From Herpetosiphon giganteus (GTDB lineage Bacteria; Chloroflexota; Chloroflexia; Chloroflexales; Herpetosiphonaceae): DNA of 64,000 nucleotides. How positions within the stretch are numbered: position 1 is the first letter of the stretch; each line of letters opens with the position of its first letter. The translations under genes and the position numbers were made by a program. The notes under the pieces are model-generated. The model was given only the letters and a program-made list of their open reading frames with translations, searched no databases and was not told the DNA's origin. This document shows, one piece after another, positions 1 to 64,000 of the stretch. The DNA lies in contig NZ_JAFBCZ010000002.1 in assembly GCF_016907925.1 (NCBI RefSeq), forward strand, positions 248,001 to 312,000, in the 5' to 3' direction.

Positions 1-1
1 C

Positions 2-757
2 AACCCCGAAAGCCGCGTGCTAATTGCCTATGAAGGCGATTTACGCCATAACGCCGAGTTGGGGCCACTCGAACAATCAATCGCCCAACATTTGATCGAT
101 CGCAAAGTGCCAATGCTGTTGCTTTCGACCGATACTGAAGGCAGCTTGCTTGCGAGCCAACGGGCCGCCCAATTTCCAATCATCGATCCAACGACAGGCT
201 ACACTGGCGAAGGTGCCGAATATTTGAATCTTGGTTGGGTCAAAGGCAACGAAGTTGGGATTGCGCAGCTTGGCAGTAATTTGCGCGGTACAATTGCCAA
301 TCTTTTGCAAAATCGCGAAGGTGCTGACGTTAATTTGTTGCGCATTATGTCGAAGCTCAATTCGAATAATCAGCTTGATCGACCGCGCATTACCACCACC
401 AGAGATCTTGATCTGTTGATTGTGGTTGCTGATGAGCCAAGCGATGTTCAGCGCTGGATGGAACAATTCTGGTCACGTGAACCATCTTTGCCTGTGGCAA
501 TTTTAACCACAAACGAAGTTTTGCCTCAAATTCAACCTTATGTTGATGTTAACGTCAACGGCAACCAAGCGGCGATTTATACTGCTGCTGGTTTAGTTGG
601 CGAGCAGCAGTATACGGCGCTGCGTTCGATCGACACGACGAGTAATGGCTCGATCAACGCACTGAGTTTGGGCATGATCACCACGATTCTGGTGGTGCTG
701 GTGGGCGGGGTGCTTCAGTTGCAACGGCGTATCCGTGGAAAGAGGAATAGCTTGTGA
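2..757 (+). CDS. C-terminal part of a hypothetical membrane-anchored protein (5' end outside window)
   Basis: The reading frame is open to the left edge of the window, so the gene starts upstream; the GTG at 17 is probably internal. I do not recognise the family. The visible 250 residues look extracytoplasmic and soluble, followed by one hydrophobic segment near the end (SLGMITTILVVLVGGVLQL) and a short basic tail, which suggests a type I membrane protein. The stop codon overlaps the GTG start of the next gene, so the two are almost certainly translated together. It heads a co-directional block of cell-surface and polysaccharide genes. Reading the gene as real is well supported; its function is unknown. 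Confidence 0.75.
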   Translation, partial: NPESRVLIAYEGDLRHNAELGPLEQSIAQHLIDRKVPMLLLSTDTEGSLLASQRAAQFPIIDPTTGYTGEGAEYLNLGWVKGNEVGIAQLGSNLRGTIANLLQNREGADVNLLRIMSKLNSNNQLDRPRITTTRDLDLLIVVADEPSDVQRWMEQFWSREPSLPVAILTTNEVLPQIQPYVDVNVNGNQAAIYTAAGLVGEQQYTALRSIDTTSNGSINALSLGMITTILVVLVGGVLQLQRRIRGKRNSL

Positions 758-1419
758 CAACGCTTGGCCCTTGGATCGCCTTTGGCTTGACATTAATTGT
801 GCTCAGCCGGGCATTTGGCGAAAATCCACTCTTTCGCTTCAGCCAATATTTGTTTGTTGGTTTGGCGCTTGGCTATACCCTAACTGTGGTCGTTACAACC
901 GTGTTTATCGTGCCAAGCGGCGATATGATCGATAATCCCGATAGCGTTGGCACAGCCTTGTTTATTGTGCCAGTGCTGGTTGGGTTGCTCTTGTTGACCC
1001 GTTTGCGCACCCAACAGCTTTCGTGGCTGGCCAACGTGCCATTGGCGCTGTTGTTTGGGGTTGCCGCCGCAATTGCGATTGCTGGCACCATTCTCGGTAC
1101 ATTGCTGCCCCAATTACAATCATCGTTCTTCTCGGTTACGAGTTTTACCGATGGCAGCAGTTTAGCCGTAGCCCTTGGCAAACTTGTGTTGGTGATTGGG
1201 GTTGTCTTGGTCTTGCTGTCGTTTCGCTTTAGCAAGGCCGCAACGCCAGAAGCCGCTGATCATAGCGAAACACTCAAACCAAGCGTGGTGGCAAAAGTCG
1301 GTCGGATGTGGCTCTTGCTAAGTTTGGGGGCGGTCTTTGCCGCTACGTTGATCACCTATCAATCAGCCTTGATTGATCGAATCCAGTTTTTGCTGCGGCA
1401 AATAGGCGTGATCTCTTAG
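754..1419 (+). CDS. hypothetical multi-pass membrane protein
   Basis: A 221-residue protein with about six hydrophobic segments and almost no soluble part, apart from a polar stretch around residues 160-180. It starts with GTG inside the stop codon of the upstream gene (GTGA overlap) behind an agaggaa ribosome site, which indicates translational coupling. No family motif is recognisable. Together with the upstream membrane-anchored protein and the MutL-like ATPase that begins 19 bases downstream, it may form a membrane complex, but that is inference from gene order only. Confidence 0.75.
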   Translation: MTTLGPWIAFGLTLIVLSRAFGENPLFRFSQYLFVGLALGYTLTVVVTTVFIVPSGDMIDNPDSVGTALFIVPVLVGLLLLTRLRTQQLSWLANVPLALLFGVAAAIAIAGTILGTLLPQLQSSFFSVTSFTDGSSLAVALGKLVLVIGVVLVLLSFRFSKAATPEAADHSETLKPSVVAKVGRMWLLLSLGAVFAATLITYQSALIDRIQFLLRQIGVIS

Positions 1420-1438
1420 GGGTTGCGAAAGGATTGAT

Positions 1439-3619
1439 ATGACGACCGCTGATCCTGCTGCACTGCTTGTCGTTGATATTGGCACGTTGTTTACCCATGT
1501 GGCGTTGCTCGAATTGGTTGCTGGCGAGTATCGCTTGTTGGGTCGTGCCCAAGCACTCTCAACCTTAGAGCCACCAATTGCCGATGCTTGGCAAGGAATT
1601 TTGACCGCAATTCGCGAAATTGAGCAACTGACCTTTCGCGCGATTGCCCATGTTGATGGTTTGATGACTCCGCATCGCCCTGATGGCTCGGGCGTTGATG
1701 GCATGGTGGTCAGCACTAGCGCCGCCGGAACCTTGCCGATTGTGCTGGCGGCGATTTCGAATGATACCACTGGCGCTAGTTTGCGGCGGGTGGCCCGTTC
1801 GAGCTATACCACCGTGCTCGATATGGTGACGCTCGATGAATATGGCGACCCCGATTTGGCCGAAGGCGAAAGCTGGATTGACTATCAATTAGCCAATTTG
1901 GTGCGCTTGCCAGCTGCCACGGTCTTGATGGCTGGCGGCATCGATGGCGGCAACTCCGCGCCGCTTGAGCGTTTGGCCCACATGCTTGGCTTTACCGTGT
2001 TGCGGCTCGAACAAATCAATTCGCGCGAGTTTGCCCACGTTATTTTTGCTGGCAATACCGCCGCCTACCCTGGCATCGAGGATGCGCTTTCAACGATTGC
2101 GCCGATTACCGCAACCTCGAATGTGCTGCCAGCAATTGGGGTTGAGCAATTGATGCCAGCCCGCTTGGAATTAATTCGCTCCTACAACGATCGGGTGCTG
2201 CCAAAATTGCCAAGCTTCAACCGCATGCGCGCTATGAGCAGCGATTTTGTGCGTTCTACCAGCGATGGTTTTGGGCCATTGGTGCGCTTTATCGCCAAAC
2301 ATCATGGCCGCAATACCTTGATTGTGGATATTGGCGCGATGACTAGCGCTGGCTATGCTTCCGATGGCACGCAATTGCATATCACCGTTGAAACCAATTG
2401 TGGCACAGCTTATGGGATTGCTGGCTTGGTTGATCAAGCTGGGCCTGGCAATATCACCCGTTGGCTGCCCTTTGAAATGAGCGATTCGGCCTTGCGCGAA
2501 CATATGCTCAATAGGCTGATTCGCCCGCAAATTGTGCCAATCGATCGTGAAGATCTCTTGATTGAACAAGCCTTGGTGCGCGAAGCGTTGCGGGTTGTCT
2601 CAAATGATCTGTTTGATGAACAGCCGCAATTAGCCAGCGATTTGATTATTGCCACTGGCGGCCCCTTGGCGCATACCATTCACCCAGCCCAAGCATTGTT
2701 GAGCCTTGTCGATGGGCTTGATTTCGGGCGCTTGCAACAATATCGCGATCGTAGTTTGTTGATTAGCGATATTTACCTCGATCGTGATGGGTTGCTGGCG
2801 CTGGCTGGCGCAACCGCCTGGAAGTATCCTGATGCAAGTTTTTGCTTGCTCGAACAAGATATTTTGCGCAATGGAGCCTTGGCCAGTTATTTGTTGATCA
2901 ATAGCTCGTTGCGCTTGGGCGACTTAGTGGCTGAAGTGGAGCTTGTGCCAGTCAGTGGCGCGCCAATCATTATCCAAATTCACCATGGCGAGATTCGGCG
3001 CTTGCCATTGGCCCACGGCAAACGGGCAACCCTGCGCTTGCGCCCAACCAAGCAAGTGCAAATTGGCGCAAATTTGCCAGGCGAAGTGGTCGAAACTGCC
3101 TTGGCAGCGATTACCGGCAGTACGCTTGGCTTGGTGATTGACGCACGGCCTCGGCCTTTAGCCCAACGCAACAGCGACGCGCAAAGCCGCAATCAACAAT
3201 GGCAATGGCTCAATCAATTGGGTGTGGTTGATGGACTTAATCCATATGCGCCCCAATCTGATGAGCAACCGCTGCCAGCGTTTGAGCCAATTCCGGCAAT
3301 TAGCCGCATTCCTGAACCTGCGCCAGCGCCAGCCCAAATGCTGCCAGAGCGCGAGGAACCAAACGCGATTCCCGATTGGCTGCGCGAAGAAGGCGAGAAC
3401 GCCAACGATCTGGCAATGCCAGCGCCAAGCGAATTTGGGGTAGAAGAACCATTGCCCGATTGGCTGAGCGGCCTTGATGTACCAGTCAATAGCGAGCCAG
3501 TGTTGGATTTAGGGGAACGCCAAGCTTCGCAACCAGTTGCGCCCGCCGACTTTAGCGCCTTGCGCAGCGAGTTGGAAGAACAAAACAAACCCAAGCGTGG
3601 CTTTTTCCGCCGTAAATAA
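1439..3619 (+). CDS. MutL-like (glutamate mutase L family) actin-fold ATPase with C-terminal PDWL tail
   Basis: This 726-residue protein resembles the MutL/GlmL family, predicted ATPases of the actin/ASKHA fold first noted beside glutamate mutase genes. Visible motifs are a phosphate-1-like loop at residues 10-18 (VVDIGT, D13), a second one around D297 (IVDIGAMTSAGY), and a glycine-rich IIATGGPLAH adenosine-loop candidate near residue 405. No cobalamin-mutase gene is present in the window, and the neighbours are surface and polysaccharide genes, so a mutase chaperone role is not supported by context. The last 120 residues are a Pro/Glu-rich linker carrying two short IPDWL/LPDWL peptides and a basic end. 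ATG chosen because gaaaggat lies at the right distance. Confidence 0.75.
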   Translation: MTTADPAALLVVDIGTLFTHVALLELVAGEYRLLGRAQALSTLEPPIADAWQGILTAIREIEQLTFRAIAHVDGLMTPHRPDGSGVDGMVVSTSAAGTLPIVLAAISNDTTGASLRRVARSSYTTVLDMVTLDEYGDPDLAEGESWIDYQLANLVRLPAATVLMAGGIDGGNSAPLERLAHMLGFTVLRLEQINSREFAHVIFAGNTAAYPGIEDALSTIAPITATSNVLPAIGVEQLMPARLELIRSYNDRVLPKLPSFNRMRAMSSDFVRSTSDGFGPLVRFIAKHHGRNTLIVDIGAMTSAGYASDGTQLHITVETNCGTAYGIAGLVDQAGPGNITRWLPFEMSDSALREHMLNRLIRPQIVPIDREDLLIEQALVREALRVVSNDLFDEQPQLASDLIIATGGPLAHTIHPAQALLSLVDGLDFGRLQQYRDRSLLISDIYLDRDGLLALAGATAWKYPDASFCLLEQDILRNGALASYLLINSSLRLGDLVAEVELVPVSGAPIIIQIHHGEIRRLPLAHGKRATLRLRPTKQVQIGANLPGEVVETALAAITGSTLGLVIDARPRPLAQRNSDAQSRNQQWQWLNQLGVVDGLNPYAPQSDEQPLPAFEPIPAISRIPEPAPAPAQMLPEREEPNAIPDWLREEGENANDLAMPAPSEFGVEEPLPDWLSGLDVPVNSEPVLDLGERQASQPVAPADFSALRSELEEQNKPKRGFFRRK

Positions 3620-3630
3620 GCCAATTGTAA

Positions 3631-3660
3631 GGCGGCCAGCTTTTGGTTAAGCTGGCTGCC
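3631..3660 (+). terminator. hairpin after the MutL-like gene
   Basis: A 12-bp stem with one G-T pair (ggcggccagctt / aagctggctgcc) begins 11 bases after the MutL-like stop codon. The tail that follows (ctgcgttt) is only moderately T-rich, so this may be a weak terminator or a stabilising 3' hairpin. Confidence 0.5.
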
Positions 3661-3718
3661 CTGCGTTTAATCCCGCTAAAAATCCCCCACAGGATCAAAA
3701 CTTCTGCGCCAAAAGGGT

Positions 3719-3748
3719 TTGACAGCGTTTGCTGGCGCGTGTTATGCT
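3719..3748 (+). promoter_or_regulatory. sigma70-type promoter for the DUF11 / BY-kinase block
   Basis: A perfect TTGACA at 3719-3724 is followed after 18 bases by TATGCT at 3743-3748. It lies about 125 bases before the DUF11 gene and after the hairpin that ends the preceding gene, so it probably drives the DUF11, kinase, DUF4012 and flippase genes as one unit. Confidence 0.55.
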
Positions 3749-3877
3749 GATCGATAGTTCACAGCATTGCGCAAAGAGCTTGATTGTTGGCATTTATGCC
3801 ATTCTAAAGCGCTAGATTGCTGTTTGTAAAGTATTGTCATTTCCCCCTTTTTCACTCTAGCTTAGAAGGAGCAAGCC

Positions 3878-4927
3878 ATGCACAAACGCCTCACGCGGGT
3901 ACTGGGATCTATTTTCTGTGTCCTCGGCTTGGGTTTGGCGCTCTTTGGCTTTGACGGCGCATGGCGTGCCTATGGTCAAACCGCAGGCCCAACCCCAACT
4001 CCTGATTTCGATTTGCCGATTACCAAAGCCGTTACCCCAAGCAATGGCTTGCCCGGCGATACGGTAACTTTTTCGATCAATGTCACCAACGATCAGCCGC
4101 AAACCCAAACCAACGTGGTCGTTACCGATAGCGTGGTTAATTTCTTGGAAGTTGTTGGCGCAAGCAGTAGCAAAGGCACTGCCAGTTTCAGCGGCCAAGA
4201 GGTGCGCGCCGATGTTGGCACCTTAGCCAGCGGCGAATCGGTAACATTAACCATTACTACCAGAATTCGGGCTGGCACTGCGGCTGGCACCATCGGCCAA
4301 AACGTGGCGATTGTGAATACTGCTAGCGGTTCAAGCTCATCAAGTAATGTCGTGACCATCACGGTTGGCGGCGATACGACCGCCACACCTACGCCGCTGC
4401 CAACCCAAGCCCCAAGCGGGCCAAAATTGGTGGTTGAAAAGTCGGCTAGCCCCGCAAGTGGCAAAGTTGGCGATTTGATTAGCTTTAAAATTGTGGTGCG
4501 CAACACTGGCGGCACAACCGCTCCCGCTGTGGTGGTCAACGACCGAATTCTCGATTTCTTGGAAGTTGTCAGCGTGCAAACCAGCAAGGGTAGCGCAACC
4601 ACCACTGGCCAAGCTGTCAAGGTCAGCGTTGGTGATTTGGCTGCTGGCGAAAGCGTCACGATTGTGATTACCACCAAGATTCGAGCTGGCACGACCAGCG
4701 GCCAACAAGGCATCAACATTGCTGAAGCAGTTGCCAGCGATGGCAGCGGTGGTTCTTCAACCACGCCCAGCAATCCAGTTGCGATTGCGGTTGATCGCAG
4801 CGCCCCAGTTGGCTTGCCCGACACTAGCGCTCCGAGCCAAGCATCGTGGATTTTCTGGCTTGGTTTGGGCTTGGCAATCAGCGGCGGGCTGTTGCTCATG
4901 GTCAGTCGCCGCCGGAGCGAAGCTTAA
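3878..4927 (+). CDS. secreted DUF11-repeat surface protein with LPDTS sorting-like signal
   Basis: The 349-residue product has a classical signal peptide (basic start, hydrophobic core about residues 12-25), then two Ig-like DUF11 repeats of about 110 residues each, with the shared features PG-D-V-F/I-V-N and DLAAGESVTI-TTKIRAGT. A Pro/Thr linker separates them. The C-terminus reads LPDTS at 313-317, a 20-residue hydrophobic segment and RRRSEA, which is the architecture of a sortase substrate although the motif deviates from LPxTG. A lipoprotein sortase is encoded at 16.5 kb. It is likely a cell-surface adhesin or wall-linked scaffold. The BY-kinase gene follows after 3 bases. Start set by the aaggag site before 3878. 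Confidence 0.8.
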   Translation: MHKRLTRVLGSIFCVLGLGLALFGFDGAWRAYGQTAGPTPTPDFDLPITKAVTPSNGLPGDTVTFSINVTNDQPQTQTNVVVTDSVVNFLEVVGASSSKGTASFSGQEVRADVGTLASGESVTLTITTRIRAGTAAGTIGQNVAIVNTASGSSSSSNVVTITVGGDTTATPTPLPTQAPSGPKLVVEKSASPASGKVGDLISFKIVVRNTGGTTAPAVVVNDRILDFLEVVSVQTSKGSATTTGQAVKVSVGDLAAGESVTIVITTKIRAGTTSGQQGINIAEAVASDGSGGSSTTPSNPVAIAVDRSAPVGLPDTSAPSQASWIFWLGLGLAISGGLLLMVSRRRSEA

Positions 4928-4930
4928 TCA

Positions 4931-6658
4931 ATGAATATCTTTCGTCGTTATCTCACTGGGTTGCGGCGCTGGCTCTGGCTGTTAGTGCTAGGGCCAGTCG
5001 TCGCTGCTGGCGCGGCCTATGCCATCAGCAGCCGCCAAACGCCACGCTATGCCAGCAGCACGCGGGTGATTGTTGGCCAAACTTTGCAAAACAGCAACCC
5101 CGATTATGGCAGTTTGGTTGCCAGCGAACGCTTGGTTTCGACCTATGCCCAAATTGCCCAAAGCCGCACAACCATCGAGGCGGTTGAGCAACGCTTAAAT
5201 GTGCGCGATATTGCCAGTTCGGCGATTATCACGACGCGGCCAGTTCAGGAAACTGAGTTTTTGGATATTGCGGTTGAGGCCGACGATCCACAACAGGCTG
5301 CCGATATTGCCAATGCCATTGCTGAACAGCTGATTTTGACCAGTCCGGCGGGGCCACAAAGCGCCGAGGCCAAATTGCTCGATGAGGTTAATCGCCAGAT
5401 TGCGACGCTCAACGAGGAAATTACCCGCACCGACGAGGAAATTAAAAATCTCAAAGCTGAAATTGAGCAAATCGGGGCCGATAAGCCTGCCGCCGAATCG
5501 TTAATTGCCAATCTGCAACTCAAGCAACAGAGCCAAAATCAAAATCGCCAAACTCTGAGCACGTTGTATAGCACGGCGCTTGGCAATCGGGCGAATTCAA
5601 TTAGCGTCGTCGAATCGGCGTTGGTTAATCCTACGCCGATTGCGCCACGGCCAATTCGTAGTGCAATTTTGGCGGGAATTTTGGGCTTTGCCTTGGTCTT
5701 TGGCTTGGCCTTGCTGCTCGAATATTTCGATGATAGTGTGCAAACGCCTGATGAAGGCGTTGATTTGGTCAATGCGCCGTTGCTGGCGGCCATCGTCAAG
5801 CAAGAAACCAAAGTGACCAAAGCGGCTCAGCGCTTGGTTTCGCGGCTCGATCCGCGTTCGCCAACCGCCGAAACGTTTCGTACTTTGCGCACCAATTTGC
5901 AGTTTTCAAACGTCGATACCAAAGCCCGCACCTTGATTGTAACCAGCAGCCAACCAGAGGAAGGCAAAAGCACTGTCGCGGCCAATTTGGCGTGGGTGCT
6001 GGCTCAAGCAGGCCAAAAAGTCGTGCTGATCGATGCCGATTTGCGCAAGCCAATGATGCATCGGGTGTTTGAGGTCAGCAGCGAATATGGCTTGACCAAC
6101 TTGCTGACCAACAATGAGGATCCAACAATTCGCGATCGCACGGTGCTGCCAGTTGCCGAAAATTTGTGGCTGATTCCAAGTGGCCCGTTGCCGCCGAATC
6201 CATCGGAATTGCTCGGCAGTAAGCGCATGGAAATGCTAATTTGGCTGTTGCAGCAAGAATACGATTGGATCTTATTCGACACACCGCCAATTTTGACCGT
6301 AACCGACCCAATTGCCTTGATTCCGCGCGTCGATGGGGTTGTGCTGGTGGCCGAAGCCAAACGCACCCGCCGCGATATGCTGGCTAAATGTCGTGCCGCA
6401 GTTCAAACGGTCGGCGGTCGGCTGATTGGCTTGGTTTTCAACAAGCTTGATGCGCGCTCCGAAGGCTATGGTGTCTACTACACTTACTACTACGATCAGC
6501 ATCATAACGCGAATCGTGGTCGCCGCTTCTGGAATCGCAAAGACGATCATCAGCCAGTCGCAAGCATGAGCGAGCCAGCGCCGTTGGATTTGCACGATTC
6601 AACGCTTGAGCGCTCCGAATCGGCCTATGAGATGGCTAGCCATGAGCAAACCAAGTAA
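4931..6658 (+). CDS. polysaccharide co-polymerase / tyrosine autokinase (Wzz-BY-kinase fusion)
   Basis: A 575-residue bacterial tyrosine kinase that controls chain length and export of surface polysaccharide. The N-terminal Wzz-type half has membrane segments near residues 14-31 and 238-260, flanking an extracytoplasmic coiled coil (about 150-215). The cytoplasmic half has Walker A ending GKST (G345-T348), Walker A' VVLIDADLRKP (D368, D370) and a Walker B ILFDTPPI. A tyrosine-rich cluster (GYGVYYTYYY) near residue 515 is the expected autophosphorylation tail. Domain order matches the single-chain form found in Chloroflexi, Proteobacteria and others. It overlaps the start of the DUF4012 gene by 17 bases. 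Confidence 0.9.
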   Translation: MNIFRRYLTGLRRWLWLLVLGPVVAAGAAYAISSRQTPRYASSTRVIVGQTLQNSNPDYGSLVASERLVSTYAQIAQSRTTIEAVEQRLNVRDIASSAIITTRPVQETEFLDIAVEADDPQQAADIANAIAEQLILTSPAGPQSAEAKLLDEVNRQIATLNEEITRTDEEIKNLKAEIEQIGADKPAAESLIANLQLKQQSQNQNRQTLSTLYSTALGNRANSISVVESALVNPTPIAPRPIRSAILAGILGFALVFGLALLLEYFDDSVQTPDEGVDLVNAPLLAAIVKQETKVTKAAQRLVSRLDPRSPTAETFRTLRTNLQFSNVDTKARTLIVTSSQPEEGKSTVAANLAWVLAQAGQKVVLIDADLRKPMMHRVFEVSSEYGLTNLLTNNEDPTIRDRTVLPVAENLWLIPSGPLPPNPSELLGSKRMEMLIWLLQQEYDWILFDTPPILTVTDPIALIPRVDGVVLVAEAKRTRRDMLAKCRAAVQTVGGRLIGLVFNKLDARSEGYGVYYTYYYDQHHNANRGRRFWNRKDDHQPVASMSEPAPLDLHDSTLERSESAYEMASHEQTK

Positions 6659-9473
6659 CTCAATCGCAACCAATCAAGCTCCTCCAAAACGCCGCTTGCG
6701 GCGTTTTTTCCTATATGCTTTGGGATTGCTTGGGGTCTGGCTCGGGCTGCTAGCATGGTTTAGTTACCAACTCTCTATCCAAAGCCAAAACGTACGCGAT
6801 TTGTTGCAAACTCGACCGTTGGGTAGCAGCCAAGCCCAAGCGTTGTGTGATGAGCTTGCTTCAACCCACAAGAGCGTTATTTGGCTGCGCCGATTGAGCT
6901 TGCCGTTACACCCCATCCTGCGCCAAAGCGATGCTTGGATCGGTGCGCTGCCCGCTGCTAGCGATGTTGCGAACCAGGGCTTGGGCTTAACAGCGGGTTA
7001 TTGCCACCAATTTAATCCCTTGCTTGCGCTGCTCGATCTGCCTGCTGAACAACGGAGCATGCAAATGCTGAATTGGCTGGTTGCCAATCAACCACATTGG
7101 CAGCAACTCCAAAGCGATGTACAGCAATTGCAACAAACATGGCGCAGCGTGCCAACCAGCTTGCAAACAGCGCCATTGTTGGCCAACTATCAAGCCCAAT
7201 TAGCCCAATTTGACCAGCAATTGACTGCGGCGCAAACCAGCCTTGGCTTGCTTGATCAAGCGTGGCCGTTGCTTGCTGATGGTTGGGGCACGCAAAAACC
7301 GTTGCGTTTATTGATTGCTGGCCAAAATCCGCTTGAATTGCGGCCAAGCGGTGGCTTTATTGGCAGCATTGCGACCTTGACGCTTGATCAAGGCCGCATT
7401 AGCAAGCTGGCCTACTTCAATAGCGCGAATTTTGCGGCGGTTGCGCCTGCTGGCTCGGCCATGCCCAAGCCCTACAACCAGTATTTGCGGGCTTCAATTT
7501 GGACGTTGCGCGATGCGAATTGGTGGCCTGATTGGCCAACCTCGGCCCAAAGTTTACAAACATTTTGGCAATTAAACCAACAACCTGAGGTCGATGCGGT
7601 GATTGCGTTCGATCTGTATGGCTTGCAAGGCCTGATTCAGGTGCTCGCTCCGTTGGAAATTGCTGGCTACGGCCAAATGGCGCAAGCAGCAAGCCTTGAG
7701 CACATTTTTGGGTTTTACGATGGCCAGAACGTAACTGGCGATAAACAATTTTTGGCGGCCTTGTTTCGTAGCACCCTTGAAACTGCGCGCCATGCCAATT
7801 TTGGCCAATGGCTAGAGCTTGGCGCGAGCTTGCAAGTATCGTTGCAGCAACGCCATTTAAGCATCTATTTCAATGATCAAACCAGCCAAAATCTGATGCT
7901 AACCAATGGCTGGGCTGGCACAATGCCGCAGGTTGAGCACGATCTGCTGGCCTTGGTCGATGCTGATCTATCCTATAGCGATGGCCAAAACTTTATTGAA
8001 CAACGCATGCAGCTTGATGTGCAACTCGATGCCCAAGCGCGGCCATTGACTAACACGCTGACAATTACCTACACCAATCGCTATGATGCTTGGCGCGCCG
8101 ATTTGAGCAAGCACGCGGTTTATGGCTATTGCTATAACGTAGGTTTGGCAATTCAGCAGCGCATTCCAGGCTGTTATGGCGATTATGCGCGGGCATATTT
8201 GCCGATTAATGCGCTGCCTTTGCACTTGCAAGGCGCTGATACGCCGCCGGATATTGCGCAAGAAGGCCACTTGACCAGCGTTGGTTGGTATATGTTGCTC
8301 TACCCGGGCCAAACGCGCACGATTCGGCTGAGCTATTTGCCCAATCTGCAAAGCCAGCCCTATCGATTAAGCTGGCTCAAACAAGCTGGCACGTTGGCGC
8401 ATCCGATTCATGTTCGTGTTAGTCAAGCTGGGCAACAGGTCGAATGGCGGGGCACATTGCAACACGATCGCGAGCTGAGCTTTGTTGATGCTGCAATTCT
8501 GCCAGCCCCAAGCGATGTGCCAATAACCACTGATCAGCAGGCCGCCGAGCAAGCTTGGCAAAGTTGGCAGCAAGGCGAAACCAGCGCTGCCCTTGAGCTT
8601 TGGCACCGCAGCAACACGCTTGATCGGGCCTTGGATTCGGTGGTTAGTCTGCGCTGGACGCACGATCCAAGCACTGCCGACCAACTTTTGCGCCAACTTC
8701 AACCATTGTTGCCCGATTCTGGGCGCGCGGCCTTTTTGGCAGGTTGGCTCGCCGAGCTAAACGATGATGATGCCGCTGCCTTGCAAGCTTATCAAACAGC
8801 CTTGGATCGTGAACCAACCAGCCAAGCCGCGCGTTTGGCCTTGGCCTTGTTGCAACTCAAACGTGGCGATAGCGCTGCTGCCCAAGCAACCTTGCAAGAG
8901 CTGGAAAATCCGCGTTTGGCGCTCCAACGCTTGGCGTTTGATCAACGCATAACTGGTGATTTGGCCCAAGCTGAGCGCTATTATCAATTGCTCTTGACGC
9001 TCGATCCACGCGATCGCACAGTGTGGGACGATCGCTATTGGCTGCGGCGTTACGCCAACGATCAGCCCGATTGGCTAGCAGTTGAGCAATTGGCAAATGA
9101 GGGAATTGGCGCTTTTCCAAATGATGCGACGTGGTTGAGCCGCCGCGCTGAGAGCTACGAGCGCCAAAATCTAGCTCAACAGGCAATTGGCGATTGGCAG
9201 CAAGTTACCATAATCTCGCCAACTAATAGCTTGGCTTGGTATTATTTGGCGTTGCAGCAACGGGCTGTGGGCGATTGGCCAGCAGCGCAATCCTCGCTTG
9301 AACAATTGATTAAACTTGATCCACAAGCTGATTATTATTTGGTGCTGGGCGATACGTTGCGCGAATTGAATTTGCTGGCTGAGGCGCGCAAGGCGTATGC
9401 AGACGCGGCCAAGCTGAACCCCGACCATCCTGGCTTGGCCGAGCGTTTGCGGCTGGTGGAAGCCAGCCCATGA
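6642..9473 (+). CDS. DUF4012 protein with C-terminal TPR repeats
   Basis: A 943-residue protein with an Arg-rich N-terminus and one membrane segment (about residues 22-44). It then has the DUF4012 core, recognisable by RLLIAGQNPLELRPSGGFIG and the following beta-rich part, and a C-terminal array of TPR-like helices (about 690-940; repeated A..LA..L and N..Y.LA patterns). DUF4012 proteins occur in exopolysaccharide loci of Chloroflexi and Actinobacteria; their biochemical role is not established. I chose the ATG at 6642, inside the end of the kinase gene, over an in-frame ATG 36 bases upstream because the encoded N-terminus is then typical. It ends in an ATGA overlap with the flippase gene. 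Confidence 0.8.
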   Translation: MSKPSNSIATNQAPPKRRLRRFFLYALGLLGVWLGLLAWFSYQLSIQSQNVRDLLQTRPLGSSQAQALCDELASTHKSVIWLRRLSLPLHPILRQSDAWIGALPAASDVANQGLGLTAGYCHQFNPLLALLDLPAEQRSMQMLNWLVANQPHWQQLQSDVQQLQQTWRSVPTSLQTAPLLANYQAQLAQFDQQLTAAQTSLGLLDQAWPLLADGWGTQKPLRLLIAGQNPLELRPSGGFIGSIATLTLDQGRISKLAYFNSANFAAVAPAGSAMPKPYNQYLRASIWTLRDANWWPDWPTSAQSLQTFWQLNQQPEVDAVIAFDLYGLQGLIQVLAPLEIAGYGQMAQAASLEHIFGFYDGQNVTGDKQFLAALFRSTLETARHANFGQWLELGASLQVSLQQRHLSIYFNDQTSQNLMLTNGWAGTMPQVEHDLLALVDADLSYSDGQNFIEQRMQLDVQLDAQARPLTNTLTITYTNRYDAWRADLSKHAVYGYCYNVGLAIQQRIPGCYGDYARAYLPINALPLHLQGADTPPDIAQEGHLTSVGWYMLLYPGQTRTIRLSYLPNLQSQPYRLSWLKQAGTLAHPIHVRVSQAGQQVEWRGTLQHDRELSFVDAAILPAPSDVPITTDQQAAEQAWQSWQQGETSAALELWHRSNTLDRALDSVVSLRWTHDPSTADQLLRQLQPLLPDSGRAAFLAGWLAELNDDDAAALQAYQTALDREPTSQAARLALALLQLKRGDSAAAQATLQELENPRLALQRLAFDQRITGDLAQAERYYQLLLTLDPRDRTVWDDRYWLRRYANDQPDWLAVEQLANEGIGAFPNDATWLSRRAESYERQNLAQQAIGDWQQVTIISPTNSLAWYYLALQQRAVGDWPAAQSSLEQLIKLDPQADYYLVLGDTLRELNLLAEARKAYADAAKLNPDHPGLAERLRLVEASP

Positions 9474-10885
9474 GTCGTCGCCTACTCAAAGATACTGCGC
9501 TCTATGCCTTGACGGGGGTGGCAACCAAGCTGATTGGGGCCTTGCTGCTGCCGTTTATCACCCGTTTGCTTAGCCCCGAACTGTATGGCAGCGTCGATCT
9601 GATTAGTTTGGTTGGCTTGTTTGCAATCGAATTGGTGACGCTGGGCAGCGATTTTGCCTTGGCGCTCTATTTTCATGAAGCAACGCTTGATCGGCGGCGT
9701 TTGGTTGGCTCGCTCTGGTTGGCGCGCTTGCTTTTGGGCTTATTCATGGGATTAATTGGCCATGCACTTGCCCCATGGCTCGCCATACAATTGCTCGAAC
9801 GCAGCGATCAGCAAACGATTTTGGCCTTGCGCTTGGGTTTGTGGAGCCAGTTGGCGAATGGCATCATCGGCCTGTGGTTTACAACCTTGCGCCAAGAGAG
9901 CAAAGCCCTACGCTTATTTGGCCTGACTGTATTGCGGGTTGCGGCGACGGCCTTGCTAACGATTGGCTGGATGCTGCAAAGTAGCCAGCGCTTGAGCGCC
10001 TATTTTGGCGCGATGTTGGTGGTTGATTGTTTGTTGGCGCTTGGTTTGACGTTGCTGATGCGTGGCCAACTTGGCAAGCCCGATTGGCAGCTATTACACC
10101 CATTATTAGGCAAAGGCTTGGGCTTTTTGCCACGCTCGATTTATTTTGTAGCCATGACCTTGATCAATCGCCAAATTTTGCTGCATTTTGGCTCGTTGGA
10201 GCAAATTGGCCACTATGCAGCGGCCACCAAAATTAGCTTTATCGTCTGGATTGTGATTAGTGCTGCCAATCAGGCGTGGTTGCCGTATAGCCTAGCGATT
10301 GCCAACACCCCGACCGCCAACGCCAGCTATCGCCAATATCTGACCAGCTACACGATGCTGCTGGGCGCTGCAACAACTGGCTTGGCGTTATTTGCCCCCG
10401 AACTGCTGCGAATTTTGACGACTGGCGATTATCTGCCAGCAGCGCCAGCAGTAGGTTGGTATGCAGTTAATTTGATGGCGATTGGTTTATTGACGGTGGT
10501 GGCAACAGGCCTGACGATTACCAAAGCAACAGCTGTTTTAGGCCAAACCAGCTTATTAAGTGCGATTTTGAATGTTGGTTTGGCGATTATGCTTGTGCCG
10601 TGGTTGGGCTTGGTTGGCGCTGCCATCGCCGCCGCAGGCGATCAATTGATCGCGGCGTGGTTGGTCTATCGGGCGGCCCAAAAGCGCTATCCGATCGATT
10701 TTGATATTAAGGCAGTGCTTGCTTGGCTCGGCCTAACTATCGCCTGTGTGGCGCTGGCAAGTTGGCTGCCGTTGGCGTTTAGCTGGCCATTGATTGGCCT
10801 CAAATTGGCGCTTGTTGGCGTGTGGTTGGGCTGCTGTTGGCGTTGGGGCCAGCCCAAAATGTTGTTGAGCTTGCTGCGAAAATAA
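9470..10885 (+). CDS. polysaccharide flippase (MOP superfamily, Wzx-like)
   Basis: A 471-residue integral membrane protein with about twelve to fourteen hydrophobic segments. The N-terminus (ALTGVATKLIGALLLPFITR) is the typical oligosaccharide flippase opening with its LSPELYG continuation. It would move undecaprenyl-linked repeat units across the cytoplasmic membrane. The start codon overlaps the stop of the DUF4012 gene (ATGA), and the gene closes the polysaccharide block; a matching polymerase and most glycosyltransferases are not in the window, so the assembly pathway is only partly represented here. Confidence 0.88.
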   Translation: MSRRLLKDTALYALTGVATKLIGALLLPFITRLLSPELYGSVDLISLVGLFAIELVTLGSDFALALYFHEATLDRRRLVGSLWLARLLLGLFMGLIGHALAPWLAIQLLERSDQQTILALRLGLWSQLANGIIGLWFTTLRQESKALRLFGLTVLRVAATALLTIGWMLQSSQRLSAYFGAMLVVDCLLALGLTLLMRGQLGKPDWQLLHPLLGKGLGFLPRSIYFVAMTLINRQILLHFGSLEQIGHYAAATKISFIVWIVISAANQAWLPYSLAIANTPTANASYRQYLTSYTMLLGAATTGLALFAPELLRILTTGDYLPAAPAVGWYAVNLMAIGLLTVVATGLTITKATAVLGQTSLLSAILNVGLAIMLVPWLGLVGAAIAAAGDQLIAAWLVYRAAQKRYPIDFDIKAVLAWLGLTIACVALASWLPLAFSWPLIGLKLALVGVWLGCCWRWGQPKMLLSLLRK

Positions 10886-11098
10886 CGATTTATTTATCGA
10901 ATTTATTACTAAGCTAGCTTTGCATTCAACAACAAACCCGATGATAAACGCATGAAATAAATCAAGCATGGAGAATTGGAAACAAGAGAACAATCCACAA
11001 AATACATATTAGGGGGTGCAGGGGGATGAAAACCCCCTGCGTTTCCCGCCTTGAGGCGGGACGGAAGGGTGGTGAAATAACGATTGATTTGAAACTAT
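10886..11098. other. intergenic region with one double-hairpin repeat element
   Basis: Between the converging flippase and DinB genes there is no plausible coding sequence. The only structure is a dispersed double-hairpin element (see 11011-11072). No clear terminator with a T-run was found for either gene. Confidence 0.5.
11011..11072 (+). repeat. dispersed double-hairpin element, copy 1
   Basis: Hairpin 1 is GCAGGGGG / CCCCCTGC (11018-11025 with 11033-11040). Hairpin 2 is TCCCGCC / GGCGGGA (11044-11050 with 11055-11061), followed by cggaagggtgg. The same layout recurs three times at 19.4-19.8 kb and once inverted at 24.0 kb, with a different but still complementary second stem. Confidence 0.8.
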
Positions 11099-11602
11099 TT
11101 ATTGCTCGCTAGGCAGGTCGCGGCCTCGCCCAGTCACATGGGCATAGCTCCATGGCTGAATATCTGGCGGCTCGATGCCCAATGATGTCAGAATTGCGCA
11201 GATTTGCTCGCGGTGAATGTTGCTATGGTGGAGTGCTTGGGCAATCAGCGCCCCAGCGTGAATCTCATAATCCCCTGGTTCAAGGATGCATAGTTGCTCG
11301 CCATCGACTGGCTGGGTGAAGAATTGCTGCCAATTGGCGGCTGCTTCGTCAGCGCGCGCTTCAAGCACAGCAAAATCATTGCTTCGATCACGATTGAGCA
11401 GCCAATCGGGTGCCTTGCCCGAAAGATGTTGCAAATAGCGCGCATCCGACAAAATAATATGATTGAAGGTGGCGATGATATTGCCATAACTGCCAACAAC
11501 CGTTGTGGCAAGTTGCTCCTCATTAAGCTCGCTACAGACCTTCAGGAGCACCTTGGTTGCCCAACTATTGTGCTGAAATGAATCGAACAAAACTCCGTTC
11601 AT
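11099..11602 (-). CDS. DinB/YfiT-like family protein
   Basis: A 167-residue four-helix protein of the DinB superfamily, putative metal-dependent enzymes (thiol transferases or related). The expected histidine ligands are visible: one in the ATFNHIILSD helix and an H-x3-H pair in LHHSNIHREQ. I start it at 11602, where a gggagag site precedes ATG, rather than at the further upstream ATG whose extra residues look non-coding and overlap the promoter. The gene is monocistronic. The substrate cannot be predicted. Confidence 0.85.
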   Translation of the reverse strand: MNGVLFDSFQHNSWATKVLLKVCSELNEEQLATTVVGSYGNIIATFNHIILSDARYLQHLSGKAPDWLLNRDRSNDFAVLEARADEAAANWQQFFTQPVDGEQLCILEPGDYEIHAGALIAQALHHSNIHREQICAILTSLGIEPPDIQPWSYAHVTGRGRDLPSEQ

Positions 11603-11636
11603 AGGCTCTCCCTGAGTTAAACAATCAATTAGCACG

Positions 11637-11665
11637 AATGTACTGCAAATAGAGGTTTGTGTCAA
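11637..11665 (-). promoter_or_regulatory. sigma70 promoter of the DinB-family gene
   Basis: On the minus strand a perfect TTGACA (11660-11665) is followed after exactly 17 bases by TACATT (11637-11642), 34 bases before the chosen start codon. This also supports the shorter start. Confidence 0.6.
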
Positions 11666-11725
11666 CGCCAAGGCTGGAGCATGCTTTAATTGGCAGCGTG
11701 AGCTGTGAAGCTGAAAAGCGGGAAA

Positions 11726-11887
11726 TTATCGAAGTTTGGAGCGTTGCGCGAGGAGTTGTTGGCGCAGCACTGTTTGCTTGAGGCTTTTGATCGATCGTGG
11801 TTTGATCTGTTGGGTTAGCTTGAAACTGCCGATCAATAAGCCACCGCCAAGCACCAATTGCAAACAACCAAAGAGCAGATCAGCCAT
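11726..11887 (-). CDS. small putative membrane protein, 53 residues
   Basis: An open frame of 53 residues starting with ATG at 11887, behind a GAGG ribosome site five bases upstream. The N-terminal half is a single hydrophobic segment (LLFGCLQLVLGGGLLIGSF), followed by a strongly basic tail rich in Lys, Arg and Gln. That is the form of a small membrane protein. It lies between two minus-strand genes and is not similar to anything I can name. A longer frame overlapping it in another phase looks non-coding. Confidence 0.45.
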   Translation of the reverse strand: MADLLFGCLQLVLGGGLLIGSFKLTQQIKPRSIKSLKQTVLRQQLLAQRSKLR

Positions 11888-11963
11888 CGTTGCCTCAATA
11901 AAAACAATTTAATCGGAAGAAACTGTCTAATCAAGTATAGCGATGGCTGATTTGTTTGTCAAA

Positions 11964-12440
11964 TTATTCTAAATGTTTGAAGCTCAGGTCAATTGAGCGC
12001 GCATGCAGGTGTTTAACAGCGAGGGTAGCCGGATGCGCACGCAAAAATTGCTCAAACTCGCCCAGCTCCTCGGGATGTAAACACCATTGATTGCCTTGGC
12101 CCAAACTAGCTAACTTCAAATTGGAAATATAGCGAAAGGTCAGCGATAGCTGCTTAACTGAATCGTCGATCCACTCGCCATCATCATCGACATAGGTTTT
12201 TTCAACCACCAAATGGCGGGTCAAATTATAACTAAAATGTGAATTTAAACCGTTCTGTTCAACACCCCATTGAAACAGCAACATATCACCATCATTGGCC
12301 AGATCACAATCGTCAATCCGAATTTCGCGATAGAATCCAAGCATCAGGTTGAGCGCATCTTCAATGGCAAGGTATTCAAGCACTTTGTCAGATTGTTCTA
12401 GCCACAGATTAAAGCGGTCTAGCACATGTTTTGCTTGCAT
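11964..12440 (-). CDS. hypothetical protein, 158 residues
   Basis: A soluble acidic protein of 158 residues with no signal peptide, membrane segment or motif that I recognise. The sequence has mixed alpha/beta character with several tryptophans and an acidic centre (VDDDGEWIDDS). The start is the ATG at 12440 with agga seven bases upstream. It stands alone between two other small minus-strand genes. It could be an immunity-type or adaptor protein, but nothing in the context proves it. Confidence 0.65.
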   Translation of the reverse strand: MQAKHVLDRFNLWLEQSDKVLEYLAIEDALNLMLGFYREIRIDDCDLANDGDMLLFQWGVEQNGLNSHFSYNLTRHLVVEKTYVDDDGEWIDDSVKQLSLTFRYISNLKLASLGQGNQWCLHPEELGEFEQFLRAHPATLAVKHLHARSIDLSFKHLE

Positions 12441-12679
12441 TCCATGTTCCTATTCTAGGTCTATGATTCCGATCCTTGCATGATGTTGTATTGTAAACTA
12501 TTTATTGTCGTAATTGAAAACCGCTTGGGCAAATCGATCTAAAATGCAGATTGGCGATCGATTGGATCTTTTCACCACCCCTGCACCCGCTAAACGACAA
12601 TTAGTGATGCTAAGGCGTTCGCCGCTAAAATTGTGAATGCGTGATGTGCGAGGAAAAAAGATCGCACCTAAAATACGAA

Positions 12680-12706
12680 AACCTCTGACGGTTCACGTCA
12701 GAGGTT
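12680..12706 (-). terminator. intrinsic terminator after the 109-residue hypothetical
   Basis: An 11-bp perfect stem (aacctctgacg / cgtcagaggtt) with a five-base loop, followed on the minus strand by a T-rich tail (ttcgtatttt). It sits 18 bases beyond the stop codon of the gene at 12725-13054. Confidence 0.8.
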
Positions 12707-12724
12707 GGGAGTAGGCCAACAATC

Positions 12725-13054
12725 CTATTCAAAGTAGCGAACGACTTGTTGTGCACCAGTAAACTGGACCCAATTTTGTTCTATTTCCTTAATATATTTG
12801 CAGTGTTCAAAATAAACGCAATAGCGACCATCTTCAACTTTTTCAGCATACTTGTATGTAGCAGTATACAATTTATTAATGTTTGAATCATCACGAAGAT
12901 AAATCAATACTTGATCAATGGTATTTATCCGATGATCATCCATAATCCAATTACCACTACTGCCTGTGCCATCGTTATTGAAGGTTAATAAATGACCATT
13001 AGTAAATAGTGCTAGTAATCGTTTGCCTGGTTGAACAAAATCTCGTGCATGCAT
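12725..13054 (-). CDS. hypothetical protein, 109 residues
   Basis: A small soluble protein of 109 residues, rich in Tyr, Asn and charged residues, with no recognisable motif. The DNA is noticeably more AT-rich than the neighbouring genes, which hints at recent acquisition. It has its own near-consensus promoter (13107-13135), a palindrome between promoter and start, and an intrinsic terminator, so it is a self-contained regulated unit. The start is the ATG at 13054 with gaggtag upstream. Function unknown. Confidence 0.65.
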   Translation of the reverse strand: MHARDFVQPGKRLLALFTNGHLLTFNNDGTGSSGNWIMDDHRINTIDQVLIYLRDDSNINKLYTATYKYAEKVEDGRYCVYFEHCKYIKEIEQNWVQFTGAQQVVRYFE

Positions 13055-13072
13055 AGTGCTACCTCATTGCAT

Positions 13073-13097
13073 CACTATCACCGATTTAACGATAGTG
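13073..13097. promoter_or_regulatory. operator-like palindrome upstream of the 109-residue gene
   Basis: A perfect 7-bp inverted repeat (CACTATC / GATAGTG, 13073-13079 with 13091-13097) lies just downstream of the predicted transcription start. A related tagtgct word recurs next to the start codon. The position fits a repressor operator or a 5' UTR hairpin. Confidence 0.4.
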
Positions 13098-13106
13098 CTA
13101 ACTTCC

Positions 13107-13135
13107 ACTATAGAGATGTTTAGGGCTGTGGTCAA
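13107..13135 (-). promoter_or_regulatory. sigma70 promoter of the 109-residue hypothetical gene
   Basis: Minus-strand TTGACC (13130-13135), a 17-base spacer and TATAGT (13107-13112): five of six matches in each box, 52 bases before the start codon. Confidence 0.65.
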
Positions 13136-13225
13136 GAATTAATTGGTATCCAATTGTTGGGCATTTTTCTGGCGCAAAATCATAATTTCAAGGTATGCAG
13201 CTCTCAGCAACCAGCCACCATTTGC

Positions 13226-14548
13226 TTAGTTTTGGCCAGCCTCGCCAGCCATAATCACCGCGATTGGCTTCATACGGGCCAAGGGCTTAATCAAATCGGC
13301 TTCGATTTGCAATTCCATCACCCGTTCGATGTCTTTGTAGGCCAAGGGCGATTCGTCAACGCTCCAGCCTTCGACGTGCACGCCATGGGCCTTGATGATT
13401 TTTTTAGCCTCGCTGGGGCTGATGGTGGCACGCGCTTTGGAGCGGCTGTATAAGCGGCCTGCACCATGCGAGGCGCTATGCAAGGCTTCAGGGTTGCCCA
13501 AGCCTTCGACCACATACGAAGCCGAGGCCATACTGCCTGGAATCACGCCGCGCACGCCGACTCCAGCGGGCGTTGCGCCCTTGCGATGCACAATCACATC
13601 GCCTTCGCGCCAAGCAAAATTATGGTGATTTTGAATTGTGGCGACTGGCTTGAGCTTGCTGCGCTGGGCAAATAAGCGGTGGATAACTTCATGATTGGCT
13701 TGGGCAAAAGCTCCGGCTAATTCCATCGCTGCCCAATATTCTTGGCCTGCTTCGCTATCCAAATCGAGCCATTCATACATTTTGGGGATGTTGGCTTTGG
13801 TGGCGGTTTCTTGCACTGCAATGTTGCTATAGTGCTTGGCGATGGCGTAGCCAACCCCGCGCGAGCCGCTATGAGTCAGCAAGCCAACAAATTCGCGTGG
13901 CAAATCGTTCTCGCCCATTCGCTCGCCAATAACGATGTTGGCAAAGTGGTTGCCGCTGCCGCTGGTGCCAAGCTGGGCAATCGCCTTTTCACGCAGGCTG
14001 CGGGTTTGGGCAGTCAAATTCCAGTTTTTTATGCCTAAAATTGGGTGATCCGGCCCACGTTTGCGGGTTGCACCCGAGCCAAACACCGTTACTTCAGCTA
14101 AATCGCGAAACAATTGCTCGCGATAGCGTTGAATTTCCATTGGCGCTTCAGCAAAAATCGTCAGATGCATGCGGCAACCAATATCGACTCCAACCATCAT
14201 CGGCGAGACGGCGTTGTGAGCGGCAAAAACTCCGCCGATTGGCAAGGCAAAACCCGGGTGGGCATCGGGCATCAAGGCTCCTTGGGCGGCAATTGGCAGA
14301 CGCAAAGCAAGTTGCAATTGCTCCAAGGCAGCGGCTTCAATATCGACCCCAATTTGGCCATACGCTTTGTAGGGTTGGGCCTGCTCGTTGAGGCGAGCCA
14401 ATTCGGCAGGTTTGCCAAATTCGGCCTCAACTTGGGCCACAATCTGCAAATCCTTGGAGCCGCTCTTTTTCAGGGCGGCGGCATACTTGGCAATGGCAGT
14501 GAAGCGTTTATCGCCACGCCATGGCTTCAGCAAAACATTTAGTTTCAT
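13226..14548 (-). CDS. rtcB: RtcB family RNA ligase
   Basis: A 440-residue RtcB-type ligase, which joins 2',3'-cyclic phosphate (or 3'-phosphate) RNA ends to 5'-OH ends using GTP and manganese. The family signature is well kept: VGVDIGCRMHL with the metal Asp and Cys, GSGNHF, LTHSGSRGVG, IQNHHNF, HRKGATPAG, and SASHGAGRLYSRSKA, whose His is the guanylylated residue in characterised members. Length is as in bacterial RtcB of the shorter group. No archease, RtcA or RtcR gene is adjacent, so any induction mechanism is not visible here. It is a single gene between a hypothetical and a response regulator. Confidence 0.92.
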   Translation of the reverse strand: MKLNVLLKPWRGDKRFTAIAKYAAALKKSGSKDLQIVAQVEAEFGKPAELARLNEQAQPYKAYGQIGVDIEAAALEQLQLALRLPIAAQGALMPDAHPGFALPIGGVFAAHNAVSPMMVGVDIGCRMHLTIFAEAPMEIQRYREQLFRDLAEVTVFGSGATRKRGPDHPILGIKNWNLTAQTRSLREKAIAQLGTSGSGNHFANIVIGERMGENDLPREFVGLLTHSGSRGVGYAIAKHYSNIAVQETATKANIPKMYEWLDLDSEAGQEYWAAMELAGAFAQANHEVIHRLFAQRSKLKPVATIQNHHNFAWREGDVIVHRKGATPAGVGVRGVIPGSMASASYVVEGLGNPEALHSASHGAGRLYSRSKARATISPSEAKKIIKAHGVHVEGWSVDESPLAYKDIERVMELQIEADLIKPLARMKPIAVIMAGEAGQN

Positions 14549-14694
14549 AAATGTGAGACTCAGTTCTAGTATATGTTGGTTTAGCTGTAACCACTATAAT
14601 CAACGCAGGCAGGCTTGCATATCAGGCGCAATGTTGACCTCTGCTCAGACTAAATCCGTAGCATTGACTCAGCCTATCGCCAACAACTGGCGAG

Positions 14695-15066
14695 CTAGAC
14701 GGTTTTGCCATAGCGCAAACGCAGCATTGTATTGAGGTATTCGATGAAAACGGGGATGTCAAAGGGTTTGGAGAGGTAGGCATCTGCGCCAGCATCGGCT
14801 CCACGTTGAAAATCGACTTGTTCCGAGCGCACAGTCAGCATCATCACCGGAATGCTATAGTTGGTTTTGATCCGGCGGCAAACTTCGGTGCCTTCGATCA
14901 TGGGCATATTCACGTCGAGAATCACCGCATCTGGGCGTTGGCTGGCAACTTTTTGCAAGGCTTCCAAGCCATCGCGGGCCACCGAAACCCGATGCCCTTC
15001 GAGCGCTAAAACCTGTTGAACTAAACGCAGAATATCGTGACTATCATCAACCAATAAAATGTGCAT
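14695..15066 (-). CDS. single-domain response regulator (CheY-like)
   Basis: A 123-residue receiver domain with no output domain. The phosphorylation site and switch residues are present: acidic pair D7/D8, phospho-acceptor D51 (VILDVNMP), T78 (MMLTVRS) and K100 (LSKPFD). It would relay a signal by protein-protein contact. A GGAGG ribosome site precedes the ATG. It lies 34 bases downstream of the DUF3095 gene in the same direction, so the two may be cotranscribed, although a TATAAT box at 15094-15099 could give it its own start. No histidine kinase is in the window. Confidence 0.92.
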   Translation of the reverse strand: MHILLVDDSHDILRLVQQVLALEGHRVSVARDGLEALQKVASQRPDAVILDVNMPMIEGTEVCRRIKTNYSIPVMMLTVRSEQVDFQRGADAGADAYLSKPFDIPVFIEYLNTMLRLRYGKTV

Positions 15067-15100
15067 ACGGCCTCCAAAAAGTGCAATGAAGCCATTATAC

Positions 15101-16354
15101 TCAGCATGTCCCCCATGATGGTGATGAAGTATCCCCCAATAGTCCTGTTTTCGAGGATGCCACAGCGTTCAGCGTGATCGCTCCTTGGTGGGCATGGCTC
15201 TGTTGCTTGAGTTGATCGGCGGCCTTCGCATAGCCACCGTTATTGCCATCAATAAAATGAACTTGCCGCCCCATGCGCTCAAAGACAATGCAGGTCATCA
15301 AGGCACTATCTGCAACATGCAGGCCATAATTTAAATTGCCAGCTTGGCGTTCTTGATCGAGAAATTGCTCAAGTTGTTGGCGTTGGGCGGGCGTGCCTGC
15401 AATCACCATGCGCAACATCGCATCGTATTTGCGATAATCGGTGCTGGCCTGCAAAATCTGGGGATATTCGGCCCAATCGGTTAGTTCGGTTTTGGCCCCA
15501 GTTGCCAACAAGAACTTGCCAAGCACGTTGAGCCACCAAATATTATTCAGATAGCGTAGTTGTTGCAATTTGCTGGAACCACCGCGCAACCGAGCTTCGG
15601 CCCAGAGATCTTTGGGCCACAACGATAAGCTCATTTGCTGCACATCGACCGGATGATGCTCAGCGTCTGCGCCATAAATTGCCTCGATTTGCTCGATCAC
15701 ATGGCGATTGATCTGGTTGCGCTCAGCGTTGGTGTCAGCTTCGGCCCGCACCAACAACGAAACCGTCTCGCCATAGCGACTGGGAATCTCTTGCCAACGA
15801 CATTCGAGGCCATCGAGCAAGCCTGGCTGATCGCTGGGCTGGGCTGCGAGCAAATATTTGGCTCCCAAAATTGGATCTTTAATCGTTTGCTCGACGAAGG
15901 TCAAGCCATCGCCATTAATCATGGCTTGGGCATAATTCTCCGAGACCGCAAATTTGGCAATTTCAAGCTGATAGCGATGCGCATAAACTTCGCTAATTGG
16001 AATAATACCAACCCGCAGATGCAGATTGTAGATTGATTGGCTCAGATGTTGAACCGCTTGCAGTGCGGGCTTGGCTTGCTCGACCAACCATGGCGGCAAC
16101 AACAACGTCGCACCATCGCCACCAAAAATAAATGGCAAATCGAGGTTAGGCTGCAAATTAAGCAAGGCCACAATCGTGCTAGCCCCAATGAAGTTCACAT
16201 CTTTATAGCGACCTTCAGCAATTGCTTTGGTCGATTGTTCAATATCGCTCACCACAATATACCAATCGGCAGGGACTTTTTGATAGCAACTGGCATCAGT
16301 AATTTGGACAAAATCGGTGATAATAGGTAAGGTTGCATAGAAGTTGTGCGTCAT
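15101..16354 (-). CDS. DUF3095 protein (nucleotidyl-cyclase-like fold)
   Basis: A 417-residue member of the DUF3095 family. The N-terminal third carries features reminiscent of class III nucleotide cyclases: YIVVSDIEQSTKAI (metal-binding Asp position) around residues 32-46 and IFGGDGATLLLP near 76-88. The C-terminal half has a second conserved portion (DYRKYDAMLRMVIAGT). The enzymatic activity of the family is not established to my knowledge, so a cyclic-nucleotide role is inference. It is divergent from the sortase gene and upstream of the single-domain response regulator, which could be its partner. Confidence 0.8.
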   Translation of the reverse strand: MTHNFYATLPIITDFVQITDASCYQKVPADWYIVVSDIEQSTKAIAEGRYKDVNFIGASTIVALLNLQPNLDLPFIFGGDGATLLLPPWLVEQAKPALQAVQHLSQSIYNLHLRVGIIPISEVYAHRYQLEIAKFAVSENYAQAMINGDGLTFVEQTIKDPILGAKYLLAAQPSDQPGLLDGLECRWQEIPSRYGETVSLLVRAEADTNAERNQINRHVIEQIEAIYGADAEHHPVDVQQMSLSLWPKDLWAEARLRGGSSKLQQLRYLNNIWWLNVLGKFLLATGAKTELTDWAEYPQILQASTDYRKYDAMLRMVIAGTPAQRQQLEQFLDQERQAGNLNYGLHVADSALMTCIVFERMGRQVHFIDGNNGGYAKAADQLKQQSHAHQGAITLNAVASSKTGLLGDTSSPSWGTC

Positions 16355-16491
16355 TGATGACCTCGATTTGTGAAAAGGTTTCCAAACACCGTGAACAGGG
16401 CTATAAAGCTCATAGTGTAGTTAATCGACATTACAATTTAGATTACGCAATTCGTGCCATGTGGATGGATTGCTGGATAAGGAGTTTTGGC

Positions 16492-17247
16492 ATGCGTCGG
16501 ATGCTATTCGGTTTATTAGGTTGCATTCTAGTTGGATGTGGTGGGACGGTCGGCAATCCGAGTGCAACTCCGTTGCCGAGCCTTGAGCCAACTACGCAGG
16601 CGGTGGTGGCAAGTGTTGTGCCAACAAATACGCCTGTTGCTACTACTACTACTGCTGCTGCTAGCCCCACTCGTTTGCCAACCCAAACAGTTGCGCCCGA
16701 AATTACCAGCAAACCAGTCGAGTTGGATACGCCAACGTTGAACGAGCAAAACGCGCCGCCAACTGCTGCGCCGCAACCAACCGCCAACCCAAGTAGCAAC
16801 CCAAGTCAGCCAGTGCGTATGGTGATTGATGTGATTGGATTGGATCTTGCGCCAGTTTCCGTTGGCCTTGATCAACGCAATGTGCCAATTGTACCAAAAC
16901 ACGATGTTGGTTGGTACAATCTGAGTGCGCAGCCTGGCCAAGGCGAAAATGTGGTGCTTTGGGGCCATGTCTTGCGCTGGAAGGATGCGCCGAATGTGCC
17001 TGCACCCTTTGCCCGAGTGAAAGATGTGGCGATTGGTGAGACAATTAAAGTCTATAGTGCCGATGGCAGCGAATATCGCTACCGCGTGACGGAACAAGTG
17101 TGGGCTACGCCTGATCAAGTGCAATATATTTTGCCAGTTGGCTCAGAGCGTTTGACCTTGGTTTCGTGCATTGGCGATCAAGTGATTGTTGAAGGTAATT
17201 TAGAGCTGAGCCATCGCCTAATTACGATTGCCGAGCCAATTCGTTAA
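16492..17247 (+). CDS. lipoprotein-anchored sortase
   Basis: A 251-residue sortase that would cleave C-terminal sorting signals and attach surface proteins. The start at 16492 (aaggag upstream) gives a lipoprotein signal peptide with lipobox L13-V-G-C16, then a long Thr/Pro/Ala linker to about residue 105 and the sortase domain. The catalytic triad is visible: H159 in LWGHVL, C226 in TLVSCIGD and R242 in ELSHRL. Lipid anchoring instead of a transmembrane helix is unusual for sortases, though this class-F-like form exists in several phyla. A candidate substrate, the DUF11 protein with LPDTS, is encoded at 3.9 kb. A membrane-protein gene follows after 13 bases. Confidence 0.85.
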   Translation: MRRMLFGLLGCILVGCGGTVGNPSATPLPSLEPTTQAVVASVVPTNTPVATTTTAAASPTRLPTQTVAPEITSKPVELDTPTLNEQNAPPTAAPQPTANPSSNPSQPVRMVIDVIGLDLAPVSVGLDQRNVPIVPKHDVGWYNLSAQPGQGENVVLWGHVLRWKDAPNVPAPFARVKDVAIGETIKVYSADGSEYRYRVTEQVWATPDQVQYILPVGSERLTLVSCIGDQVIVEGNLELSHRLITIAEPIR

Positions 17248-17260
17248 AAGGAACTTGCCA

Positions 17261-17932
17261 ATGCCTGAACATCTGCCCGACTTGCATGTGCCATCAGTTC
17301 AGACCTTTGGCGAGCGCTATGGCAACGGGCGCTTGTGGTGGTATATGTTTGTGGTGCTCTTTGTGGGCGTTTTCTTTGGCATGATGGCAATTGTTGGGAT
17401 TAACGATTTAAACGATAGCGTGCGCTTGCCCGTTATTTGGCAATTGGGCATGCAGCGCTTGAGTCTTGTAAGCATTGGCCTTGCGAGCCTGATTTTTGCT
17501 GGCTTTGGTTGGCTGATGGGCTGGATGCTGCGCAAAGTGGCAATTTGTCGGGTACGCTCAGTGGTTTTGGCAACGCTGGTTGGCTATTGGGCGGCCTATA
17601 TTCTGTTTAATTGGCCGCCTAGCTTATTGTGGATTACCAATAGCCCGCACACAACCTACTATCGACATATGCTGAGCGCTATGTTGGTGGCCATTGGCTG
17701 TGTGGCTGGGCCAATTGCCTTGGTCATGCGACCTCGCCGTTGGGCAGGAGTTTGGCTATTTAGTCAATTGGCGCTTGGTTTTGTGATTGCCAGCATCACC
17801 CATTGGCTGGTAATCAATGAATTTGATGGTTTTGGATTAACCTTCTTCCTGCTAGCGATCCTCGTTATCTACCCACTTGGCCTAAGTTGGTGGTTTAGCT
17901 ATTATTTACGTCGCCAAATAATGCCCTTATAA
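17261..17932 (+). CDS. hypothetical membrane protein, 223 residues
   Basis: A polytopic membrane protein with about seven hydrophobic segments and short loops; no motif is recognised. It starts 13 bases after the sortase stop codon behind an aaagga site and ends 28 bases before yvcK, so the three form a likely operon. It may help the sortase or the cell-envelope role of YvcK, but this is a positional argument only. Confidence 0.75.
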   Translation: MPEHLPDLHVPSVQTFGERYGNGRLWWYMFVVLFVGVFFGMMAIVGINDLNDSVRLPVIWQLGMQRLSLVSIGLASLIFAGFGWLMGWMLRKVAICRVRSVVLATLVGYWAAYILFNWPPSLLWITNSPHTTYYRHMLSAMLVAIGCVAGPIALVMRPRRWAGVWLFSQLALGFVIASITHWLVINEFDGFGLTFFLLAILVIYPLGLSWWFSYYLRRQIMPL

Positions 17933-17960
17933 CCGCATTTGGGTCTATAATTGGGGAACT

Positions 17961-19280
17961 ATGAAACAATCTGTACCTGCATCTGCCCGCAAATTATTGG
18001 ATAGCCGCTGGCTTAAAGTTGGCATTGGGGTCAAGCGTTGGCTGGTACTCATGCTGCTGGGCCTGATGTTTTCGGCCTTGGGCTTGGCATTTGGCCTGCG
18101 CGAACTCTATACGACGGTTGAACTGCCAGCGATCTTCTATTATTTGACCTTGCAATTCTGGCCGCGCACCATTCGCATGATCATCTTGTGTTTGGCGGGC
18201 ATTATGGCCACTGGGATTGCGTTTCGCCATCTGAATCGGGTTTTGCTGAGTGCAGCGCTTCCTCGCAATACTGCCCCAATCGATTTGGCCGAAACCTTGA
18301 TTGGTCGTAGCCGCACCCGTCACGGCCCCAAAGTGGTGGCAATTGGCGGCGGTCACGGGCTTTCAACCTTGCTTAGTGGCCTGAAACAATATACCGATAA
18401 TATTACGGCGATTGTGGCAGTTGCTGACGATGGTGGCTCATCAGGCCGCATTCGCCAAGAATTTGGCATCTTGCCGCCAGGAGATATTCGGCGCTGTTTG
18501 GCAGCTTTGGCTGAAGCCGAGCCATTGATGACCCGCTTGTTTGAGCATCGTTTTCAGGCTGGCAGCCTCGAAGGCCATACCTTTGGCAATTTATTTATTA
18601 CTGCGCTGGCCGAAGTAACTGGCTCGTTTGGCGAAGGCGTGCGCGAGGCCAATCGAGTATTGGCGGTGCGCGGCCAAATTGTGCCAGCCACGCTTGATGA
18701 TGTGGTGCTGTGGGCCGAGTTGGAAAATGGCGAGCATATCAGCGGCGAATCACGGATTGCCAAAAGCGGCCAGCGCATCAAACGGGTCTATTTGCAGCCG
18801 CAAACTGCCTTAGCGGTGCGAACCGCCATCAAAGCAATCGAAGAAGCCGATTTGATTATTGTTGGGCCTGGTAGTTTATACACCAGCTTGCTTTCGAGCT
18901 TGATGATTAGCGAAGTCAACCAAGCCATTCGCGAGGCGACCCAAGCGGTGCGGGTCTATGTGTGCAACGTAGCGACCGAGCCAGGCGAAACCGACCATTT
19001 TGGGGTGCGCGACCACTTGCAAGCGCTCGTCGAGCACGTTGGCCCCGATGTGTTTGATGTAGCTTTGGCCAATAGCGATGATCGCCAGAACCATCGCTTT
19101 GCGCCAGAATGGCAAGGCCGCACCACTATTGTGCCGCTTGATCAAACCAAAGATTTGCCAATTCGCGTGCGTACCGCCAACGTGATCAATCCAGCCAATC
19201 CATTGCGCCATGATCCAGTGCGTTTGGCGCGTGAGTTAATGCGCGTTTTAGAAAAAGAGCGCCAAATGGGCCGCTTGTGA
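17961..19280 (+). CDS. yvcK: membrane-anchored YvcK (gluconeogenesis factor family)
   Basis: The C-terminal 330 residues are a typical YvcK/CofD-fold protein: KVVAIGGGHGLSTLLSGLK, ADDGGSSGRIRQEFG, LPPGDIRRCLAAL, EGHTFGNLFI and GPGSLYTSLL. In Bacillus, YvcK binds UDP-GlcNAc and is needed for wall synthesis during gluconeogenic growth. Here about 100 extra N-terminal residues contain two hydrophobic segments (near 25-46 and 70-90), so the protein is predicted to be membrane-bound. A TATAAT lies 10 bases before the start, but no good -35 box. It ends the sortase operon; repeats begin right after it. Confidence 0.92.
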   Translation: MKQSVPASARKLLDSRWLKVGIGVKRWLVLMLLGLMFSALGLAFGLRELYTTVELPAIFYYLTLQFWPRTIRMIILCLAGIMATGIAFRHLNRVLLSAALPRNTAPIDLAETLIGRSRTRHGPKVVAIGGGHGLSTLLSGLKQYTDNITAIVAVADDGGSSGRIRQEFGILPPGDIRRCLAALAEAEPLMTRLFEHRFQAGSLEGHTFGNLFITALAEVTGSFGEGVREANRVLAVRGQIVPATLDDVVLWAELENGEHISGESRIAKSGQRIKRVYLQPQTALAVRTAIKAIEEADLIIVGPGSLYTSLLSSLMISEVNQAIREATQAVRVYVCNVATEPGETDHFGVRDHLQALVEHVGPDVFDVALANSDDRQNHRFAPEWQGRTTIVPLDQTKDLPIRVRTANVINPANPLRHDPVRLARELMRVLEKERQMGRL

Positions 19281-19913
19281 CAGAAATTGACACAGGCAGA
19301 TGCTAGGGTTTGGGGCTAGAGGCAGGAATCAGGAAAAATGGAACCACGAAGCGTACGAAGGTTGCCAACTGAAACAACAACAATCCAACAGACAAATATT
19401 AGGGGGTGCAGGGGGATGAAAACCCCCTGCGTCTCCCTCCGGCGGAGGGACGGAAGGGAGGCGAACGAGTGGCCAGTGATAAGCGTTCAGGAAAAATGGA
19501 ACCGCGAAGATCACGAAGGTTGCCAACTAAAACAATAACAACAATCCAACAAGCAAATATTAGGGGGTGCAGGGGGATGAAAACCCCCTGCGTCTCCCTC
19601 CGGCGGAGGGACGGAAGGGAGGCGAACGAGGGGTCAGTGATCAGCCATCAGGGATCAGGAAAACCGGAACCGCGCAGCACGCGAAGATCACGAAGGTTGC
19701 CAACTAAAACAATAACAACAATCCAACAGACAAATATTAGGGGGTGCAGGGGGATGAAAACCCCCTGCGTCTCCCTCCGGCGGAGGGACGGAAGGGAGGC
19801 GAACGAGAGGCCAGTGATAAGCGTTCAGGAAAAATGGAACCGCGAAGGGCGCTAAGAACGCGAAGGTTGCCAACGCGAATGGTTGATTAAGCCAACTAGG
19901 TTAGGAGCACCGG
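19281..19913. other. intergenic repeat array between yvcK and nurA
   Basis: No gene is credible in these 633 bases. The open frames that cross it are made by the tandem units. The region holds about 3.3 copies of a 157-172-bp unit (see 19333-19874), and the last 40 bases contain the AGGAG ribosome site of the NurA gene. Confidence 0.7.
19333..19874 (+). repeat. tandem repeat array, about 3.3 units of 157-172 bp, each with a double-hairpin element
   Basis: Units begin near 19333, 19490, 19658 and (partial) 19830, each with aaaa-tggaaccgcgaag and gaaggttgccaact. The unit core is the double-hairpin element at about 19401-19470, 19562-19631 and 19739-19808: hairpin 1 GCAGGGGG / CCCCCTGC, hairpin 2 TCCCTCC / GGAGGGA. 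Units differ by small indels in the cacgaag part. This is not a CRISPR array: the units are too long and there are no unique spacers. Confidence 0.85.
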
Positions 19914-21092
19914 ATGCCACTCGATTTTAATCAGGTTGGCCAACAAATTAAACGCATGGGCGGCGATTTGCGCCAAACAGCCAATCAACATGATCAATTG
20001 GTGACCACAGCTTGGACAAATCTGGAACAAGAAAGCCCGCGCTGGGAACATTGGGCACGCCATGCAGAAGAAAATTATCTGCGCAGCCCATGGCTGTTGG
20101 CGGCTCCCGCCGAGCCGATTACCAATCGTTATCGCTTGCCCAAATTTGCGCCACATTATTGCTTGGCGGCAGTTGATGGCTCGCAGATCGACCTTGATCG
20201 GCATTGGGCGGTCGAGTGTTTTTTGATTAATCTTGGTTTGGTGACGATTCAATATGGCCAACAGCCCTATTCCAAATTGCATTCGGTGCCAGCTTTGCAC
20301 TACAACGATCAAGAATTGTTGCTGCGCGATAAAGATGGCCGCAGTTATAAAATGGCTGGAGCCTTGGTCCATGCCGAGCGTGATACTCGCGAAGGGATTG
20401 CGCTGGCGAGCTTAGCCCAAGAGATTTTGGCTACCAGCACTGCACCGTTGGTCGCAATGCAAGATGGTACGCTGATTCGCTGGTCGTTGAGCGGGCTTGA
20501 TCCGTGGGTGCGCAGCCATTTTCTGCAACGCTATCTTGATGAAGGTTTGGCTGCTTTACGCGCCGCTGATGTGCCAACCTGCTCCTACATTAGCCATCCC
20601 AAAGCGCCTGAAGTGACCGGAATTGCCCGTTTGATCGCCAAACCAACCTTGAACAGTGCCAGCAAAGCCGAAGGCATTATCGATCCCTATCCTGGGATCA
20701 ACGATACAAAATTATTTGGCAATGGCTGGTTGGGCGATGGCGAACGTAGCGCGTTATTCAAAAGCCTCTCCAAAATTAATGTTGAAGAATATGGCGAGCA
20801 CGCGATTTACTTCTTCTACCTGAATGTTGGGGCCGAATTAGCGCGAATCGAACTGCCCGAATGGGTGGCGCAACGGCCAGAATGGGTTGATTTGATTCAC
20901 GCAGTCGCGTATGATCAAGCCCATCGTGGCGGTGGCTATCCGGTGGCGTTGGCGCGGGCGCATGAGCAAGCAGTGGTGCGCGAAAGCGATCGTCGGGTGT
21001 TTCGCCAAATGATTGAGCAAGCCCTGTGGCATGCTCGCTTGAGCAATGGCTCATCATTAAAACAAGATGCCAAATCTCAAGTGCGGGTTTAA
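19914..21092 (+). CDS. nurA: NurA-domain nuclease
   Basis: A 392-residue protein with a NurA domain, the RNase H-like 5'-3' nuclease that in archaea works with the HerA hexameric helicase in end resection of double-strand breaks. The signature is LAAVDGSQIDLD near residue 83, with the metal-binding Asp, then VAMQDGTLI near 180 and a C-terminal AYDQAHRGGGYPVALARAHEQ block holding the other acidic and basic residues. It begins with an ATG eight bases after AGGAG. The HAS-barrel protein follows 45 bases later in the same direction. No HerA ATPase is in the window. Confidence 0.82.
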   Translation: MPLDFNQVGQQIKRMGGDLRQTANQHDQLVTTAWTNLEQESPRWEHWARHAEENYLRSPWLLAAPAEPITNRYRLPKFAPHYCLAAVDGSQIDLDRHWAVECFLINLGLVTIQYGQQPYSKLHSVPALHYNDQELLLRDKDGRSYKMAGALVHAERDTREGIALASLAQEILATSTAPLVAMQDGTLIRWSLSGLDPWVRSHFLQRYLDEGLAALRAADVPTCSYISHPKAPEVTGIARLIAKPTLNSASKAEGIIDPYPGINDTKLFGNGWLGDGERSALFKSLSKINVEEYGEHAIYFFYLNVGAELARIELPEWVAQRPEWVDLIHAVAYDQAHRGGGYPVALARAHEQAVVRESDRRVFRQMIEQALWHARLSNGSSLKQDAKSQVRV

Positions 21093-21137
21093 CTCTTTTA
21101 GCTATAGCCTATCCTCGATAGCCTATACCCAAGATAT

Positions 21138-21746
21138 ATGCAAGAACAACGTATTGGTGAAGTGATCGAAGCAAGCTCAACGCAATGGACAACTGGCGCA
21201 TATGAGCTGCTGAATGCGCCGCCGTTTGGCTCGTTGATCAAGGCTGGTTGCTACGACAACGATTTGTGTGTCTATGGCTTGGTCTACGATATTCGAACTG
21301 GTAGCCGCGATCTTGGTGGCAAAGCCATGGTACGTGGTGGGCGGCGCTACGATGGTAGCGAGTTCTACGACGATCAAATTTATAGCGAACATCCTGATCT
21401 TGCTGCCGTGTTGCAGACCGAGTGGAGTGCCTTGGTGATAGGCTACGAGCGGGCTGGCCGCATTATTCATTATCTGCCACCGCAACCGCCAACCGTCCAC
21501 TATAGCGTCCATTTGTGTGATGATAATACCGTGCATCGTTTTACCCAACACTGCGATTTCTTTCGCATGGTCTTACACGCCAATTTGCCGATTGTTGATG
21601 AACTGTTGGGCACAGCGATTCGCAATGCGGCAGAATTACAAGCCAATCGGCGCGAATATGAGCTGTACGCAGGCCGCGAATTAGCCCGTTTGCTGCGCGA
21701 CGATTATGATCGCTTGCGCGTATTGGTGCGTATGTTGACCAGCTAA
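21138..21746 (+). CDS. HAS-barrel domain protein
   Basis: A 202-residue protein with the HAS-barrel fold (named for HerA and ATP synthase N-terminal barrels). Recognisable features are IGEVIEASSTQWTTGAYEL, PPFGSLIKAG, VYGLVYDI, ALVIGYE, HYLPPQPPTVHYSVHLC and the C-terminal RELARLLRDDYDRLRVL. Very similar stand-alone proteins occur in cyanobacteria; I recall them as HAS-barrel proteins of unknown role. In HerA the barrel is the surface that binds NurA, so this free barrel beside nurA may be a NurA regulator or adaptor. That last step is inference. Confidence 0.75.
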   Translation: MQEQRIGEVIEASSTQWTTGAYELLNAPPFGSLIKAGCYDNDLCVYGLVYDIRTGSRDLGGKAMVRGGRRYDGSEFYDDQIYSEHPDLAAVLQTEWSALVIGYERAGRIIHYLPPQPPTVHYSVHLCDDNTVHRFTQHCDFFRMVLHANLPIVDELLGTAIRNAAELQANRREYELYAGRELARLLRDDYDRLRVLVRMLTS

Positions 21747-21759
21747 ATTGGGAGGATGT

Positions 21760-22284
21760 ATGCCGAGTTATGTTGTTAATGGGCGTAAATACAACAGCAT
21801 CGATGAAATGTCCGCCGCAGATCGCCAAGCCTATCAACAAGCGATGGATACATTGGCAGATAATGGCGGGTTTCCTAACCTCTTAGATAAAAATACAACC
21901 GTCCAAACGACCCATACAACCAATGTTAGCCAGCAGCATGTGATCAATGGCAGCAGCGATCAGCTGAACGCAATGTTTGCTGATCGCGATGGCAATGGCA
22001 TTCCCGACATTATGGAAGCAAACGGCGATCAGTTGAACGCGATGTTTGCTGATCGTGATGGCAATGGCATTCCCGACATCATGCAAGAGCAAAGCAACTT
22101 TAGTAGCCAGCAAGCCTCAACTTCCTCAAACACTTGGAAAACTCCTACTCCAAGCGCTGATCCGCTGGCTAGTTCGGCATTGCCATGGAATCAACCACGA
22201 CAAAGCAACGGATTTTTGCTTGGTTTGATCGTTGGCGGCGTGGCGATCGGCGCAGCCTTATTGGCATGGTATCTCTTGATGTAA
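21760..22284 (+). CDS. tail-anchored protein with two DxDxNG calcium-loop-like repeats
   Basis: A 174-residue protein starting 13 bases after the HAS-barrel stop, with ggagg upstream of ATG. Residues 67-112 are two near-identical 23-residue repeats, each with FADRDGNGIPDIM, which matches the D-x-D-x-N-G-x-x-D pattern of EF-hand, dockerin or thrombospondin type 3 calcium loops. A Ser/Thr/Pro linker leads to one C-terminal membrane segment (about 152-172). The N-terminal 40 residues (VNGRKYNSIDEMSAADRQAYQQAM) look like a small folded module. Calcium binding is predicted, not shown. It probably shares a transcript with nurA. Confidence 0.7.
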   Translation: MPSYVVNGRKYNSIDEMSAADRQAYQQAMDTLADNGGFPNLLDKNTTVQTTHTTNVSQQHVINGSSDQLNAMFADRDGNGIPDIMEANGDQLNAMFADRDGNGIPDIMQEQSNFSSQQASTSSNTWKTPTPSADPLASSALPWNQPRQSNGFLLGLIVGGVAIGAALLAWYLLM

Positions 22285-22308
22285 GCGCACCACGCAGCAT
22301 GCAATCAA

Positions 22309-22617
22309 CTACCGCCGCACTAACTCTGGCACATCAAGCATAATCACGGCATCCTTGTCGTCGTCGTCGGTGTTGCCCGGGTCATACCAAATGACGGCGA
22401 TTTGGCTGCCATCGGGCGACCACGCGGGCCATTGATAGTGGCCAGGTGGAGTCAGAGCCAAGCGTTCGCCCGTGGCAGGTTTGAACAGCCATACTTGGTC
22501 GGAGGAACGGTCGAAATTAACGATAAAGACAAGCCATTGGCCATCAGCTTTGCGTTGAAAACGTTGGGCAACCTGAAGAAGCTGGTTGTACTCCACCAGA
22601 ACAATTGGGGTAGCCAT
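22309..22617 (-). CDS. small PD40/TolB-like beta-propeller fragment protein
   Basis: A 102-residue protein whose second half is a PD40 repeat (LFKPATGERLALT then YQWPAWSPDGSQIAVIWYD), the strand module of TolB-type propellers. One or two blades cannot close a propeller alone, so it is either a fragment of a longer ancestor or a small oligomerising protein. The start has gggagag just upstream. It is convergent with the preceding gene and stands alone. Confidence 0.65.
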   Translation of the reverse strand: MATPIVLVEYNQLLQVAQRFQRKADGQWLVFIVNFDRSSDQVWLFKPATGERLALTPPGHYQWPAWSPDGSQIAVIWYDPGNTDDDDKDAVIMLDVPELVRR

Positions 22618-22769
22618 ATGCTCTCCCGTTGGGTAGGTTTATAGCGTGGATGCTGCTCTCTCATGGGCGGGGTGGTACAATGTGCGATTTCGTATCCCTA
22701 ACTAAAAGTATATGTCATGTGATATATAAAATCTTCACTCACATGGGAATTTTGGCTTTTAAACAACAA

Positions 22770-22794
22770 AACCTCCTCATATGCTGAGGAGGTT
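22770..22794 (-). terminator. intrinsic terminator of the class III cyclase gene
   Basis: A 10-bp perfect stem (aacctcctca / tgaggaggtt) with a five-base loop, followed on the minus strand by ttttgttgttt. It lies 20 bases after the cyclase stop codon. Confidence 0.8.
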
Positions 22795-22814
22795 TGCCTA
22801 ACAATACTCTGATT

Positions 22815-23894
22815 TTAGTTGGTATGCTGGAGCCGCACAACGCTAAATGGCAGATCATCAAGCCCACGCAAAATCAGGGTTTCGTTGGCCAAATCAGCGG
22901 GCAAAATTTCAGCCACACCTGGCGCTTCGAGCACTTGCTGGGTTACCACCAACTCTGCATAGTTGGCGCTCGATTGCACCCGCGCCGCTGCATTAACCGT
23001 CGTGCCAAAGTAATCAAGCCGATCATTGAGCGTGACTGCAAGCGTTGGCCCTGCATGCACGCCAACTTTGAGCGTCAAGCGCTCGTCAGCGGCTAATTCG
23101 CGCTCGCGGTTGAAGGCTTCGATTGCGATTAATGCGTTTTGGCCAGCCTTGACCGCCGCCGCACCATCAACAAACACGGCCATAATTGCATCGCCAATGG
23201 TTTTGACGACTGCACCGCCTGCTTGATTAACTACATTAAACAGGATGTTGAAGTGTTCGCGTACCAAGCTGTAGGCCCGTGGGTCGCCTTTGCGGGCATA
23301 CAAGGCGGTCGAGCCGCCAAGGTCGGTGAACATCAGTGCCGCCCATTTGATCTGGAAGCTCTCGCCGTCGGGCAATGGCTCGTCGATAAACAAATCGCGG
23401 AAGGCTTGGACTGTTAGCAATTCGTGCGAAGTCGTTACGCCCAAACGGCGGTCGGTTGCTTCACGCCATGCTTCGTTGTCGATACCCGCTGGCAAACTGC
23501 GCACTCGCTCAGCCACTGAGAAGGTCACATGAATGCCATCATCGAGCTTGGCTTGGAAATCGTCGCGACACATTGCACAATATTGTTTCGAATGGGCTTG
23601 GGTCAATTTATCAAAGGCATGCGCTTGGTAGCCGCAATAAATACAGCGCGCTTCCCAATTCAGGTTAAATAGGCCAACCTGAACCGCCGCTGCCATGAGT
23701 TGCAAGCCTGCGCGGCGCGAAAGCCCAACTTCTTCGGCCAAATAAGCCGGATTAAAGCGATAGAGCATCGCGCCTGGAGCTGTATCGACCATGCTCGCTA
23801 AGGCGTTGCGAACCGTTTCGTCGATGCCGTAATTCGCCAATTCTGCTACCAGCGTGCTACTTGATGGTGTGGGTTGTGCTTCATCTAAAGCCAT
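22815..23894 (-). CDS. class III adenylate/guanylate cyclase with N-terminal zinc-ribbon region
   Basis: A 359-residue soluble protein. The catalytic domain (about 183-345) has ALMFTDLGGSTALY with metal Asp 191, VVKTIGDAIMAVF, GVHAGPTLAV and YFGTTVNAAARVQ, as in class III nucleotide cyclases. Residues 20-75 resemble a winged-helix segment, and a four-cysteine cluster follows (C84, C87, C106, C109), probably a zinc ribbon. An N-terminal regulatory region like DUF5939 is possible. Whether the product is cAMP or cGMP cannot be decided by eye. The start is the ATG at 23894 with AGGAGG upstream, not the in-frame ATG 36 bases earlier. Confidence 0.88.
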   Translation of the reverse strand: MALDEAQPTPSSSTLVAELANYGIDETVRNALASMVDTAPGAMLYRFNPAYLAEEVGLSRRAGLQLMAAAVQVGLFNLNWEARCIYCGYQAHAFDKLTQAHSKQYCAMCRDDFQAKLDDGIHVTFSVAERVRSLPAGIDNEAWREATDRRLGVTTSHELLTVQAFRDLFIDEPLPDGESFQIKWAALMFTDLGGSTALYARKGDPRAYSLVREHFNILFNVVNQAGGAVVKTIGDAIMAVFVDGAAAVKAGQNALIAIEAFNRERELAADERLTLKVGVHAGPTLAVTLNDRLDYFGTTVNAAARVQSSANYAELVVTQQVLEAPGVAEILPADLANETLILRGLDDLPFSVVRLQHTN

Positions 23895-24194
23895 AGCATA
23901 GCCTCCTAGATACCTATGAAATTGTAGCACGCTCTTGCTACTATGGTAGCCCGAATTGCCATCTAATTGCTATATGGAGTGGTTTATCATATTAAGCACC
24001 ATGGTCTTTTTCCACCCTTCCGTCCCGCCAGCGGGAAACGCAGGGGGCTTTAATCCCCCTGCACCCCCTCAAGGACAATTGAAGGCTGAACCACAGCCGT
24101 TGATGAACCTGCGGATGCGTGGTGGGCAGCGAAAACCAACCCGTGGATGGGGTTGCGGGAATACGACTGTTGCCAACTCAATGAACCATTACAG
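23895..24194. other. intergenic region with inverted double-hairpin element
   Basis: No gene is credible between the cyclase start and the ABC transporter stop. It contains the cyclase ribosome site and a minus-orientation double-hairpin element at 24012-24069; the rest shows no structure I can name. Confidence 0.5.
24012..24069 (-). repeat. dispersed double-hairpin element, inverted copy
   Basis: Read on the minus strand it matches copy 1 at 11011: hairpin 1 GCAGGGGG / CCCCCTGC with a changed loop, then hairpin 2 TCCCG / CGGGA with a shorter stem and the cggaagggtgg tail. Both stems are retained although the bases differ. Confidence 0.75.
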
Positions 24195-26006
24195 TTAAAC
24201 GCTGCGGGCTGCACCCCGTGATTCGATGTAGCTCAGCGATTGATGGCGGAAATAAGTATCGTATAAATCAGCATAATGCCCGCCCTGATCCATCAGTTGC
24301 TCATGGCTGCCTTCTTCGATAATTTGGCCTTGGTTGAGCACAATAATGCGGTCGGCTGAGCGCACGGTCGAAAGTCGGTGGGCAATCAGAATCGCGGTCG
24401 AGCGCGAGAGAATCAGATCCATCGCTTGCTGAATTTGGGTTTCAGTAAATGGGTCGATGCTCGCCGTGGCTTCATCTAAAATGAAGATTGCTGGTTGCGC
24501 TGCCAAAACCCGCGTCAAGGCCACCAATTGGCGCTGGCCGAGCGAAAGTTTGTTGCCGCGCTCGCCAACTTGCGATTGCAAGCCTTGGGGCAGGGTTTCG
24601 AGCCATTCGCCGCCACCAATTTGGGTCGCCACCGCTTCCAGTTCTGCATCGCTGAGGTGTGGCGCTGCATAGCGAATGTTGTCGGCAACTGTGCCATCAA
24701 ACAAAAACGGAGTTTGGGTCACAATCCCCAATTGTTGGCGATAGCTGCGCAAATCGAGCGAGCGAATATCATGGCCATCGACCGTGATTTTGCCAGCCTG
24801 AAACTCGTAAAAACGGGTAATTAACTTGGCGATGCTCGATTTGCCAGCGCCTGTATGCCCAACCAAAGCGATACTTTCGCCTGGCGCAATCGTGAGGCTG
24901 AAATCATTCAGCACTGGCTCTTTGCGGCCATAACGAAATTCGACATGATCAAACACAATTTCGCCGCGCAAACGCTCGGTGGTTTTCTGATCGGTTTGTT
25001 TGACGCTATGCTCTGCATCGATCAAGGCAAAAATGCGTTCGGCAGCAGCCAAGCCAGCCTGAAATTGGCTCCAAAAGGCCGAAATATTCAGCAAAGGAAA
25101 CCAAAAAAGGTCAACCGAACGCACAAACACATACCAAGCAGCCAAGGTTATCGAGAGATCGATAACCGACAAACCGCCCCAATAAATCAGCGCCGCCGTG
25201 CCAAAGCCCGAAACGACATTCAGGGTTGGAAACACATTCGAGAGCACAAAGCCGCGGCGCAGGTTTACCCCATACGATTGATGGTTGATCTCGCTAAATT
25301 CGCCGTAAATGCGGGCTTCTTGGCGAAAATTCTTGGCAATGCTGATGCCGGTTACGGCCTCTTGAATTGAGCTATTGACCTCGCCCAGTACCTGAAAACC
25401 TTTGCGCGTGACGAAGCGGGCCAAGCGTCGGAAGCCCAAAGCCAAGCCAATCACGATTGGGGTAAAGCCGATAATGCCCAAACTGAGCGGCACCGAAACG
25501 CTGAGCAAATAAATCAGCAAGGCAATCACGGTCAGCACTTGGCTCACAATTTCGATGATCAAGCGGGAAACTTGGGCAAACTCTTGGGTATCCGAGGTGA
25601 TGCGGCTGATAATTCGGCCAGAGCGCAGATCATCGAAGAACGAAAGATCATGGCTGATAGCGGCATTAAACGCATCGTTGCGCAAAGCACTAATCACATC
25701 GGCCACGATTTTGGCGGTTAGGCGTTGGCGCACCCAGCCCATGGCCCATTGCAGCACGCCAAACACGACCCCGCCGCTCGCCAGCAACCAGATAAAATTC
25801 CAATCTGGGTTGGCCTCGCCAATCCGTTGTACCGCTTGGGCCACCAAAAATGGCGGCACGGTGTTGAGCAAGCCCAAGCCACAAATCAGCAGCACTGTCC
25901 ACAATGCGGTGCGCCGATGCGCCCGAAAATAGCTCAGCATCCGCCCCATTAATTCGCGGTCGCCATACTGGCGATCATAATTTTCGGTATCTAATCCTGC
26001 AAACAT
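24195..26006 (-). CDS. ABC exporter half-transporter (permease-ATPase fusion)
   Basis: A 603-residue half-transporter: six predicted membrane segments (about 40-330) followed by a nucleotide-binding domain with Walker A GHTGAGKSS, Q-loop TQTPFLF, signature LSLGQRQLVALTR (LSLGQ rather than LSGGQ), Walker B IFILDEATASID and H-loop IAHRLST. It is paired with the similar gene upstream at 26321-28069, so the two most likely form a heterodimeric exporter of the lipid or drug type. The substrate is unknown. I start it at 26006, preferred over an ATG six bases upstream because of spacing to the aaaggg site. Confidence 0.9.
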   Translation of the reverse strand: MFAGLDTENYDRQYGDRELMGRMLSYFRAHRRTALWTVLLICGLGLLNTVPPFLVAQAVQRIGEANPDWNFIWLLASGGVVFGVLQWAMGWVRQRLTAKIVADVISALRNDAFNAAISHDLSFFDDLRSGRIISRITSDTQEFAQVSRLIIEIVSQVLTVIALLIYLLSVSVPLSLGIIGFTPIVIGLALGFRRLARFVTRKGFQVLGEVNSSIQEAVTGISIAKNFRQEARIYGEFSEINHQSYGVNLRRGFVLSNVFPTLNVVSGFGTAALIYWGGLSVIDLSITLAAWYVFVRSVDLFWFPLLNISAFWSQFQAGLAAAERIFALIDAEHSVKQTDQKTTERLRGEIVFDHVEFRYGRKEPVLNDFSLTIAPGESIALVGHTGAGKSSIAKLITRFYEFQAGKITVDGHDIRSLDLRSYRQQLGIVTQTPFLFDGTVADNIRYAAPHLSDAELEAVATQIGGGEWLETLPQGLQSQVGERGNKLSLGQRQLVALTRVLAAQPAIFILDEATASIDPFTETQIQQAMDLILSRSTAILIAHRLSTVRSADRIIVLNQGQIIEEGSHEQLMDQGGHYADLYDTYFRHQSLSYIESRGAARSV

Positions 26007-26320
26007 AAGCACCCTTTTGAAAGGATGAAGGATGAAGTATGAGGGATGAAATATTAAATTCCTCCTTCATATTGCATTCTTCGTAATTCATAATTTCGCG
26101 AAAATTGCCCGATAGGCTTGTTTTGAAAGGATAAAGGATGAAGGATGAGGGATGAAAGCTTAGGATTCTTAATTTGCATACATCCTTGGTCATCCGTCGT
26201 TCATCCTTCATCCTTCATAATTCATAATTTGGCGAAGATTGCCCGATAGGCTTGTTTTGAAAGGATGAAGGATGAGGCATGAAAAATCAAACCCTTGCTT
26301 CATATTTCATCCTTCATAAT
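26007..26320. repeat. degenerate repeats containing two duplicated copies of the upstream ABC gene's 3' end
   Basis: The gap between the two ABC genes consists of ggatgaaggatgaggg words and two extra copies (about 26078-26118 and 26212-26253) of the segment that, at 26311-26352, encodes the last residues and stop codon of the upstream transporter (AYRAIFAKL-stop). Each copy is followed by gttttgaaaggatgaagg. The spacing between copies is about 99 and 134 bases. No extra gene is present. Confidence 0.75.
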
Positions 26321-28069
26321 TCATAATTTGGCGAAGATTGCCCGATAGGCTTCGGATTGCTGCATGAGATCTTCGTGCGTGCCAACGGCGCTAATTGTGC
26401 CTTTGCGAATCACGATGATCAGGTCGGCCCAGCGAATTTGCGAAAGCCGATGGGTAATCAAAATCGTGGTGCGATCTTGCGAGGCTTGTTCAATTGCTTG
26501 TTGAATTCGATCTTCGGTCGCGCTATCGATCGCGCTGGTCGAATCGTCAAGCACCAAAATTGTCGGATCGGTCAAGAATGCCCGCGCCAAGGCCAAACGT
26601 TGGCGTTGACCACCAGAGAGGGTTACGCCGCGCTCGCCAATAATCGTATCGTAGCCATCGGCCAAGCGCCCAATAAAATCGTGGGCCTGGGCGGCCTTGG
26701 CGGCTTCGATAATTTGCTCGCGGGTGGCGTTGGGCACGCCAAAGCCAATGTTATCGGCGATTGAGCGCGAAAAGAGAAAAATATCTTGCTCGATGATTGA
26801 GATTTGGCGGCGCAAGGCTGCTAAATTCCAATCGCGCAGATCAACGCCATCGATCAAAATTCGGCCAGATCGGGCATCGTAGGTGCGGTTGAGCAGTTTG
26901 GTCAGCGTGGTTTTGCCAGCACCAGTTTGGCCAACCAAGGCTACGGTTTGGCCTGGCTCAATCCGAAAATTCACATTTTGGATTGCATCAACCTCGCTGT
27001 GATAGCCAAACGCCACATTTTCAAAGACAATTTCGCCGCGCATTGGCTCGGCATAGCCTTGGGCATTTTCGTCTAACTCAGTTTCGGTGGTAATTAATTC
27101 CAAAATCCGCCGCCCGCCAGCAAGGCCGCTCGAAAGCTGCGAGTAGGCAAATTGGGCGGTAAAAGTGGGGAAGCCAAATAGCAACAATAAGCCGTTGAAC
27201 GAAACCACATCGCCAACGCTAATCAGGCCGTTGCGGAAAAGAATGAGGCTATGGATAAAGCCCAAACCTTGGCCCAAGCCCAACAACAGCACCGGCAAAA
27301 AGACCGCTTCCACATTGCCTTGGGCAACAAAAGCATTGCGCCATTTGGTGACCGCAGTTCGAAAACGGGTGCGTTCGCGTTCTTCTTGGGCGGTCGCTTT
27401 GACGGTTTCCACGCCGTCGATTGCTTCGGCCAAAGTGGCGTTTAATTCGCCAAAACTGCCGCGCACAGCGGTGGTTACAGGCTTGAGTTGACGTAAATAG
27501 TGCCAAACCAGCAGCCCATAAAAGATCAAATAGAGAATCGGCACGACCAGCAGTTGCGGGTGTGGCGAGGCGATCAGCGGCATAATTAAGAACATCGCTG
27601 AGCCAACAACCAAATTGACCCCGGGATTGAGCATTAAGTTCATTTCGCGCACGTCATTGGTGGCGCGGGCCATCACATCGCCAGTTGGTTGGCTATCGTG
27701 AAAGGCCATGCTTTTGCCCAACAAACTGGTGTAGAGTTCATCGCGCACATCGCGTTCGAGCCGTTGGCCAATCACTTCCGAGGAGAAATTGCGCAAGAGC
27801 TGCACAAACGCCCGCAAGAATTGCCCGCCAACAATCAGCAACGCCGCCCACCACAAGCCGTCTTTATCGCCAGCTTTAACCGCCTCGAAGGCTTGGCCAG
27901 TGACGATTGGCACTTGCGCGGCAAATAATGCGTTGCCAAATGCCCCGATAAACAGCCCGATAATCCACCAAAGATTGCGCCGCGCATGCGACCAAACCCA
28001 GCGTACTGGCGTTGAACGATTGATCTTCCACGATCGTTCAACTACAAATTCACTATTCGAAAGCGCCAT
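26321..28069 (-). CDS. ABC exporter half-transporter (permease-ATPase fusion), partner of the next gene
   Basis: A 582-residue ABC half-transporter with six membrane segments (about 25-310) and a nucleotide-binding domain: Walker [11 protein letters not shown]-loop [11 protein letters not shown], signature [13 protein letters not shown], Walker [13 protein letters not shown] (Asp replaces the catalytic Glu after Walker B) and H-loop ITHRLSQ. The D-for-E change points to a degenerate ATP site, as commonly seen in heterodimeric exporters where only one site hydrolyses. The start at 28069 follows aaaggg; an upstream in-frame ATG gives an unconvincing extension. Confidence 0.9.
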
Positions 28070-28656
28070 GAAATCCCTTTCCAGTTGGAAGCATCTGCTC
28101 AATATTCTACCATTGAAACAGGTTTGCTATCCCCGCCTTATGACCGATTGCACATAAGCAGATAGATTTTGGACGAGGGATTAGGGTTCAGTTGTTAGGG
28201 ACTGGGACGATAGAACATAGAGCATAGAGCATAGAACATAACCCAAGAAAAGCAAAAGTCAGAAGTCAGAAAGCAAAAGTCAAAAGGCAAAAGGCAGAAG
28301 GCAAAAGGCAGAAGGCAAAAGTCAGAAAGCAAAAGTCAGAAGGCAAAAGGCAGAAGGCAAAAGTCAGAAAGCAAAAGTCAGAAGGCAAAAGTTAGAAATT
28401 AGGGCGAGGATTTTAACGCAGCGGTGCAGCGCGATAAGATAAAAGGATGAGGGATAAGGGATGAAGGAGGAAGGATGAGAGCTATGGCAATGCAAGAACC
28501 GAATCATAACAATCTGTGGGAATCTGTGGCTAAAAACTTAACTTCGTGCCCTTCGTGTCCTTCGTGGATCAAAAAACTTAACCTTCGTGCTCTTCGCGCT
28601 CTTCGTGGTTTCAAACTAACCCTGAATCCTGACCCCTCGCTCAATCGTTCGACTGA
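28070..28656. repeat. repeat-rich intergenic region before the trpS leader
   Basis: About 590 bases with no credible gene. From about 28250 to 28397 it is a degenerate short-period array of aagtcagaa, aaaggcagaagg and similar words. Then comes ggatgaggga at 28443-28478 and a stretch of cttcgtgtccttcgtgg-type words at 28540-28610. Short frames here are made of these repeats. Confidence 0.7.
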
Positions 28657-28685
28657 TTGACAAGCATGCTGCTGCTGCATACAAT
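28657..28685 (+). promoter_or_regulatory. sigma70 promoter of the trpS T-box transcript
   Basis: TTGACA (28657-28662), a 17-base spacer and TACAAT (28680-28685), a near-consensus promoter. Transcription would start near 28692, exactly where the T-box leader begins. Confidence 0.75.
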
Positions 28686-28691
28686 AAGCGC

Positions 28692-28970
28692 CACAAATTG
28701 AAAACGACGTTGACGCGGAAGAGTAAGCAAAAGCGCACTTGTCCAGAGAGTTGTCCCTTGGCTGCGAGGATAATCAAGCTGACTTTGCTGAATGGCCCGC
28801 TGAGTTGCTCACCGAATCTGGGTTGCTGCCCGGTAGTAGGCTGAGCCGTGATTGCCTCCGTTAGCGGGCTACGAGCGCGTAACTATGCTTTAGTTGCGAA
28901 TTCGGGTGGTACCGCGAGAATCAAGCCGTCTCTCGTCCCGTATGTGGATCGAGAGACGGCCTTGTTTTAG
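28692..28970 (+). ncRNA. T-box riboswitch (tryptophan, UGG specifier) in front of trpS
   Basis: The leader carries the conserved T-box sequence GGGTGGTACCGCG at 28904-28916 and an agagag element near 28745. A specifier-loop context of gaa-TGG-ccc with TGAGT downstream gives TGG at 28793-28795, the tryptophan codon, which matches the downstream gene. CCGTTA (28857-28862) separates stem I and the antiterminator region. Uncharged tRNA-Trp would pair with UGG and, through its 3' end, with the T-box bulge to prevent termination, raising TrpRS when charging is low. The specifier assignment is by analogy with known leaders; the fold was not computed. Confidence 0.9.
28925..28968 (+). terminator. T-box-controlled terminator of trpS
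   Basis: An 11-bp stem gccgtctctcg (28925-28935) / cgagagacggc (28950-28960), followed by cttgtttt. It is the conditional terminator of the T-box leader and ends about 20 bases before the trpS start codon. Confidence 0.88.
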
Positions 28971-28987
28971 TTTAGCGGAGGATGATC

Positions 28988-29974
28988 ATGGCTGCTTTAC
29001 CACGGGTCTTTTCGGGCATTCAACCATCGGGCAATTTGCACCTTGGCAATTATTTGGGGGCGATTCATAACTGGGTGCAAGAGCAAAAACAATACGATAA
29101 TTTCTTTTGTATTGTTGATTTGCATGCGATTACCGTGCCCCAAGATCCAGCAGAGTTGCGCAAAAACGTGCGCGATTTGGCCGCGCTCTATCTTGCATCA
29201 GGCATTAGCTTGGAGCATGCAACAATCTTTGTGCAATCGCATGTGCCCGCCCACGTTGAGCTTGGCTGGATTTTAAATTGCCAAACACCCTTGGGCTGGT
29301 TGAATCGTATGACTCAATTCAAGGATAAATCGCAAAAGCAAGAAACTGTCGCCGCTGGCTTGATGAATTATCCAACTTTGATGGCCGCCGATATTTTGCT
29401 GTACGATACCCAAATCGTGCCGGTCGGCGATGATCAACGCCAGCACATTGAGCTAACCCGCGATGTTGCCGAGCGCTTTAATCATCTTTATGGCGAGACC
29501 TTTGTGATTCCCGAGCCGCTGATTCGGCCTGTGGCAGCGCGGGTGATGGGCCTAGATGAGCCAACCCAAAAGATGAGCAAGAGCAACAAAGCCGCCAACC
29601 ATTCGATTCCCTTGCTGGGCGATTTGAAGGCGACGCGCAAAGCGATTATGCGAGCTGTTACCGATTCGGGCAGCGAAATCAAATTCGACGAAAAGCGCCC
29701 TGGGGTGCATAACCTGTTGGGCATTTACCAAGCCTTGACGGGCAAGGATAAAGCGACGATTGAGGCTGAGTTCGAGGGCCAAGGCTATGGCAAGCTCAAA
29801 GGTGCGGTCGCCGATGTGGTGCTAGCAACCTTGGAGCCGTTGCAACAACGTTACAACGAGCTAACTGCTGACCCCGCTGAACTCGATGGGATTCTCAAAC
29901 GCGGAGCCGAGCGCGCCGCCGAAGTTGCCAATGCTACCTTGTTGCGCGCCTATCAGCAACTTGGGTTGCGGTAA
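28988..29974 (+). CDS. trpS: tryptophanyl-tRNA synthetase
   Basis: A 328-residue class I aminoacyl-tRNA synthetase that charges tRNA-Trp. The HIGH motif is HLGN at residues 18-21 within QPSGNLHLGNYLGAI, and the KMSKS loop is K195-S199; VPVGDDQRQHIELTRD is the tryptophan-site signature. Length is normal for bacterial TrpRS. Two in-frame ATGs lie close together; I prefer 28988 because the agcggagg site then has normal spacing, while it abuts the ATG at 28982. Expression is controlled by the T-box leader. Confidence 0.96.
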   Translation: MAALPRVFSGIQPSGNLHLGNYLGAIHNWVQEQKQYDNFFCIVDLHAITVPQDPAELRKNVRDLAALYLASGISLEHATIFVQSHVPAHVELGWILNCQTPLGWLNRMTQFKDKSQKQETVAAGLMNYPTLMAADILLYDTQIVPVGDDQRQHIELTRDVAERFNHLYGETFVIPEPLIRPVAARVMGLDEPTQKMSKSNKAANHSIPLLGDLKATRKAIMRAVTDSGSEIKFDEKRPGVHNLLGIYQALTGKDKATIEAEFEGQGYGKLKGAVADVVLATLEPLQQRYNELTADPAELDGILKRGAERAAEVANATLLRAYQQLGLR

Positions 29975-30226
29975 TTCGCAGGGGGCTAACATTTTTTTAA
30001 CCAAGAAGGACACGAAGAGCACGAATGTTGAGTCTGTTGGAAACTTGGAATATCTGCGTATGCCAAGAAATCACTTAACTAAGCTTTGCGGTCTTCGCGT
30101 CCTTTGCGGTTATCGTGCTCCTAAGCCTATCTTTTTTGTGAACGAATTTAGTTTAAATTGGAACCGCTGGCTAGAGCCAAAAGCCACTAACCAGCGGTTC
30201 ATCCTTCATCCTTCATCCTTCATATT
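29975..30226. other. intergenic region of cacgaagg and ggatgaagg repeat words
   Basis: The 252 bases between converging trpS and the PD40 gene hold only aaggacacgaag-type words and a catccttcatcc stretch (30198-30222), which lies directly against the PD40 stop codon. No terminator with a clear T-run was found. Confidence 0.5.
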
Positions 30227-31864
30227 TTACGGTAGCCACTCGACGATTGAGCCATTCACAAAGGGCGCTGCGGCTTTGCCTGAGCCAATTTCGTAGATAA
30301 ACGAGCCTTTGCCAATTGCCTCGTAGGTGACATAACGACCATCGGGCGACCATTTGCCCCACACCCGCACTTCGTATGAGCTTGCACTGCTTGGTGGTGC
30401 AACCAATTCTTTATCGCCAGTATCTGCATTGATAATCAGCAACGATCCATCGCTGTAATTATCGAGCATATACCACTTGGCATCGGGCGAAATGCCGCTG
30501 AGATAAAAATCGCCAACTTTTTGCAAGGTTTCTACCTCGCCCGTGGCTGGGTCGAGCAAACAAACTCCCCGATCAAAGGTGCCAGGATCACAAAAATCAT
30601 CGTAAATGATCTTGCTATCTTTGGTCCACCAAGCATCGGCGGTATAGACCGTCGCGATTTTGGTTTGATCGCTGCCATCAGCCTTGATTGTATTCAGTTC
30701 AATTGCATCTGCACCGGTCATAAACATGAGCGTTTGACTATCTGGTGCCCAACTTAATGGGTCGAAATCGATCATGCCAGCGGTTGTTAATTGCTTTTCG
30801 CTATTGTTTGCAACATCATAGACATAAATATTTTGGTCGTCTTTGGTTTCAAAATCGATGTCGCTGGTGACGAAGGCAAATTTGCTGCTATCAGGCGACC
30901 AGTTTAAACTTTGAGGCGCAACATTTTGCAATTCCATGGCGCTGCGCACGTTCGATCCATCGCTATTAGCCAGATAAATTGTTGTTTTCGCCCCGTCACG
31001 CACATAAAAAGCCATCGTTTTGCCATCAGGCGACCAGCGCAGAAGATCGCTGTAGTAGTTGTAGTCGCCAAGATCGAAGGGCAAGACCACGCCATCGTTT
31101 AAGGTTTGACGCACAAGGCTAAAGTCTTCGAGATAAATCAGATTGCCGCTGAGATTGGTTGGCACGCTGCCACCAGCCGCTTGGGTTGGCAAATCGCTTG
31201 ATTCATTGGTTGGTACTGGCTCAGCGGTGGCATTGCCGCTGGCTTGGGTTGGCTCGCTGGTGGCGGTTGCTTCAACTTGGGGATTGGCAGCAGTTTCCTC
31301 GGTTGGCTTGGCCAAATTGGTTGGCAAGGGTGTCCAGGTTGGCGCATTGGCCAGATTGCCACCCTCGCCACCATTCGAATCTTTATTGCTCAGGAAATAT
31401 GCGCCAGCACCGCCAGCCACCAAAAACAACGCCAAACCACCGCCAATCAACCAGCGGGCTGTTTTGTTGGGTTTGGCAACTGGTTGTTGGTAATTCGGCT
31501 GTTGATAATTCGGCTGTTGATAATTTGCTTGGTTATTGGGTGGATATTGCGGCAAGGCAAAATTAGGCTGGGTTGATGGCTCTTTGCCAAACCCACCAAG
31601 CTTGCTGGTCGAGCTATCGGTTTGGTAATTTGGCAGGTTAACCACTTGCGTTGGTGGATCGTTCAATGGTTGGGTGCCACTACGCCGTGGCGCATACGGC
31701 GAATCATCGCTTGTATCGCTGCTCGGTAAGGGCTGCGAGCCAAAAACGCCACTGCCAAGGGCTTGGGTCGATGTCCCTGTTTCTGGTTGGCGTGAGCCAC
31801 ATTCGGAACAATAGACCGAGCCATCGGCCAGCGCCGCTCGACAAACCACACATGCTTGAGCCAT
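30227..31864 (-). CDS. zinc-ribbon, single-pass membrane protein with PD40 beta-propeller
   Basis: A 545-residue protein in four parts. Residues 5-25 form a zinc ribbon (CVVC and CSEC pairs). A low-complexity Gln/Asn/Pro linker follows with repeated NYQQP. One membrane segment lies near 139-160, then a Pro/Thr/Ala linker. The C-terminal 310 residues are an extracellular propeller with repeated WSPDGKTMAFY-type PD40 motifs. The cytoplasmic ribbon with an external propeller suggests a surface sensor or scaffold. It lies 40 bases downstream of trpB on the same strand; a metabolic link is unlikely. Confidence 0.8.
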   Translation of the reverse strand: MAQACVVCRAALADGSVYCSECGSRQPETGTSTQALGSGVFGSQPLPSSDTSDDSPYAPRRSGTQPLNDPPTQVVNLPNYQTDSSTSKLGGFGKEPSTQPNFALPQYPPNNQANYQQPNYQQPNYQQPVAKPNKTARWLIGGGLALFLVAGGAGAYFLSNKDSNGGEGGNLANAPTWTPLPTNLAKPTEETAANPQVEATATSEPTQASGNATAEPVPTNESSDLPTQAAGGSVPTNLSGNLIYLEDFSLVRQTLNDGVVLPFDLGDYNYYSDLLRWSPDGKTMAFYVRDGAKTTIYLANSDGSNVRSAMELQNVAPQSLNWSPDSSKFAFVTSDIDFETKDDQNIYVYDVANNSEKQLTTAGMIDFDPLSWAPDSQTLMFMTGADAIELNTIKADGSDQTKIATVYTADAWWTKDSKIIYDDFCDPGTFDRGVCLLDPATGEVETLQKVGDFYLSGISPDAKWYMLDNYSDGSLLIINADTGDKELVAPPSSASSYEVRVWGKWSPDGRYVTYEAIGKGSFIYEIGSGKAAAPFVNGSIVEWLP

Positions 31865-31904
31865 AACTACTCCTTACACACTGGCCTCATCAGAAGCCGT
31901 TACG

Positions 31905-33104
31905 CTACATTTGCACTCCCAAAACATCTGCAACGGTGAAAATATCTTTATCGCCCCGCCCCGACAGATTGACCAAAATAATGCTTTCTTTGCTCATGGT
32001 TGGCGCTAAACGTACAGCTTCGGCAATCGCATGCGACGATTCTAAGGCTGGAATAATGCCCTCGGTGCGGCAGAGCAATTGAAAACCGTTTAACGCTTCT
32101 TCGTCGGTGGCATAGGTATAAAAAGCCCGTTCTTCGTCGTGGAGCCAAGCGTGCTCTGGGCCTACAGCAGCATAATCGAGGCCAGCAGAAATGCTATGGG
32201 TATTGGCAATTTGGCCATCGCTATTTTGCAATACATACGAACGTGTGCCTTGGAAAACGCCCAAGCGCCCGCCAGCAAACCGCGCTGCATGGCGACCTGG
32301 CTCGATGCCATGGCCACCAGCTTCAACCCCGCGCAGATCCACGCTTTCATCGTTGATAAAGGGGTGGAAAATGCCAATCGCGTTGGAGCCGCCGCCAACA
32401 CAGGCAATAATCGTATCTGGGAGTTTGCCGGTTGCGGCTAAAATTTGTTCGCGGGCCTCGATGCCGATGATGCTTTGAAATTCGCGTACCATCAATGGAT
32501 ACGGGTGCGGGCCAAGCGCTGAGCCTAGCAAATAGTACGAATCGGGGTTACTGACCCAATCGCGCATAGCCTCGTTAACTGCATCTTTGAGCGTTTTGGC
32601 CCCAGTGTTCACGCCGCGCACATCGGCTCCTAACAAGCGCATGCGAAAGACATTGGGTTTTTGGCGCTCCATATCTTCGGTGCCCATATAGACCACACAT
32701 TGCAGCCCAAGCAAGGCACAAACTGCTGCTGTGGCCACGCCATGTTGGCCTGCGCCGGTTTCGGCGATAATTCGTTGCTTGCCCATGCGTTTGGCTAAAA
32801 GGCCTTGGCCAAGCGCATTGTTGATTTTATGCGCGCCGGTGTGGGTCAGATCTTCGCGTTTGAGCCAAATTTGTGCTCCGCCAAGCTCCTCAGTTAAGCG
32901 GCGCGCAAAGGTTAGCGCAGTTGGACGGCCCGTATAGGTACGATGCAAATGCGCCAATTCGGCCTGGAACTCAGGGTCGGTGCGAATCCGAAAGAAAGCC
33001 TCGGTCAATTCCTCAATTGCCGCGACTAAGGTTTCAGGCACATAGCGTCCACCAAAATCGCCGTAGCGGCCATTTAACTCATCAAGAACAACGTGATCAG
33101 TCAT
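31905..33104 (-). CDS. trpB: tryptophan synthase beta chain
   Basis: A 399-residue PLP enzyme that condenses indole with serine to form tryptophan. The PLP lysine is K93 in [14 protein letters not shown], and the phosphate-binding [10 protein letters not shown] loop and SAGLDY segment are as in TrpB1. The start is the ATG at 33104 (aaggaagat upstream); a longer frame exists but would overlap the SH3-like gene. No trpA or other trp biosynthetic gene is in the window, although the tRNA-Trp synthetase with its T-box lies about 3 kb away. It starts 10 bases after the SH3-like gene. Confidence 0.95.
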
Positions 33105-33114
33105 AGATCTTCCT

Positions 33115-33657
33115 TTAGCGTGCTTGGATAAAATCTTCAGCGACCCAGCCTTGGCCAATTGCCGATTCGATCAGCCACCAGGTGTAATCATCGCCTGAGC
33201 GTGGCCCATCGACGATCGTAATCACTTCGCCTGGATCAAGCGCCCCAATCGGTTCGCCTTGGATGCTTGGGTCGGGCCGGATGCGCACTTGTTCGAGTGT
33301 AATCGCCTCGCCGCCAATTTCTAGCACCAATTGGGTTGGCGTTGGTGGAGCTGGAGTGGCAATTGCAAATGGCGGGAAGGTTGGCGAAGCAGTGACTGGC
33401 GTTACCGTTACCATCACAACTAACGGCGTTGGTTGGGTGCTCAAAACGCCGCGATCACGTAAAAACCAACCGCCAGCAAGCCCAACCAGCAACAGCGCCG
33501 GAATCAAAAAATAGAGGAAATTTGGCTTTGGTTTGGGTGGTCCATTGACAATTTCGTCGTAGCCACGCTTATAATCGTGGTAGGTATGATAAAACAATTG
33601 ATTCAGCGTGCCTTCTTCAGCATCACGCCGTCCCTGATCATAATATGGCGAGGGCAT
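33115..33657 (-). CDS. single-pass membrane protein with C-terminal SH3-like domain
   Basis: A 180-residue protein with a cytoplasmic Tyr-rich N-terminus, a membrane segment (about residues 50-68), a Pro/Thr/Val linker and a C-terminal bacterial SH3-like domain (about 118-180; [36 protein letters not shown]). Such domains bind wall peptides or partner proteins outside the cell. Start set at 33657 with ggagtg upstream. It sits between rnhB and trpB on the same strand with short gaps, so it is probably part of that transcript. Confidence 0.75.
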
Positions 33658-33707
33658 AGCAACACTCCATAAAAGCCATGGTTTAGTATCATTCTCTGGC
33701 GATTTTG

Positions 33708-34331
33708 TCAATCAACAAAGGCCGCAAGCGGCTTGAACGAGCGTCGATGGAGCTGGGTTGGGCCATGAGCTGCCAAGGCTTGTTGATGTTGGGCCGTGCC
33801 ATAGCCTTTATGCGCTGCCCAGCCATAACGTGCATCACGCTGATCATATTCGTGCATCAAATTATCACGATAAACTTTGGCCACAATCGAGGCCGCCGCC
33901 ACCGAGATGCTGACTGCATCGCCCTTGGGCAGCGAGCGTTGCAATAAGGGCAATTCTGGCAGTTTAACCCAATCGATCACTAAGCCATCGGGCAAGGCTG
34001 GTAGGCTCAAAACCGCATGCATCATCGCCCATTTGGTGGCAACCGCAATCCCAAATAAATCGATCAGGTGAGCTGAAACCACGCCTAGCCCAATTCCGCT
34101 AGCTAATTGGCGAATGCGTAAGGCCATAGCTTGGCGGGCTTCGGCGCTGAGCGTTTTGGAATCGTTAATGCCTGCCAGTGCGCTTGGATCACGCAGCAAA
34201 TGCTGCGGAAACATCACTGCTGCTGCCACGACAGGTCCAGCCCAGCAGCCACGGCCAACCTCATCAACGCCCGCCACGAGCTGCGCGCCTTGCTTCCAAA
34301 GTTGTTGTTCTTCGTAAATTCCAATTGTCAT
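33708..34331 (-). CDS. rnhB: ribonuclease HII
   Basis: A 207-residue RNase HII, which cleaves RNA in RNA-DNA hybrids and removes single ribonucleotides from DNA. The active-site motif VDEVGRGCWAGP carries D23 and E24, and INDSKTLSAEAR, VIDWVKLP and SIVAKVYRDNLM with the further acidic positions are present. Length is normal. The ribosome site is weak. Its place downstream of rplS is a common bacterial arrangement (rplS-rnhB), here with a methyltransferase gene inserted between. Confidence 0.94.
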   Translation of the reverse strand: MTIGIYEEQQLWKQGAQLVAGVDEVGRGCWAGPVVAAAVMFPQHLLRDPSALAGINDSKTLSAEARQAMALRIRQLASGIGLGVVSAHLIDLFGIAVATKWAMMHAVLSLPALPDGLVIDWVKLPELPLLQRSLPKGDAVSISVAAASIVAKVYRDNLMHEYDQRDARYGWAAHKGYGTAQHQQALAAHGPTQLHRRSFKPLAAFVD

Positions 34332-34398
34332 AATAACTTAGGGGTCAGGGGCCAGGGATCAGGCTTGATCTGCATGAACCTATGGCCAAAGAATCAAT

Positions 34399-35046
34399 TT
34401 ATAGGTTCGATTTCTCGGCGATAAACAGTTGAACTTGTGAGCGCCCAACCTGCTTAATTTGTGTGCTGACCCGAAAGCCAGCCTCGTGCAAACGCTGAAT
34501 CCGTGGGTCGAGCTGGCTGGTTGGCAGATCGGGGTTGCTTTGTCGCCCAAAGACCAGCCGATAGATCAAGCCAATCACGACTGCATACAGGCCATTGGGA
34601 ATATTGCCGCCATCGACAATATATAACTTGCCATCGTTGGTTAGCACGCGCTGAATCTCGGCCAAACTGCGGCGATCAAATAAATAGGGCGCGGGAAAGG
34701 TCGAAAGCACTGCCGACCAACTGCCATCGGCGTAGGGCAAGGCTTGGGCAACTGCCCGCACCAAGTTGGCTTGGGTTGCACGGCGGCGGCTTAAAGCCAG
34801 CATTTGGTGCGATTCATCGAGGCCAATCGTTAAGCTTGCTTGATGTTGGCGGGCTTTTTGCACGTAGCCTGTGCCACAACCAAGCTCTAGCAATGGCTGA
34901 TCGGCAATTTCGAGCAAGGCTGCCAGTACCCATTGGCTCCAATAGCCCTGCGACATGAGCCACGCTACCAAATCGTAGCTGAATGCGCCTTCGTGATAAA
35001 AGCGCTCAAAGGCCCAAATGACCAAGCGTTGCATTCGTTGTAGCAT
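34399..35046 (-). CDS. class I SAM-dependent methyltransferase
   Basis: A 215-residue methyltransferase of the UbiE/Methyltransf_11 type: SAM-binding motif I LLELGCGTGYVQKA (about 62-75), an acidic end of strand two (GLDES), and motif IV region AVLSTFPAPYLF followed by RVLTNDGKLYIVDGG. The substrate is unknown. I chose the ATG at 35046 with a gggag site; an upstream frame would run through the rplS terminator. The gene lies between rplS and rnhB, 67 bases before the latter. Confidence 0.85.
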   Translation of the reverse strand: MLQRMQRLVIWAFERFYHEGAFSYDLVAWLMSQGYWSQWVLAALLEIADQPLLELGCGTGYVQKARQHQASLTIGLDESHQMLALSRRRATQANLVRAVAQALPYADGSWSAVLSTFPAPYLFDRRSLAEIQRVLTNDGKLYIVDGGNIPNGLYAVVIGLIYRLVFGRQSNPDLPTSQLDPRIQRLHEAGFRVSTQIKQVGRSQVQLFIAEKSNL

Positions 35047-35070
35047 TGCCAAAGCTCCCAAAAATACAAA

Positions 35071-35099
35071 CGCGAGTGCAGGCTTGGCCCACACCCGCG
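35071..35099 (-). terminator. terminator after rplS
   Basis: On the minus strand a 13-pair stem (three G-T pairs) with a three-base loop, formed by 35099-35087 and 35083-35071, is followed by tttgtattttt. It ends rplS and lies just before the methyltransferase start, so downstream genes depend on readthrough or a further promoter. Confidence 0.7.
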
Positions 35100-35127
35100 C
35101 AGGGTTTTGCAGCTATAACGAAAACGA

Positions 35128-35484
35128 TTAACCGCGGCGTTCTTTGATCCGAGCGGCTTTACCGGTACGACCGCGCAGGTAGTACAGGTTAGCTTGGCGA
35201 ACTTTACCAGTCCGCACCAGCTTCACGCCGTCGATGCGGGGTGAGTGCAGCAAGAACGTCCGTTCAACGCCAATACCGTGTGAGGCAATCCGGCGCACGG
35301 TGAAGTTTTCGTTCACACCCATGCGGCGGCGGCGAATTACGACACCTTCAAAGTCTTGAATCCGTTCGCGGGTACCTTCAACAACCTTGACGCTAACGCG
35401 AACCGTATCGCCAACGCGGAATTCTGGCACATCTTTGCGCAGATATTCGTTTTCAATTTCGTGAATGACGGGAGCCTGTTGCAT
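35128..35484 (-). CDS. rplS: 50S ribosomal protein L19
   Basis: A 118-residue L19, which sits at the subunit interface of the ribosome. Hallmarks are [50 protein letters not shown] and the C-terminal [28 protein letters not shown]. Length is normal. It has its own strong promoter (35644-35672), a 150-base leader with a stable hairpin and a terminator behind it. The usual upstream partners rpsP, rimM and trmD are not adjacent. Confidence 0.97.
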
Positions 35485-35590
35485 TGCTCTGCCTTTGCAT
35501 TTCTAATGCGTAGAGCCGTATCTCTCGGCGCTGGTTGAATAGCTAAATTTCATTGGCATACAGCGGATACGGTCGCTGGACAAACAACAA

Positions 35591-35610
35591 GCGTGTGAAT
35601 CTTCACACGC
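35591..35610 (-). promoter_or_regulatory. hairpin in the rplS leader
   Basis: A perfect 8-bp stem gcgtgtga / tcacacgc with a four-base loop lies in the middle of the 5' UTR of rplS. It may belong to an autoregulatory ribosomal leader, or simply be a processed or pausing structure. No competing antiterminator was identified. Confidence 0.35.
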
Positions 35611-35643
35611 CGTTTCTTTTCGTGCCAATCAATTGACCGCGCG

Positions 35644-35672
35644 ATTATAGCATAGCTGGTTAGTTATGGCAA
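35644..35672 (-). promoter_or_regulatory. sigma70 promoter of rplS
   Basis: Minus-strand TTGCCA (35667-35672), a 17-base spacer and a perfect TATAAT (35644-35649). The predicted start near 35637 gives a leader of about 150 bases. Confidence 0.8.
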
Positions 35673-35841
35673 CTGCGTGAGAGACTGGGGATCGGGTTTT
35701 GGGGATTGGGGATTAGCAACCGCGAAGTTCACGAAGGGCGCGAAGGTTAAGCGATGCCCACCCATAAATAATCCATAAATCCAAGCAATCCCCGTGCTAT
35801 ACTTGGCCAATGCTGGCACTTAATTGAATAGGATCACGGCT

Positions 35842-36756
35842 ATGCGCGCATTGTTTTTGGGCTTGTTGGCCTCGCTGTTTTTTGCCTCGACCTTTGTGCT
35901 CAATCGCTTGATGGAGCTGGCTGGCGGCCATTGGCTGTGGAGCGCGAGCCTGCGCTATCTGTTTATGCTGGTTCCGTTGTTGGCGATTGTGGCTTGGCGC
36001 GGCAAGTTGGGCTTGGTGCTGCACGAGCTGCGTCAACAACCGTGGCAATGGCTGTGGTGGAGCACAATTGGCTTTGGTTTGTTTTATGCGCCGCTCTGTT
36101 TTGCCGCCAAATATGCGCCTGCTTGGCTGGTTGCCAGCACATGGCAGATTACGATTATTGCTGGAGCGCTAGTTGCGCCCTTGCTCCAAGCCAAATCAGC
36201 TCCCAATCAGGCAGCTTGGCATTGGCGTAGTTTGGCAATTTCGGGCCTAATTTTGGCGGGCGTGGCGGTGATTCAATTGCAACATGCGGCCACAATTGGC
36301 TGGCGCGAGGTGCTTTTGGGCTTTGTGCCAGTCGTGATCGCCGCTTTTGCCTATCCGCTTGGCAATCGGGCCATGATGCAGCTCTGTGGTCAGCGCTTGG
36401 CAACCTTCGAACGTGTTTTGGGTATGACGATTGCCAGTTTGCCGTTTTGGCTGATTCTAGCGGGCGTGGCAGCAACGACGGTTGGTTGGCCAAGCGCAAG
36501 CCAAATTGGCCAATCGTTGCTCGTGGCCTTGTTGGCGGGCGTAATTGCCACCGTGCTCTTTTTCAAAGCTACCGATTTGGCTCAGCATCACCAAGGCCAA
36601 TTGGCGGCGGTTGAAGCAACCCAAGCTGGCGAAGTGGTTTTTGCCTTGGTTGGCGAAATCGTATTATTGAACAGCCCCGCGCCAAGCGCCCTAACCTTGG
36701 TCGGCATCGGCGTAATTATCATTGGCATGGTTTTGCACAGTTGGCTCAGCCACTAA
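35842..36756 (+). CDS. multidrug-resistance-type DMT family transporter
   Basis: A 304-residue integral membrane protein with ten hydrophobic segments and the two-fold EamA-like organisation of drug/metabolite transporters. It most resembles the EmrE-type multidrug efflux group (FFASTFVLNRLMELAGGHWLW, LAGVIATVLFFKATDLAQHHQGQLAAVEATQAGEVVF). Start at 35842 with aggatcac upstream; the frame is open 18 bases further but lacks a ribosome site. It is a single gene preceded by repeat words and followed by an AT-rich lipoprotein gene. Confidence 0.82.
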   Translation: MRALFLGLLASLFFASTFVLNRLMELAGGHWLWSASLRYLFMLVPLLAIVAWRGKLGLVLHELRQQPWQWLWWSTIGFGLFYAPLCFAAKYAPAWLVASTWQITIIAGALVAPLLQAKSAPNQAAWHWRSLAISGLILAGVAVIQLQHAATIGWREVLLGFVPVVIAAFAYPLGNRAMMQLCGQRLATFERVLGMTIASLPFWLILAGVAATTVGWPSASQIGQSLLVALLAGVIATVLFFKATDLAQHHQGQLAAVEATQAGEVVFALVGEIVLLNSPAPSALTLVGIGVIIIGMVLHSWLSH

Positions 36757-36820
36757 AGCCATTTAACATCCATTTATGCTTGTTATGCTGCTTCTATCAC
36801 TATTTAGAAGGAGCAAGGTT

Positions 36821-37924
36821 ATGCTACGGCGCTTATTATGGATTGGAATGTTGCTCTTGTTCGTTGGTTGCCAGCAACCACCACAGCAACTTGCATGCTT
36901 TCGCCCGCTGATAAATACACCCACTACCCAACTGGCAACAGGTGAACGTTTGGTGATGCTTGATCGGATTTTGGCGATTGAACCAGCACCCACCAAACCA
37001 ATCACGTTACAATTTGCCTTAGTGAATGATCCATTAACGCGATTCAGTTTCAATTTCAATCAAAAAAATAACCACGTTAAGTTTGTCGATCTAGAAAACT
37101 TTTTTCATATAAAGCCTGTTGCAACGCTTGAATGCCAAGATACATTTGTGCCCCAAAGCTATTCTTTTGTGTTAGAGATTATTTCCAACACCAAAACGTA
37201 TACTCAACCATTTGATGTTAGCTACCAAGCTGATATTAATGACTTTAATTTTTATGATCTGCGATTTACTCAATCAATAAATGTAACATTAATAATGTTT
37301 GCTATTATTGCTATTGGATTGATATTTTTATTAACTATGTATAGTGTAATTTGGATTTCAATATTTAGAAATAAATTATATACTAAAAAATTGGTAATAA
37401 CTATCTTGTTAATCAAATTTATTTTAGTGATATTTATCTTCCATATTGACTTTTATAATTTTAATCAAAAAACGACCCTTTATTGCTATTCCATGATTAC
37501 AGTTGCTAATGAAAAATATCAGCCGTTAGGCGAAGGTATAAAAATGTTTCCAAATGGAATTCAAAGCCAAGATATTGATCTTAATTTTTATCCGTTGTAT
37601 ACCGATCTTTCTGATGACGAGAATAATTATATGTATAACGATAGTAGATATTTTTATCGATTTTATTTCAAGCATATGCCAGCACTAAATTCTGTTCCTA
37701 CTTACCCTAATTGTAATCGAGAATTTAATGATATTCATATTGATATGTACTTATTTACTCAAAATAATGAAGTTAGCATTATTCCCATTATAATCAAACC
37801 ATTGCATAAAGATAATCTTGATAATAATATTAGTTTTATTCGCTCCTATGATTTTGCCGGAGCAATGTTGACCTTATCAATCCTTGCAATTCCAATGCTA
37901 TGGTTTATCCGCTCGCAGCGCTAA
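36821..37924 (+). CDS. AT-rich hypothetical membrane lipoprotein
   Basis: A 367-residue protein starting behind aaggagcaagg. The N-terminus is a lipoprotein signal with lipobox-like FVGC at residue 16. The first 150 residues look extracytoplasmic, followed by two membrane segments (about 155-178 and 188-205), a second external domain and a last hydrophobic segment before a short RSQR end. From about 37100 the DNA is strikingly AT-rich (runs such as ttaataatgtttgctatt), unlike all its neighbours, which indicates horizontal acquisition or relaxed selection. Family not recognised. Confidence 0.7.
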   Translation: MLRRLLWIGMLLLFVGCQQPPQQLACFRPLINTPTTQLATGERLVMLDRILAIEPAPTKPITLQFALVNDPLTRFSFNFNQKNNHVKFVDLENFFHIKPVATLECQDTFVPQSYSFVLEIISNTKTYTQPFDVSYQADINDFNFYDLRFTQSINVTLIMFAIIAIGLIFLLTMYSVIWISIFRNKLYTKKLVITILLIKFILVIFIFHIDFYNFNQKTTLYCYSMITVANEKYQPLGEGIKMFPNGIQSQDIDLNFYPLYTDLSDDENNYMYNDSRYFYRFYFKHMPALNSVPTYPNCNREFNDIHIDMYLFTQNNEVSIIPIIIKPLHKDNLDNNISFIRSYDFAGAMLTLSILAIPMLWFIRSQR

Positions 37925-37950
37925 GTATTGGCTCCATTATGCTGCTCAAA

Positions 37951-37978
37951 TTGGCTTAGCCATCTGCTAAACTATGCT
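37951..37978 (+). promoter_or_regulatory. possible promoter of the alpha-hydroxy-acid oxidase gene
   Basis: TTGGCT (37951-37956), a 16-base spacer and TATGCT (37973-37978), four of six matches in each box, 34 bases before the start codon. Confidence 0.35.
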
Positions 37979-38011
37979 CACTGGATTATTGCAGGCTGCG
38001 AAAGGATCGCT

Positions 38012-39106
38012 ATGAGCAAGCCGATTAATCTCCACGAGTATGAGCGACAGGCAATGACGCTGTTGGAAGGCCCAACCTGCGATTATTATGCAGGCGGCTG
38101 CGAGGATGAAGTGACGCTGCGAGCGAATCTGCAATCGTTTGAGCAGGTGCGCTTGCGTCCGCGCTTTTTGGTCGATGTGCGCGAAGTTTCGACCGCAACA
38201 ACCCTCCTTGGCAAACCACTTGATTCACCAATTCTCGTCGCGCCATCGGCTTATCATGGCTTGGCCCATGCTGAGGGCGAATGTGAAACTGCGCGCGGTG
38301 TGGCCCAAGCTGGCTCGTTATTTACCGTCAGCACCTTGGCCACGCGTTCGCTGGAAGAAGTGGCTGCTGCCGCCGAGTGTCCGCTGTGGTTTCAATTGTA
38401 TGTCTATCGCGACCGCAGCGTTTCTGAGCGTTTGATTGCCCGGGCTGAGGCCGCAGGCTACCAAGCTTTGATGCTAACGATCGATCGGCCTTGGCTTGGG
38501 CGACGCGAGCGCGAGTTGCGCAGCGGTTTTGGCGTGCCAGCCCATCTAAGCATGGCTAATTTTCGCGATGTGCCTGCCGCCCAAAACTATCGCCGCGCTG
38601 GCCCAAATGCCTTGCCCGACCCCAAAGCCGATATGTTTGATGCTGGCTTGACGTGGGAATCGCTCGCATGGTTGCGTTCAGTTACCAGTTTGCCAATTAT
38701 TGTCAAAGGCATTTTGACTGCTGAGGATGCAGTCTTGGCGGCGCAAGCAGGCGCGGTGGCGGTGGTGGTTTCAAATCATGGTGGCCGCCAAATTGATGGT
38801 ACGGTGACCACACTCGAAGCCTTGCCCGAAGTTGCTACTGCTTTAGCTGACAGTGCGTGTGAAATTTATATTGATGGCGGCATTCGGCGCGGCAGCGATG
38901 CGCTCAAAGCCTTGGCGCTCGGCGCGCAGGCAATTATGCTTGGACGGCCTGTCTTGTGGGGCTTGGCGGTTGCTGGCTGTGCAGGAGTTGCCGATGTGCT
39001 GACGATTATGCAGCGCGAATTGCAACGCTCGATGGCGCTCTGTGGCCGACCCAATTTGGCCAGCATCGATCGCAGCCTCGTGCGCCCAAGCGGCATGCTG
39101 TTCTAA
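38012..39106 (+). CDS. FMN-dependent alpha-hydroxy-acid oxidizing protein
   Basis: A 364-residue member of the (S)-2-hydroxy-acid oxidase family (glycolate oxidase, lactate oxidase, L-lactate dehydrogenase). Family marks are YYAGGCEDEVTLRAN, LVAPSAYHGLAHAEGE, FQLYVYRDR, LMLTIDRPWLGRRERELR, IIVKGILTAEDA, VVVSNHGGRQIDG (with the catalytic His) and IYIDGGIRRGSDALKALALGAQAIMLGRP (FMN phosphate). It would oxidise a 2-hydroxy acid to the 2-oxo acid with oxygen or a quinone as acceptor; the substrate cannot be fixed by eye. Start at 38012 with gaaagga upstream. Confidence 0.9.
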   Translation: MSKPINLHEYERQAMTLLEGPTCDYYAGGCEDEVTLRANLQSFEQVRLRPRFLVDVREVSTATTLLGKPLDSPILVAPSAYHGLAHAEGECETARGVAQAGSLFTVSTLATRSLEEVAAAAECPLWFQLYVYRDRSVSERLIARAEAAGYQALMLTIDRPWLGRRERELRSGFGVPAHLSMANFRDVPAAQNYRRAGPNALPDPKADMFDAGLTWESLAWLRSVTSLPIIVKGILTAEDAVLAAQAGAVAVVVSNHGGRQIDGTVTTLEALPEVATALADSACEIYIDGGIRRGSDALKALALGAQAIMLGRPVLWGLAVAGCAGVADVLTIMQRELQRSMALCGRPNLASIDRSLVRPSGMLF

Positions 39107-39435
39107 TAAAGGATGAAGGATGAAGGATGAGGGATGAAGAACAGAAAGACAAAAGGCAAAAGGAGTAAATTTAACTCAGAGGCGCAGAGTTGTTATGGCT
39201 ATGGGCTTTTGGCTATGGGCTTTTGGGGATGGTTCTTTCAACAAATGTCGTCTCAATGGTCGACATAAATGGATTTATGAATTGCCTAATCGGCTATATG
39301 TTCTTGAAACACCACCCCATGTTCCGATAGTCCATAGCCTATAGCCAATTCGCTTCGTGTTCCTTCGTGTCCTTCGTGGATCAAAGCCTGACCCCTCGAT
39401 CACAATGGTATAATTCAAGCTAGGAGGTCGTACCC
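39107..39435. other. intergenic region of short repeat words and a TATAAT box
   Basis: It opens with ggatgaaggatgaggg directly after the oxidase stop codon, continues with gctatgggcttttgg words and ends with cttcgtgtccttcgtgg. A TATAAT at 39409-39414 without a good -35 box and an AGGAGG before 39436 belong to the next gene. No coding sequence seen. Confidence 0.55.
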
Positions 39436-39687
39436 ATGAATGGATTTATGATTGGCTTGACCCTCACAATGATCGTTGGTGGCTTAATCTTGATTGTCGG
39501 GCCAATTTATTTGCGCCGCCGTTGGGATAACGAGACCCAGCGCAATTGGGAGCACGACGAATTCGATCGCAAGGTCAAGCGCTATAACGACGATATTGCC
39601 AATCGCCAGCGCGATTACGATATTGTGAATGTGCTGAGTGGTCGCGAAACGCCAACCGTGGTTGATCGCTATCGTGATAAAGATTAA
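39436..39687 (+). CDS. small single-pass membrane protein, 83 residues
   Basis: An 83-residue protein with an N-terminal membrane segment (about residues 4-27) and a highly charged cytoplasmic tail (RRRWDNETQRNWEHDEFDRK) likely to form a helix. AGGAGG lies nine bases before the ATG. It precedes the ECF ATPase gene by 17 bases in the same direction and may be cotranscribed. The family is not recognised. Confidence 0.7.
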   Translation: MNGFMIGLTLTMIVGGLILIVGPIYLRRRWDNETQRNWEHDEFDRKVKRYNDDIANRQRDYDIVNVLSGRETPTVVDRYRDKD

Positions 39688-39704
39688 GCTGGATTGAGCG
39701 CTGC

Positions 39705-41303
39705 GTGATTGATTTTCAACAGGTACGCTATTTTTATCCCCAAGCCACAAGTGCAGCGCTTGATCGTTGTACCTTGCAGATCGCCGAAGGCGAATTTGTG
39801 CTGGTCTGTGGTGCGTCGGGCAGCGGCAAATCAAGTTTGCTGCGGGCAATTAATGGCCTGATTCCACATTTTCATGGTGGCACATGGCAAGGCCAATTAA
39901 CCGTTTGTGGCCGCGATACCCGCCACTATACGCCACGCGATTTGGCTGAATACGTTGGCTTTGTCTTTCAAGATCCCGATGCCCAATTTGTGGTCGATAT
40001 TGTCGAGGATGAATTGGCGTTTGCCATGGAAAATGCTGGCTTGCCCCAAGCAACCATGCGCCGCCGAATTGAAGAAGCCCTCGATCAACTTGAAATTGCT
40101 CATTTGCGCCATCGCTCCTTGGCCAGCCTCTCTGGTGGCGAGCGCCAACGGGTCGCGATTGCCGCCGCATTAACCGTGCAGCCGCAGATCTTAGTTCTCG
40201 ATGAACCAACCTCGCAGCTTGACCCCCACACTGCCGAAGAAGTGCTGACCGCCTTGCAAAAGCTTAACGCCGATTTGGGCCTGACGATCCTGCTTTCCGA
40301 GCATCGCTTAGAGCGCGTTGTGCAATATGTCGATCGGATTGTGTGGATGCATGCTGGCAAGATTGCGCTGGCTGACGTGCCGCGCACGGTTCTCGCTCAG
40401 ATGCCATTTGCCCCGCCGTTGGTCGAAGTTGCTCGTCATTTCAACTGGCAACCGTTGCCATTGACCATCAAACAAGGCCGCGCTGCCGTGCGCCAACAGC
40501 CAATCAGCGCCCAACCGAAACTGCCAATAACCCCAACGCTTGGTGCTGAATTACTGCGTGCCGAAGCCTTGGATGCTCGTTATGCTGAGCAACCAGCCTT
40601 GCGGGATGTCGATCTGCGCCTGCATGCTGGCGAAATTCTGGCAATAATGGGCCGCAATGGCTCGGGTAAAACCACCTTGTTGCGCCATTTGGTCGGCTTG
40701 CAACAACCAACCAAAGGTCGCGTGTTGTTGCTGCAACAACCAATTGCCAATCGTGCGGTTGAGCAATTGGCCCAGCAGATTGGCTTTGTGCCGCAAAATC
40801 CCAGCGACATCTTGTTTCACCCCAGTTTAGAGCAAGAGCTGGCGTGGACGCTCAAAAATCATGGTCAGGCAATCGAGCAAAGCCAGATTGAACAAACCTT
40901 GCAACGCTTAAATTTGCTGCATCTGCGCGAGCGCCATCCGCGTGATCTTTCTGGTGGCGAGGCTCAACGCGCAGCGTTTGCTGCAATTGTGGTTGCTAAA
41001 CCGCAAATTCTCTTGCTCGATGAGCCAACCAGAGGCTTGGATTACGCCGCCAAGCAGCAGCTTGCTACTTTTCTGCAAGCCTTGGCCAGCGAACAGCATG
41101 GCATTATCGTTGTAACTCATGATGTGGAATTTGTGGCGTTGTGTGCGCAGCGGGTAGTTTTATTGGGCGAGGGCGAGGTTGTGGTGGAGGGCACGCCGCA
41201 AGTGGTGTTGGGCGATTCGCTGCTATTTTCAACCCAAGTGGGCAAATTATTTCCCAAATTTGGCTGGCTGAGCGTTGCCGATGTGCTGGCTGGCACGCAA
41301 TAA
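39705..41303 (+). CDS. fused double ATPase of an ECF-type (energy-coupling factor) transporter
   Basis: A 532-residue protein with two ABC ATPase domains in tandem. Domain 1 has Walker A GASGSGKSS, Q-loop VFQDPDAQFV, signature LSGGERQRVAIAAAL and Walker B ILVLDEPTSQLDP. Domain 2 (from about 280) has GRNGSGKTT, VPQNPSDILF, LSGGEAQRAAFAAIV and ILLLDEPTRGLD. The QDPDAQ and PQNPSD Q-loops are typical of EcfA1/EcfA2 subunits of vitamin and metal uptake systems. The membrane partners EcfT and a substrate-binding S protein are not encoded nearby. Translation starts with GTG at 39705. Confidence 0.9.
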   Translation: MIDFQQVRYFYPQATSAALDRCTLQIAEGEFVLVCGASGSGKSSLLRAINGLIPHFHGGTWQGQLTVCGRDTRHYTPRDLAEYVGFVFQDPDAQFVVDIVEDELAFAMENAGLPQATMRRRIEEALDQLEIAHLRHRSLASLSGGERQRVAIAAALTVQPQILVLDEPTSQLDPHTAEEVLTALQKLNADLGLTILLSEHRLERVVQYVDRIVWMHAGKIALADVPRTVLAQMPFAPPLVEVARHFNWQPLPLTIKQGRAAVRQQPISAQPKLPITPTLGAELLRAEALDARYAEQPALRDVDLRLHAGEILAIMGRNGSGKTTLLRHLVGLQQPTKGRVLLLQQPIANRAVEQLAQQIGFVPQNPSDILFHPSLEQELAWTLKNHGQAIEQSQIEQTLQRLNLLHLRERHPRDLSGGEAQRAAFAAIVVAKPQILLLDEPTRGLDYAAKQQLATFLQALASEQHGIIVVTHDVEFVALCAQRVVLLGEGEVVVEGTPQVVLGDSLLFSTQVGKLFPKFGWLSVADVLAGTQ

Positions 41304-41305
41304 GA

Positions 41306-41336
41306 AAGCCCGCTAGCTTTATCAAATAGCGGGCTT
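41306..41336 (-). terminator. terminator after the PspA-family gene
   Basis: A 10-bp perfect stem (aagcccgcta / tagcgggctt) with an 11-base loop between two converging genes. The minus-strand side continues with tttcttatt, so it mainly ends the PspA gene; it may also stop transcription from the ECF ATPase gene. Confidence 0.7.
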
Positions 41337-41349
41337 GCTACAAACACAA

Positions 41350-42009
41350 TTAGCTTTGATTCACTTTGGCCTTGAGCGCAGCCAATTCGGCTTCGAGCGA
41401 GGTTTCTTGCTCCAAATCGCGGAATTTATTTTCCAGCGAATTGCTCTCCAATTTGGCCATTGCCTCAGCTTTGTACAAGCGATCGTCAATTCGTTCTTCC
41501 ATCGCGCCTAAGCGATCGCCTAATTCGCCTGAGCCTTGTATATTTTGCAGTGCTCTGGTGGCGGCTTCTTGCGATGTGGCGCGGCTGGTTTTGGCTTTGA
41601 TCAAATCGCGTTTGGCGCGAGCCTCGCCAATTTGCTGTTCCAAGCGGGCAATTGCATTGCGAAAATCTTTAACTTGCGCGCTTTGGGTTTCCGATTGGGT
41701 CGCATATTCGCTGGCAGCGGCGCTAAAGTGGCGCTTGCGTTCCAATGCTGCACGAGCCAACTGTTCGTCGTTGCGTTCGAGGGCATTGGTGGCTTTGCGT
41801 TCCCAATCATCAGCTTGTTTGCGATTCTCGTCGCGCTTTTGCTCCATGCGGGTTGCTTGAGCCATGGCCATGGCTGTTGCTCGTTTGGCTTCGCCATATT
41901 GAGCTTCAAGCTGGCGAATATATTCATCGGCCATGGTCACCGGGTTTTCGGCCCGATCAAACAAGGCGTGCAACCAAGCGCGTACAATTGTTTTGATGCG
42001 TGTCCACAT
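41350..42009 (-). CDS. PspA/IM30 (ESCRT-III-like) family protein
   Basis: A 219-residue, almost entirely helical coiled-coil protein of the PspA/Vipp1 family, which binds and stabilises stressed membranes and forms ESCRT-III-like polymers. The N-terminal amphipathic helix (TRIKTIVRAWLHALFDRAENP), the YIRQLEAQYGEAKRATAMAMAQ helix and the Q/E/K-rich hairpin are typical. It is transcribed divergently from the LysM protein gene. No PspB/C or regulator genes are adjacent. Confidence 0.9.
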   Translation of the reverse strand: MWTRIKTIVRAWLHALFDRAENPVTMADEYIRQLEAQYGEAKRATAMAMAQATRMEQKRDENRKQADDWERKATNALERNDEQLARAALERKRHFSAAASEYATQSETQSAQVKDFRNAIARLEQQIGEARAKRDLIKAKTSRATSQEAATRALQNIQGSGELGDRLGAMEERIDDRLYKAEAMAKLESNSLENKFRDLEQETSLEAELAALKAKVNQS

Positions 42010-42110
42010 TGTGTAATGCTCCTACTGACTACTATTGCATAGTACGTGTCACTGCTCGGAATGTTGCTTAAGCATACCGTATCTGCAAGAGCAAATGCAA
42101 GGATGCACCA

Positions 42111-42138
42111 TTGCATTGTGCTCGTTGGCATCTATAAT
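42111..42138 (+). promoter_or_regulatory. promoter of the LysM protein gene
   Basis: TTGCAT (42111-42116), a 16-base spacer and a perfect TATAAT (42133-42138), 46 bases before the start codon, in the divergent region between the PspA and LysM genes. Confidence 0.55.
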
Positions 42139-42184
42139 GCTTATACATGCCTCGGTTACAATCGCTTGCTAAAGGAGTTGAACT

Positions 42185-42949
42185 ATGGCCGACAAGGAAA
42201 AAAAGGGTTTTTTTGGTAATTTGGCTGATCAGATGAAGGATGCGATTGACCAAAGTCGCGAACGTGCTGAAGCCGAAGCGGAAGCCAAACCCGCTGCACC
42301 TGCGCCAGGAAATGTAATTGGTCAAATCCGTGAGCGTTTGAATGATCTGCACGAGAAGCAAGAAGATGCAGCTTCATCGTCAGTCTCCAGTGCGATGAAT
42401 GCAATTAAAGAAGCGCAAGAGGCCCGTGAAAAGGCCGATGCTCAAACCGCGGCCACTAGTAACGCACTTGCCGAGGCCGTGCGCAAAGCCCAAGAAACTG
42501 CCAAAGCCGAAGAAGCCGCCAAAGCCGAGGCTGCTAAAGCTGAAGCCGCCAAGGCCGAAGAAGTAGCTAAAGCAGAGGCTGCCAAAGCTGAAGCCGCCAA
42601 GGCCGAACAACGCTATACCGTTCAAGGTGGCGATACGCTGGGCAAAATCTCAGGCCGCTTCTATGGCGATCCAGCCCAATGGCGACGTATTTATGAGGCC
42701 AACAAGGCAATCATTGGCAATAACCCCGATGTGATCAGCGTCGGCCAAGAGTTTGTGATTCCCGATGCTAGCACGCCTCTGCCAGCCCAACGAACTTATA
42801 CAGTGCGCTCTGGCGATACCATGCGTGCCATTGCCCAACGCTTCTATGGCGATGAAATGCAGTGGAAACGGATTTATCAAGCCAATCGCGACCGTATTCC
42901 CAACCCCGATGTGATTCACGTTGGCCAAGAATTTATCATCCCCGAATAA
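42185..42949 (+). CDS. double-LysM protein with Ala/Lys/Glu-rich helix
   Basis: A 254-residue protein. Residues 1-75 are charged and helical, 95-140 are a repeated KAEAAKAEAAKAEE coiled coil, and two LysM domains follow (about 141-193 and 204-252; YTVQGGDTLGKISGRFYGD and YTVRSGDTMRAIAQRFYGD), which bind peptidoglycan-type glycans. No signal peptide is visible, so a cytoplasmic role as in YgaU/BON-LysM proteins is as likely as a wall role. aaaggag precedes the ATG. It is divergent from the PspA gene, suggesting an envelope-stress link. Confidence 0.85.
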   Translation: MADKEKKGFFGNLADQMKDAIDQSRERAEAEAEAKPAAPAPGNVIGQIRERLNDLHEKQEDAASSSVSSAMNAIKEAQEAREKADAQTAATSNALAEAVRKAQETAKAEEAAKAEAAKAEAAKAEEVAKAEAAKAEAAKAEQRYTVQGGDTLGKISGRFYGDPAQWRRIYEANKAIIGNNPDVISVGQEFVIPDASTPLPAQRTYTVRSGDTMRAIAQRFYGDEMQWKRIYQANRDRIPNPDVIHVGQEFIIPE

Positions 42950-43353
42950 ACCATAATCTGCTGCGTGGATGTTGGTTTTTGCTGGCATCCACGCAGTAAA
43001 AGAGCATAGAGCAAAGAACATAGAAGTTTTTTCGCCACGAATTGCCCGAATTGTACGAATGAAGATCTTTTAGCCACAGATTGGCACAGATTATTGGGAT
43101 TATGATCGTGCTAGCCCAGAGCCACCAGCCAATAGCCATCATTTCTCTGCGCCTCTGCGTTAAATACTGATCCACAAAGAACACGAAGCGCACAAAGGTT
43201 AAGTTTTTTCGCCACAAATTGTATGAATTCTCCGAAGAATGCTCCGATAGCCAAAAGCCCATAGCCCATAGCCTTCTTCCTTCATCCTTCATCCTTTTCC
43301 CAATGTTCTATAATGCTCATAGCGATTCTTTCAGTGAGAGCATACAAACATTC
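42950..43353. other. intergenic region with terminator and repeat words
   Basis: After the LysM terminator hairpin the 400 bases are made of gccacgaattg, cacagattggcacagatt, gccaatagcc and ttcatccttcatcc words. A TATAAT at 43309-43314 may drive the glycosyltransferase-kinase operon, but no -35 box is evident. No gene seen. Confidence 0.55.
42961..42996 (+). terminator. hairpin after the LysM gene
   Basis: An 11-bp perfect stem ctgcgtggatg / catccacgcag with a 14-base T-rich loop starts 11 bases after the stop codon. There is no T-run behind it, so it is a terminator candidate of lower certainty. Confidence 0.55.
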
Positions 43354-44460
43354 ATGCATATTCTTCATGTGTATAAAGATTATTTTCCGGTGCTCGGTGG
43401 GATGGAAAACCATATTCGGGTGGTTGCTGAAGGCTTGGCTGAGCGCGGCCATCAAGTTACGGTGGCGGTTAGCAACACGTATCCTAAAACCGAGATTGAG
43501 CGCCGCAATGGTGTGGCGGTGATCAAAGCGGCTCAATGGTTGCGCAAAGCCTCAACCCCGATTAGCCCAATGAGCCTGCCGCTGAGCTGGCGCGTGCCCG
43601 CCGATATTATTCATTTGCACCATCCCTTCCCGCCTGGCGATTTGCTCTATTGGCTGCGGCGGGGCAAGGCCAAATTGGTCATTACCTATCAGAGCGATAT
43701 TGTGCGCCAACGCCGTTTATTGCAACTCTATCGGCCATTGCTGACCCGCACCTTGAACGCTGCTGATCGGATTATTGCGGCCAGCCCGCAATATATTCAG
43801 ACTTCGCCATGGCTGGCACCGCACGCTGCCAAATGTCGGGTTATTCCGTTGAGCGTCGATACCGAGCGCTTTAATCAACTTGATCACGCGGCAATTCAAG
43901 CTTTGCGTGCGCAGGTTGACGCTCCCATGTTGTTGTTTGTTGGGCGTTTTCGCCATTACAAAGGCTTGCACTATCTGCTTGAGGCCTTACCAAAAATTCC
44001 GCATGCCACGTTGGTTTTGGTGGGCATTGGCCCCGAGGAGCCACGGCTGCGCGATTTGGCGCAACGCTTGGGGATTGGCGAACGTATTGTATGGGCTGGC
44101 GAAGTCCCGGATGAAGCCTTACCAAATTACTATGCCGCTGCCGATGTATTTGTGCTACCATCCCATTTACGAGCAGAAGCATTTGGAATTGTGCAACTTG
44201 AGGCGTTGGCAGCGGGCATTCCAATCGTCAGCACAGAATTGGGCACTGGCACAAGCTTTGTCAACGCCCACGGCGAAACGGGCTTTGTCGTGCCGCCAGC
44301 CGATCCTGCGGCGCTTGCCCGCGCGATCAATGTGCTGTTGGAAAATCCAGCCTTGCGCGCGCAATTTGGGGCCAATGGTCGCCAACGAGCAAGCAGCACC
44401 TTCAGTCCGCAGCGTATGCTCGATCAGATTGAAGCACTCTATAACGAGATTGTGAGTTAG
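43354..44460 (+). CDS. GT4-family glycosyltransferase
   Basis: A 368-residue GT-B glycosyltransferase. The N-terminal acceptor half opens with ILHVYKDYFPVLGGMENHIR, and the C-terminal nucleotide-sugar half has LLFVGRFRHYKGLHYLLEAL, the EALPNYYAAADVFVLPS segment and the E-x7-E motif EAFGIVQLEALAAGIPIV. It most likely adds mannose- or glucose-type sugars to a lipid or glycan acceptor. I start at 43354, since the longer frame runs into repeat DNA and a TATAAT box. It heads a unit with three kinase genes, the first beginning two bases after its stop. Confidence 0.88.
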   Translation: MHILHVYKDYFPVLGGMENHIRVVAEGLAERGHQVTVAVSNTYPKTEIERRNGVAVIKAAQWLRKASTPISPMSLPLSWRVPADIIHLHHPFPPGDLLYWLRRGKAKLVITYQSDIVRQRRLLQLYRPLLTRTLNAADRIIAASPQYIQTSPWLAPHAAKCRVIPLSVDTERFNQLDHAAIQALRAQVDAPMLLFVGRFRHYKGLHYLLEALPKIPHATLVLVGIGPEEPRLRDLAQRLGIGERIVWAGEVPDEALPNYYAAADVFVLPSHLRAEAFGIVQLEALAAGIPIVSTELGTGTSFVNAHGETGFVVPPADPAALARAINVLLENPALRAQFGANGRQRASSTFSPQRMLDQIEALYNEIVS

Positions 44461-44462
44461 GT

Positions 44463-45692
44463 ATGTTGTTACAAGCAGGGACGGAATTGTTGGGGCGCTA
44501 CCATATCGTGCGGGCCATCGGCCAAGGCGGTATGAGCGCGGTCTATGCGGCCTTTGATCGCCAATTAAATACGCCGGTGGCGATCAAACACTTTCGCAAT
44601 TCCGATCCTGCGTTGCATGCCAATCTCGACCGCGAAGCCCAGATTTTGGCCCGTTTGCAACACCCCGCCTTGCCCCGCGTCTATGATATTCGCCGCGAGC
44701 ACGATGATGCCTATTTGATTATGGATTTGATCGAGGGCGACACCCTTGGCACATTGCTGACCCACCGTGGTAGCGGCTTTGAGCCGGCAACGGTGGTGGC
44801 GTGGGCGGCAACCTTGGCCGAGCCACTCAGCTATTTGCATCAACAAACGCCGCCGGTGATTCACCGCGACATCAAGCCGCATAATGTGATGCGCACGCCC
44901 GCTGGCAAGTTGATTTTGCTGGATTTTGGTTTGGCCAAGCAATGGTCAACTGGCCAGCAAAGCGTGATTGCCTATACCCTACCGTATGCCTCGTTGGAGC
45001 AAATTCAAGGCACGACCACGCTCGATCAGCGCAGCGACGTGTATGGCTTTGGTGCGACGCTCTATCATTTGCTGACCAATCGCGAGCCAGTCGATGCCTT
45101 GACGCGGGCCAGCGCGCAAATTTATGCCAACCCCGATCCCTTGCCCGTGCCGAGTAGCCTGAACAGCGCGGTCAACTCAGCGCTGGATCGCGTGCTGCTG
45201 GATTGTTTGGCGTTGCGTGCTCACGAACGGCCAGCGAGCATTCGTGATGTGGTGACGTTGTTGCAAGCGGCGCAAACCGCCACGGTCAGCGTGCCCATGG
45301 TGGCGGCGAATAGTGCTGGCCAACCAACGCTTCGGGTTGATGCCCAACTGCCAGATGGCGTGAGTTATGCGCCACCACGGCGGATTGATCCTCGGCCTGC
45401 TCCAGCCGCAACGCCTGCTCCGCCCCGCCAGCGGCGCTGGAGCGCCGCCGAGCAAATGAATCGTGCGCAGTGGAATATGCCTAGCTACGAACAATTATAT
45501 GATGATCGTGCAGAATCTCGCTCATTTAGCCCCATCAATAATCAGCAATGGATGGTTACCCAACAAGAAAATAACAACCGGATGAATGCAATCTTGGATG
45601 ATGAGGAGCTTGAAAATCCAACCAAAGTGATGAATGTTGTGTTTATCCTGATTATCTTGATTGTATTAGCGGCATTTGGTATCTACGCTTAG
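44463..45692 (+). CDS. tail-anchored Hanks-type Ser/Thr protein kinase, paralog 1
   Basis: A 409-residue kinase with an N-terminal catalytic domain: glycine loop GQGGMSAVY (20-28), K42 (VAIKHF), E58, HRD with D136 (VIHRDIKPHNVM), DFG at 154-156 and the activation-segment YASLEQI. A Pro/Ala-rich linker (about 280-380) ends in one C-terminal membrane segment with no external domain, so it is tail-anchored with the kinase in the cytoplasm. It is almost identical at DNA level to the next gene through the catalytic domain, but not in the linker and tail. Confidence 0.92.
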   Translation: MLLQAGTELLGRYHIVRAIGQGGMSAVYAAFDRQLNTPVAIKHFRNSDPALHANLDREAQILARLQHPALPRVYDIRREHDDAYLIMDLIEGDTLGTLLTHRGSGFEPATVVAWAATLAEPLSYLHQQTPPVIHRDIKPHNVMRTPAGKLILLDFGLAKQWSTGQQSVIAYTLPYASLEQIQGTTTLDQRSDVYGFGATLYHLLTNREPVDALTRASAQIYANPDPLPVPSSLNSAVNSALDRVLLDCLALRAHERPASIRDVVTLLQAAQTATVSVPMVAANSAGQPTLRVDAQLPDGVSYAPPRRIDPRPAPAATPAPPRQRRWSAAEQMNRAQWNMPSYEQLYDDRAESRSFSPINNQQWMVTQQENNNRMNAILDDEELENPTKVMNVVFILIILIVLAAFGIYA

Positions 45693-45701
45693 GGAGCGGT
45701 T

Positions 45702-46946
45702 ATGAGTTTAGGAGTTGGTTCAATCTTGCTTGGGCGCTACCATATCGTGCGGGCCATCGGCCAAGGCGGTATGAGCGCGGTCTATGCGGCCTTTGATCGC
45801 CAATTAAATACCGCCGTGGCGATCAAACACTTTCGCAATTCCGATCCTGCGTTGCATGCTAATCTCGACCGCGAAGCGCAGATTTTGGCCCGTTTGCAAC
45901 ACCCCGCCTTGCCCCGCGTCTATGATATTCGCCGCGAGCATGATGATGCTTACTTGATTATGGATTTGATCGAGGGCGACACCCTTGGCACGTTGCTGAC
46001 CCAGCGCGGCAGCGGCTTTGAGCCGGCAACGGTGGTGGCGTGGGCGGCAACCTTGGCCGAGCCACTCAGCTATTTGCATCAGCAAACGCCGCCGGTGATT
46101 CACCGCGACATCAAGCCGCATAATGTGATGCGCACGCCCGCTGGCAAGTTGATTTTGCTGGATTTTGGTTTGGCCAAGCAATGGTCAACTGGCCAGCAAA
46201 GCGTGATTGCCTACACCCTGCCGTATGCCTCGTTGGAGCAAATTCAAGGCACGACCACGCTCGATCAGCGCAGCGACGTGTATGGCTTTGGTGCGACGCT
46301 CTATCATTTGCTGACCAATCGCGAGCCAGTCGATGCCTTGACGCGGGCCAGCGCGCAAATTTATGCCAACCCCGATCCCTTGCCCGTGCCGAGTAGCCTG
46401 AACAGCGCGGTCAACTCAGCGCTGGATCGCGTGCTGCTGGATTGTTTGGCGTTGCGTGCCCACGAACGGCCAGCGAGCATTCGTGCTGTGGTGACGTTGT
46501 TGCAAGCGGCGCAAACCGCCACGGTCAGTGTGCCCATGGTGGCGGCCAATAGCGCTGGCCAACCAACGCTTCGGGTTGATGCCCAATTGCCAGATGGCGT
46601 GAGTTATGCGCCACCACGCCGTTTCGAGCCACGGTCTGCGCCAGCCGCAACCCCACTTCCACCACCACAGCGGCGCTCAATTTTTCGGCGCAATGTACTG
46701 GAACAGCTGAATTATGGTCAGTGGATGGTTCCACGTTTTGAGCAACCCTATGAGCTGCGCGAAGATCTAAATTCATTGAGCCAGCTGAATGATCCCCACT
46801 GGCTGATTGCCCGCGATGTAAGCAATCGCCGCATTAAATCGGCACTTGATGATGACGACGATGGGATTAGTCCAAGTCAAGTTGTGAATGTTATCTTCTT
46901 TCTTTTAATTATTATTGTTATCGGATCGTGTCCATTTTTGGGCTAG
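45702..46946 (+). CDS. tail-anchored Hanks-type Ser/Thr protein kinase, paralog 2
   Basis: A 414-residue paralog with the same numbering for K42, D136 and DFG 154-156. Its first 12 residues match paralog 3 (MSLGVGS) better than paralog 1, whereas residues 11 to about 305 match paralog 1 nearly base for base. The linker (RRSIFRRNVLEQLNYGQWMVP) and membrane tail diverge from both. An agggag ribosome site precedes the ATG, and the spacing to its neighbours is 9 bases on both sides, so the three kinases are cotranscribed. Confidence 0.92.
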   Translation: MSLGVGSILLGRYHIVRAIGQGGMSAVYAAFDRQLNTAVAIKHFRNSDPALHANLDREAQILARLQHPALPRVYDIRREHDDAYLIMDLIEGDTLGTLLTQRGSGFEPATVVAWAATLAEPLSYLHQQTPPVIHRDIKPHNVMRTPAGKLILLDFGLAKQWSTGQQSVIAYTLPYASLEQIQGTTTLDQRSDVYGFGATLYHLLTNREPVDALTRASAQIYANPDPLPVPSSLNSAVNSALDRVLLDCLALRAHERPASIRAVVTLLQAAQTATVSVPMVAANSAGQPTLRVDAQLPDGVSYAPPRRFEPRSAPAATPLPPPQRRSIFRRNVLEQLNYGQWMVPRFEQPYELREDLNSLSQLNDPHWLIARDVSNRRIKSALDDDDDGISPSQVVNVIFFLLIIIVIGSCPFLG

Positions 46947-46955
46947 GGAGCAGTT

Positions 46956-48026
46956 ATGAGTTTAGGCGTTGGTTCAACATTGCTTGGGCGCTACCAAATT
47001 TTGCGCTTAATTGGCCAAGGTGGCATGGGCACGGTCTATGCTGCTTTTGATCAACAGCTCAAACATCAACTGGCAATTAAATATTTTCGCGGCCAGGATG
47101 CGGTTTTTCAAAGCAATTTGGAGCGTGAAGCCCAATTATTGGCTCGCTTGCGCCACCCAGCCTTGCCCCGCGTCTACGATTTGCAGCGGGTTGGCGATGC
47201 TGCCTTTTTGATTATGGAGCTGATCGAGGGCGAGAATCTTGGTACGCTTTTGGCCCAACGTGGTGCTGCGTTCGAGCCAGATGTGGTGCTGGCGTGGGCC
47301 AATGCACTCGCTCCGGCAATCAGCTATTTGCATCATCAAACGCCGCCCGTGATTCACCGTGATATTAAGCCGCAAAACATTTTGCGCACGCCAGAAGGCC
47401 AATTGATGTTGGTCGATTTTGGCTTGGCCAAACAATGGGCTTCTTCAACCCAAAGCGTCGTTGCTTACACCTTAGCCTACGCTGCCTTGGAGCAAATTCA
47501 AGCGACTAGCCCGGTCAATCAGCGTAGCGATGTCTATAGTTTTGCCGCCACGCTCTATCATTTGCCCACCAATTGCGAGCCAGCAGATGCGCTTACCCGC
47601 GCCAGTAGCTTGATTAATGGTCAGCCTGATCCCTTACTCAGCGCTGATTTATTGAATTCCGCAGTTTCGCCGAGCTTAGCAGCAGCATTACATAATGGTT
47701 TGGCTTTAGCTGCGCACGAACGGCCTGCTAGCATCGATCAATTAATGCGCCAATTGCAACAGGGTTATCAGAATCAAGCGCTGCTGAGTAGCGCAGGCCA
47801 ACCAACAATTGTGCAGCGCCAAGCAGTGCAAACGATTGCCTTGTCAACTGCCACCAAGCCCGCAGTTTCAGCCCAGCAAATCTTGCAACCGCAAAGAGCA
47901 CCACAACAGATGACCTACCAAGAAACGACCGACATGGAAGATCCATTCACGCGCTTTATTGTTTTTGCTGCGGTTTTCATTGTGCTAGCCTTAATCGCAC
48001 TTTGCTTCTACGGACAATCATTCTAA
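46956..48026 (+). CDS. tail-anchored Hanks-type Ser/Thr protein kinase, paralog 3
   Basis: A 356-residue kinase clearly related to the two before it but much more diverged: GQGGMGTVY loop, K42 in LAIKYF, HRDIKPQNIL with D136, VDFGLAKQW and YAALEQI. The linker is shorter and the membrane segment (FIVFAAVFIVLALIALCFY) lies at the extreme C-terminus. All catalytic residues are present, so it should be active. The same agggag site and 9-base gap to the previous gene are kept, as expected for tandem duplication. Confidence 0.92.
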   Translation: MSLGVGSTLLGRYQILRLIGQGGMGTVYAAFDQQLKHQLAIKYFRGQDAVFQSNLEREAQLLARLRHPALPRVYDLQRVGDAAFLIMELIEGENLGTLLAQRGAAFEPDVVLAWANALAPAISYLHHQTPPVIHRDIKPQNILRTPEGQLMLVDFGLAKQWASSTQSVVAYTLAYAALEQIQATSPVNQRSDVYSFAATLYHLPTNCEPADALTRASSLINGQPDPLLSADLLNSAVSPSLAAALHNGLALAAHERPASIDQLMRQLQQGYQNQALLSSAGQPTIVQRQAVQTIALSTATKPAVSAQQILQPQRAPQQMTYQETTDMEDPFTRFIVFAAVFIVLALIALCFYGQSF

Positions 48027-48114
48027 CAATCCTCTGCTTTGGCTGATCTGCGCTGGGCAAGGTTTTGTGGTATGCTTGGCGTATTTGAGCTTTAAAATCA
48101 AAGGAGTCGCATCC

Positions 48115-48696
48115 GTGGCTGATTACAGCGCCTATATTGAAAAAAGTTTTCGTGAACATATTGCGATGGCCGAGCAGGTCTTGGCCGAACAATCAGCAAC
48201 GATTAATGCCATGGCCAATGTGTTGATCGCATGCTATCAACAAGGCCATAAGGCTATTTTTTGTGGCAATGGTGGCAGTGCCGCCGATGCCCAGCACCTT
48301 GCCGCCGAATTTGTCGGGCGCTATTTGATCGATCGCCGCCCAATTCCGGCGCTAGCGTTGCACACCGATACCTCGACCTTGACCGCCGTCGGCAACGACT
48401 ATGGCTACGATCAAGTTTTTTCGCGCCAAGTTCAAGCACATATGAATCCAGGCGATGTACTGGTTTGTTTGACTACTAGCGGCAACTCGCTCAATGTGAT
48501 CAAAGCTGCTGAAGTGGCTCGCGAGTTGGGCAACCCAGTGCTAGCCTTGCTTGGTGGCGATGGCGGCAAGATTCTGCCATTATGCGACCATGCCTTGGTT
48601 GTGCCATTCAAATTGCCCTATCTGGTGCAAGAAATTTCGATGGTCGTTGGCCACTTGTTATGCGACCTGACCGAACAAGCCTTGTTTGCCAAATAA
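48115..48696 (+). CDS. gmhA: phosphoheptose isomerase (SIS domain)
   Basis: A 193-residue SIS-domain isomerase that converts sedoheptulose 7-phosphate to D-glycero-D-manno-heptose 7-phosphate, the first step of heptose nucleotide synthesis. Signature: FCGNGGSAADAQHLAAEFVGRY, LHTDTSTLTAVGNDYGYDQVFSRQ and CLTTSGNSLNVIKA. The GTG at 48115 is used with aaggag upstream. gmhB follows, supporting the assignment. A GT4 glycosyltransferase lies on the other side of the kinases. Confidence 0.9.
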   Translation: MADYSAYIEKSFREHIAMAEQVLAEQSATINAMANVLIACYQQGHKAIFCGNGGSAADAQHLAAEFVGRYLIDRRPIPALALHTDTSTLTAVGNDYGYDQVFSRQVQAHMNPGDVLVCLTTSGNSLNVIKAAEVARELGNPVLALLGGDGGKILPLCDHALVVPFKLPYLVQEISMVVGHLLCDLTEQALFAK

Positions 48697-48716
48697 CTGG
48701 CGTGATCGACGCAACG

Positions 48717-48747
48717 ACGCAGCGATTGAATGATCGCTGCGTTTTTT
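48717..48747 (+). terminator. intrinsic terminator between gmhA and gmhB
   Basis: A 10-bp perfect stem acgcagcgat / atcgctgcgt with a six-base loop, followed by ttttttaatt, 20 bases after the gmhA stop. It is a textbook terminator, so gmhB would need readthrough or a promoter within the following 29 bases. Confidence 0.85.
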
Positions 48748-48775
48748 AATTAAGTTTTTTAGGTGAGATTTAACG

Positions 48776-49315
48776 ATGAGCCAAGCAGCTGTATTTATTG
48801 ATCGTGATGGCACAATCAATGTTGAAGTGAATTATTTGCATCAGCCAGAACTGGTGCAACTTGAGCAAACGGTTGGCCAAGCAATTGCCCGCTTGAACCA
48901 AGCTGGTTTTTTGGTTTTAGTGGTGACAAATCAATCGGGCATTGCTCGCGGCTACTATAGCGCTGAGGATATGCAGGCGGTGCATCGGCGGATTAGCGAA
49001 CTGCTAGAGCTATATGGTGGGCATATTGATGCTTGGTATTACTGCCCACATCATCCTGAGGTAACTGGCGAATGTGCCTGTCGCAAGCCCAACTTGGGCA
49101 TGTTCGCGCAAGCCCAAGCCGAATTCACGATCGATCTCAGCCGTTCGTGGATGATTGGCGATAAACTGCTCGATGTGCAAGCAGGCATCAATTTAGGCGT
49201 GCCAGCGATTATGGTGCAAACCGGGTATGGCGCACAGCATCAACACGATTTGCCAGCCCATGCTATGCTGGTAGCAAATCTTAATGCTGCGGTCGACCTG
49301 ATTGTGCAGGAGTAA
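48776..49315 (+). CDS. gmhB: heptose 1,7-bisphosphate phosphatase (HAD family)
   Basis: A 179-residue HAD-IIIA phosphatase. The nucleophile and acid/base are D9 and D11 in FIDRDGTIN. VVTNQSGIARGYY carries the motif II Thr, CRKPNLGMF the motif III Lys, and MIGDKLLDVQAG motif IV. The zinc-loop residues YYCPHHPEVTGECAC are typical of GmhB rather than histidinol-phosphatase. It removes the C7 phosphate of heptose bisphosphate. An aggtgag site precedes the ATG. The next gene starts two bases after its stop. Confidence 0.9.
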   Translation: MSQAAVFIDRDGTINVEVNYLHQPELVQLEQTVGQAIARLNQAGFLVLVVTNQSGIARGYYSAEDMQAVHRRISELLELYGGHIDAWYYCPHHPEVTGECACRKPNLGMFAQAQAEFTIDLSRSWMIGDKLLDVQAGINLGVPAIMVQTGYGAQHQHDLPAHAMLVANLNAAVDLIVQE

Positions 49316-49317
49316 GT

Positions 49318-49707
49318 ATGCAACCTCAATCACCCCAACCACCACACCTTCAACAACAACCAACCGTTCAAATCGTGCCGCCATGGATGATTTCGGCTAC
49401 CTTCGATTTGCCAGGCTTTCGGGTTGTGCAAAATCGGGGGATTGTGCGGGGCATTGTGGTCCGCTCGCGTTCAGTTTTTGGCACGATTGGCGCATCATTT
49501 CAAACGTTAGTCGGCGGAAATATTACCATTTGGTCGAAGCTGTGTGAGCAAGCGCGGCTCGAAGCGTTTGAAATTATGTCGTTGCATGCCGCTGAATTAG
49601 GCGCAAACGCCATTATTGCTATGCGCTACGATGCCACCGAAATTAGCGCTGGCGTGACTGAAGTGTTGGCATATGGTAGCGCCGTGATCGTCGAGCCAGT
49701 TCGCTAA
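49318..49707 (+). CDS. YbjQ/UPF0145 family protein
   Basis: A 129-residue protein of the YbjQ (heavy-metal-binding, DUF74) family: FRVVQNRGIVRGIVVRSRS, then the helix CEQARLEAFEIMSLHAAELGANAIIAMRYD and a C-terminal VLAYGSAVIVEP strand. Family members form pentameric rings; their function is not established. About 30 Gln/Pro-rich residues precede the domain. The ribosome site aggag overlaps the gmhB stop region, indicating coupling. Confidence 0.85.
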   Translation: MQPQSPQPPHLQQQPTVQIVPPWMISATFDLPGFRVVQNRGIVRGIVVRSRSVFGTIGASFQTLVGGNITIWSKLCEQARLEAFEIMSLHAAELGANAIIAMRYDATEISAGVTEVLAYGSAVIVEPVR

Positions 49708-49751
49708 AATTGACTATACTGATCGATTCGAGTAATAACCACAAACATGCC

Positions 49752-49798
49752 CTCACCCCAACTCCTCGCCCGTTGGACGGGAGAGGAGTTGGGGTGAG
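49752..49798. repeat. 16-bp perfect palindrome (REP-like) after the YbjQ gene
   Basis: ctcaccccaactcctc (49752-49767) is exactly complementary to gaggagttggggtgag (49783-49798), with a further cccgt-acggg stem inside the loop. There is no T-run, so it looks more like a mobile palindromic repeat than a terminator. Similar ctcaccccaactcctc words are familiar as dispersed repeats in several bacterial genomes. Confidence 0.7.
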
Positions 49799-49814
49799 AG
49801 ATCAGGTTTAAGCA

Positions 49815-49847
49815 AAACCCCCGTTGGAATAGCTCCAACGGGGGTTT
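49815..49847 (-). terminator. strong terminator of rpoC, probably bidirectional
   Basis: A 14-bp perfect stem aaacccccgttgga / tccaacgggggttt with a five-base loop. Minus-strand continuation is ttgcttaaacc; plus-strand continuation is attttgattattt. It lies 23 bases beyond the rpoC stop and can also end the gmhB-ybjQ transcript. Confidence 0.85.
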
Positions 49848-49869
49848 ATTTTGATTATTTGGCTATGAT

Positions 49870-52800
49870 TTAGACGTTTTCGTCGTCTTCGTCGGTGCCG
49901 AGCAGCTCGTTCAAGGTTGGTTTGCGACCTTCTTCTGCTTGCAAGCGAGCCATCGCTTGTGCAAAGAGATCATCCTTCGGCCCGTTGCCGCTATCAATGT
50001 TGGTGACAGCAGTTAAGGCTTCGTCGAATGAACGTGGTGGCACTGGCTTGGGTTCGCTGGCGATTGCTGGCGCTGGCGTTGCTGCTGGCGTTTCGCGATC
50101 GGCTGGCGCGCTGGTGATTTGGGCAACGCGCAAGGCGGCTTCTTCGGCCAATTTGCGGCGTTGCTCCATGCCCGTGCCTGCTGGAATGAGCTTGCCAATA
50201 ACCACGTTTTCCTTCAAACCACGCAGGTAGTCGATTTTGCCGTTGACGGCTGCTTCGGTCAATACGCGGGTGGTTTCTTGGAACGAGGCCGCCGACAAGA
50301 ATGAGTCGGTCGACAACGAGGCCTTGGTAATCCCCAACAACACTGGCACTGCCAACGCTGGATCGCCACCTTGGCTCACAATCGAAGCATTGATGCGATT
50401 GAGTTCGTGCAGTTCGACCAATTCGCCTGGCAACAGTTCAGTATCGCCTGGCTCCTCGATGCGGACCCGCCGCAACATTTGGCGCACAATCACTTCAATG
50501 TGTTTATCGTTGATCCCCACACCTTGCGAACGATAGACCTTTTGGGCTTCGTTGGTCAGGTATTCTTGGACTGCTTCGCGGCCACGCAATTGCAGCATTT
50601 CTTGTGGGTCCGACGAGCCTTCGGTCATTTGCTGGCCAACTTGGACTAAATCGCCATCTTTGACCCGCAAGCGAGCGGCGTGGGCAATGACTTCTTCATG
50701 TTCTTCGATGTCTTTGGCTTGAATCACCAAGCGATCATCGTCGACATAGACATTACCTGCCAAGCCTGCGACCAATGGTGGGCGGCTGTCGCCGTCAATA
50801 TTGCTTTCGGCCAAGAGGTTGCCAATTTCAACCGCATCGCCATTTTTGACGACCACGCGATAGTCTTTGGGCAACATTTGCTCGTCGGTATACACTTCCT
50901 CAGAGACGATGCGCAAGCGCCGAATGCCTTCTTCTTCGCGCACAATCTGGACGCGGCCAGCAATTTGCGCCAGCACGGCTTTACCCTTAGGAATCCGCGC
51001 TTCGAAGATTTCTTGCACCCGTGGCAAACCTTGGGTGATGTCTGTATCGGTTGCAACACCACCGGTGTGGAACGTCCGCAACGTCAGCTGCGTCCCTGGC
51101 TCACCGATTGATTGGGCTGCGATAATCCCGACAGCTTCGCCAATTTCGACCATCTTGCCAGTGGCAAGGTTACGGCCATAGCACTTGCGACAAATGCCAT
51201 AATCGGCGTTACAGGTCAACACTGAACGGACATAGATGCCGAATTCAGCTTGGGCCTCTTTGTCGAGCGATTTCAGGACGTTGGCGATGTGTTTGCCATC
51301 ATCTTCTAAGATTTCGCTATCAGTTGGGAAAACGACTTCGCCAGTTACTGGATTGGTGACCGGAGCCACCGTCACGCGCCCAATGATGCGATCTTCGACC
51401 GAGGCCAAAATATCGCGGCTGACGCGAATCCACATGCCTTCGGTGGTGCCACAATCTTCGATTGTCACAATCACATCTTGGGCAACGTCCACCAAACGGC
51501 GGGTCAAATAGCCAGCGTCTGCTGTCCGCAAGGCGGTATCAGCCAAACCTTTCCGGCCACCGTGGGTCGAAATGAAGTATTCGATAACGCTCAAGCCTTC
51601 GCGGAAGTTGGCGGTAATCGGCAATTCGATAATCCGTCCGGTTGGGTCGGTGGTCAAGCCCCGCATCCCAGCCATCTGGCGAATTTGCTCGACGTTACCA
51701 CGCGCCCCAGAGGTTGACATCATCGAGACTGGCCCAAATGGATTCAACGAGCGTTGAACTTCAACCTTGATTTGGTTGGTTGCATCAAGCCATGCCGAAA
51801 CCACTTCGCGATAGCGTTCGTCGTCGGTAATCAGACCACGGCGCTGCATCTTTTCGATGTCTTGCACCTTCTTGTAGGTTTCTTCCACAATCGCATTTTT
51901 GGTATCGGGAACTTCTACGTCCGAAGCCGAGAAGGTCATCCCGCCCAAGGTGGCGTGTTTGAAGCCCAAGGCCTTGATCCGGTCGGCCAAGCGAGCCGTT
52001 CGTTCTGAGGCATAGAAGCGCAACAACGATTCTTCCGAGGTCTCAGGGCCAAAGCGTTCAATTAATTCTTGATACACGTCGGCAATGATGTTCTCGCGTT
52101 GTGAGTGGAAGCGATAACAATCGGCAATCAAGGCCTTCAAGCCCGATTTACCAACCAAGAAGTTGCGATAGTGCAATGGCGAGCGATAGCCGTTTTCGCC
52201 AGCTTTTGGCTCGCCTTGGTAGCGCAACGCATTGTTGAAGATGATCCGCCCAACGCTGGTCTCAATTAAGACCCGTGGGGTTACACCATCCAACGATGGC
52301 AGTTCTTTATCGCGCAAATCGCTGCCTGGCAGAATGTAATCTTCGATCACAATCCAAACTGGCGCTTGAATATGCACGATGCCGTTGGTGTAGGCCAACA
52401 AGGCTTCGTCAATTGAACCAAAGCGCTTGCCGCCACCCTTGGCTCCAGGCCGAACTTGGGTCAGATAGAAACAACCCAACACGATGTCTTGTGATGGCGT
52501 AATAATGGGATCGCCAGTTGCAGGTGACAACAGGTTGTAGGTCGAGATCATCCGGCGACGCGCTTCTTCTTGAGCCTTGCGCGACAATGGAACGTGCACA
52601 GCCATTTGGTCGCCGTCAAAGTCGGCGTTGAACGCAGCACACACCAAGGGGTGCAATTGAATCGCCGAGCCTTCGATCAGCTTGGCTTCAAAGGCTTGAA
52701 TTGACAAACGGTGCAGCGAAGGCGCACGGTTGAGCAATACCAAGTAGTCTTTGATGACTTCTTCGAGCACATCCCACACTTCAGGCCGTACCCGCTCGAC

Positions 52801-54501
52801 GAAGCGCTTGGCTGATTTGATGTTGTGGGCAAAGCCTTTATCGACCAAGCGGCGCATGACGAATGGCTTGAACAATTCCAAGGCCATTTTCTTAGGCAAA
52901 CCACATTGGTGCAATTGCAGGGTTGGCCCAACCACAATCACCGAACGGCCAGAGTAGTCGACCCGCTTACCCAAAAGGTTTTGGCGGAAGCGACCTTGCT
53001 TGCCCTTGAGCATATCGCTCAAGCTCTTCAGGCGATGCTTGCCCTTGCCACTGACTGGGCGGCCACGGCGACCGTTGTCGATCAAGGCATCAACTGCTTC
53101 TTGCAACATCCGTTTTTCGTTGCGCACGATGATTTCAGGTGCGTTTAGCTCCATCAAGCGCTTGAGGCGGTTGTTGCGGTTGATCACCCGCCGATACAGG
53201 TCGTTCAAGTCGGAGGTCGCAAACCGACCACCATCAAGCTGCACCATCGGGCGCAAATCTGGTGGAATCACTGGCAACACGGTCATAATCATCCATTCAG
53301 GACGATTGCCGCTCTTGCGGAATGCTTCAACCACGCGCAGCCGTTTGGTGGCTTTCTTGCGGCGTTGGCCCGATGAGCTTTGAACTTCGGCTTGGGTTTG
53401 ATTCGACAATTCGTCGAGGTCAACCATCGACACAATGTCGCGCACCGCGCCAGCACCCATATCGGCCTTGAAGGTGTAGGGCGCTAAATCACGCAGAATC
53501 CGATATTCGTTTTCCGAAATGATTCGGTGTAACTGAATATCATCCAAGCGATCAAGCTTGTCTTTTTCTTCTTTGTTGAGATCTTCAAGCTGCTTGATCA
53601 GGGCCGTGGTCAAACGCTCTTGTTCAGCATCTGCCACCGATTGGCGTTGATCACGCTCGCCGTCGGCCAACAAACGCACGTTTTCGATTTCGTATTCGCG
53701 GCGTTGTTCAAGCTTTTCGCGCTCTTGATCGATCAACTGTTCGAGTTGTTCCAAGCTGCGCTCGCGTACTGGCTCGTTTTCTTCGAGCAGCACCGTACCA
53801 CGATAAACAATATCTTCATCGGCTAATGCGTCGATGCCGATCAGTTCTTCGAGGTGTTCGCGCAATGCGTTGGCTTCGTCTTCGATTTCTTGACGTTGAC
53901 GGGCAAATTGTTCATGCGTGCGCTCCAACGTGCCTTCCATGGCATTATCCATCGCCGCAAGGTCTTTGCTTAAACGGGTTGCCTTTTCGCCACGTTGTTC
54001 AAGGATTTTTTCTTCCAGATCTTTGCGCCGCACGCCAAAGTCGGTCTTCATTTGCTCACGTACATTGCCCAATGCCAGATCATCGACATCGGTAATAATG
54101 TATGAAGCAAAATAAAGTACCCGCTCAAGATTACGCGGCGATATATCTAAAAGTAAACCCAAACGCGATGGTGTGCCTTTAACAAACCAAATATGCGATA
54201 CAGGTGAGGCAAGTTTGATATGACCCATGCGATCGCGTCGCACTTTAGATCGCGTGACTTCTACGCCACATTTATCGCACACAATGCCTTTATAACGCAC
54301 ACGTTTGTACTTGCCACAGTAACATTCCCAATCGCGCGTGGGTCCGAAGATTTTTTCACAGAACAAGCCATCGCGTTCAGGACGCAGGGTTCTATAATTA
54401 ATCGTCTCTGGTTTTGTTACTTCACCGTGTGACCAGCTCAGGATGTCTTCTGGTGAAGCGAGACTGATGCGAATTGCATTGAATTCATTGATTTCGAGCA
54501 T
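49870..54501 (-). CDS. rpoC: DNA-directed RNA polymerase subunit beta'
   Basis: A 1543-residue beta' subunit. The N-terminus has the zinc-binding [19 protein letters not shown], the catalytic [12 protein letters not shown] begins near residue 625, and the second zinc cluster is [13 protein letters not shown] with its partner cysteines; the bridge-helix and trigger-loop region is kept ([18 protein letters not shown]). The long coiled region at about 150-330 is part of the N-terminal insert seen in several phyla. A gaggag site precedes the ATG. The gene is separated from rpoB by the LAGLIDADG gene, whose stop lies 17 bases upstream. Confidence 0.97.
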
Positions 54502-54518
54502 GGTTGAACGCTCCTCGG

Positions 54519-55214
54519 TTAAGGAAGATAGTTTGCAAAATGCAAGCGCATCTTCTCGGTAATTGTTCCCCGCTCAGGCGACTTCTTCGGTTGCCATTGC
54601 TCAAATTGCTGCGCGATAGCAGCTTTACGTGCTAGCATCAGGCCATTATTATTACGATATAGCCAAATTGCTAAACACTTAGCACGAATTGTGCTCCACT
54701 TGATGTAATAATTATTGCGATTATGGCTAATATTTGGTGCTGGTATTCCGGTCATTAATTCAATATATCTACCTGTTTCAAGCAGTAATTGCTGAGAGCC
54801 AGAATAAATTTGAATAACAGGCCGATCACCATTCCAAACTAAGGTACCATCACCATCAATAAACCCACGAATAAAATCCACGAGATATTCGGTTGGTACA
54901 TTAGGAAAGCCTATAACATGCGATTTGTTTGGAATTCCTCCAAGGTTGAGTAGATCATGATACAAGCCTTGATTGCAAATGACCATTTCGTGACAGCTTG
55001 ATTCTTTACGTACTTGGCGTAAAGCTGCTGTTGCACCCATAGTATTAGCAATAGTTTGTAAGTGTTCTATATCAATGCTGGCGATCTGAACAAGGTGACC
55101 ACCATTTCTGGAATGAATTCGCATATATCCATCGGCCCACCAATAACCTAGAACATAGGCCATGGTTGGTGACCATGTGCGAAAGAAAGGGTTGCTAGCA
55201 GCAGGTCGAGCCAT
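54519..55214 (-). CDS. free-standing LAGLIDADG homing-endonuclease-like protein between rpoB and rpoC
   Basis: A 231-residue protein with two LAGLIDADG-type helices: [11 protein letters not shown] (residues 20-30, acidic D28) and [13 protein letters not shown] (113-125, acidic D122). Spacing of about 94 residues between the acidic positions and the beta-rich segments after each helix fit a single-chain pseudo-dimer endonuclease. There is no intein splicing motif, and the flanking rpoB and rpoC are complete, so it is not an intein. Base composition is more AT-rich than rpoB and rpoC. It lies 77 bases after rpoB and 17 before rpoC, and must be cotranscribed with both. Cleavage activity and target are unknown. 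Confidence 0.8.
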
Positions 55215-55236
55215 GGTAGCACCGTGCGATAACGAG

Positions 55237-55266
55237 GCGGTAGTTCACGTCATTGGGAACTACCGC
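55237..55266. promoter_or_regulatory. perfect 10-bp dyad in the rpoB to LAGLIDADG gap
   Basis: GCGGTAGTTC and GAACTACCGC are separated by ten bases, 26 bases after the rpoB stop codon. There is no T-run on the minus strand. It may be an RNA hairpin tuning expression of the inserted gene, or a trace of the insertion or target site. Confidence 0.5.
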
Positions 55267-55291
55267 GAGAGCAATGGATCGCAACCGAAGT

Positions 55292-58200
55292 TTAGAGTTC
55301 GCCTTTTTCCATCCCCGACAGGTTGATGCCGTCGAGTGAGATTAAGTCATCGGCTTCGCTATCGGTTAGCTCAACCGGGCGTTCATCAGCGGTCAACACA
55401 TCGACCGACAGACCAAGCGATTGCAACTCTTTGATCAAGACCTTGAACGATTCTGGTACGCCGGCTTCGTTGATCGGATCGCCCTTGACGATCGCCTCAT
55501 ACGTTTTGACCCGACCAACCACGTCGTCGGACTTGACCGTGAGCATTTCTTGGAGAATATAGGCTGCGCCATAGGCTTCGAGCGCCCAGACTTCCATTTC
55601 CCCAAAGCGCTGACCGCCGAACTGTGCCTTACCGCCGAGTGGTTGTTGAGTCACCAAGCTGTAGGGGCCAGTTGAGCGAGCGTGGATCTTATCTTCCACT
55701 AAGTGCGCCAACTTGAGCATATATTTGTAACCGACGGTCACTGGATTATCGAATTTCTCGCCAGTACGGCCATCGTAGAGATCGATCTTAGCATCGGATG
55801 GTAAGCCTGATTCAGCGAGTGCTTTGACAATATCCTCATCGCGTGCGCCGTCGAAGACTGGCGTGGCAATGCGGAAGCCCAAGCGTGAAGCAGCCCAACC
55901 CAAGTGGGTTTCCAAAATCTGGCCGATGTTCATCCGGCTTGGCACAGCCAACGGATTCAAGACGATATCGACAGGCGTGCCATCTGGTAAGAATGGCATA
56001 TCTTCGATTGGCAGCACACGGCTGACCACGCCTTTGTTGCCGTGGCGACCAGCCATTTTATCGCCGGGGCTGATTTTGCGTTTTTGGCAGAGCATAACGC
56101 GCACGGTTTGGTTGACCCCGACTGGCATTTCAGTCGTTTCATCGCGGGTAAAGACCTTGACATCAATGACTTTACCTTTGACCCCGTTGGGAACGCGCAA
56201 GCTACTATCTTTAACTTCGCGAGCCTTTTCACCGAAGATCGCCCGCAAGAGGCGTTCTTCAGCGGTCAGGTCAGTTTCGCCCTTGGGTGTGATTTTGCCA
56301 ACCAAAATATCGTTTGGCTGAACATCAGCACCAACGTAGATAATCCCGCGTTCGTCCAAGTTTTTAAGGCTATCTTGGCCGACGTTTGGAATATCGCGGG
56401 TAATTTCTTCGGGGCCAAGTTTGGTATCGCGGGCTTCGACTTCATATTTTTCAATGTGAATCGAGGTGAAAATATCTTCGCGGACCAAGCGTTCGCTCAC
56501 CAAAATAGCGTCTTCGAAGTTCCCACCTTCCCAAGGCATATAGGCCACGAGAATGTTTTGGCCAAGCGCAAGCTCGCCATTTTGGGTCGAAGAACTATCG
56601 GCGATGACCTCGCCAGCCCGAATTTTATCGCCAATAAAGACGCTTGGGCGTTGGTTGATACAGGTATCTTGGTTCGAGCGCAAGAACTTGAGCAATGGAT
56701 AGGTGCGTTCGGTGCCATCGTTTTCGCGCACCAAAATGCGTTCGCTATTTGATGAAAGCACCACAGCATCGGCACGAGCCACAACCACCTGACCTGAGTC
56801 GCGGGCGGCTTTGTGTTCCATGCCAGTGCCGATAATTGGCGCGTCTGGGCGCAACAACGGCACTGCTTGGCGCTGCATGTTCGAACCCATCAAGGCACGG
56901 TTTGCATCGTCGTGTTCCAAGAACGGAATCAACGCGGTTGAAACGCTGACCACCTGCTTGGGCGAAACGTCCATATAATCGACAGAAGCGATTGGTGATT
57001 GGACGAAATCTTCAGCGTGGCGGCATGAAACCGTTGGGTCGATAAAGCGGAAGCGTTCGTCGAGCAAAGCGTTGGCTTGGGCAATAATGAACTTATCTTC
57101 TTCGTCGGCTGGCAAGTAGTCGGTTTCATTGGTGACAACTGGGTGAATTTTGATTGCGCGCAAGGGCAAATCGGCAATTTTGGTTGCCAAGGCCCGATCA
57201 ATTTCGGTGCCAGTTTCAGCGATCAAATCGCCGGTCGCTGGGTTGACAATATCTTCGCGCAGCAACTGGCCATTCAGCACACCAATCGCAATGATCTTGG
57301 CTAATTCCTCGTCAACGCGAGCGCCAGCGCGGGCGATCAACTCGCCAGTGCTCAGGTGGCGGACATCGCGTGTGGTCATGCCGCGTTCAAGCCAAAGTGG
57401 CGTGTTATCGACTTCACGGTACACGCGGCGATATGGCGTTTCGAGGAAGCCCATTTCGTTGACGCGGGCAAAGGTCGACATCGTGCCAATCAGACCGATG
57501 TTTGGCCCTTCAGGCGTTTCGACTGGGCAGATCCGGCCATAGTGCGAGTGGTGAACGTCGCGAACCTCAAAGCCTGCGCGATCGCGGCTCAGACCACCAG
57601 GCCCAAGCGCTGAAAGCCGGCGTTTGTGGGTCAACTCAGCCAATGGATTGGTTTGATCCATGAACTGTGAAAGTTGCGAACCGCCGAAGAACTCGCGCAT
57701 TGCAGCGACCACAGGCCGGATATTGATCAAGCCATTGGGCGTTGCTGCTTCTGGTTCTTGCAACGACATGCGTTCTTTGATGACCCGTTCCATGCGCAAC
57801 AAACCGACGCGGAATTGGGTTTGAATCAATTCGCCGACGGTCCGCACACGGCGGTTGCCAAGGTGGTCAATATCGTCTGGGTTGCCAATCCCATTATTGA
57901 GATCGATCAAGCGCTCGACGATTTTGAACAAATCGGCTTTGCTCAGCACGCGCATGCTGAGGCTGGGAATTTCTTGGCCTTCGAAGAGGCGGCTTTTTTC
58001 CCAGAGATTGCGATTTAATTTATAGCGACCGACTTTGCCCAAGTCGTAGCGGCGCGAGTTGAACAGCAAGGTTTCCAATAACGAGCGAGCGTTATCGACG
58101 GTTGCTGGGTCACCTGGGCGCAAGCGCTTGTACAATTCCATAATCGCTTCTTTGGCATTGGTTGATGGATCTTTATCCAAGGTCGAAGCGATATATTGGT

Positions 58201-58945
58201 GGTCGCGGTTAACATCGACATTCGCGAACAAGGCCATAACTTCTTCGTTGAGGCCACATTGATCGAGTGGTTTCTCGCCGAACAAGCCCAGCACAGCGCG
58301 GATCAAGATGGTGACTGGCAACTTACGTTTGCGGTCGACCTTGACCGAAAGCACATCGCGCTTATTGGTTTCGAACTCCAGCCAAGCACCACGATTGGGG
58401 ATCAACTTGGCGCTATGGAGCGAACGACCGCTGGTTGGCTCTTTTTCTTCTTTGAAATACACGCCAGGCGAGCGAATCAACTGCGACACAACAACCCGTT
58501 CTGCGCCGTTGATCACAAACGTCCCATTATTGGTCATCAATGGGAAGTCACCAAGGAAAATATCGCTTTCCTTGATTTCGCCAGTCGTTTTGACCTTCAA
58601 CCGCACGCGGACACGGAGTGGCGCGGCGTAGGTCATATCGCGTTCACGGCACTCAAATTCGTTATAGCGGGGTTCGCCGAACTCGTAATCGCTAAACGAA
58701 AGCTCTAGGTTTTTGCCTGTGAAGTCGTCGATGGGATTAATTTCATCGAACAACTCACGAAGCCCCTCACGTTGAAACCAGCGAAACGAATCGATCTGGG
58801 TTTCGATCAACTTCGGTAATTCAATCGCATCGGTAATGCGAGCAAAACTCCGACGTGATGCGATCATCGCACGACCTTGGTCATCGCGGAAGATACTGGA
58901 CGTGATCAGCGGTGGCAGGATAACAGTTGACTGAACTTGCGGCAT
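55292..58945 (-). CDS. rpoB: DNA-directed RNA polymerase subunit beta
   Basis: A 1217-residue beta subunit of normal length. Conserved regions include [11 protein letters not shown], the rifampicin-region block [31 protein letters not shown] and [31 protein letters not shown], and the C-terminal [28 protein letters not shown]. An agggag site precedes the ATG. The promoter is at 59218-59246, giving a long leader. rplJ/rplL, often upstream, are absent here; ribF is upstream instead. Confidence 0.97.
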
Positions 58946-59304
58946 CAGCTTCGCTCCCTAGCCCCGCAAAAGCACAAAATGCTCACCTCCAAACACCCGT
59001 AGTCAAAAATGCGACTTGTGGTTGTCCGGCTGCGAGTTTGACTGCTTTTGGCGGCAGCGCAACGAAAAATACGCCCAACGGCGTGGTATTGATATACATT
59101 CTTGGCGTGGATCGAAAGCCTCGTCCAAACACTACGAAAAGCTATTTTTGCAAAAGGAGATTATAACAGCAAGGTCGAGAGGTGTCAAGAGACAATACGA
59201 GGTTTAAACTTGCGGGCATTATACTCTTGCGCCCGAGAGAAGTCAACCCCTTTTTTTAGAAATTCGCACATATGTTTTGAATGCTAAGAAAAGGGGTTGT
59301 TTAG
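58946..59304. other. rpoB leader and promoter region
   Basis: The gap between ribF and rpoB holds the rpoB promoter and a leader of about 265 bases. No coding sequence was found in it and no riboswitch family was recognised. aaccccttttcttag near 59287 is partly complementary to ctaaaaaaaggggtt near 59250 and may end ribF transcripts. Confidence 0.5.
59218..59246 (-). promoter_or_regulatory. near-consensus sigma70 promoter of rpoB-rpoC
   Basis: Minus-strand TTGACT (59241-59246), exactly 17 bases, then a perfect TATAAT (59218-59223). It is the strongest promoter in the window, as expected for RNA polymerase genes. Transcription should start near 59211. Confidence 0.88.
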
Positions 59305-60231
59305 TTAGTGTTGTTCGAGCCATTCACGGGCAAATTGGGCATCGCGGCCAATTTGGGCTACCAGCTGTTCGATGCCAGCAAATTTTTGTTCGCCGCGAAT
59401 ATGCTGCAAAAAGCTGATTCGCAACGGGCGGCCATAAATATCTTCGTTGAAATCGAAAAGATGGGCCTCAACCGCCCGCCCAAGCACGCCAAAGGTTGGC
59501 CGAACGCCAATGTTGGTCACTGCGCCAAAACTGCGCCGATCATCAAGCAATTGCACCTTGCAGACATATACGCCATCTGCTGGCAACATGTGGTTGCTGG
59601 CGATTTGCACATTGGCGGTGGGAAAGCCAATTTTGCGCCCGCGCTGGTCGCCTGGCACAACCGTGCCTTGCAAGCTAAACGGTCGCCCAAGGTAGTGATT
59701 GGCGGTTTGCACATCGCCAGCGGCCAAGCAGGTGCGAATCGCGGTCGAGCTAACAATCTCATCATCAAGCGTCCAATAGGGAATTGGCTCAATTGTAAAG
59801 CCCAGCTCTTGCCCTAAATCCTGCAACACAGGCATTGTGCCAGCGCCACGGTGACCAAGCTTAAAATCTGGCCCAACCCACAATTCGCGCACTGGAACGT
59901 GATTTAACAATAGTTGTAAAAATGCCTTAGGGCTGAGTTGCGAGGTGGCCTGATTAAACGGCAGAACGGCCAAGAGATCGATGCCAATATCTTGCATTAA
60001 TGCTGCGCGCTCGTTGATGGTGGTCAAATAGCGAATCTCACGCTCAGGCCGCAGAATCTCATCGGGATGCGGATCAAACGTCAGCACCGCACTATGGCAA
60101 TCGAGCTGGCGAGCGCGTTCAACCAAACGGCGCAGAATGTGTTGATGAGCTTGATGCACACCATCAAACTTTCCAATCGTTAAGAGCGTCGGAGTTTTAT
60201 ACTGCACGCTGGCAAGTTCAGCAAAATGCAT
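59305..60231 (-). CDS. ribF: bifunctional riboflavin kinase / FAD synthetase
   Basis: A 308-residue RibF that makes FMN from riboflavin and then FAD. The N-terminal FAD synthetase half has TIGKFDGVHQAHQHILRRL and AVLTFDPHP, followed by the VSSTAIRTCLAAGDV segment. The C-terminal kinase half has GRKIGFPTANV and NIGVRPTFG, with the closing EAHLFDFNEDIYGRPLRISFL. Length is normal. It has no FMN riboswitch in front. It lies upstream of rpoB in the same direction, but rpoB has its own promoter. Confidence 0.95.
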   Translation of the reverse strand: MHFAELASVQYKTPTLLTIGKFDGVHQAHQHILRRLVERARQLDCHSAVLTFDPHPDEILRPEREIRYLTTINERAALMQDIGIDLLAVLPFNQATSQLSPKAFLQLLLNHVPVRELWVGPDFKLGHRGAGTMPVLQDLGQELGFTIEPIPYWTLDDEIVSSTAIRTCLAAGDVQTANHYLGRPFSLQGTVVPGDQRGRKIGFPTANVQIASNHMLPADGVYVCKVQLLDDRRSFGAVTNIGVRPTFGVLGRAVEAHLFDFNEDIYGRPLRISFLQHIRGEQKFAGIEQLVAQIGRDAQFAREWLEQH

Positions 60232-60739
60232 GGCCTAGTTCCAATTCATAAAGTTGCCAATATCGCCTCAAAAGATACCATTGTCACTGGTAAATAGCAA
60301 AGGATTTGCGATGAAGGATGAAGGATGAGGGATGAAGGATGAAGGATGAGGGATGAAGGCAGAAATCAAAAGTCAAAAGGCAGAAGGCAGAAATCACAAT
60401 GATCAGGTAATCGACCCGACTATGAGCACAGCAGGATAATCAAGCAAATCTGTGTCAATCTGTGGCGAAAAATATTCATGGCGATAGGCTATAGGCTGTG
60501 GGCTAGCGGAAGATTATTCGTGCAATTCGTGCAATTCGTGGCTAAAAACAAAAACAGCCTTCGCCTCCTTTGTGTTCTTCGCGGTTTCAGCCCTTCGCGC
60601 TCTTCGTGGATCAATAATTCAACGCAGAGGCGCAGAGAAAGTGAGGCTATTTGCTATAGGTAGCATAGGTGAGTTTGGGTAGGGCGCTGAGGAAGCAACA
60701 AGCAACTGATCCCTAGCGCCCGAACCCCGACCCCTAGAT
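60232..60739. other. intergenic repeat-rich region
   Basis: About 500 bases without a credible gene. It contains ggatgaaggatgaggg words (60312-60357), gtcaaaaggcagaagg words, and a segment at 60446-60592 that reappears almost unchanged at 63862-64000. The last part has agcgcccg-ccccgaccc words. Confidence 0.6.
60446..60592 (+). repeat. long direct repeat, left copy (partner at 63862-64000)
   Basis: Shares with the right end of the window the order: aatctgtg-caatctg, attcatggc, gctagcggaagattatt, gtgcaattcgtggctaaa, acagccttcgc and cctttgtgttcttcgcgg. The two copies differ by a few substitutions and one short indel. Confidence 0.7.
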
Positions 60740-61471
60740 TTATGCCTTCGCTCGAGAGCGCAACAGCAAGCCACCAAGCGTAACCAACCAAAGCTGCCAT
60801 AAACTCCCACTGATCATCAACATTGGCCCAGCGCTGAGATTGTAGACCTCGATCAGCGGAATGAGCACGCTGAGCGCGACTACCAGCCCACTATAGCCAA
60901 GCCAGCGCGGCAATTGGCCTTGCCGAAGGATGCTCAACGCTACACCTGCGGTCCACAAGCCAGCAAACAAGGCTACGCCGATTTGTTCGCCAACTCCGCC
61001 AGCGTAGTTGTTGAAACTGGTATACAGCAACTCGATACTTGCGCGCAGGCTGGGATCGCTGGTTGTACTGTATTGTTCGGCCAAACTGGGCATCAACAAA
61101 AGCCAGCGCCCAATCCCTAGCAATTTGGCGAAGCCTGCCAAGATGCCAAAGCCTGCGCTTACCCGCAGCAAGCTGCTTTCGCTGCCCAAAATCTGCCAAA
61201 GCAACAAGGCAATTGGAATCAGCATGGTCGCCGAGACAAAGTAGGCTGTATAGCCCAAGGCAACTGCCGAGCGTTCTTGCAGCATCAAGGGCAAGGCTTG
61301 GGCGGCAGGGTTATCAAGGCTGGCGGGCCAATCGATGGCGCTACCGAGCACCAAAAATGTCAGCATAAAGATCAAAAATTGGCTAAAGAGCAGGCCTGCT
61401 GCCCAGCGATAGGTGCTGGTTATGCTGCGCTCGGGTTGGTTGATGGATGCGTAGCTGTTGCTGGCTATCAT
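60740..61471 (-). CDS. DUF4386 family membrane protein
   Basis: A 243-residue membrane protein with about six hydrophobic segments, matching the DUF4386 family (ERSITSTYRWAAGLLFSQF, FGILAGFAKLLGIGRWLL, VGEQIGVALFAGLWTAGVAL, LPRWLGYSGLVVAL). The function of the family is unknown. Start at 61471 behind aagaaagga; a longer frame overlaps the MerR gene and is rejected. It begins 13 bases after the MerR-family gene and is probably regulated by it. Confidence 0.82.
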   Translation of the reverse strand: MIASNSYASINQPERSITSTYRWAAGLLFSQFLIFMLTFLVLGSAIDWPASLDNPAAQALPLMLQERSAVALGYTAYFVSATMLIPIALLLWQILGSESSLLRVSAGFGILAGFAKLLGIGRWLLLMPSLAEQYSTTSDPSLRASIELLYTSFNNYAGGVGEQIGVALFAGLWTAGVALSILRQGQLPRWLGYSGLVVALSVLIPLIEVYNLSAGPMLMISGSLWQLWLVTLGGLLLRSRAKA

Positions 61472-61484
61472 AGTCGTTCCTTTC

Positions 61485-62336
61485 TTAAGTTGGTTGGGCG
61501 ATTGGCAATTGCAGTTCGATAATCGCAGGCTCGCGAATGCCGCCTTCTGAATCGTGAGCAGGCCCAGAGCGATGAAACTCGCGCAGCGGCCCAATAATTT
61601 GATAGTTGTGCAAGCCAACCCAGCCAAGTAGCGCCAAAACAGCCGCGTGAATCTCGCGAAAACTGCCTTCAAAGGCTAGCGTTGCCGCTAGTTCGAAGCT
61701 GGGCAGCGTTTGAAATGTGATGTTGCTAGCACTGATTTGGGGCAATTTGTCCTCGGCCAAGGTGACGGCTACCTCGATTGAAACATTGGTTTCGGCAAAC
61801 TCCTGATTGTGGTAGGTGGTAATTTCTTGCTCTAGGATTGGAATGCGCTGCATGTGCAATTCTTGGTAGAGCGCTGTATAGAGTTGATGGCAGTAGTAGC
61901 CCATTTGATCGATGCTCGGCACAACCGCTTGGATACTGGCGATTGGCTGGGCCTTGGTCGATTTGAGCATCATGGCGTAGGGCCATGGCTGCTGCTCATG
62001 GTCGATTTGGGCTAAGCGAGCGCTGACTTCGGCCAACTGGGCTTGTTTTTTGGCCAAATCAGCTGTTAAACGGGCTTCTTGAAGGCGCAACATACCGCGC
62101 AATTGATCTGCCGAAAGATCGTCATGGTTCAATAATTCGCTAATTTGTTGTAGACTGAGGCCCAAGCCGTTGAGCGCAACAATTCGATGCAGCCGTGGCA
62201 ATTGCTCGACCGTGTAATAGCGATAGCCCGTCCACTGATCGACCTGGCTTGGAATGAGCAAGCCCAACTTGTCGTAATGGCGTAACATCCGCACCGAAAC
62301 TTGCGCTAAGCGTGAGAATTCACCAATCTTGAACAT
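61485..62336 (-). CDS. MerR-family regulator with GyrI-like effector domain
   Basis: A 283-residue activator of the BmrR/TipA type. Residues 1-70 form the MerR winged helix (FKIGEFSRLAQVSVRMLRHYDKLGLL and GYRYYTVEQLPRL), then a dimerisation coiled coil (about 80-118), then a GyrI-like effector-binding domain (about 125-283) that usually senses hydrophobic or cationic compounds. The start at 62336 is preferred over an ATG nine bases upstream because of spacing to aagg. Its promoter has the 19-base spacer typical of MerR targets, implying autoregulation together with the DUF4386 gene. Confidence 0.9.
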   Translation of the reverse strand: MFKIGEFSRLAQVSVRMLRHYDKLGLLIPSQVDQWTGYRYYTVEQLPRLHRIVALNGLGLSLQQISELLNHDDLSADQLRGMLRLQEARLTADLAKKQAQLAEVSARLAQIDHEQQPWPYAMMLKSTKAQPIASIQAVVPSIDQMGYYCHQLYTALYQELHMQRIPILEQEITTYHNQEFAETNVSIEVAVTLAEDKLPQISASNITFQTLPSFELAATLAFEGSFREIHAAVLALLGWVGLHNYQIIGPLREFHRSGPAHDSEGGIREPAIIELQLPIAQPT

Positions 62337-62366
62337 TGCAACCATCCTTGTGTAACGCTGCTGTTG

Positions 62367-62397
62367 ATGCTACACCCTAGCACAGTGGTAGAGTCAA
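62367..62397 (-). promoter_or_regulatory. MerR-type promoter with 19-base spacer
   Basis: Minus-strand TTGACT (62392-62397), a 19-base spacer and TAGCAT (62367-62372). The spacer carries an imperfect dyad (CTACCAC and GGGTGTAG). MerR proteins activate promoters with 19-20-base spacers by twisting the DNA, so this is the likely self-regulated promoter of the MerR-DUF4386 operon. Confidence 0.6.
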
Positions 62398-62441
62398 GCG
62401 CCAATTAATCGCAGCATTTCACCAACCGAGAGGAGTAGATC

Positions 62442-63149
62442 ATGACGTATTGGTTTCGAGTTATGCTCTGGACAGTATTGGGCGTTATTGCCAGCTGTTT
62501 CGCGTTAATCGGCATTGCAATGTGTGCAATTAATATTTTTTTTGATCGCGATACTGCTGAGAATGCTCGAATTGCGCCAATTATTATTGATGAATCAATA
62601 GATGAGTGTAGTATTTCGCCAGCACGTAACTTTGTTTTAGCAACGACATTTAAAGACGGGGTTGGATCACAGAAAATCTATAATTTAAAAACTGGTGACG
62701 AAATTGCTTATCCTGATAATCCTGAAGCTGATCCTTATGGAAATAACAGCTATGGCGACCCATTAGGCTGGATTAATGACCCAACCCAAGATATTGTTTT
62801 AGTAGATCCATACTGGCTCGTTAACTTAACGACAGGAGAGGTGACAAAAGTTGAGCTATCGGCTAAGCAACAATCAACAGATTGGTGGGAGCCAATGTTA
62901 ATCCCCGATGATTATGGAACATATGTAAAATCGCCTGATCAGCAGTATGTTGCTGATAATGGAAAGATTTATCGATCAGCTCGTGGATACCCGCCAGTGG
63001 GTGATTTAATTGTGGAATTTTCCAATATATATCCTGAAATTTGTAGTAATGCGTGGGAGCCAGATAGTAGTGGCTATTACTTCGCCGATGTCTATGGGCG
63101 GGGCAGAATGCTTGGACCACTGCGTTTCCTCAAAAATCCTGAGCGCTAG
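62442..63149 (+). CDS. hypothetical protein with N-terminal membrane anchor
   Basis: A 235-residue protein with one membrane segment at residues 7-32, and an acidic, aromatic-rich extracytoplasmic part with weak resemblance to a beta-propeller (repeated GDEIAY, NLTTGEVTKVEL, SPDQQYVADNGKIY, EPDSSGYYFADV). The DNA is more AT-rich than its neighbours. aggag precedes the ATG. It is transcribed divergently from the MerR gene. Function unknown. Confidence 0.7.
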   Translation: MTYWFRVMLWTVLGVIASCFALIGIAMCAINIFFDRDTAENARIAPIIIDESIDECSISPARNFVLATTFKDGVGSQKIYNLKTGDEIAYPDNPEADPYGNNSYGDPLGWINDPTQDIVLVDPYWLVNLTTGEVTKVELSAKQQSTDWWEPMLIPDDYGTYVKSPDQQYVADNGKIYRSARGYPPVGDLIVEFSNIYPEICSNAWEPDSSGYYFADVYGRGRMLGPLRFLKNPER

Positions 63150-63202
63150 CGAGGCTTGAACATGCTGCTTAACGTGTATAAACAGCAAGAAAGGGATTGA
63201 TT

Positions 63203-63679
63203 ATGGCGATCACAATTCAGCGGCTTGAGGTTGGCGACGAGGCGATTATTCAGCAGTTGGCACTTGATGATGCGTTATTTGGGCTTGAACCTGATGATGA
63301 TGAGCCATTAATTGCGCTTGACGATCAAGCGGCCCGCCAGTTTTTGGCCAATCCGGCGGTGCTCTATTGGGTCGCGCGCGAAGCCGAAGTGATTACTGGC
63401 TTTTTGTATTGTGTGGTCGTGCCGCTGCGTTCAGGCGCAGGCAGCGAAGTTTTGCTCTATGAGATTGGCGTACATCACCAGTGGCGACGCAACGGCATTG
63501 GCCAAGCCCTGTTGCAAACAATGGAAGCATGGATGGCGGTGCATGCAATGATCGCAGTCTGGGTGCTAGCCGATAATCCTGCTGCTACCACGTTTTATCA
63601 GGCCTGTGGCTTTGCGATTGAGGAAGAACAACCAACGTATTTGGTTAAGAACCTAGAAAGTATGAAGGATGAGGGATGA
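63203..63679 (+). CDS. GNAT family N-acetyltransferase
   Basis: A 158-residue acetyltransferase. The acetyl-CoA-binding motif is VHHQWRRNGIGQALLQTMEAW (Q/R-x-x-G-x-G/A pattern RRNGIG) and the C-terminal ADNPAATTFYQACGFAIEEE is typical. The substrate is unknown. ATG at 63203 follows aaggga; an upstream ATG six bases earlier is less well spaced. The last five residues (MKDEG) and the stop codon are provided by a ggatgaggga repeat word, so the native 3' end has been replaced by repeat DNA. Confidence 0.85.
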   Translation: MAITIQRLEVGDEAIIQQLALDDALFGLEPDDDEPLIALDDQAARQFLANPAVLYWVAREAEVITGFLYCVVVPLRSGAGSEVLLYEIGVHHQWRRNGIGQALLQTMEAWMAVHAMIAVWVLADNPAATTFYQACGFAIEEEQPTYLVKNLESMKDEG

Positions 63680-64000
63680 AGGATGAAATGCCAAAGTCAA
63701 AAATCAAAGATGAGGCTATTGGCTGTAGGCTATGGGCTATGGGAACAGCAATTAAGAAAATCGGTGGCAAAAAACATTCATGGCTATCGGAAGATTATTG
63801 GTGAAATTCGTGGTTCAACAATTGTGGCTGTTGGCTTTGGGTCAGCAACAACATAATCTCAAAAATCTGTGCCAATCTGGGGCTAAAAACATTCATGGCT
63901 GTGGGCTATAGGCTTTTAGCTAGCGGAAGATTATTGGTGCAATTCGTGGCTAAAAACAAAAACAGCCTTCGCGTCCTTTGTGTTCTTCGCGGTTTCAGCC
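63680..64000. repeat. repeat-rich right end including direct-repeat copy (63862-64000)
   Basis: No gene is present. The stretch begins with ggatgaaggatgaa words, then gctatgggctatggg, two versions of attcatggct-cggaagattattggtg (about 63777 and 63891), and ends inside the copy of the direct repeat first seen at 60446-60592. The repeat may continue beyond the window. Confidence 0.65.

Follow-up and report, generated by a model that had tools for sequence, protein, structure and literature searches.

What does a HAS barrel do beside the nuclease NurA when it is a protein of its own, with no HerA motor next to it? NurA-HerA is a well-studied DNA-end-processing machine whose role in bacteria is disputed and whose control is unclear (PMC9960219, PMC12977600), and in published structures the HAS domains of HerA sit on NurA (PMC9960219; PMC12977600). 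The question is raised by a locus in Herpetosiphon giganteus, within a stretch of 64,000 nucleotides that we refer to as the window. A sequence-only reading of this locus had proposed a bacterial NurA module without HerA, in which the free barrel replaces or bridges the HerA interface and a third protein perhaps tethers the module to the membrane. The features concerned are:

19914..21092, + strand: nurA, a predicted nuclease of 392 aa (PF09376, E 1.6e-27) with intact catalytic residues
21138..21746, + strand: free HAS-barrel gene, type I, encoding 202 aa (PF09378) without an ATPase motor
21760..22284, + strand: third gene, a small tail-anchored protein of 174 aa, genus-restricted and outside the conserved module

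The arrangement described in that reading was confirmed exactly: three genes on one strand, at these coordinates, with intergenic gaps of 45 and 13 bases. The reading frame is common to nurA and the barrel gene. Just upstream of nurA (window 19342-19852) lies a 173-base intergenic repeat in three direct copies, which are 76-100% alike and spaced by 161 and 177 bases. PADLOC and NCBIfam returned nothing useful.

The NurA protein scores 97.1 bits against PF09376, well over the cut-off of 21, and contains the whole catalytic set of D88, E160, D184, Y342 and H350. Across Chloroflexota NurA sequences, the first four of these positions are 95-100% conserved, and the position of H350 holds His in 98 of 111 sequences and Asp in 13. 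Two lysines near the C-terminus, 383 and 387, lie beyond the Pfam domain within a basic tail and do not vary in any of the Chloroflexota NurA sequences aligned. The genome carries one copy of nurA, which differs from its counterparts in two other Herpetosiphon species at 58 synonymous and 10 non-synonymous codons, and at 49 and 8, respectively. In many genomes of the order there is also another protein, of about 380-420 aa, that matches the NurA domain far more weakly (E 1e-4 to 1e-9); carriers include the relatives G019, G022, G025, G053 and G059.

The barrel protein lies close to the detection limit of PF09378, at 24.3 bits (E 3.3e-5) in the protein scan, just under the cut-off of 25.2, and at 25.9 bits, over it, in the genome search. 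Its relatives score up to 59 bits. The match covers the N-terminal half of the protein, in which the barrel and a post-barrel segment (about 4-135) are followed by a C-terminal region of ~65 aa that looks helical. We recognized HerA by a HAS barrel joined to a DUF87 motor with a Walker A motif, and the window's barrel protein does not have this combination; aligned with the HerA N-terminus by hhalign, the type I barrel gives a weak match (59.6%). An AlphaFold2 model of the barrel, built from an input alignment of just four near-identical sequences, reached a pLDDT of 34, too low for the model to be of any use. Herpetosiphon llansteffanensis and H. geysericola encode exactly the same protein, and H. 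aurantiacus one that is 96% identical; comparison with two other Herpetosiphon species gave 32 and 37 synonymous codon differences with 0 non-synonymous ones in either case. Judged by these codon counts, the barrel is the most constrained of the three genes, under strong purifying selection.

The third gene starts at ATG 21760, with GGGAGG just upstream, and encodes a protein with a pair of DRDGNGIPD loops and, at its C-terminus, a hydrophobic, transmembrane-like segment. No Pfam family scored over its cut-off, no relative was seen in the other fetched loci, and the genome itself holds no convincing paralogue. The gene was found in the six Herpetosiphon genomes only, and its synonymous and non-synonymous differences from two other Herpetosiphon species number 22 and 24, and 18 and 32; by this measure it is a fast-evolving gene, close to unconstrained. 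Because it is both confined to Herpetosiphon and fast-evolving, the proposal that its product belongs to the module as a membrane tether is unsupported, and the gene is best left out.

HerA and the gene order around the barrel

The genome search for a HerA-type ATPase that the sequence-only reading had suggested did find a full HerA. With the HAS-barrel profile, two places in the genome matched, namely the free barrel and, on another contig, a protein of 574 aa:

G000:C5:277458-279107: herA of the window's genome, with a HAS barrel and a DUF87 motor with Walker A

This protein contains GKSGTGKS and a DUF87/HerA central domain (E 1.6e-35) in addition to its HAS barrel, and it matches the solved structure 4d2i HERA (PDB). 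Thus, the description of the unit as being without HerA holds for the neighbourhood and fails for the genome, and the absence of HerA is ruled out. An Mre11/SbcD-like protein (E 1.5e-11) is also encoded elsewhere in the window's genome.

We then counted profile matches in 300 Chloroflexota genomes that sample the whole phylum and are at least 90% complete. The type I barrel was found in 122, HerA in 123 and NurA in 178. Barrel and HerA occur together in 120 genomes, the barrel alone in 2, both of them draft assemblies, and HerA alone in 3 (phi 0.966). Such counts share ancestry, and the Fisher value for them is not to be taken as a probability; the barrel-HerA pattern nonetheless spans dozens of families. 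The idea that the barrel replaces HerA is contradicted by the presence of HerA in the window's own genome and in 120 of the 122 genomes with a type I barrel, and by a usual gene order in which barrel and herA stand side by side.

This gene order is seen outside the window's own taxonomic order. There, 64 barrel genomes had both NurA and barrel positions listed, and in 59 of them the barrel follows nurA on one strand at a distance of no more than 3 kb. In 46 of the 64, the barrel lies within 500 bases of the end of the NurA domain, and 13 more are same-strand pairs within 3 kb; 5 are unlinked, and the tight form is seen in 24 families. As adjacency is kept in 59 of 64 genomes outside the order, it is not due to chance. 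Of the 120 genomes with both barrel and HerA, 60 have the two genes within 500 bases of each other and a further 10 have them within 3.5 kb. We fetched 69 loci with barrel and herA and saw nurA as well in 58, all outside the window's order; every one of the 58 reads nurA-barrel-herA on one strand. The distance from barrel to herA was measurable in 42 loci; 33 of them have the two genes overlapping or at most 50 bases apart, and the overlap is of 4 bases in 15, which suggests translational coupling. No fusions were found among nurA, barrel and herA.

Within the window's order, nurA and the free barrel were both at listed places in 53 of 60 relatives, and in 26 of the 53 the barrel gene comes immediately after nurA (7 of 9 genomes in the window's family, 18 of 23 in family f4, and 1 in f2). 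The two genes are unlinked in family f3. A HerA of 530-580 aa occurs throughout the order and is encoded away from nurA and the barrel. By these gene positions, nurA-barrel and herA have been parted in the order to which Herpetosiphon belongs, and in light of the operon seen elsewhere in the phylum, the window shows a three-gene operon that has been split up.

A second, divergent type of barrel

At first count, 57 NurA genomes seemed to have no barrel. One of them (locus L180, from a NurA genome without the type I barrel) encodes mre11-rad50-nurA, then a protein of 201 aa, then herA, and proteins resembling the 201 aa one are also found in four other fully read NurA loci without type I. An hhalign comparison of this type II with type I aligned 183 of 202 columns (97.6%, E 2.7e-12), and we take the two as divergent types of one family. 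The type II profile matches 50 of the 300 Chloroflexota genomes, none of which has type I, and its members are mostly under Pfam detection. They usually occupy the same slot as type I, with rad50 and mre11 upstream. In family f22, which has large genomes, the type II barrel is far from nurA; type II HerA adjoins the barrel at L223 and L224, the two f22 loci where the fetched DNA reached it. An Mre11/SbcD-like gene also follows herA in the type I loci L121 (8144-8542) and L147 (3873-4241), tying type I to the repair set of type II.

With type II included, the apparent absence was overturned for 49 of the 57 genomes. A barrel of type I or II is present in 170 of 178 NurA genomes (phi 0.93 over the 300 genomes), and neither profile detected one in the remaining 8. 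The sequence-only reading had staked its proposal on the barrel co-occurring with NurA in other genomes, and this proved to be so. What stands of that proposal is that bacterial NurA belongs to a module and has the free barrel, usually encoded right behind nurA, as a stable partner. Both cases carry a caution for the reading of genomes: the motor was missing from the neighbourhood only, not from the genome, and the barrel's "absence" from 57 genomes mostly reflected the limited reach of the profile used to search for it.

The type II protein also matches four haloarchaeal plasmids (E 2e-17 to 8e-9), so the free barrel is common to Bacteria and Archaea. Plasmids of Natrinema zhouii, Halobaculum marinum and halophilic archaeon DL31 carry mre11-rad50-nurA, a gene for a hypothetical protein, and herA, the hypothetical protein being the free barrel. 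On the Halorussus salilacus plasmid, the stretch read shows barrel-herA, with NurA encoded across the start of the record. Among 72,556 plasmids, these four are the only ones found with this type of NurA. Haloferax volcanii, according to a review, has neither HerA nor NurA (PMC7776575). The gene before the plasmid cassette (L193 1-176, L194 1-195, L195 1-368) encodes a DEAD/DEAH helicase in Natrinema and DL31 and a phospholipase D family protein in Halobaculum; these neighbours prompt the question whether the cassette serves in defence on the plasmids. A search of viral contigs and phages found no relatives.

A candidate third component of the NurA-HerA machine

Co-occurrence with HerA and the operon order argue that the barrel is an added component and not a substitute for HerA. 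It is very probably a functional partner of NurA-HerA. Our preferred explanation, to which we assign a probability of roughly 0.6, is that it is a dedicated third component, which would act as an adaptor or assembly subunit where NurA and HerA meet. The barrel would keep the HAS fold by which HerA touches NurA, and the protein's own C-terminal region would stand in the place of the motor. It may bind to NurA or to the barrel ring of HerA, or sit between the two, and once docked could control the loading or activation of the NurA nuclease on the HerA motor. For the placement specifically as an adaptor at the interface, we see an even chance. More tentatively, and at slightly worse than even odds, the barrel could be an obligate third subunit of a NurA-HerA(-Mre11-Rad50) machine in Chloroflexota and on some haloarchaeal plasmids, giving a three-protein complex with a working cycle other than that of the two-protein enzymes of Sulfolobus, Thermococcus and Deinococcus.

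The surfaces that such a protein might engage are known from published complexes. HerA docks on NurA through the acidic Asp78, Glu80 and Asp81 of its HAS domain in Deinococcus (PMC9960219) and through alpha1 helices and the loops preceding them in Thermococcus (PMC12977600). A mutual-information analysis of covariation in 57 three-protein genomes, without power at an Neff of 44, gave inter-protein signals no better than those within proteins. Two-protein HerA-NurA complexes work in Deinococcus and Thermococcus (PMC9960219, PMC12977600), and the Thermus genes nurA and hepA overlap, with no gene between them (PMC5448004); the machine can therefore work without the barrel.

The fold common to HerA and the free barrel also permits a different role, in which the barrel enters the HerA ring, mixing with or capping the HerA barrels, and breaks their six-fold symmetry to seat the two-fold NurA dimer. 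The probable translational coupling of barrel to herA would fit such a subunit, as would the published complexes of 6 HerA to 2 NurA with C2 symmetry (PMC9960219, PMC12977600). Likewise, the distribution of the type I barrel agrees better with that of type I HerA (phi 0.966) than with that of NurA (0.67), a lower value that arises partly because type II is not yet counted in it. Known HerA-NurA pairs, however, solve the symmetry mismatch without a barrel, and a pure ring role does not explain the extra C-terminal region. We consider this role unlikely.

Somewhat less probable still is a regulator that keeps NurA inactive until HerA arrives by covering HerA's surface on NurA. The barrel has the fold through which HerA contacts NurA, and the nurA-barrel pair persists where herA has moved away, in Herpetosiphon and family f4, as expected for a nuclease made together with its keeper. 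Yet the unlinking of the two genes in family f3 indicates that their co-production is not mandatory, and archaeal and Deinococcus NurA are used without any such keeper. A HerA-independent module, with the free barrel in HerA's place and the third protein as membrane tether, was suggested by the three co-directional genes with short gaps and by the lack of herA beside nurA-barrel in the window and throughout its order, but with a full HerA in the same genome and in 120 of 122 barrel genomes, and a third gene that is fast-evolving and found only in Herpetosiphon, it is highly improbable.

Comparison with known systems

In the open-access papers searched, we found no description of a HAS barrel that is a protein of its own and accompanies NurA or HerA, although an earlier passing mention is possible. 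Among the closest known systems is the thermophilic archaeal operon of HerA-NurA and Mre11-Rad50, which has the same nuclease and HAS-barrel ATPase as here and the same Mre11-Rad50 neighbours as the type II loci. The window's genome encodes both nurA and herA. The two share an operon at 58 loci of the phylum, but they do not do so in the window's order. The archaeal system is described as a four-gene set with a two-protein 6:2 complex; here, nurA and herA have a fifth gene between them, that of the free barrel. Deinococcus and Thermus likewise have bacterial NurA and HerA, with the HAS domain of HerA as the contact to NurA (PMC9960219), but they have no free barrel, and the stop of Thermus nurA overlaps the start of hepA (PMC5448004).

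Compared with HerA proteins that bear the PF09378 HAS domain, the free protein matches the same profile N-terminally and aligns weakly with HerA N-termini, but it has no DUF87 motor and instead has its C-terminal region of ~65 aa. BrxHI of BREX provides another case of a HAS-like barrel used outside HerA; there, it is an internal domain of a large helicase rather than a free protein, and NurA is not involved (PMC12839542). If the barrel is indeed a third component, then the present two-protein models describe one variant only of a machine whose additional part is phylum-wide in Chloroflexota and also found on archaeal plasmids, where it is annotated only as a hypothetical protein.
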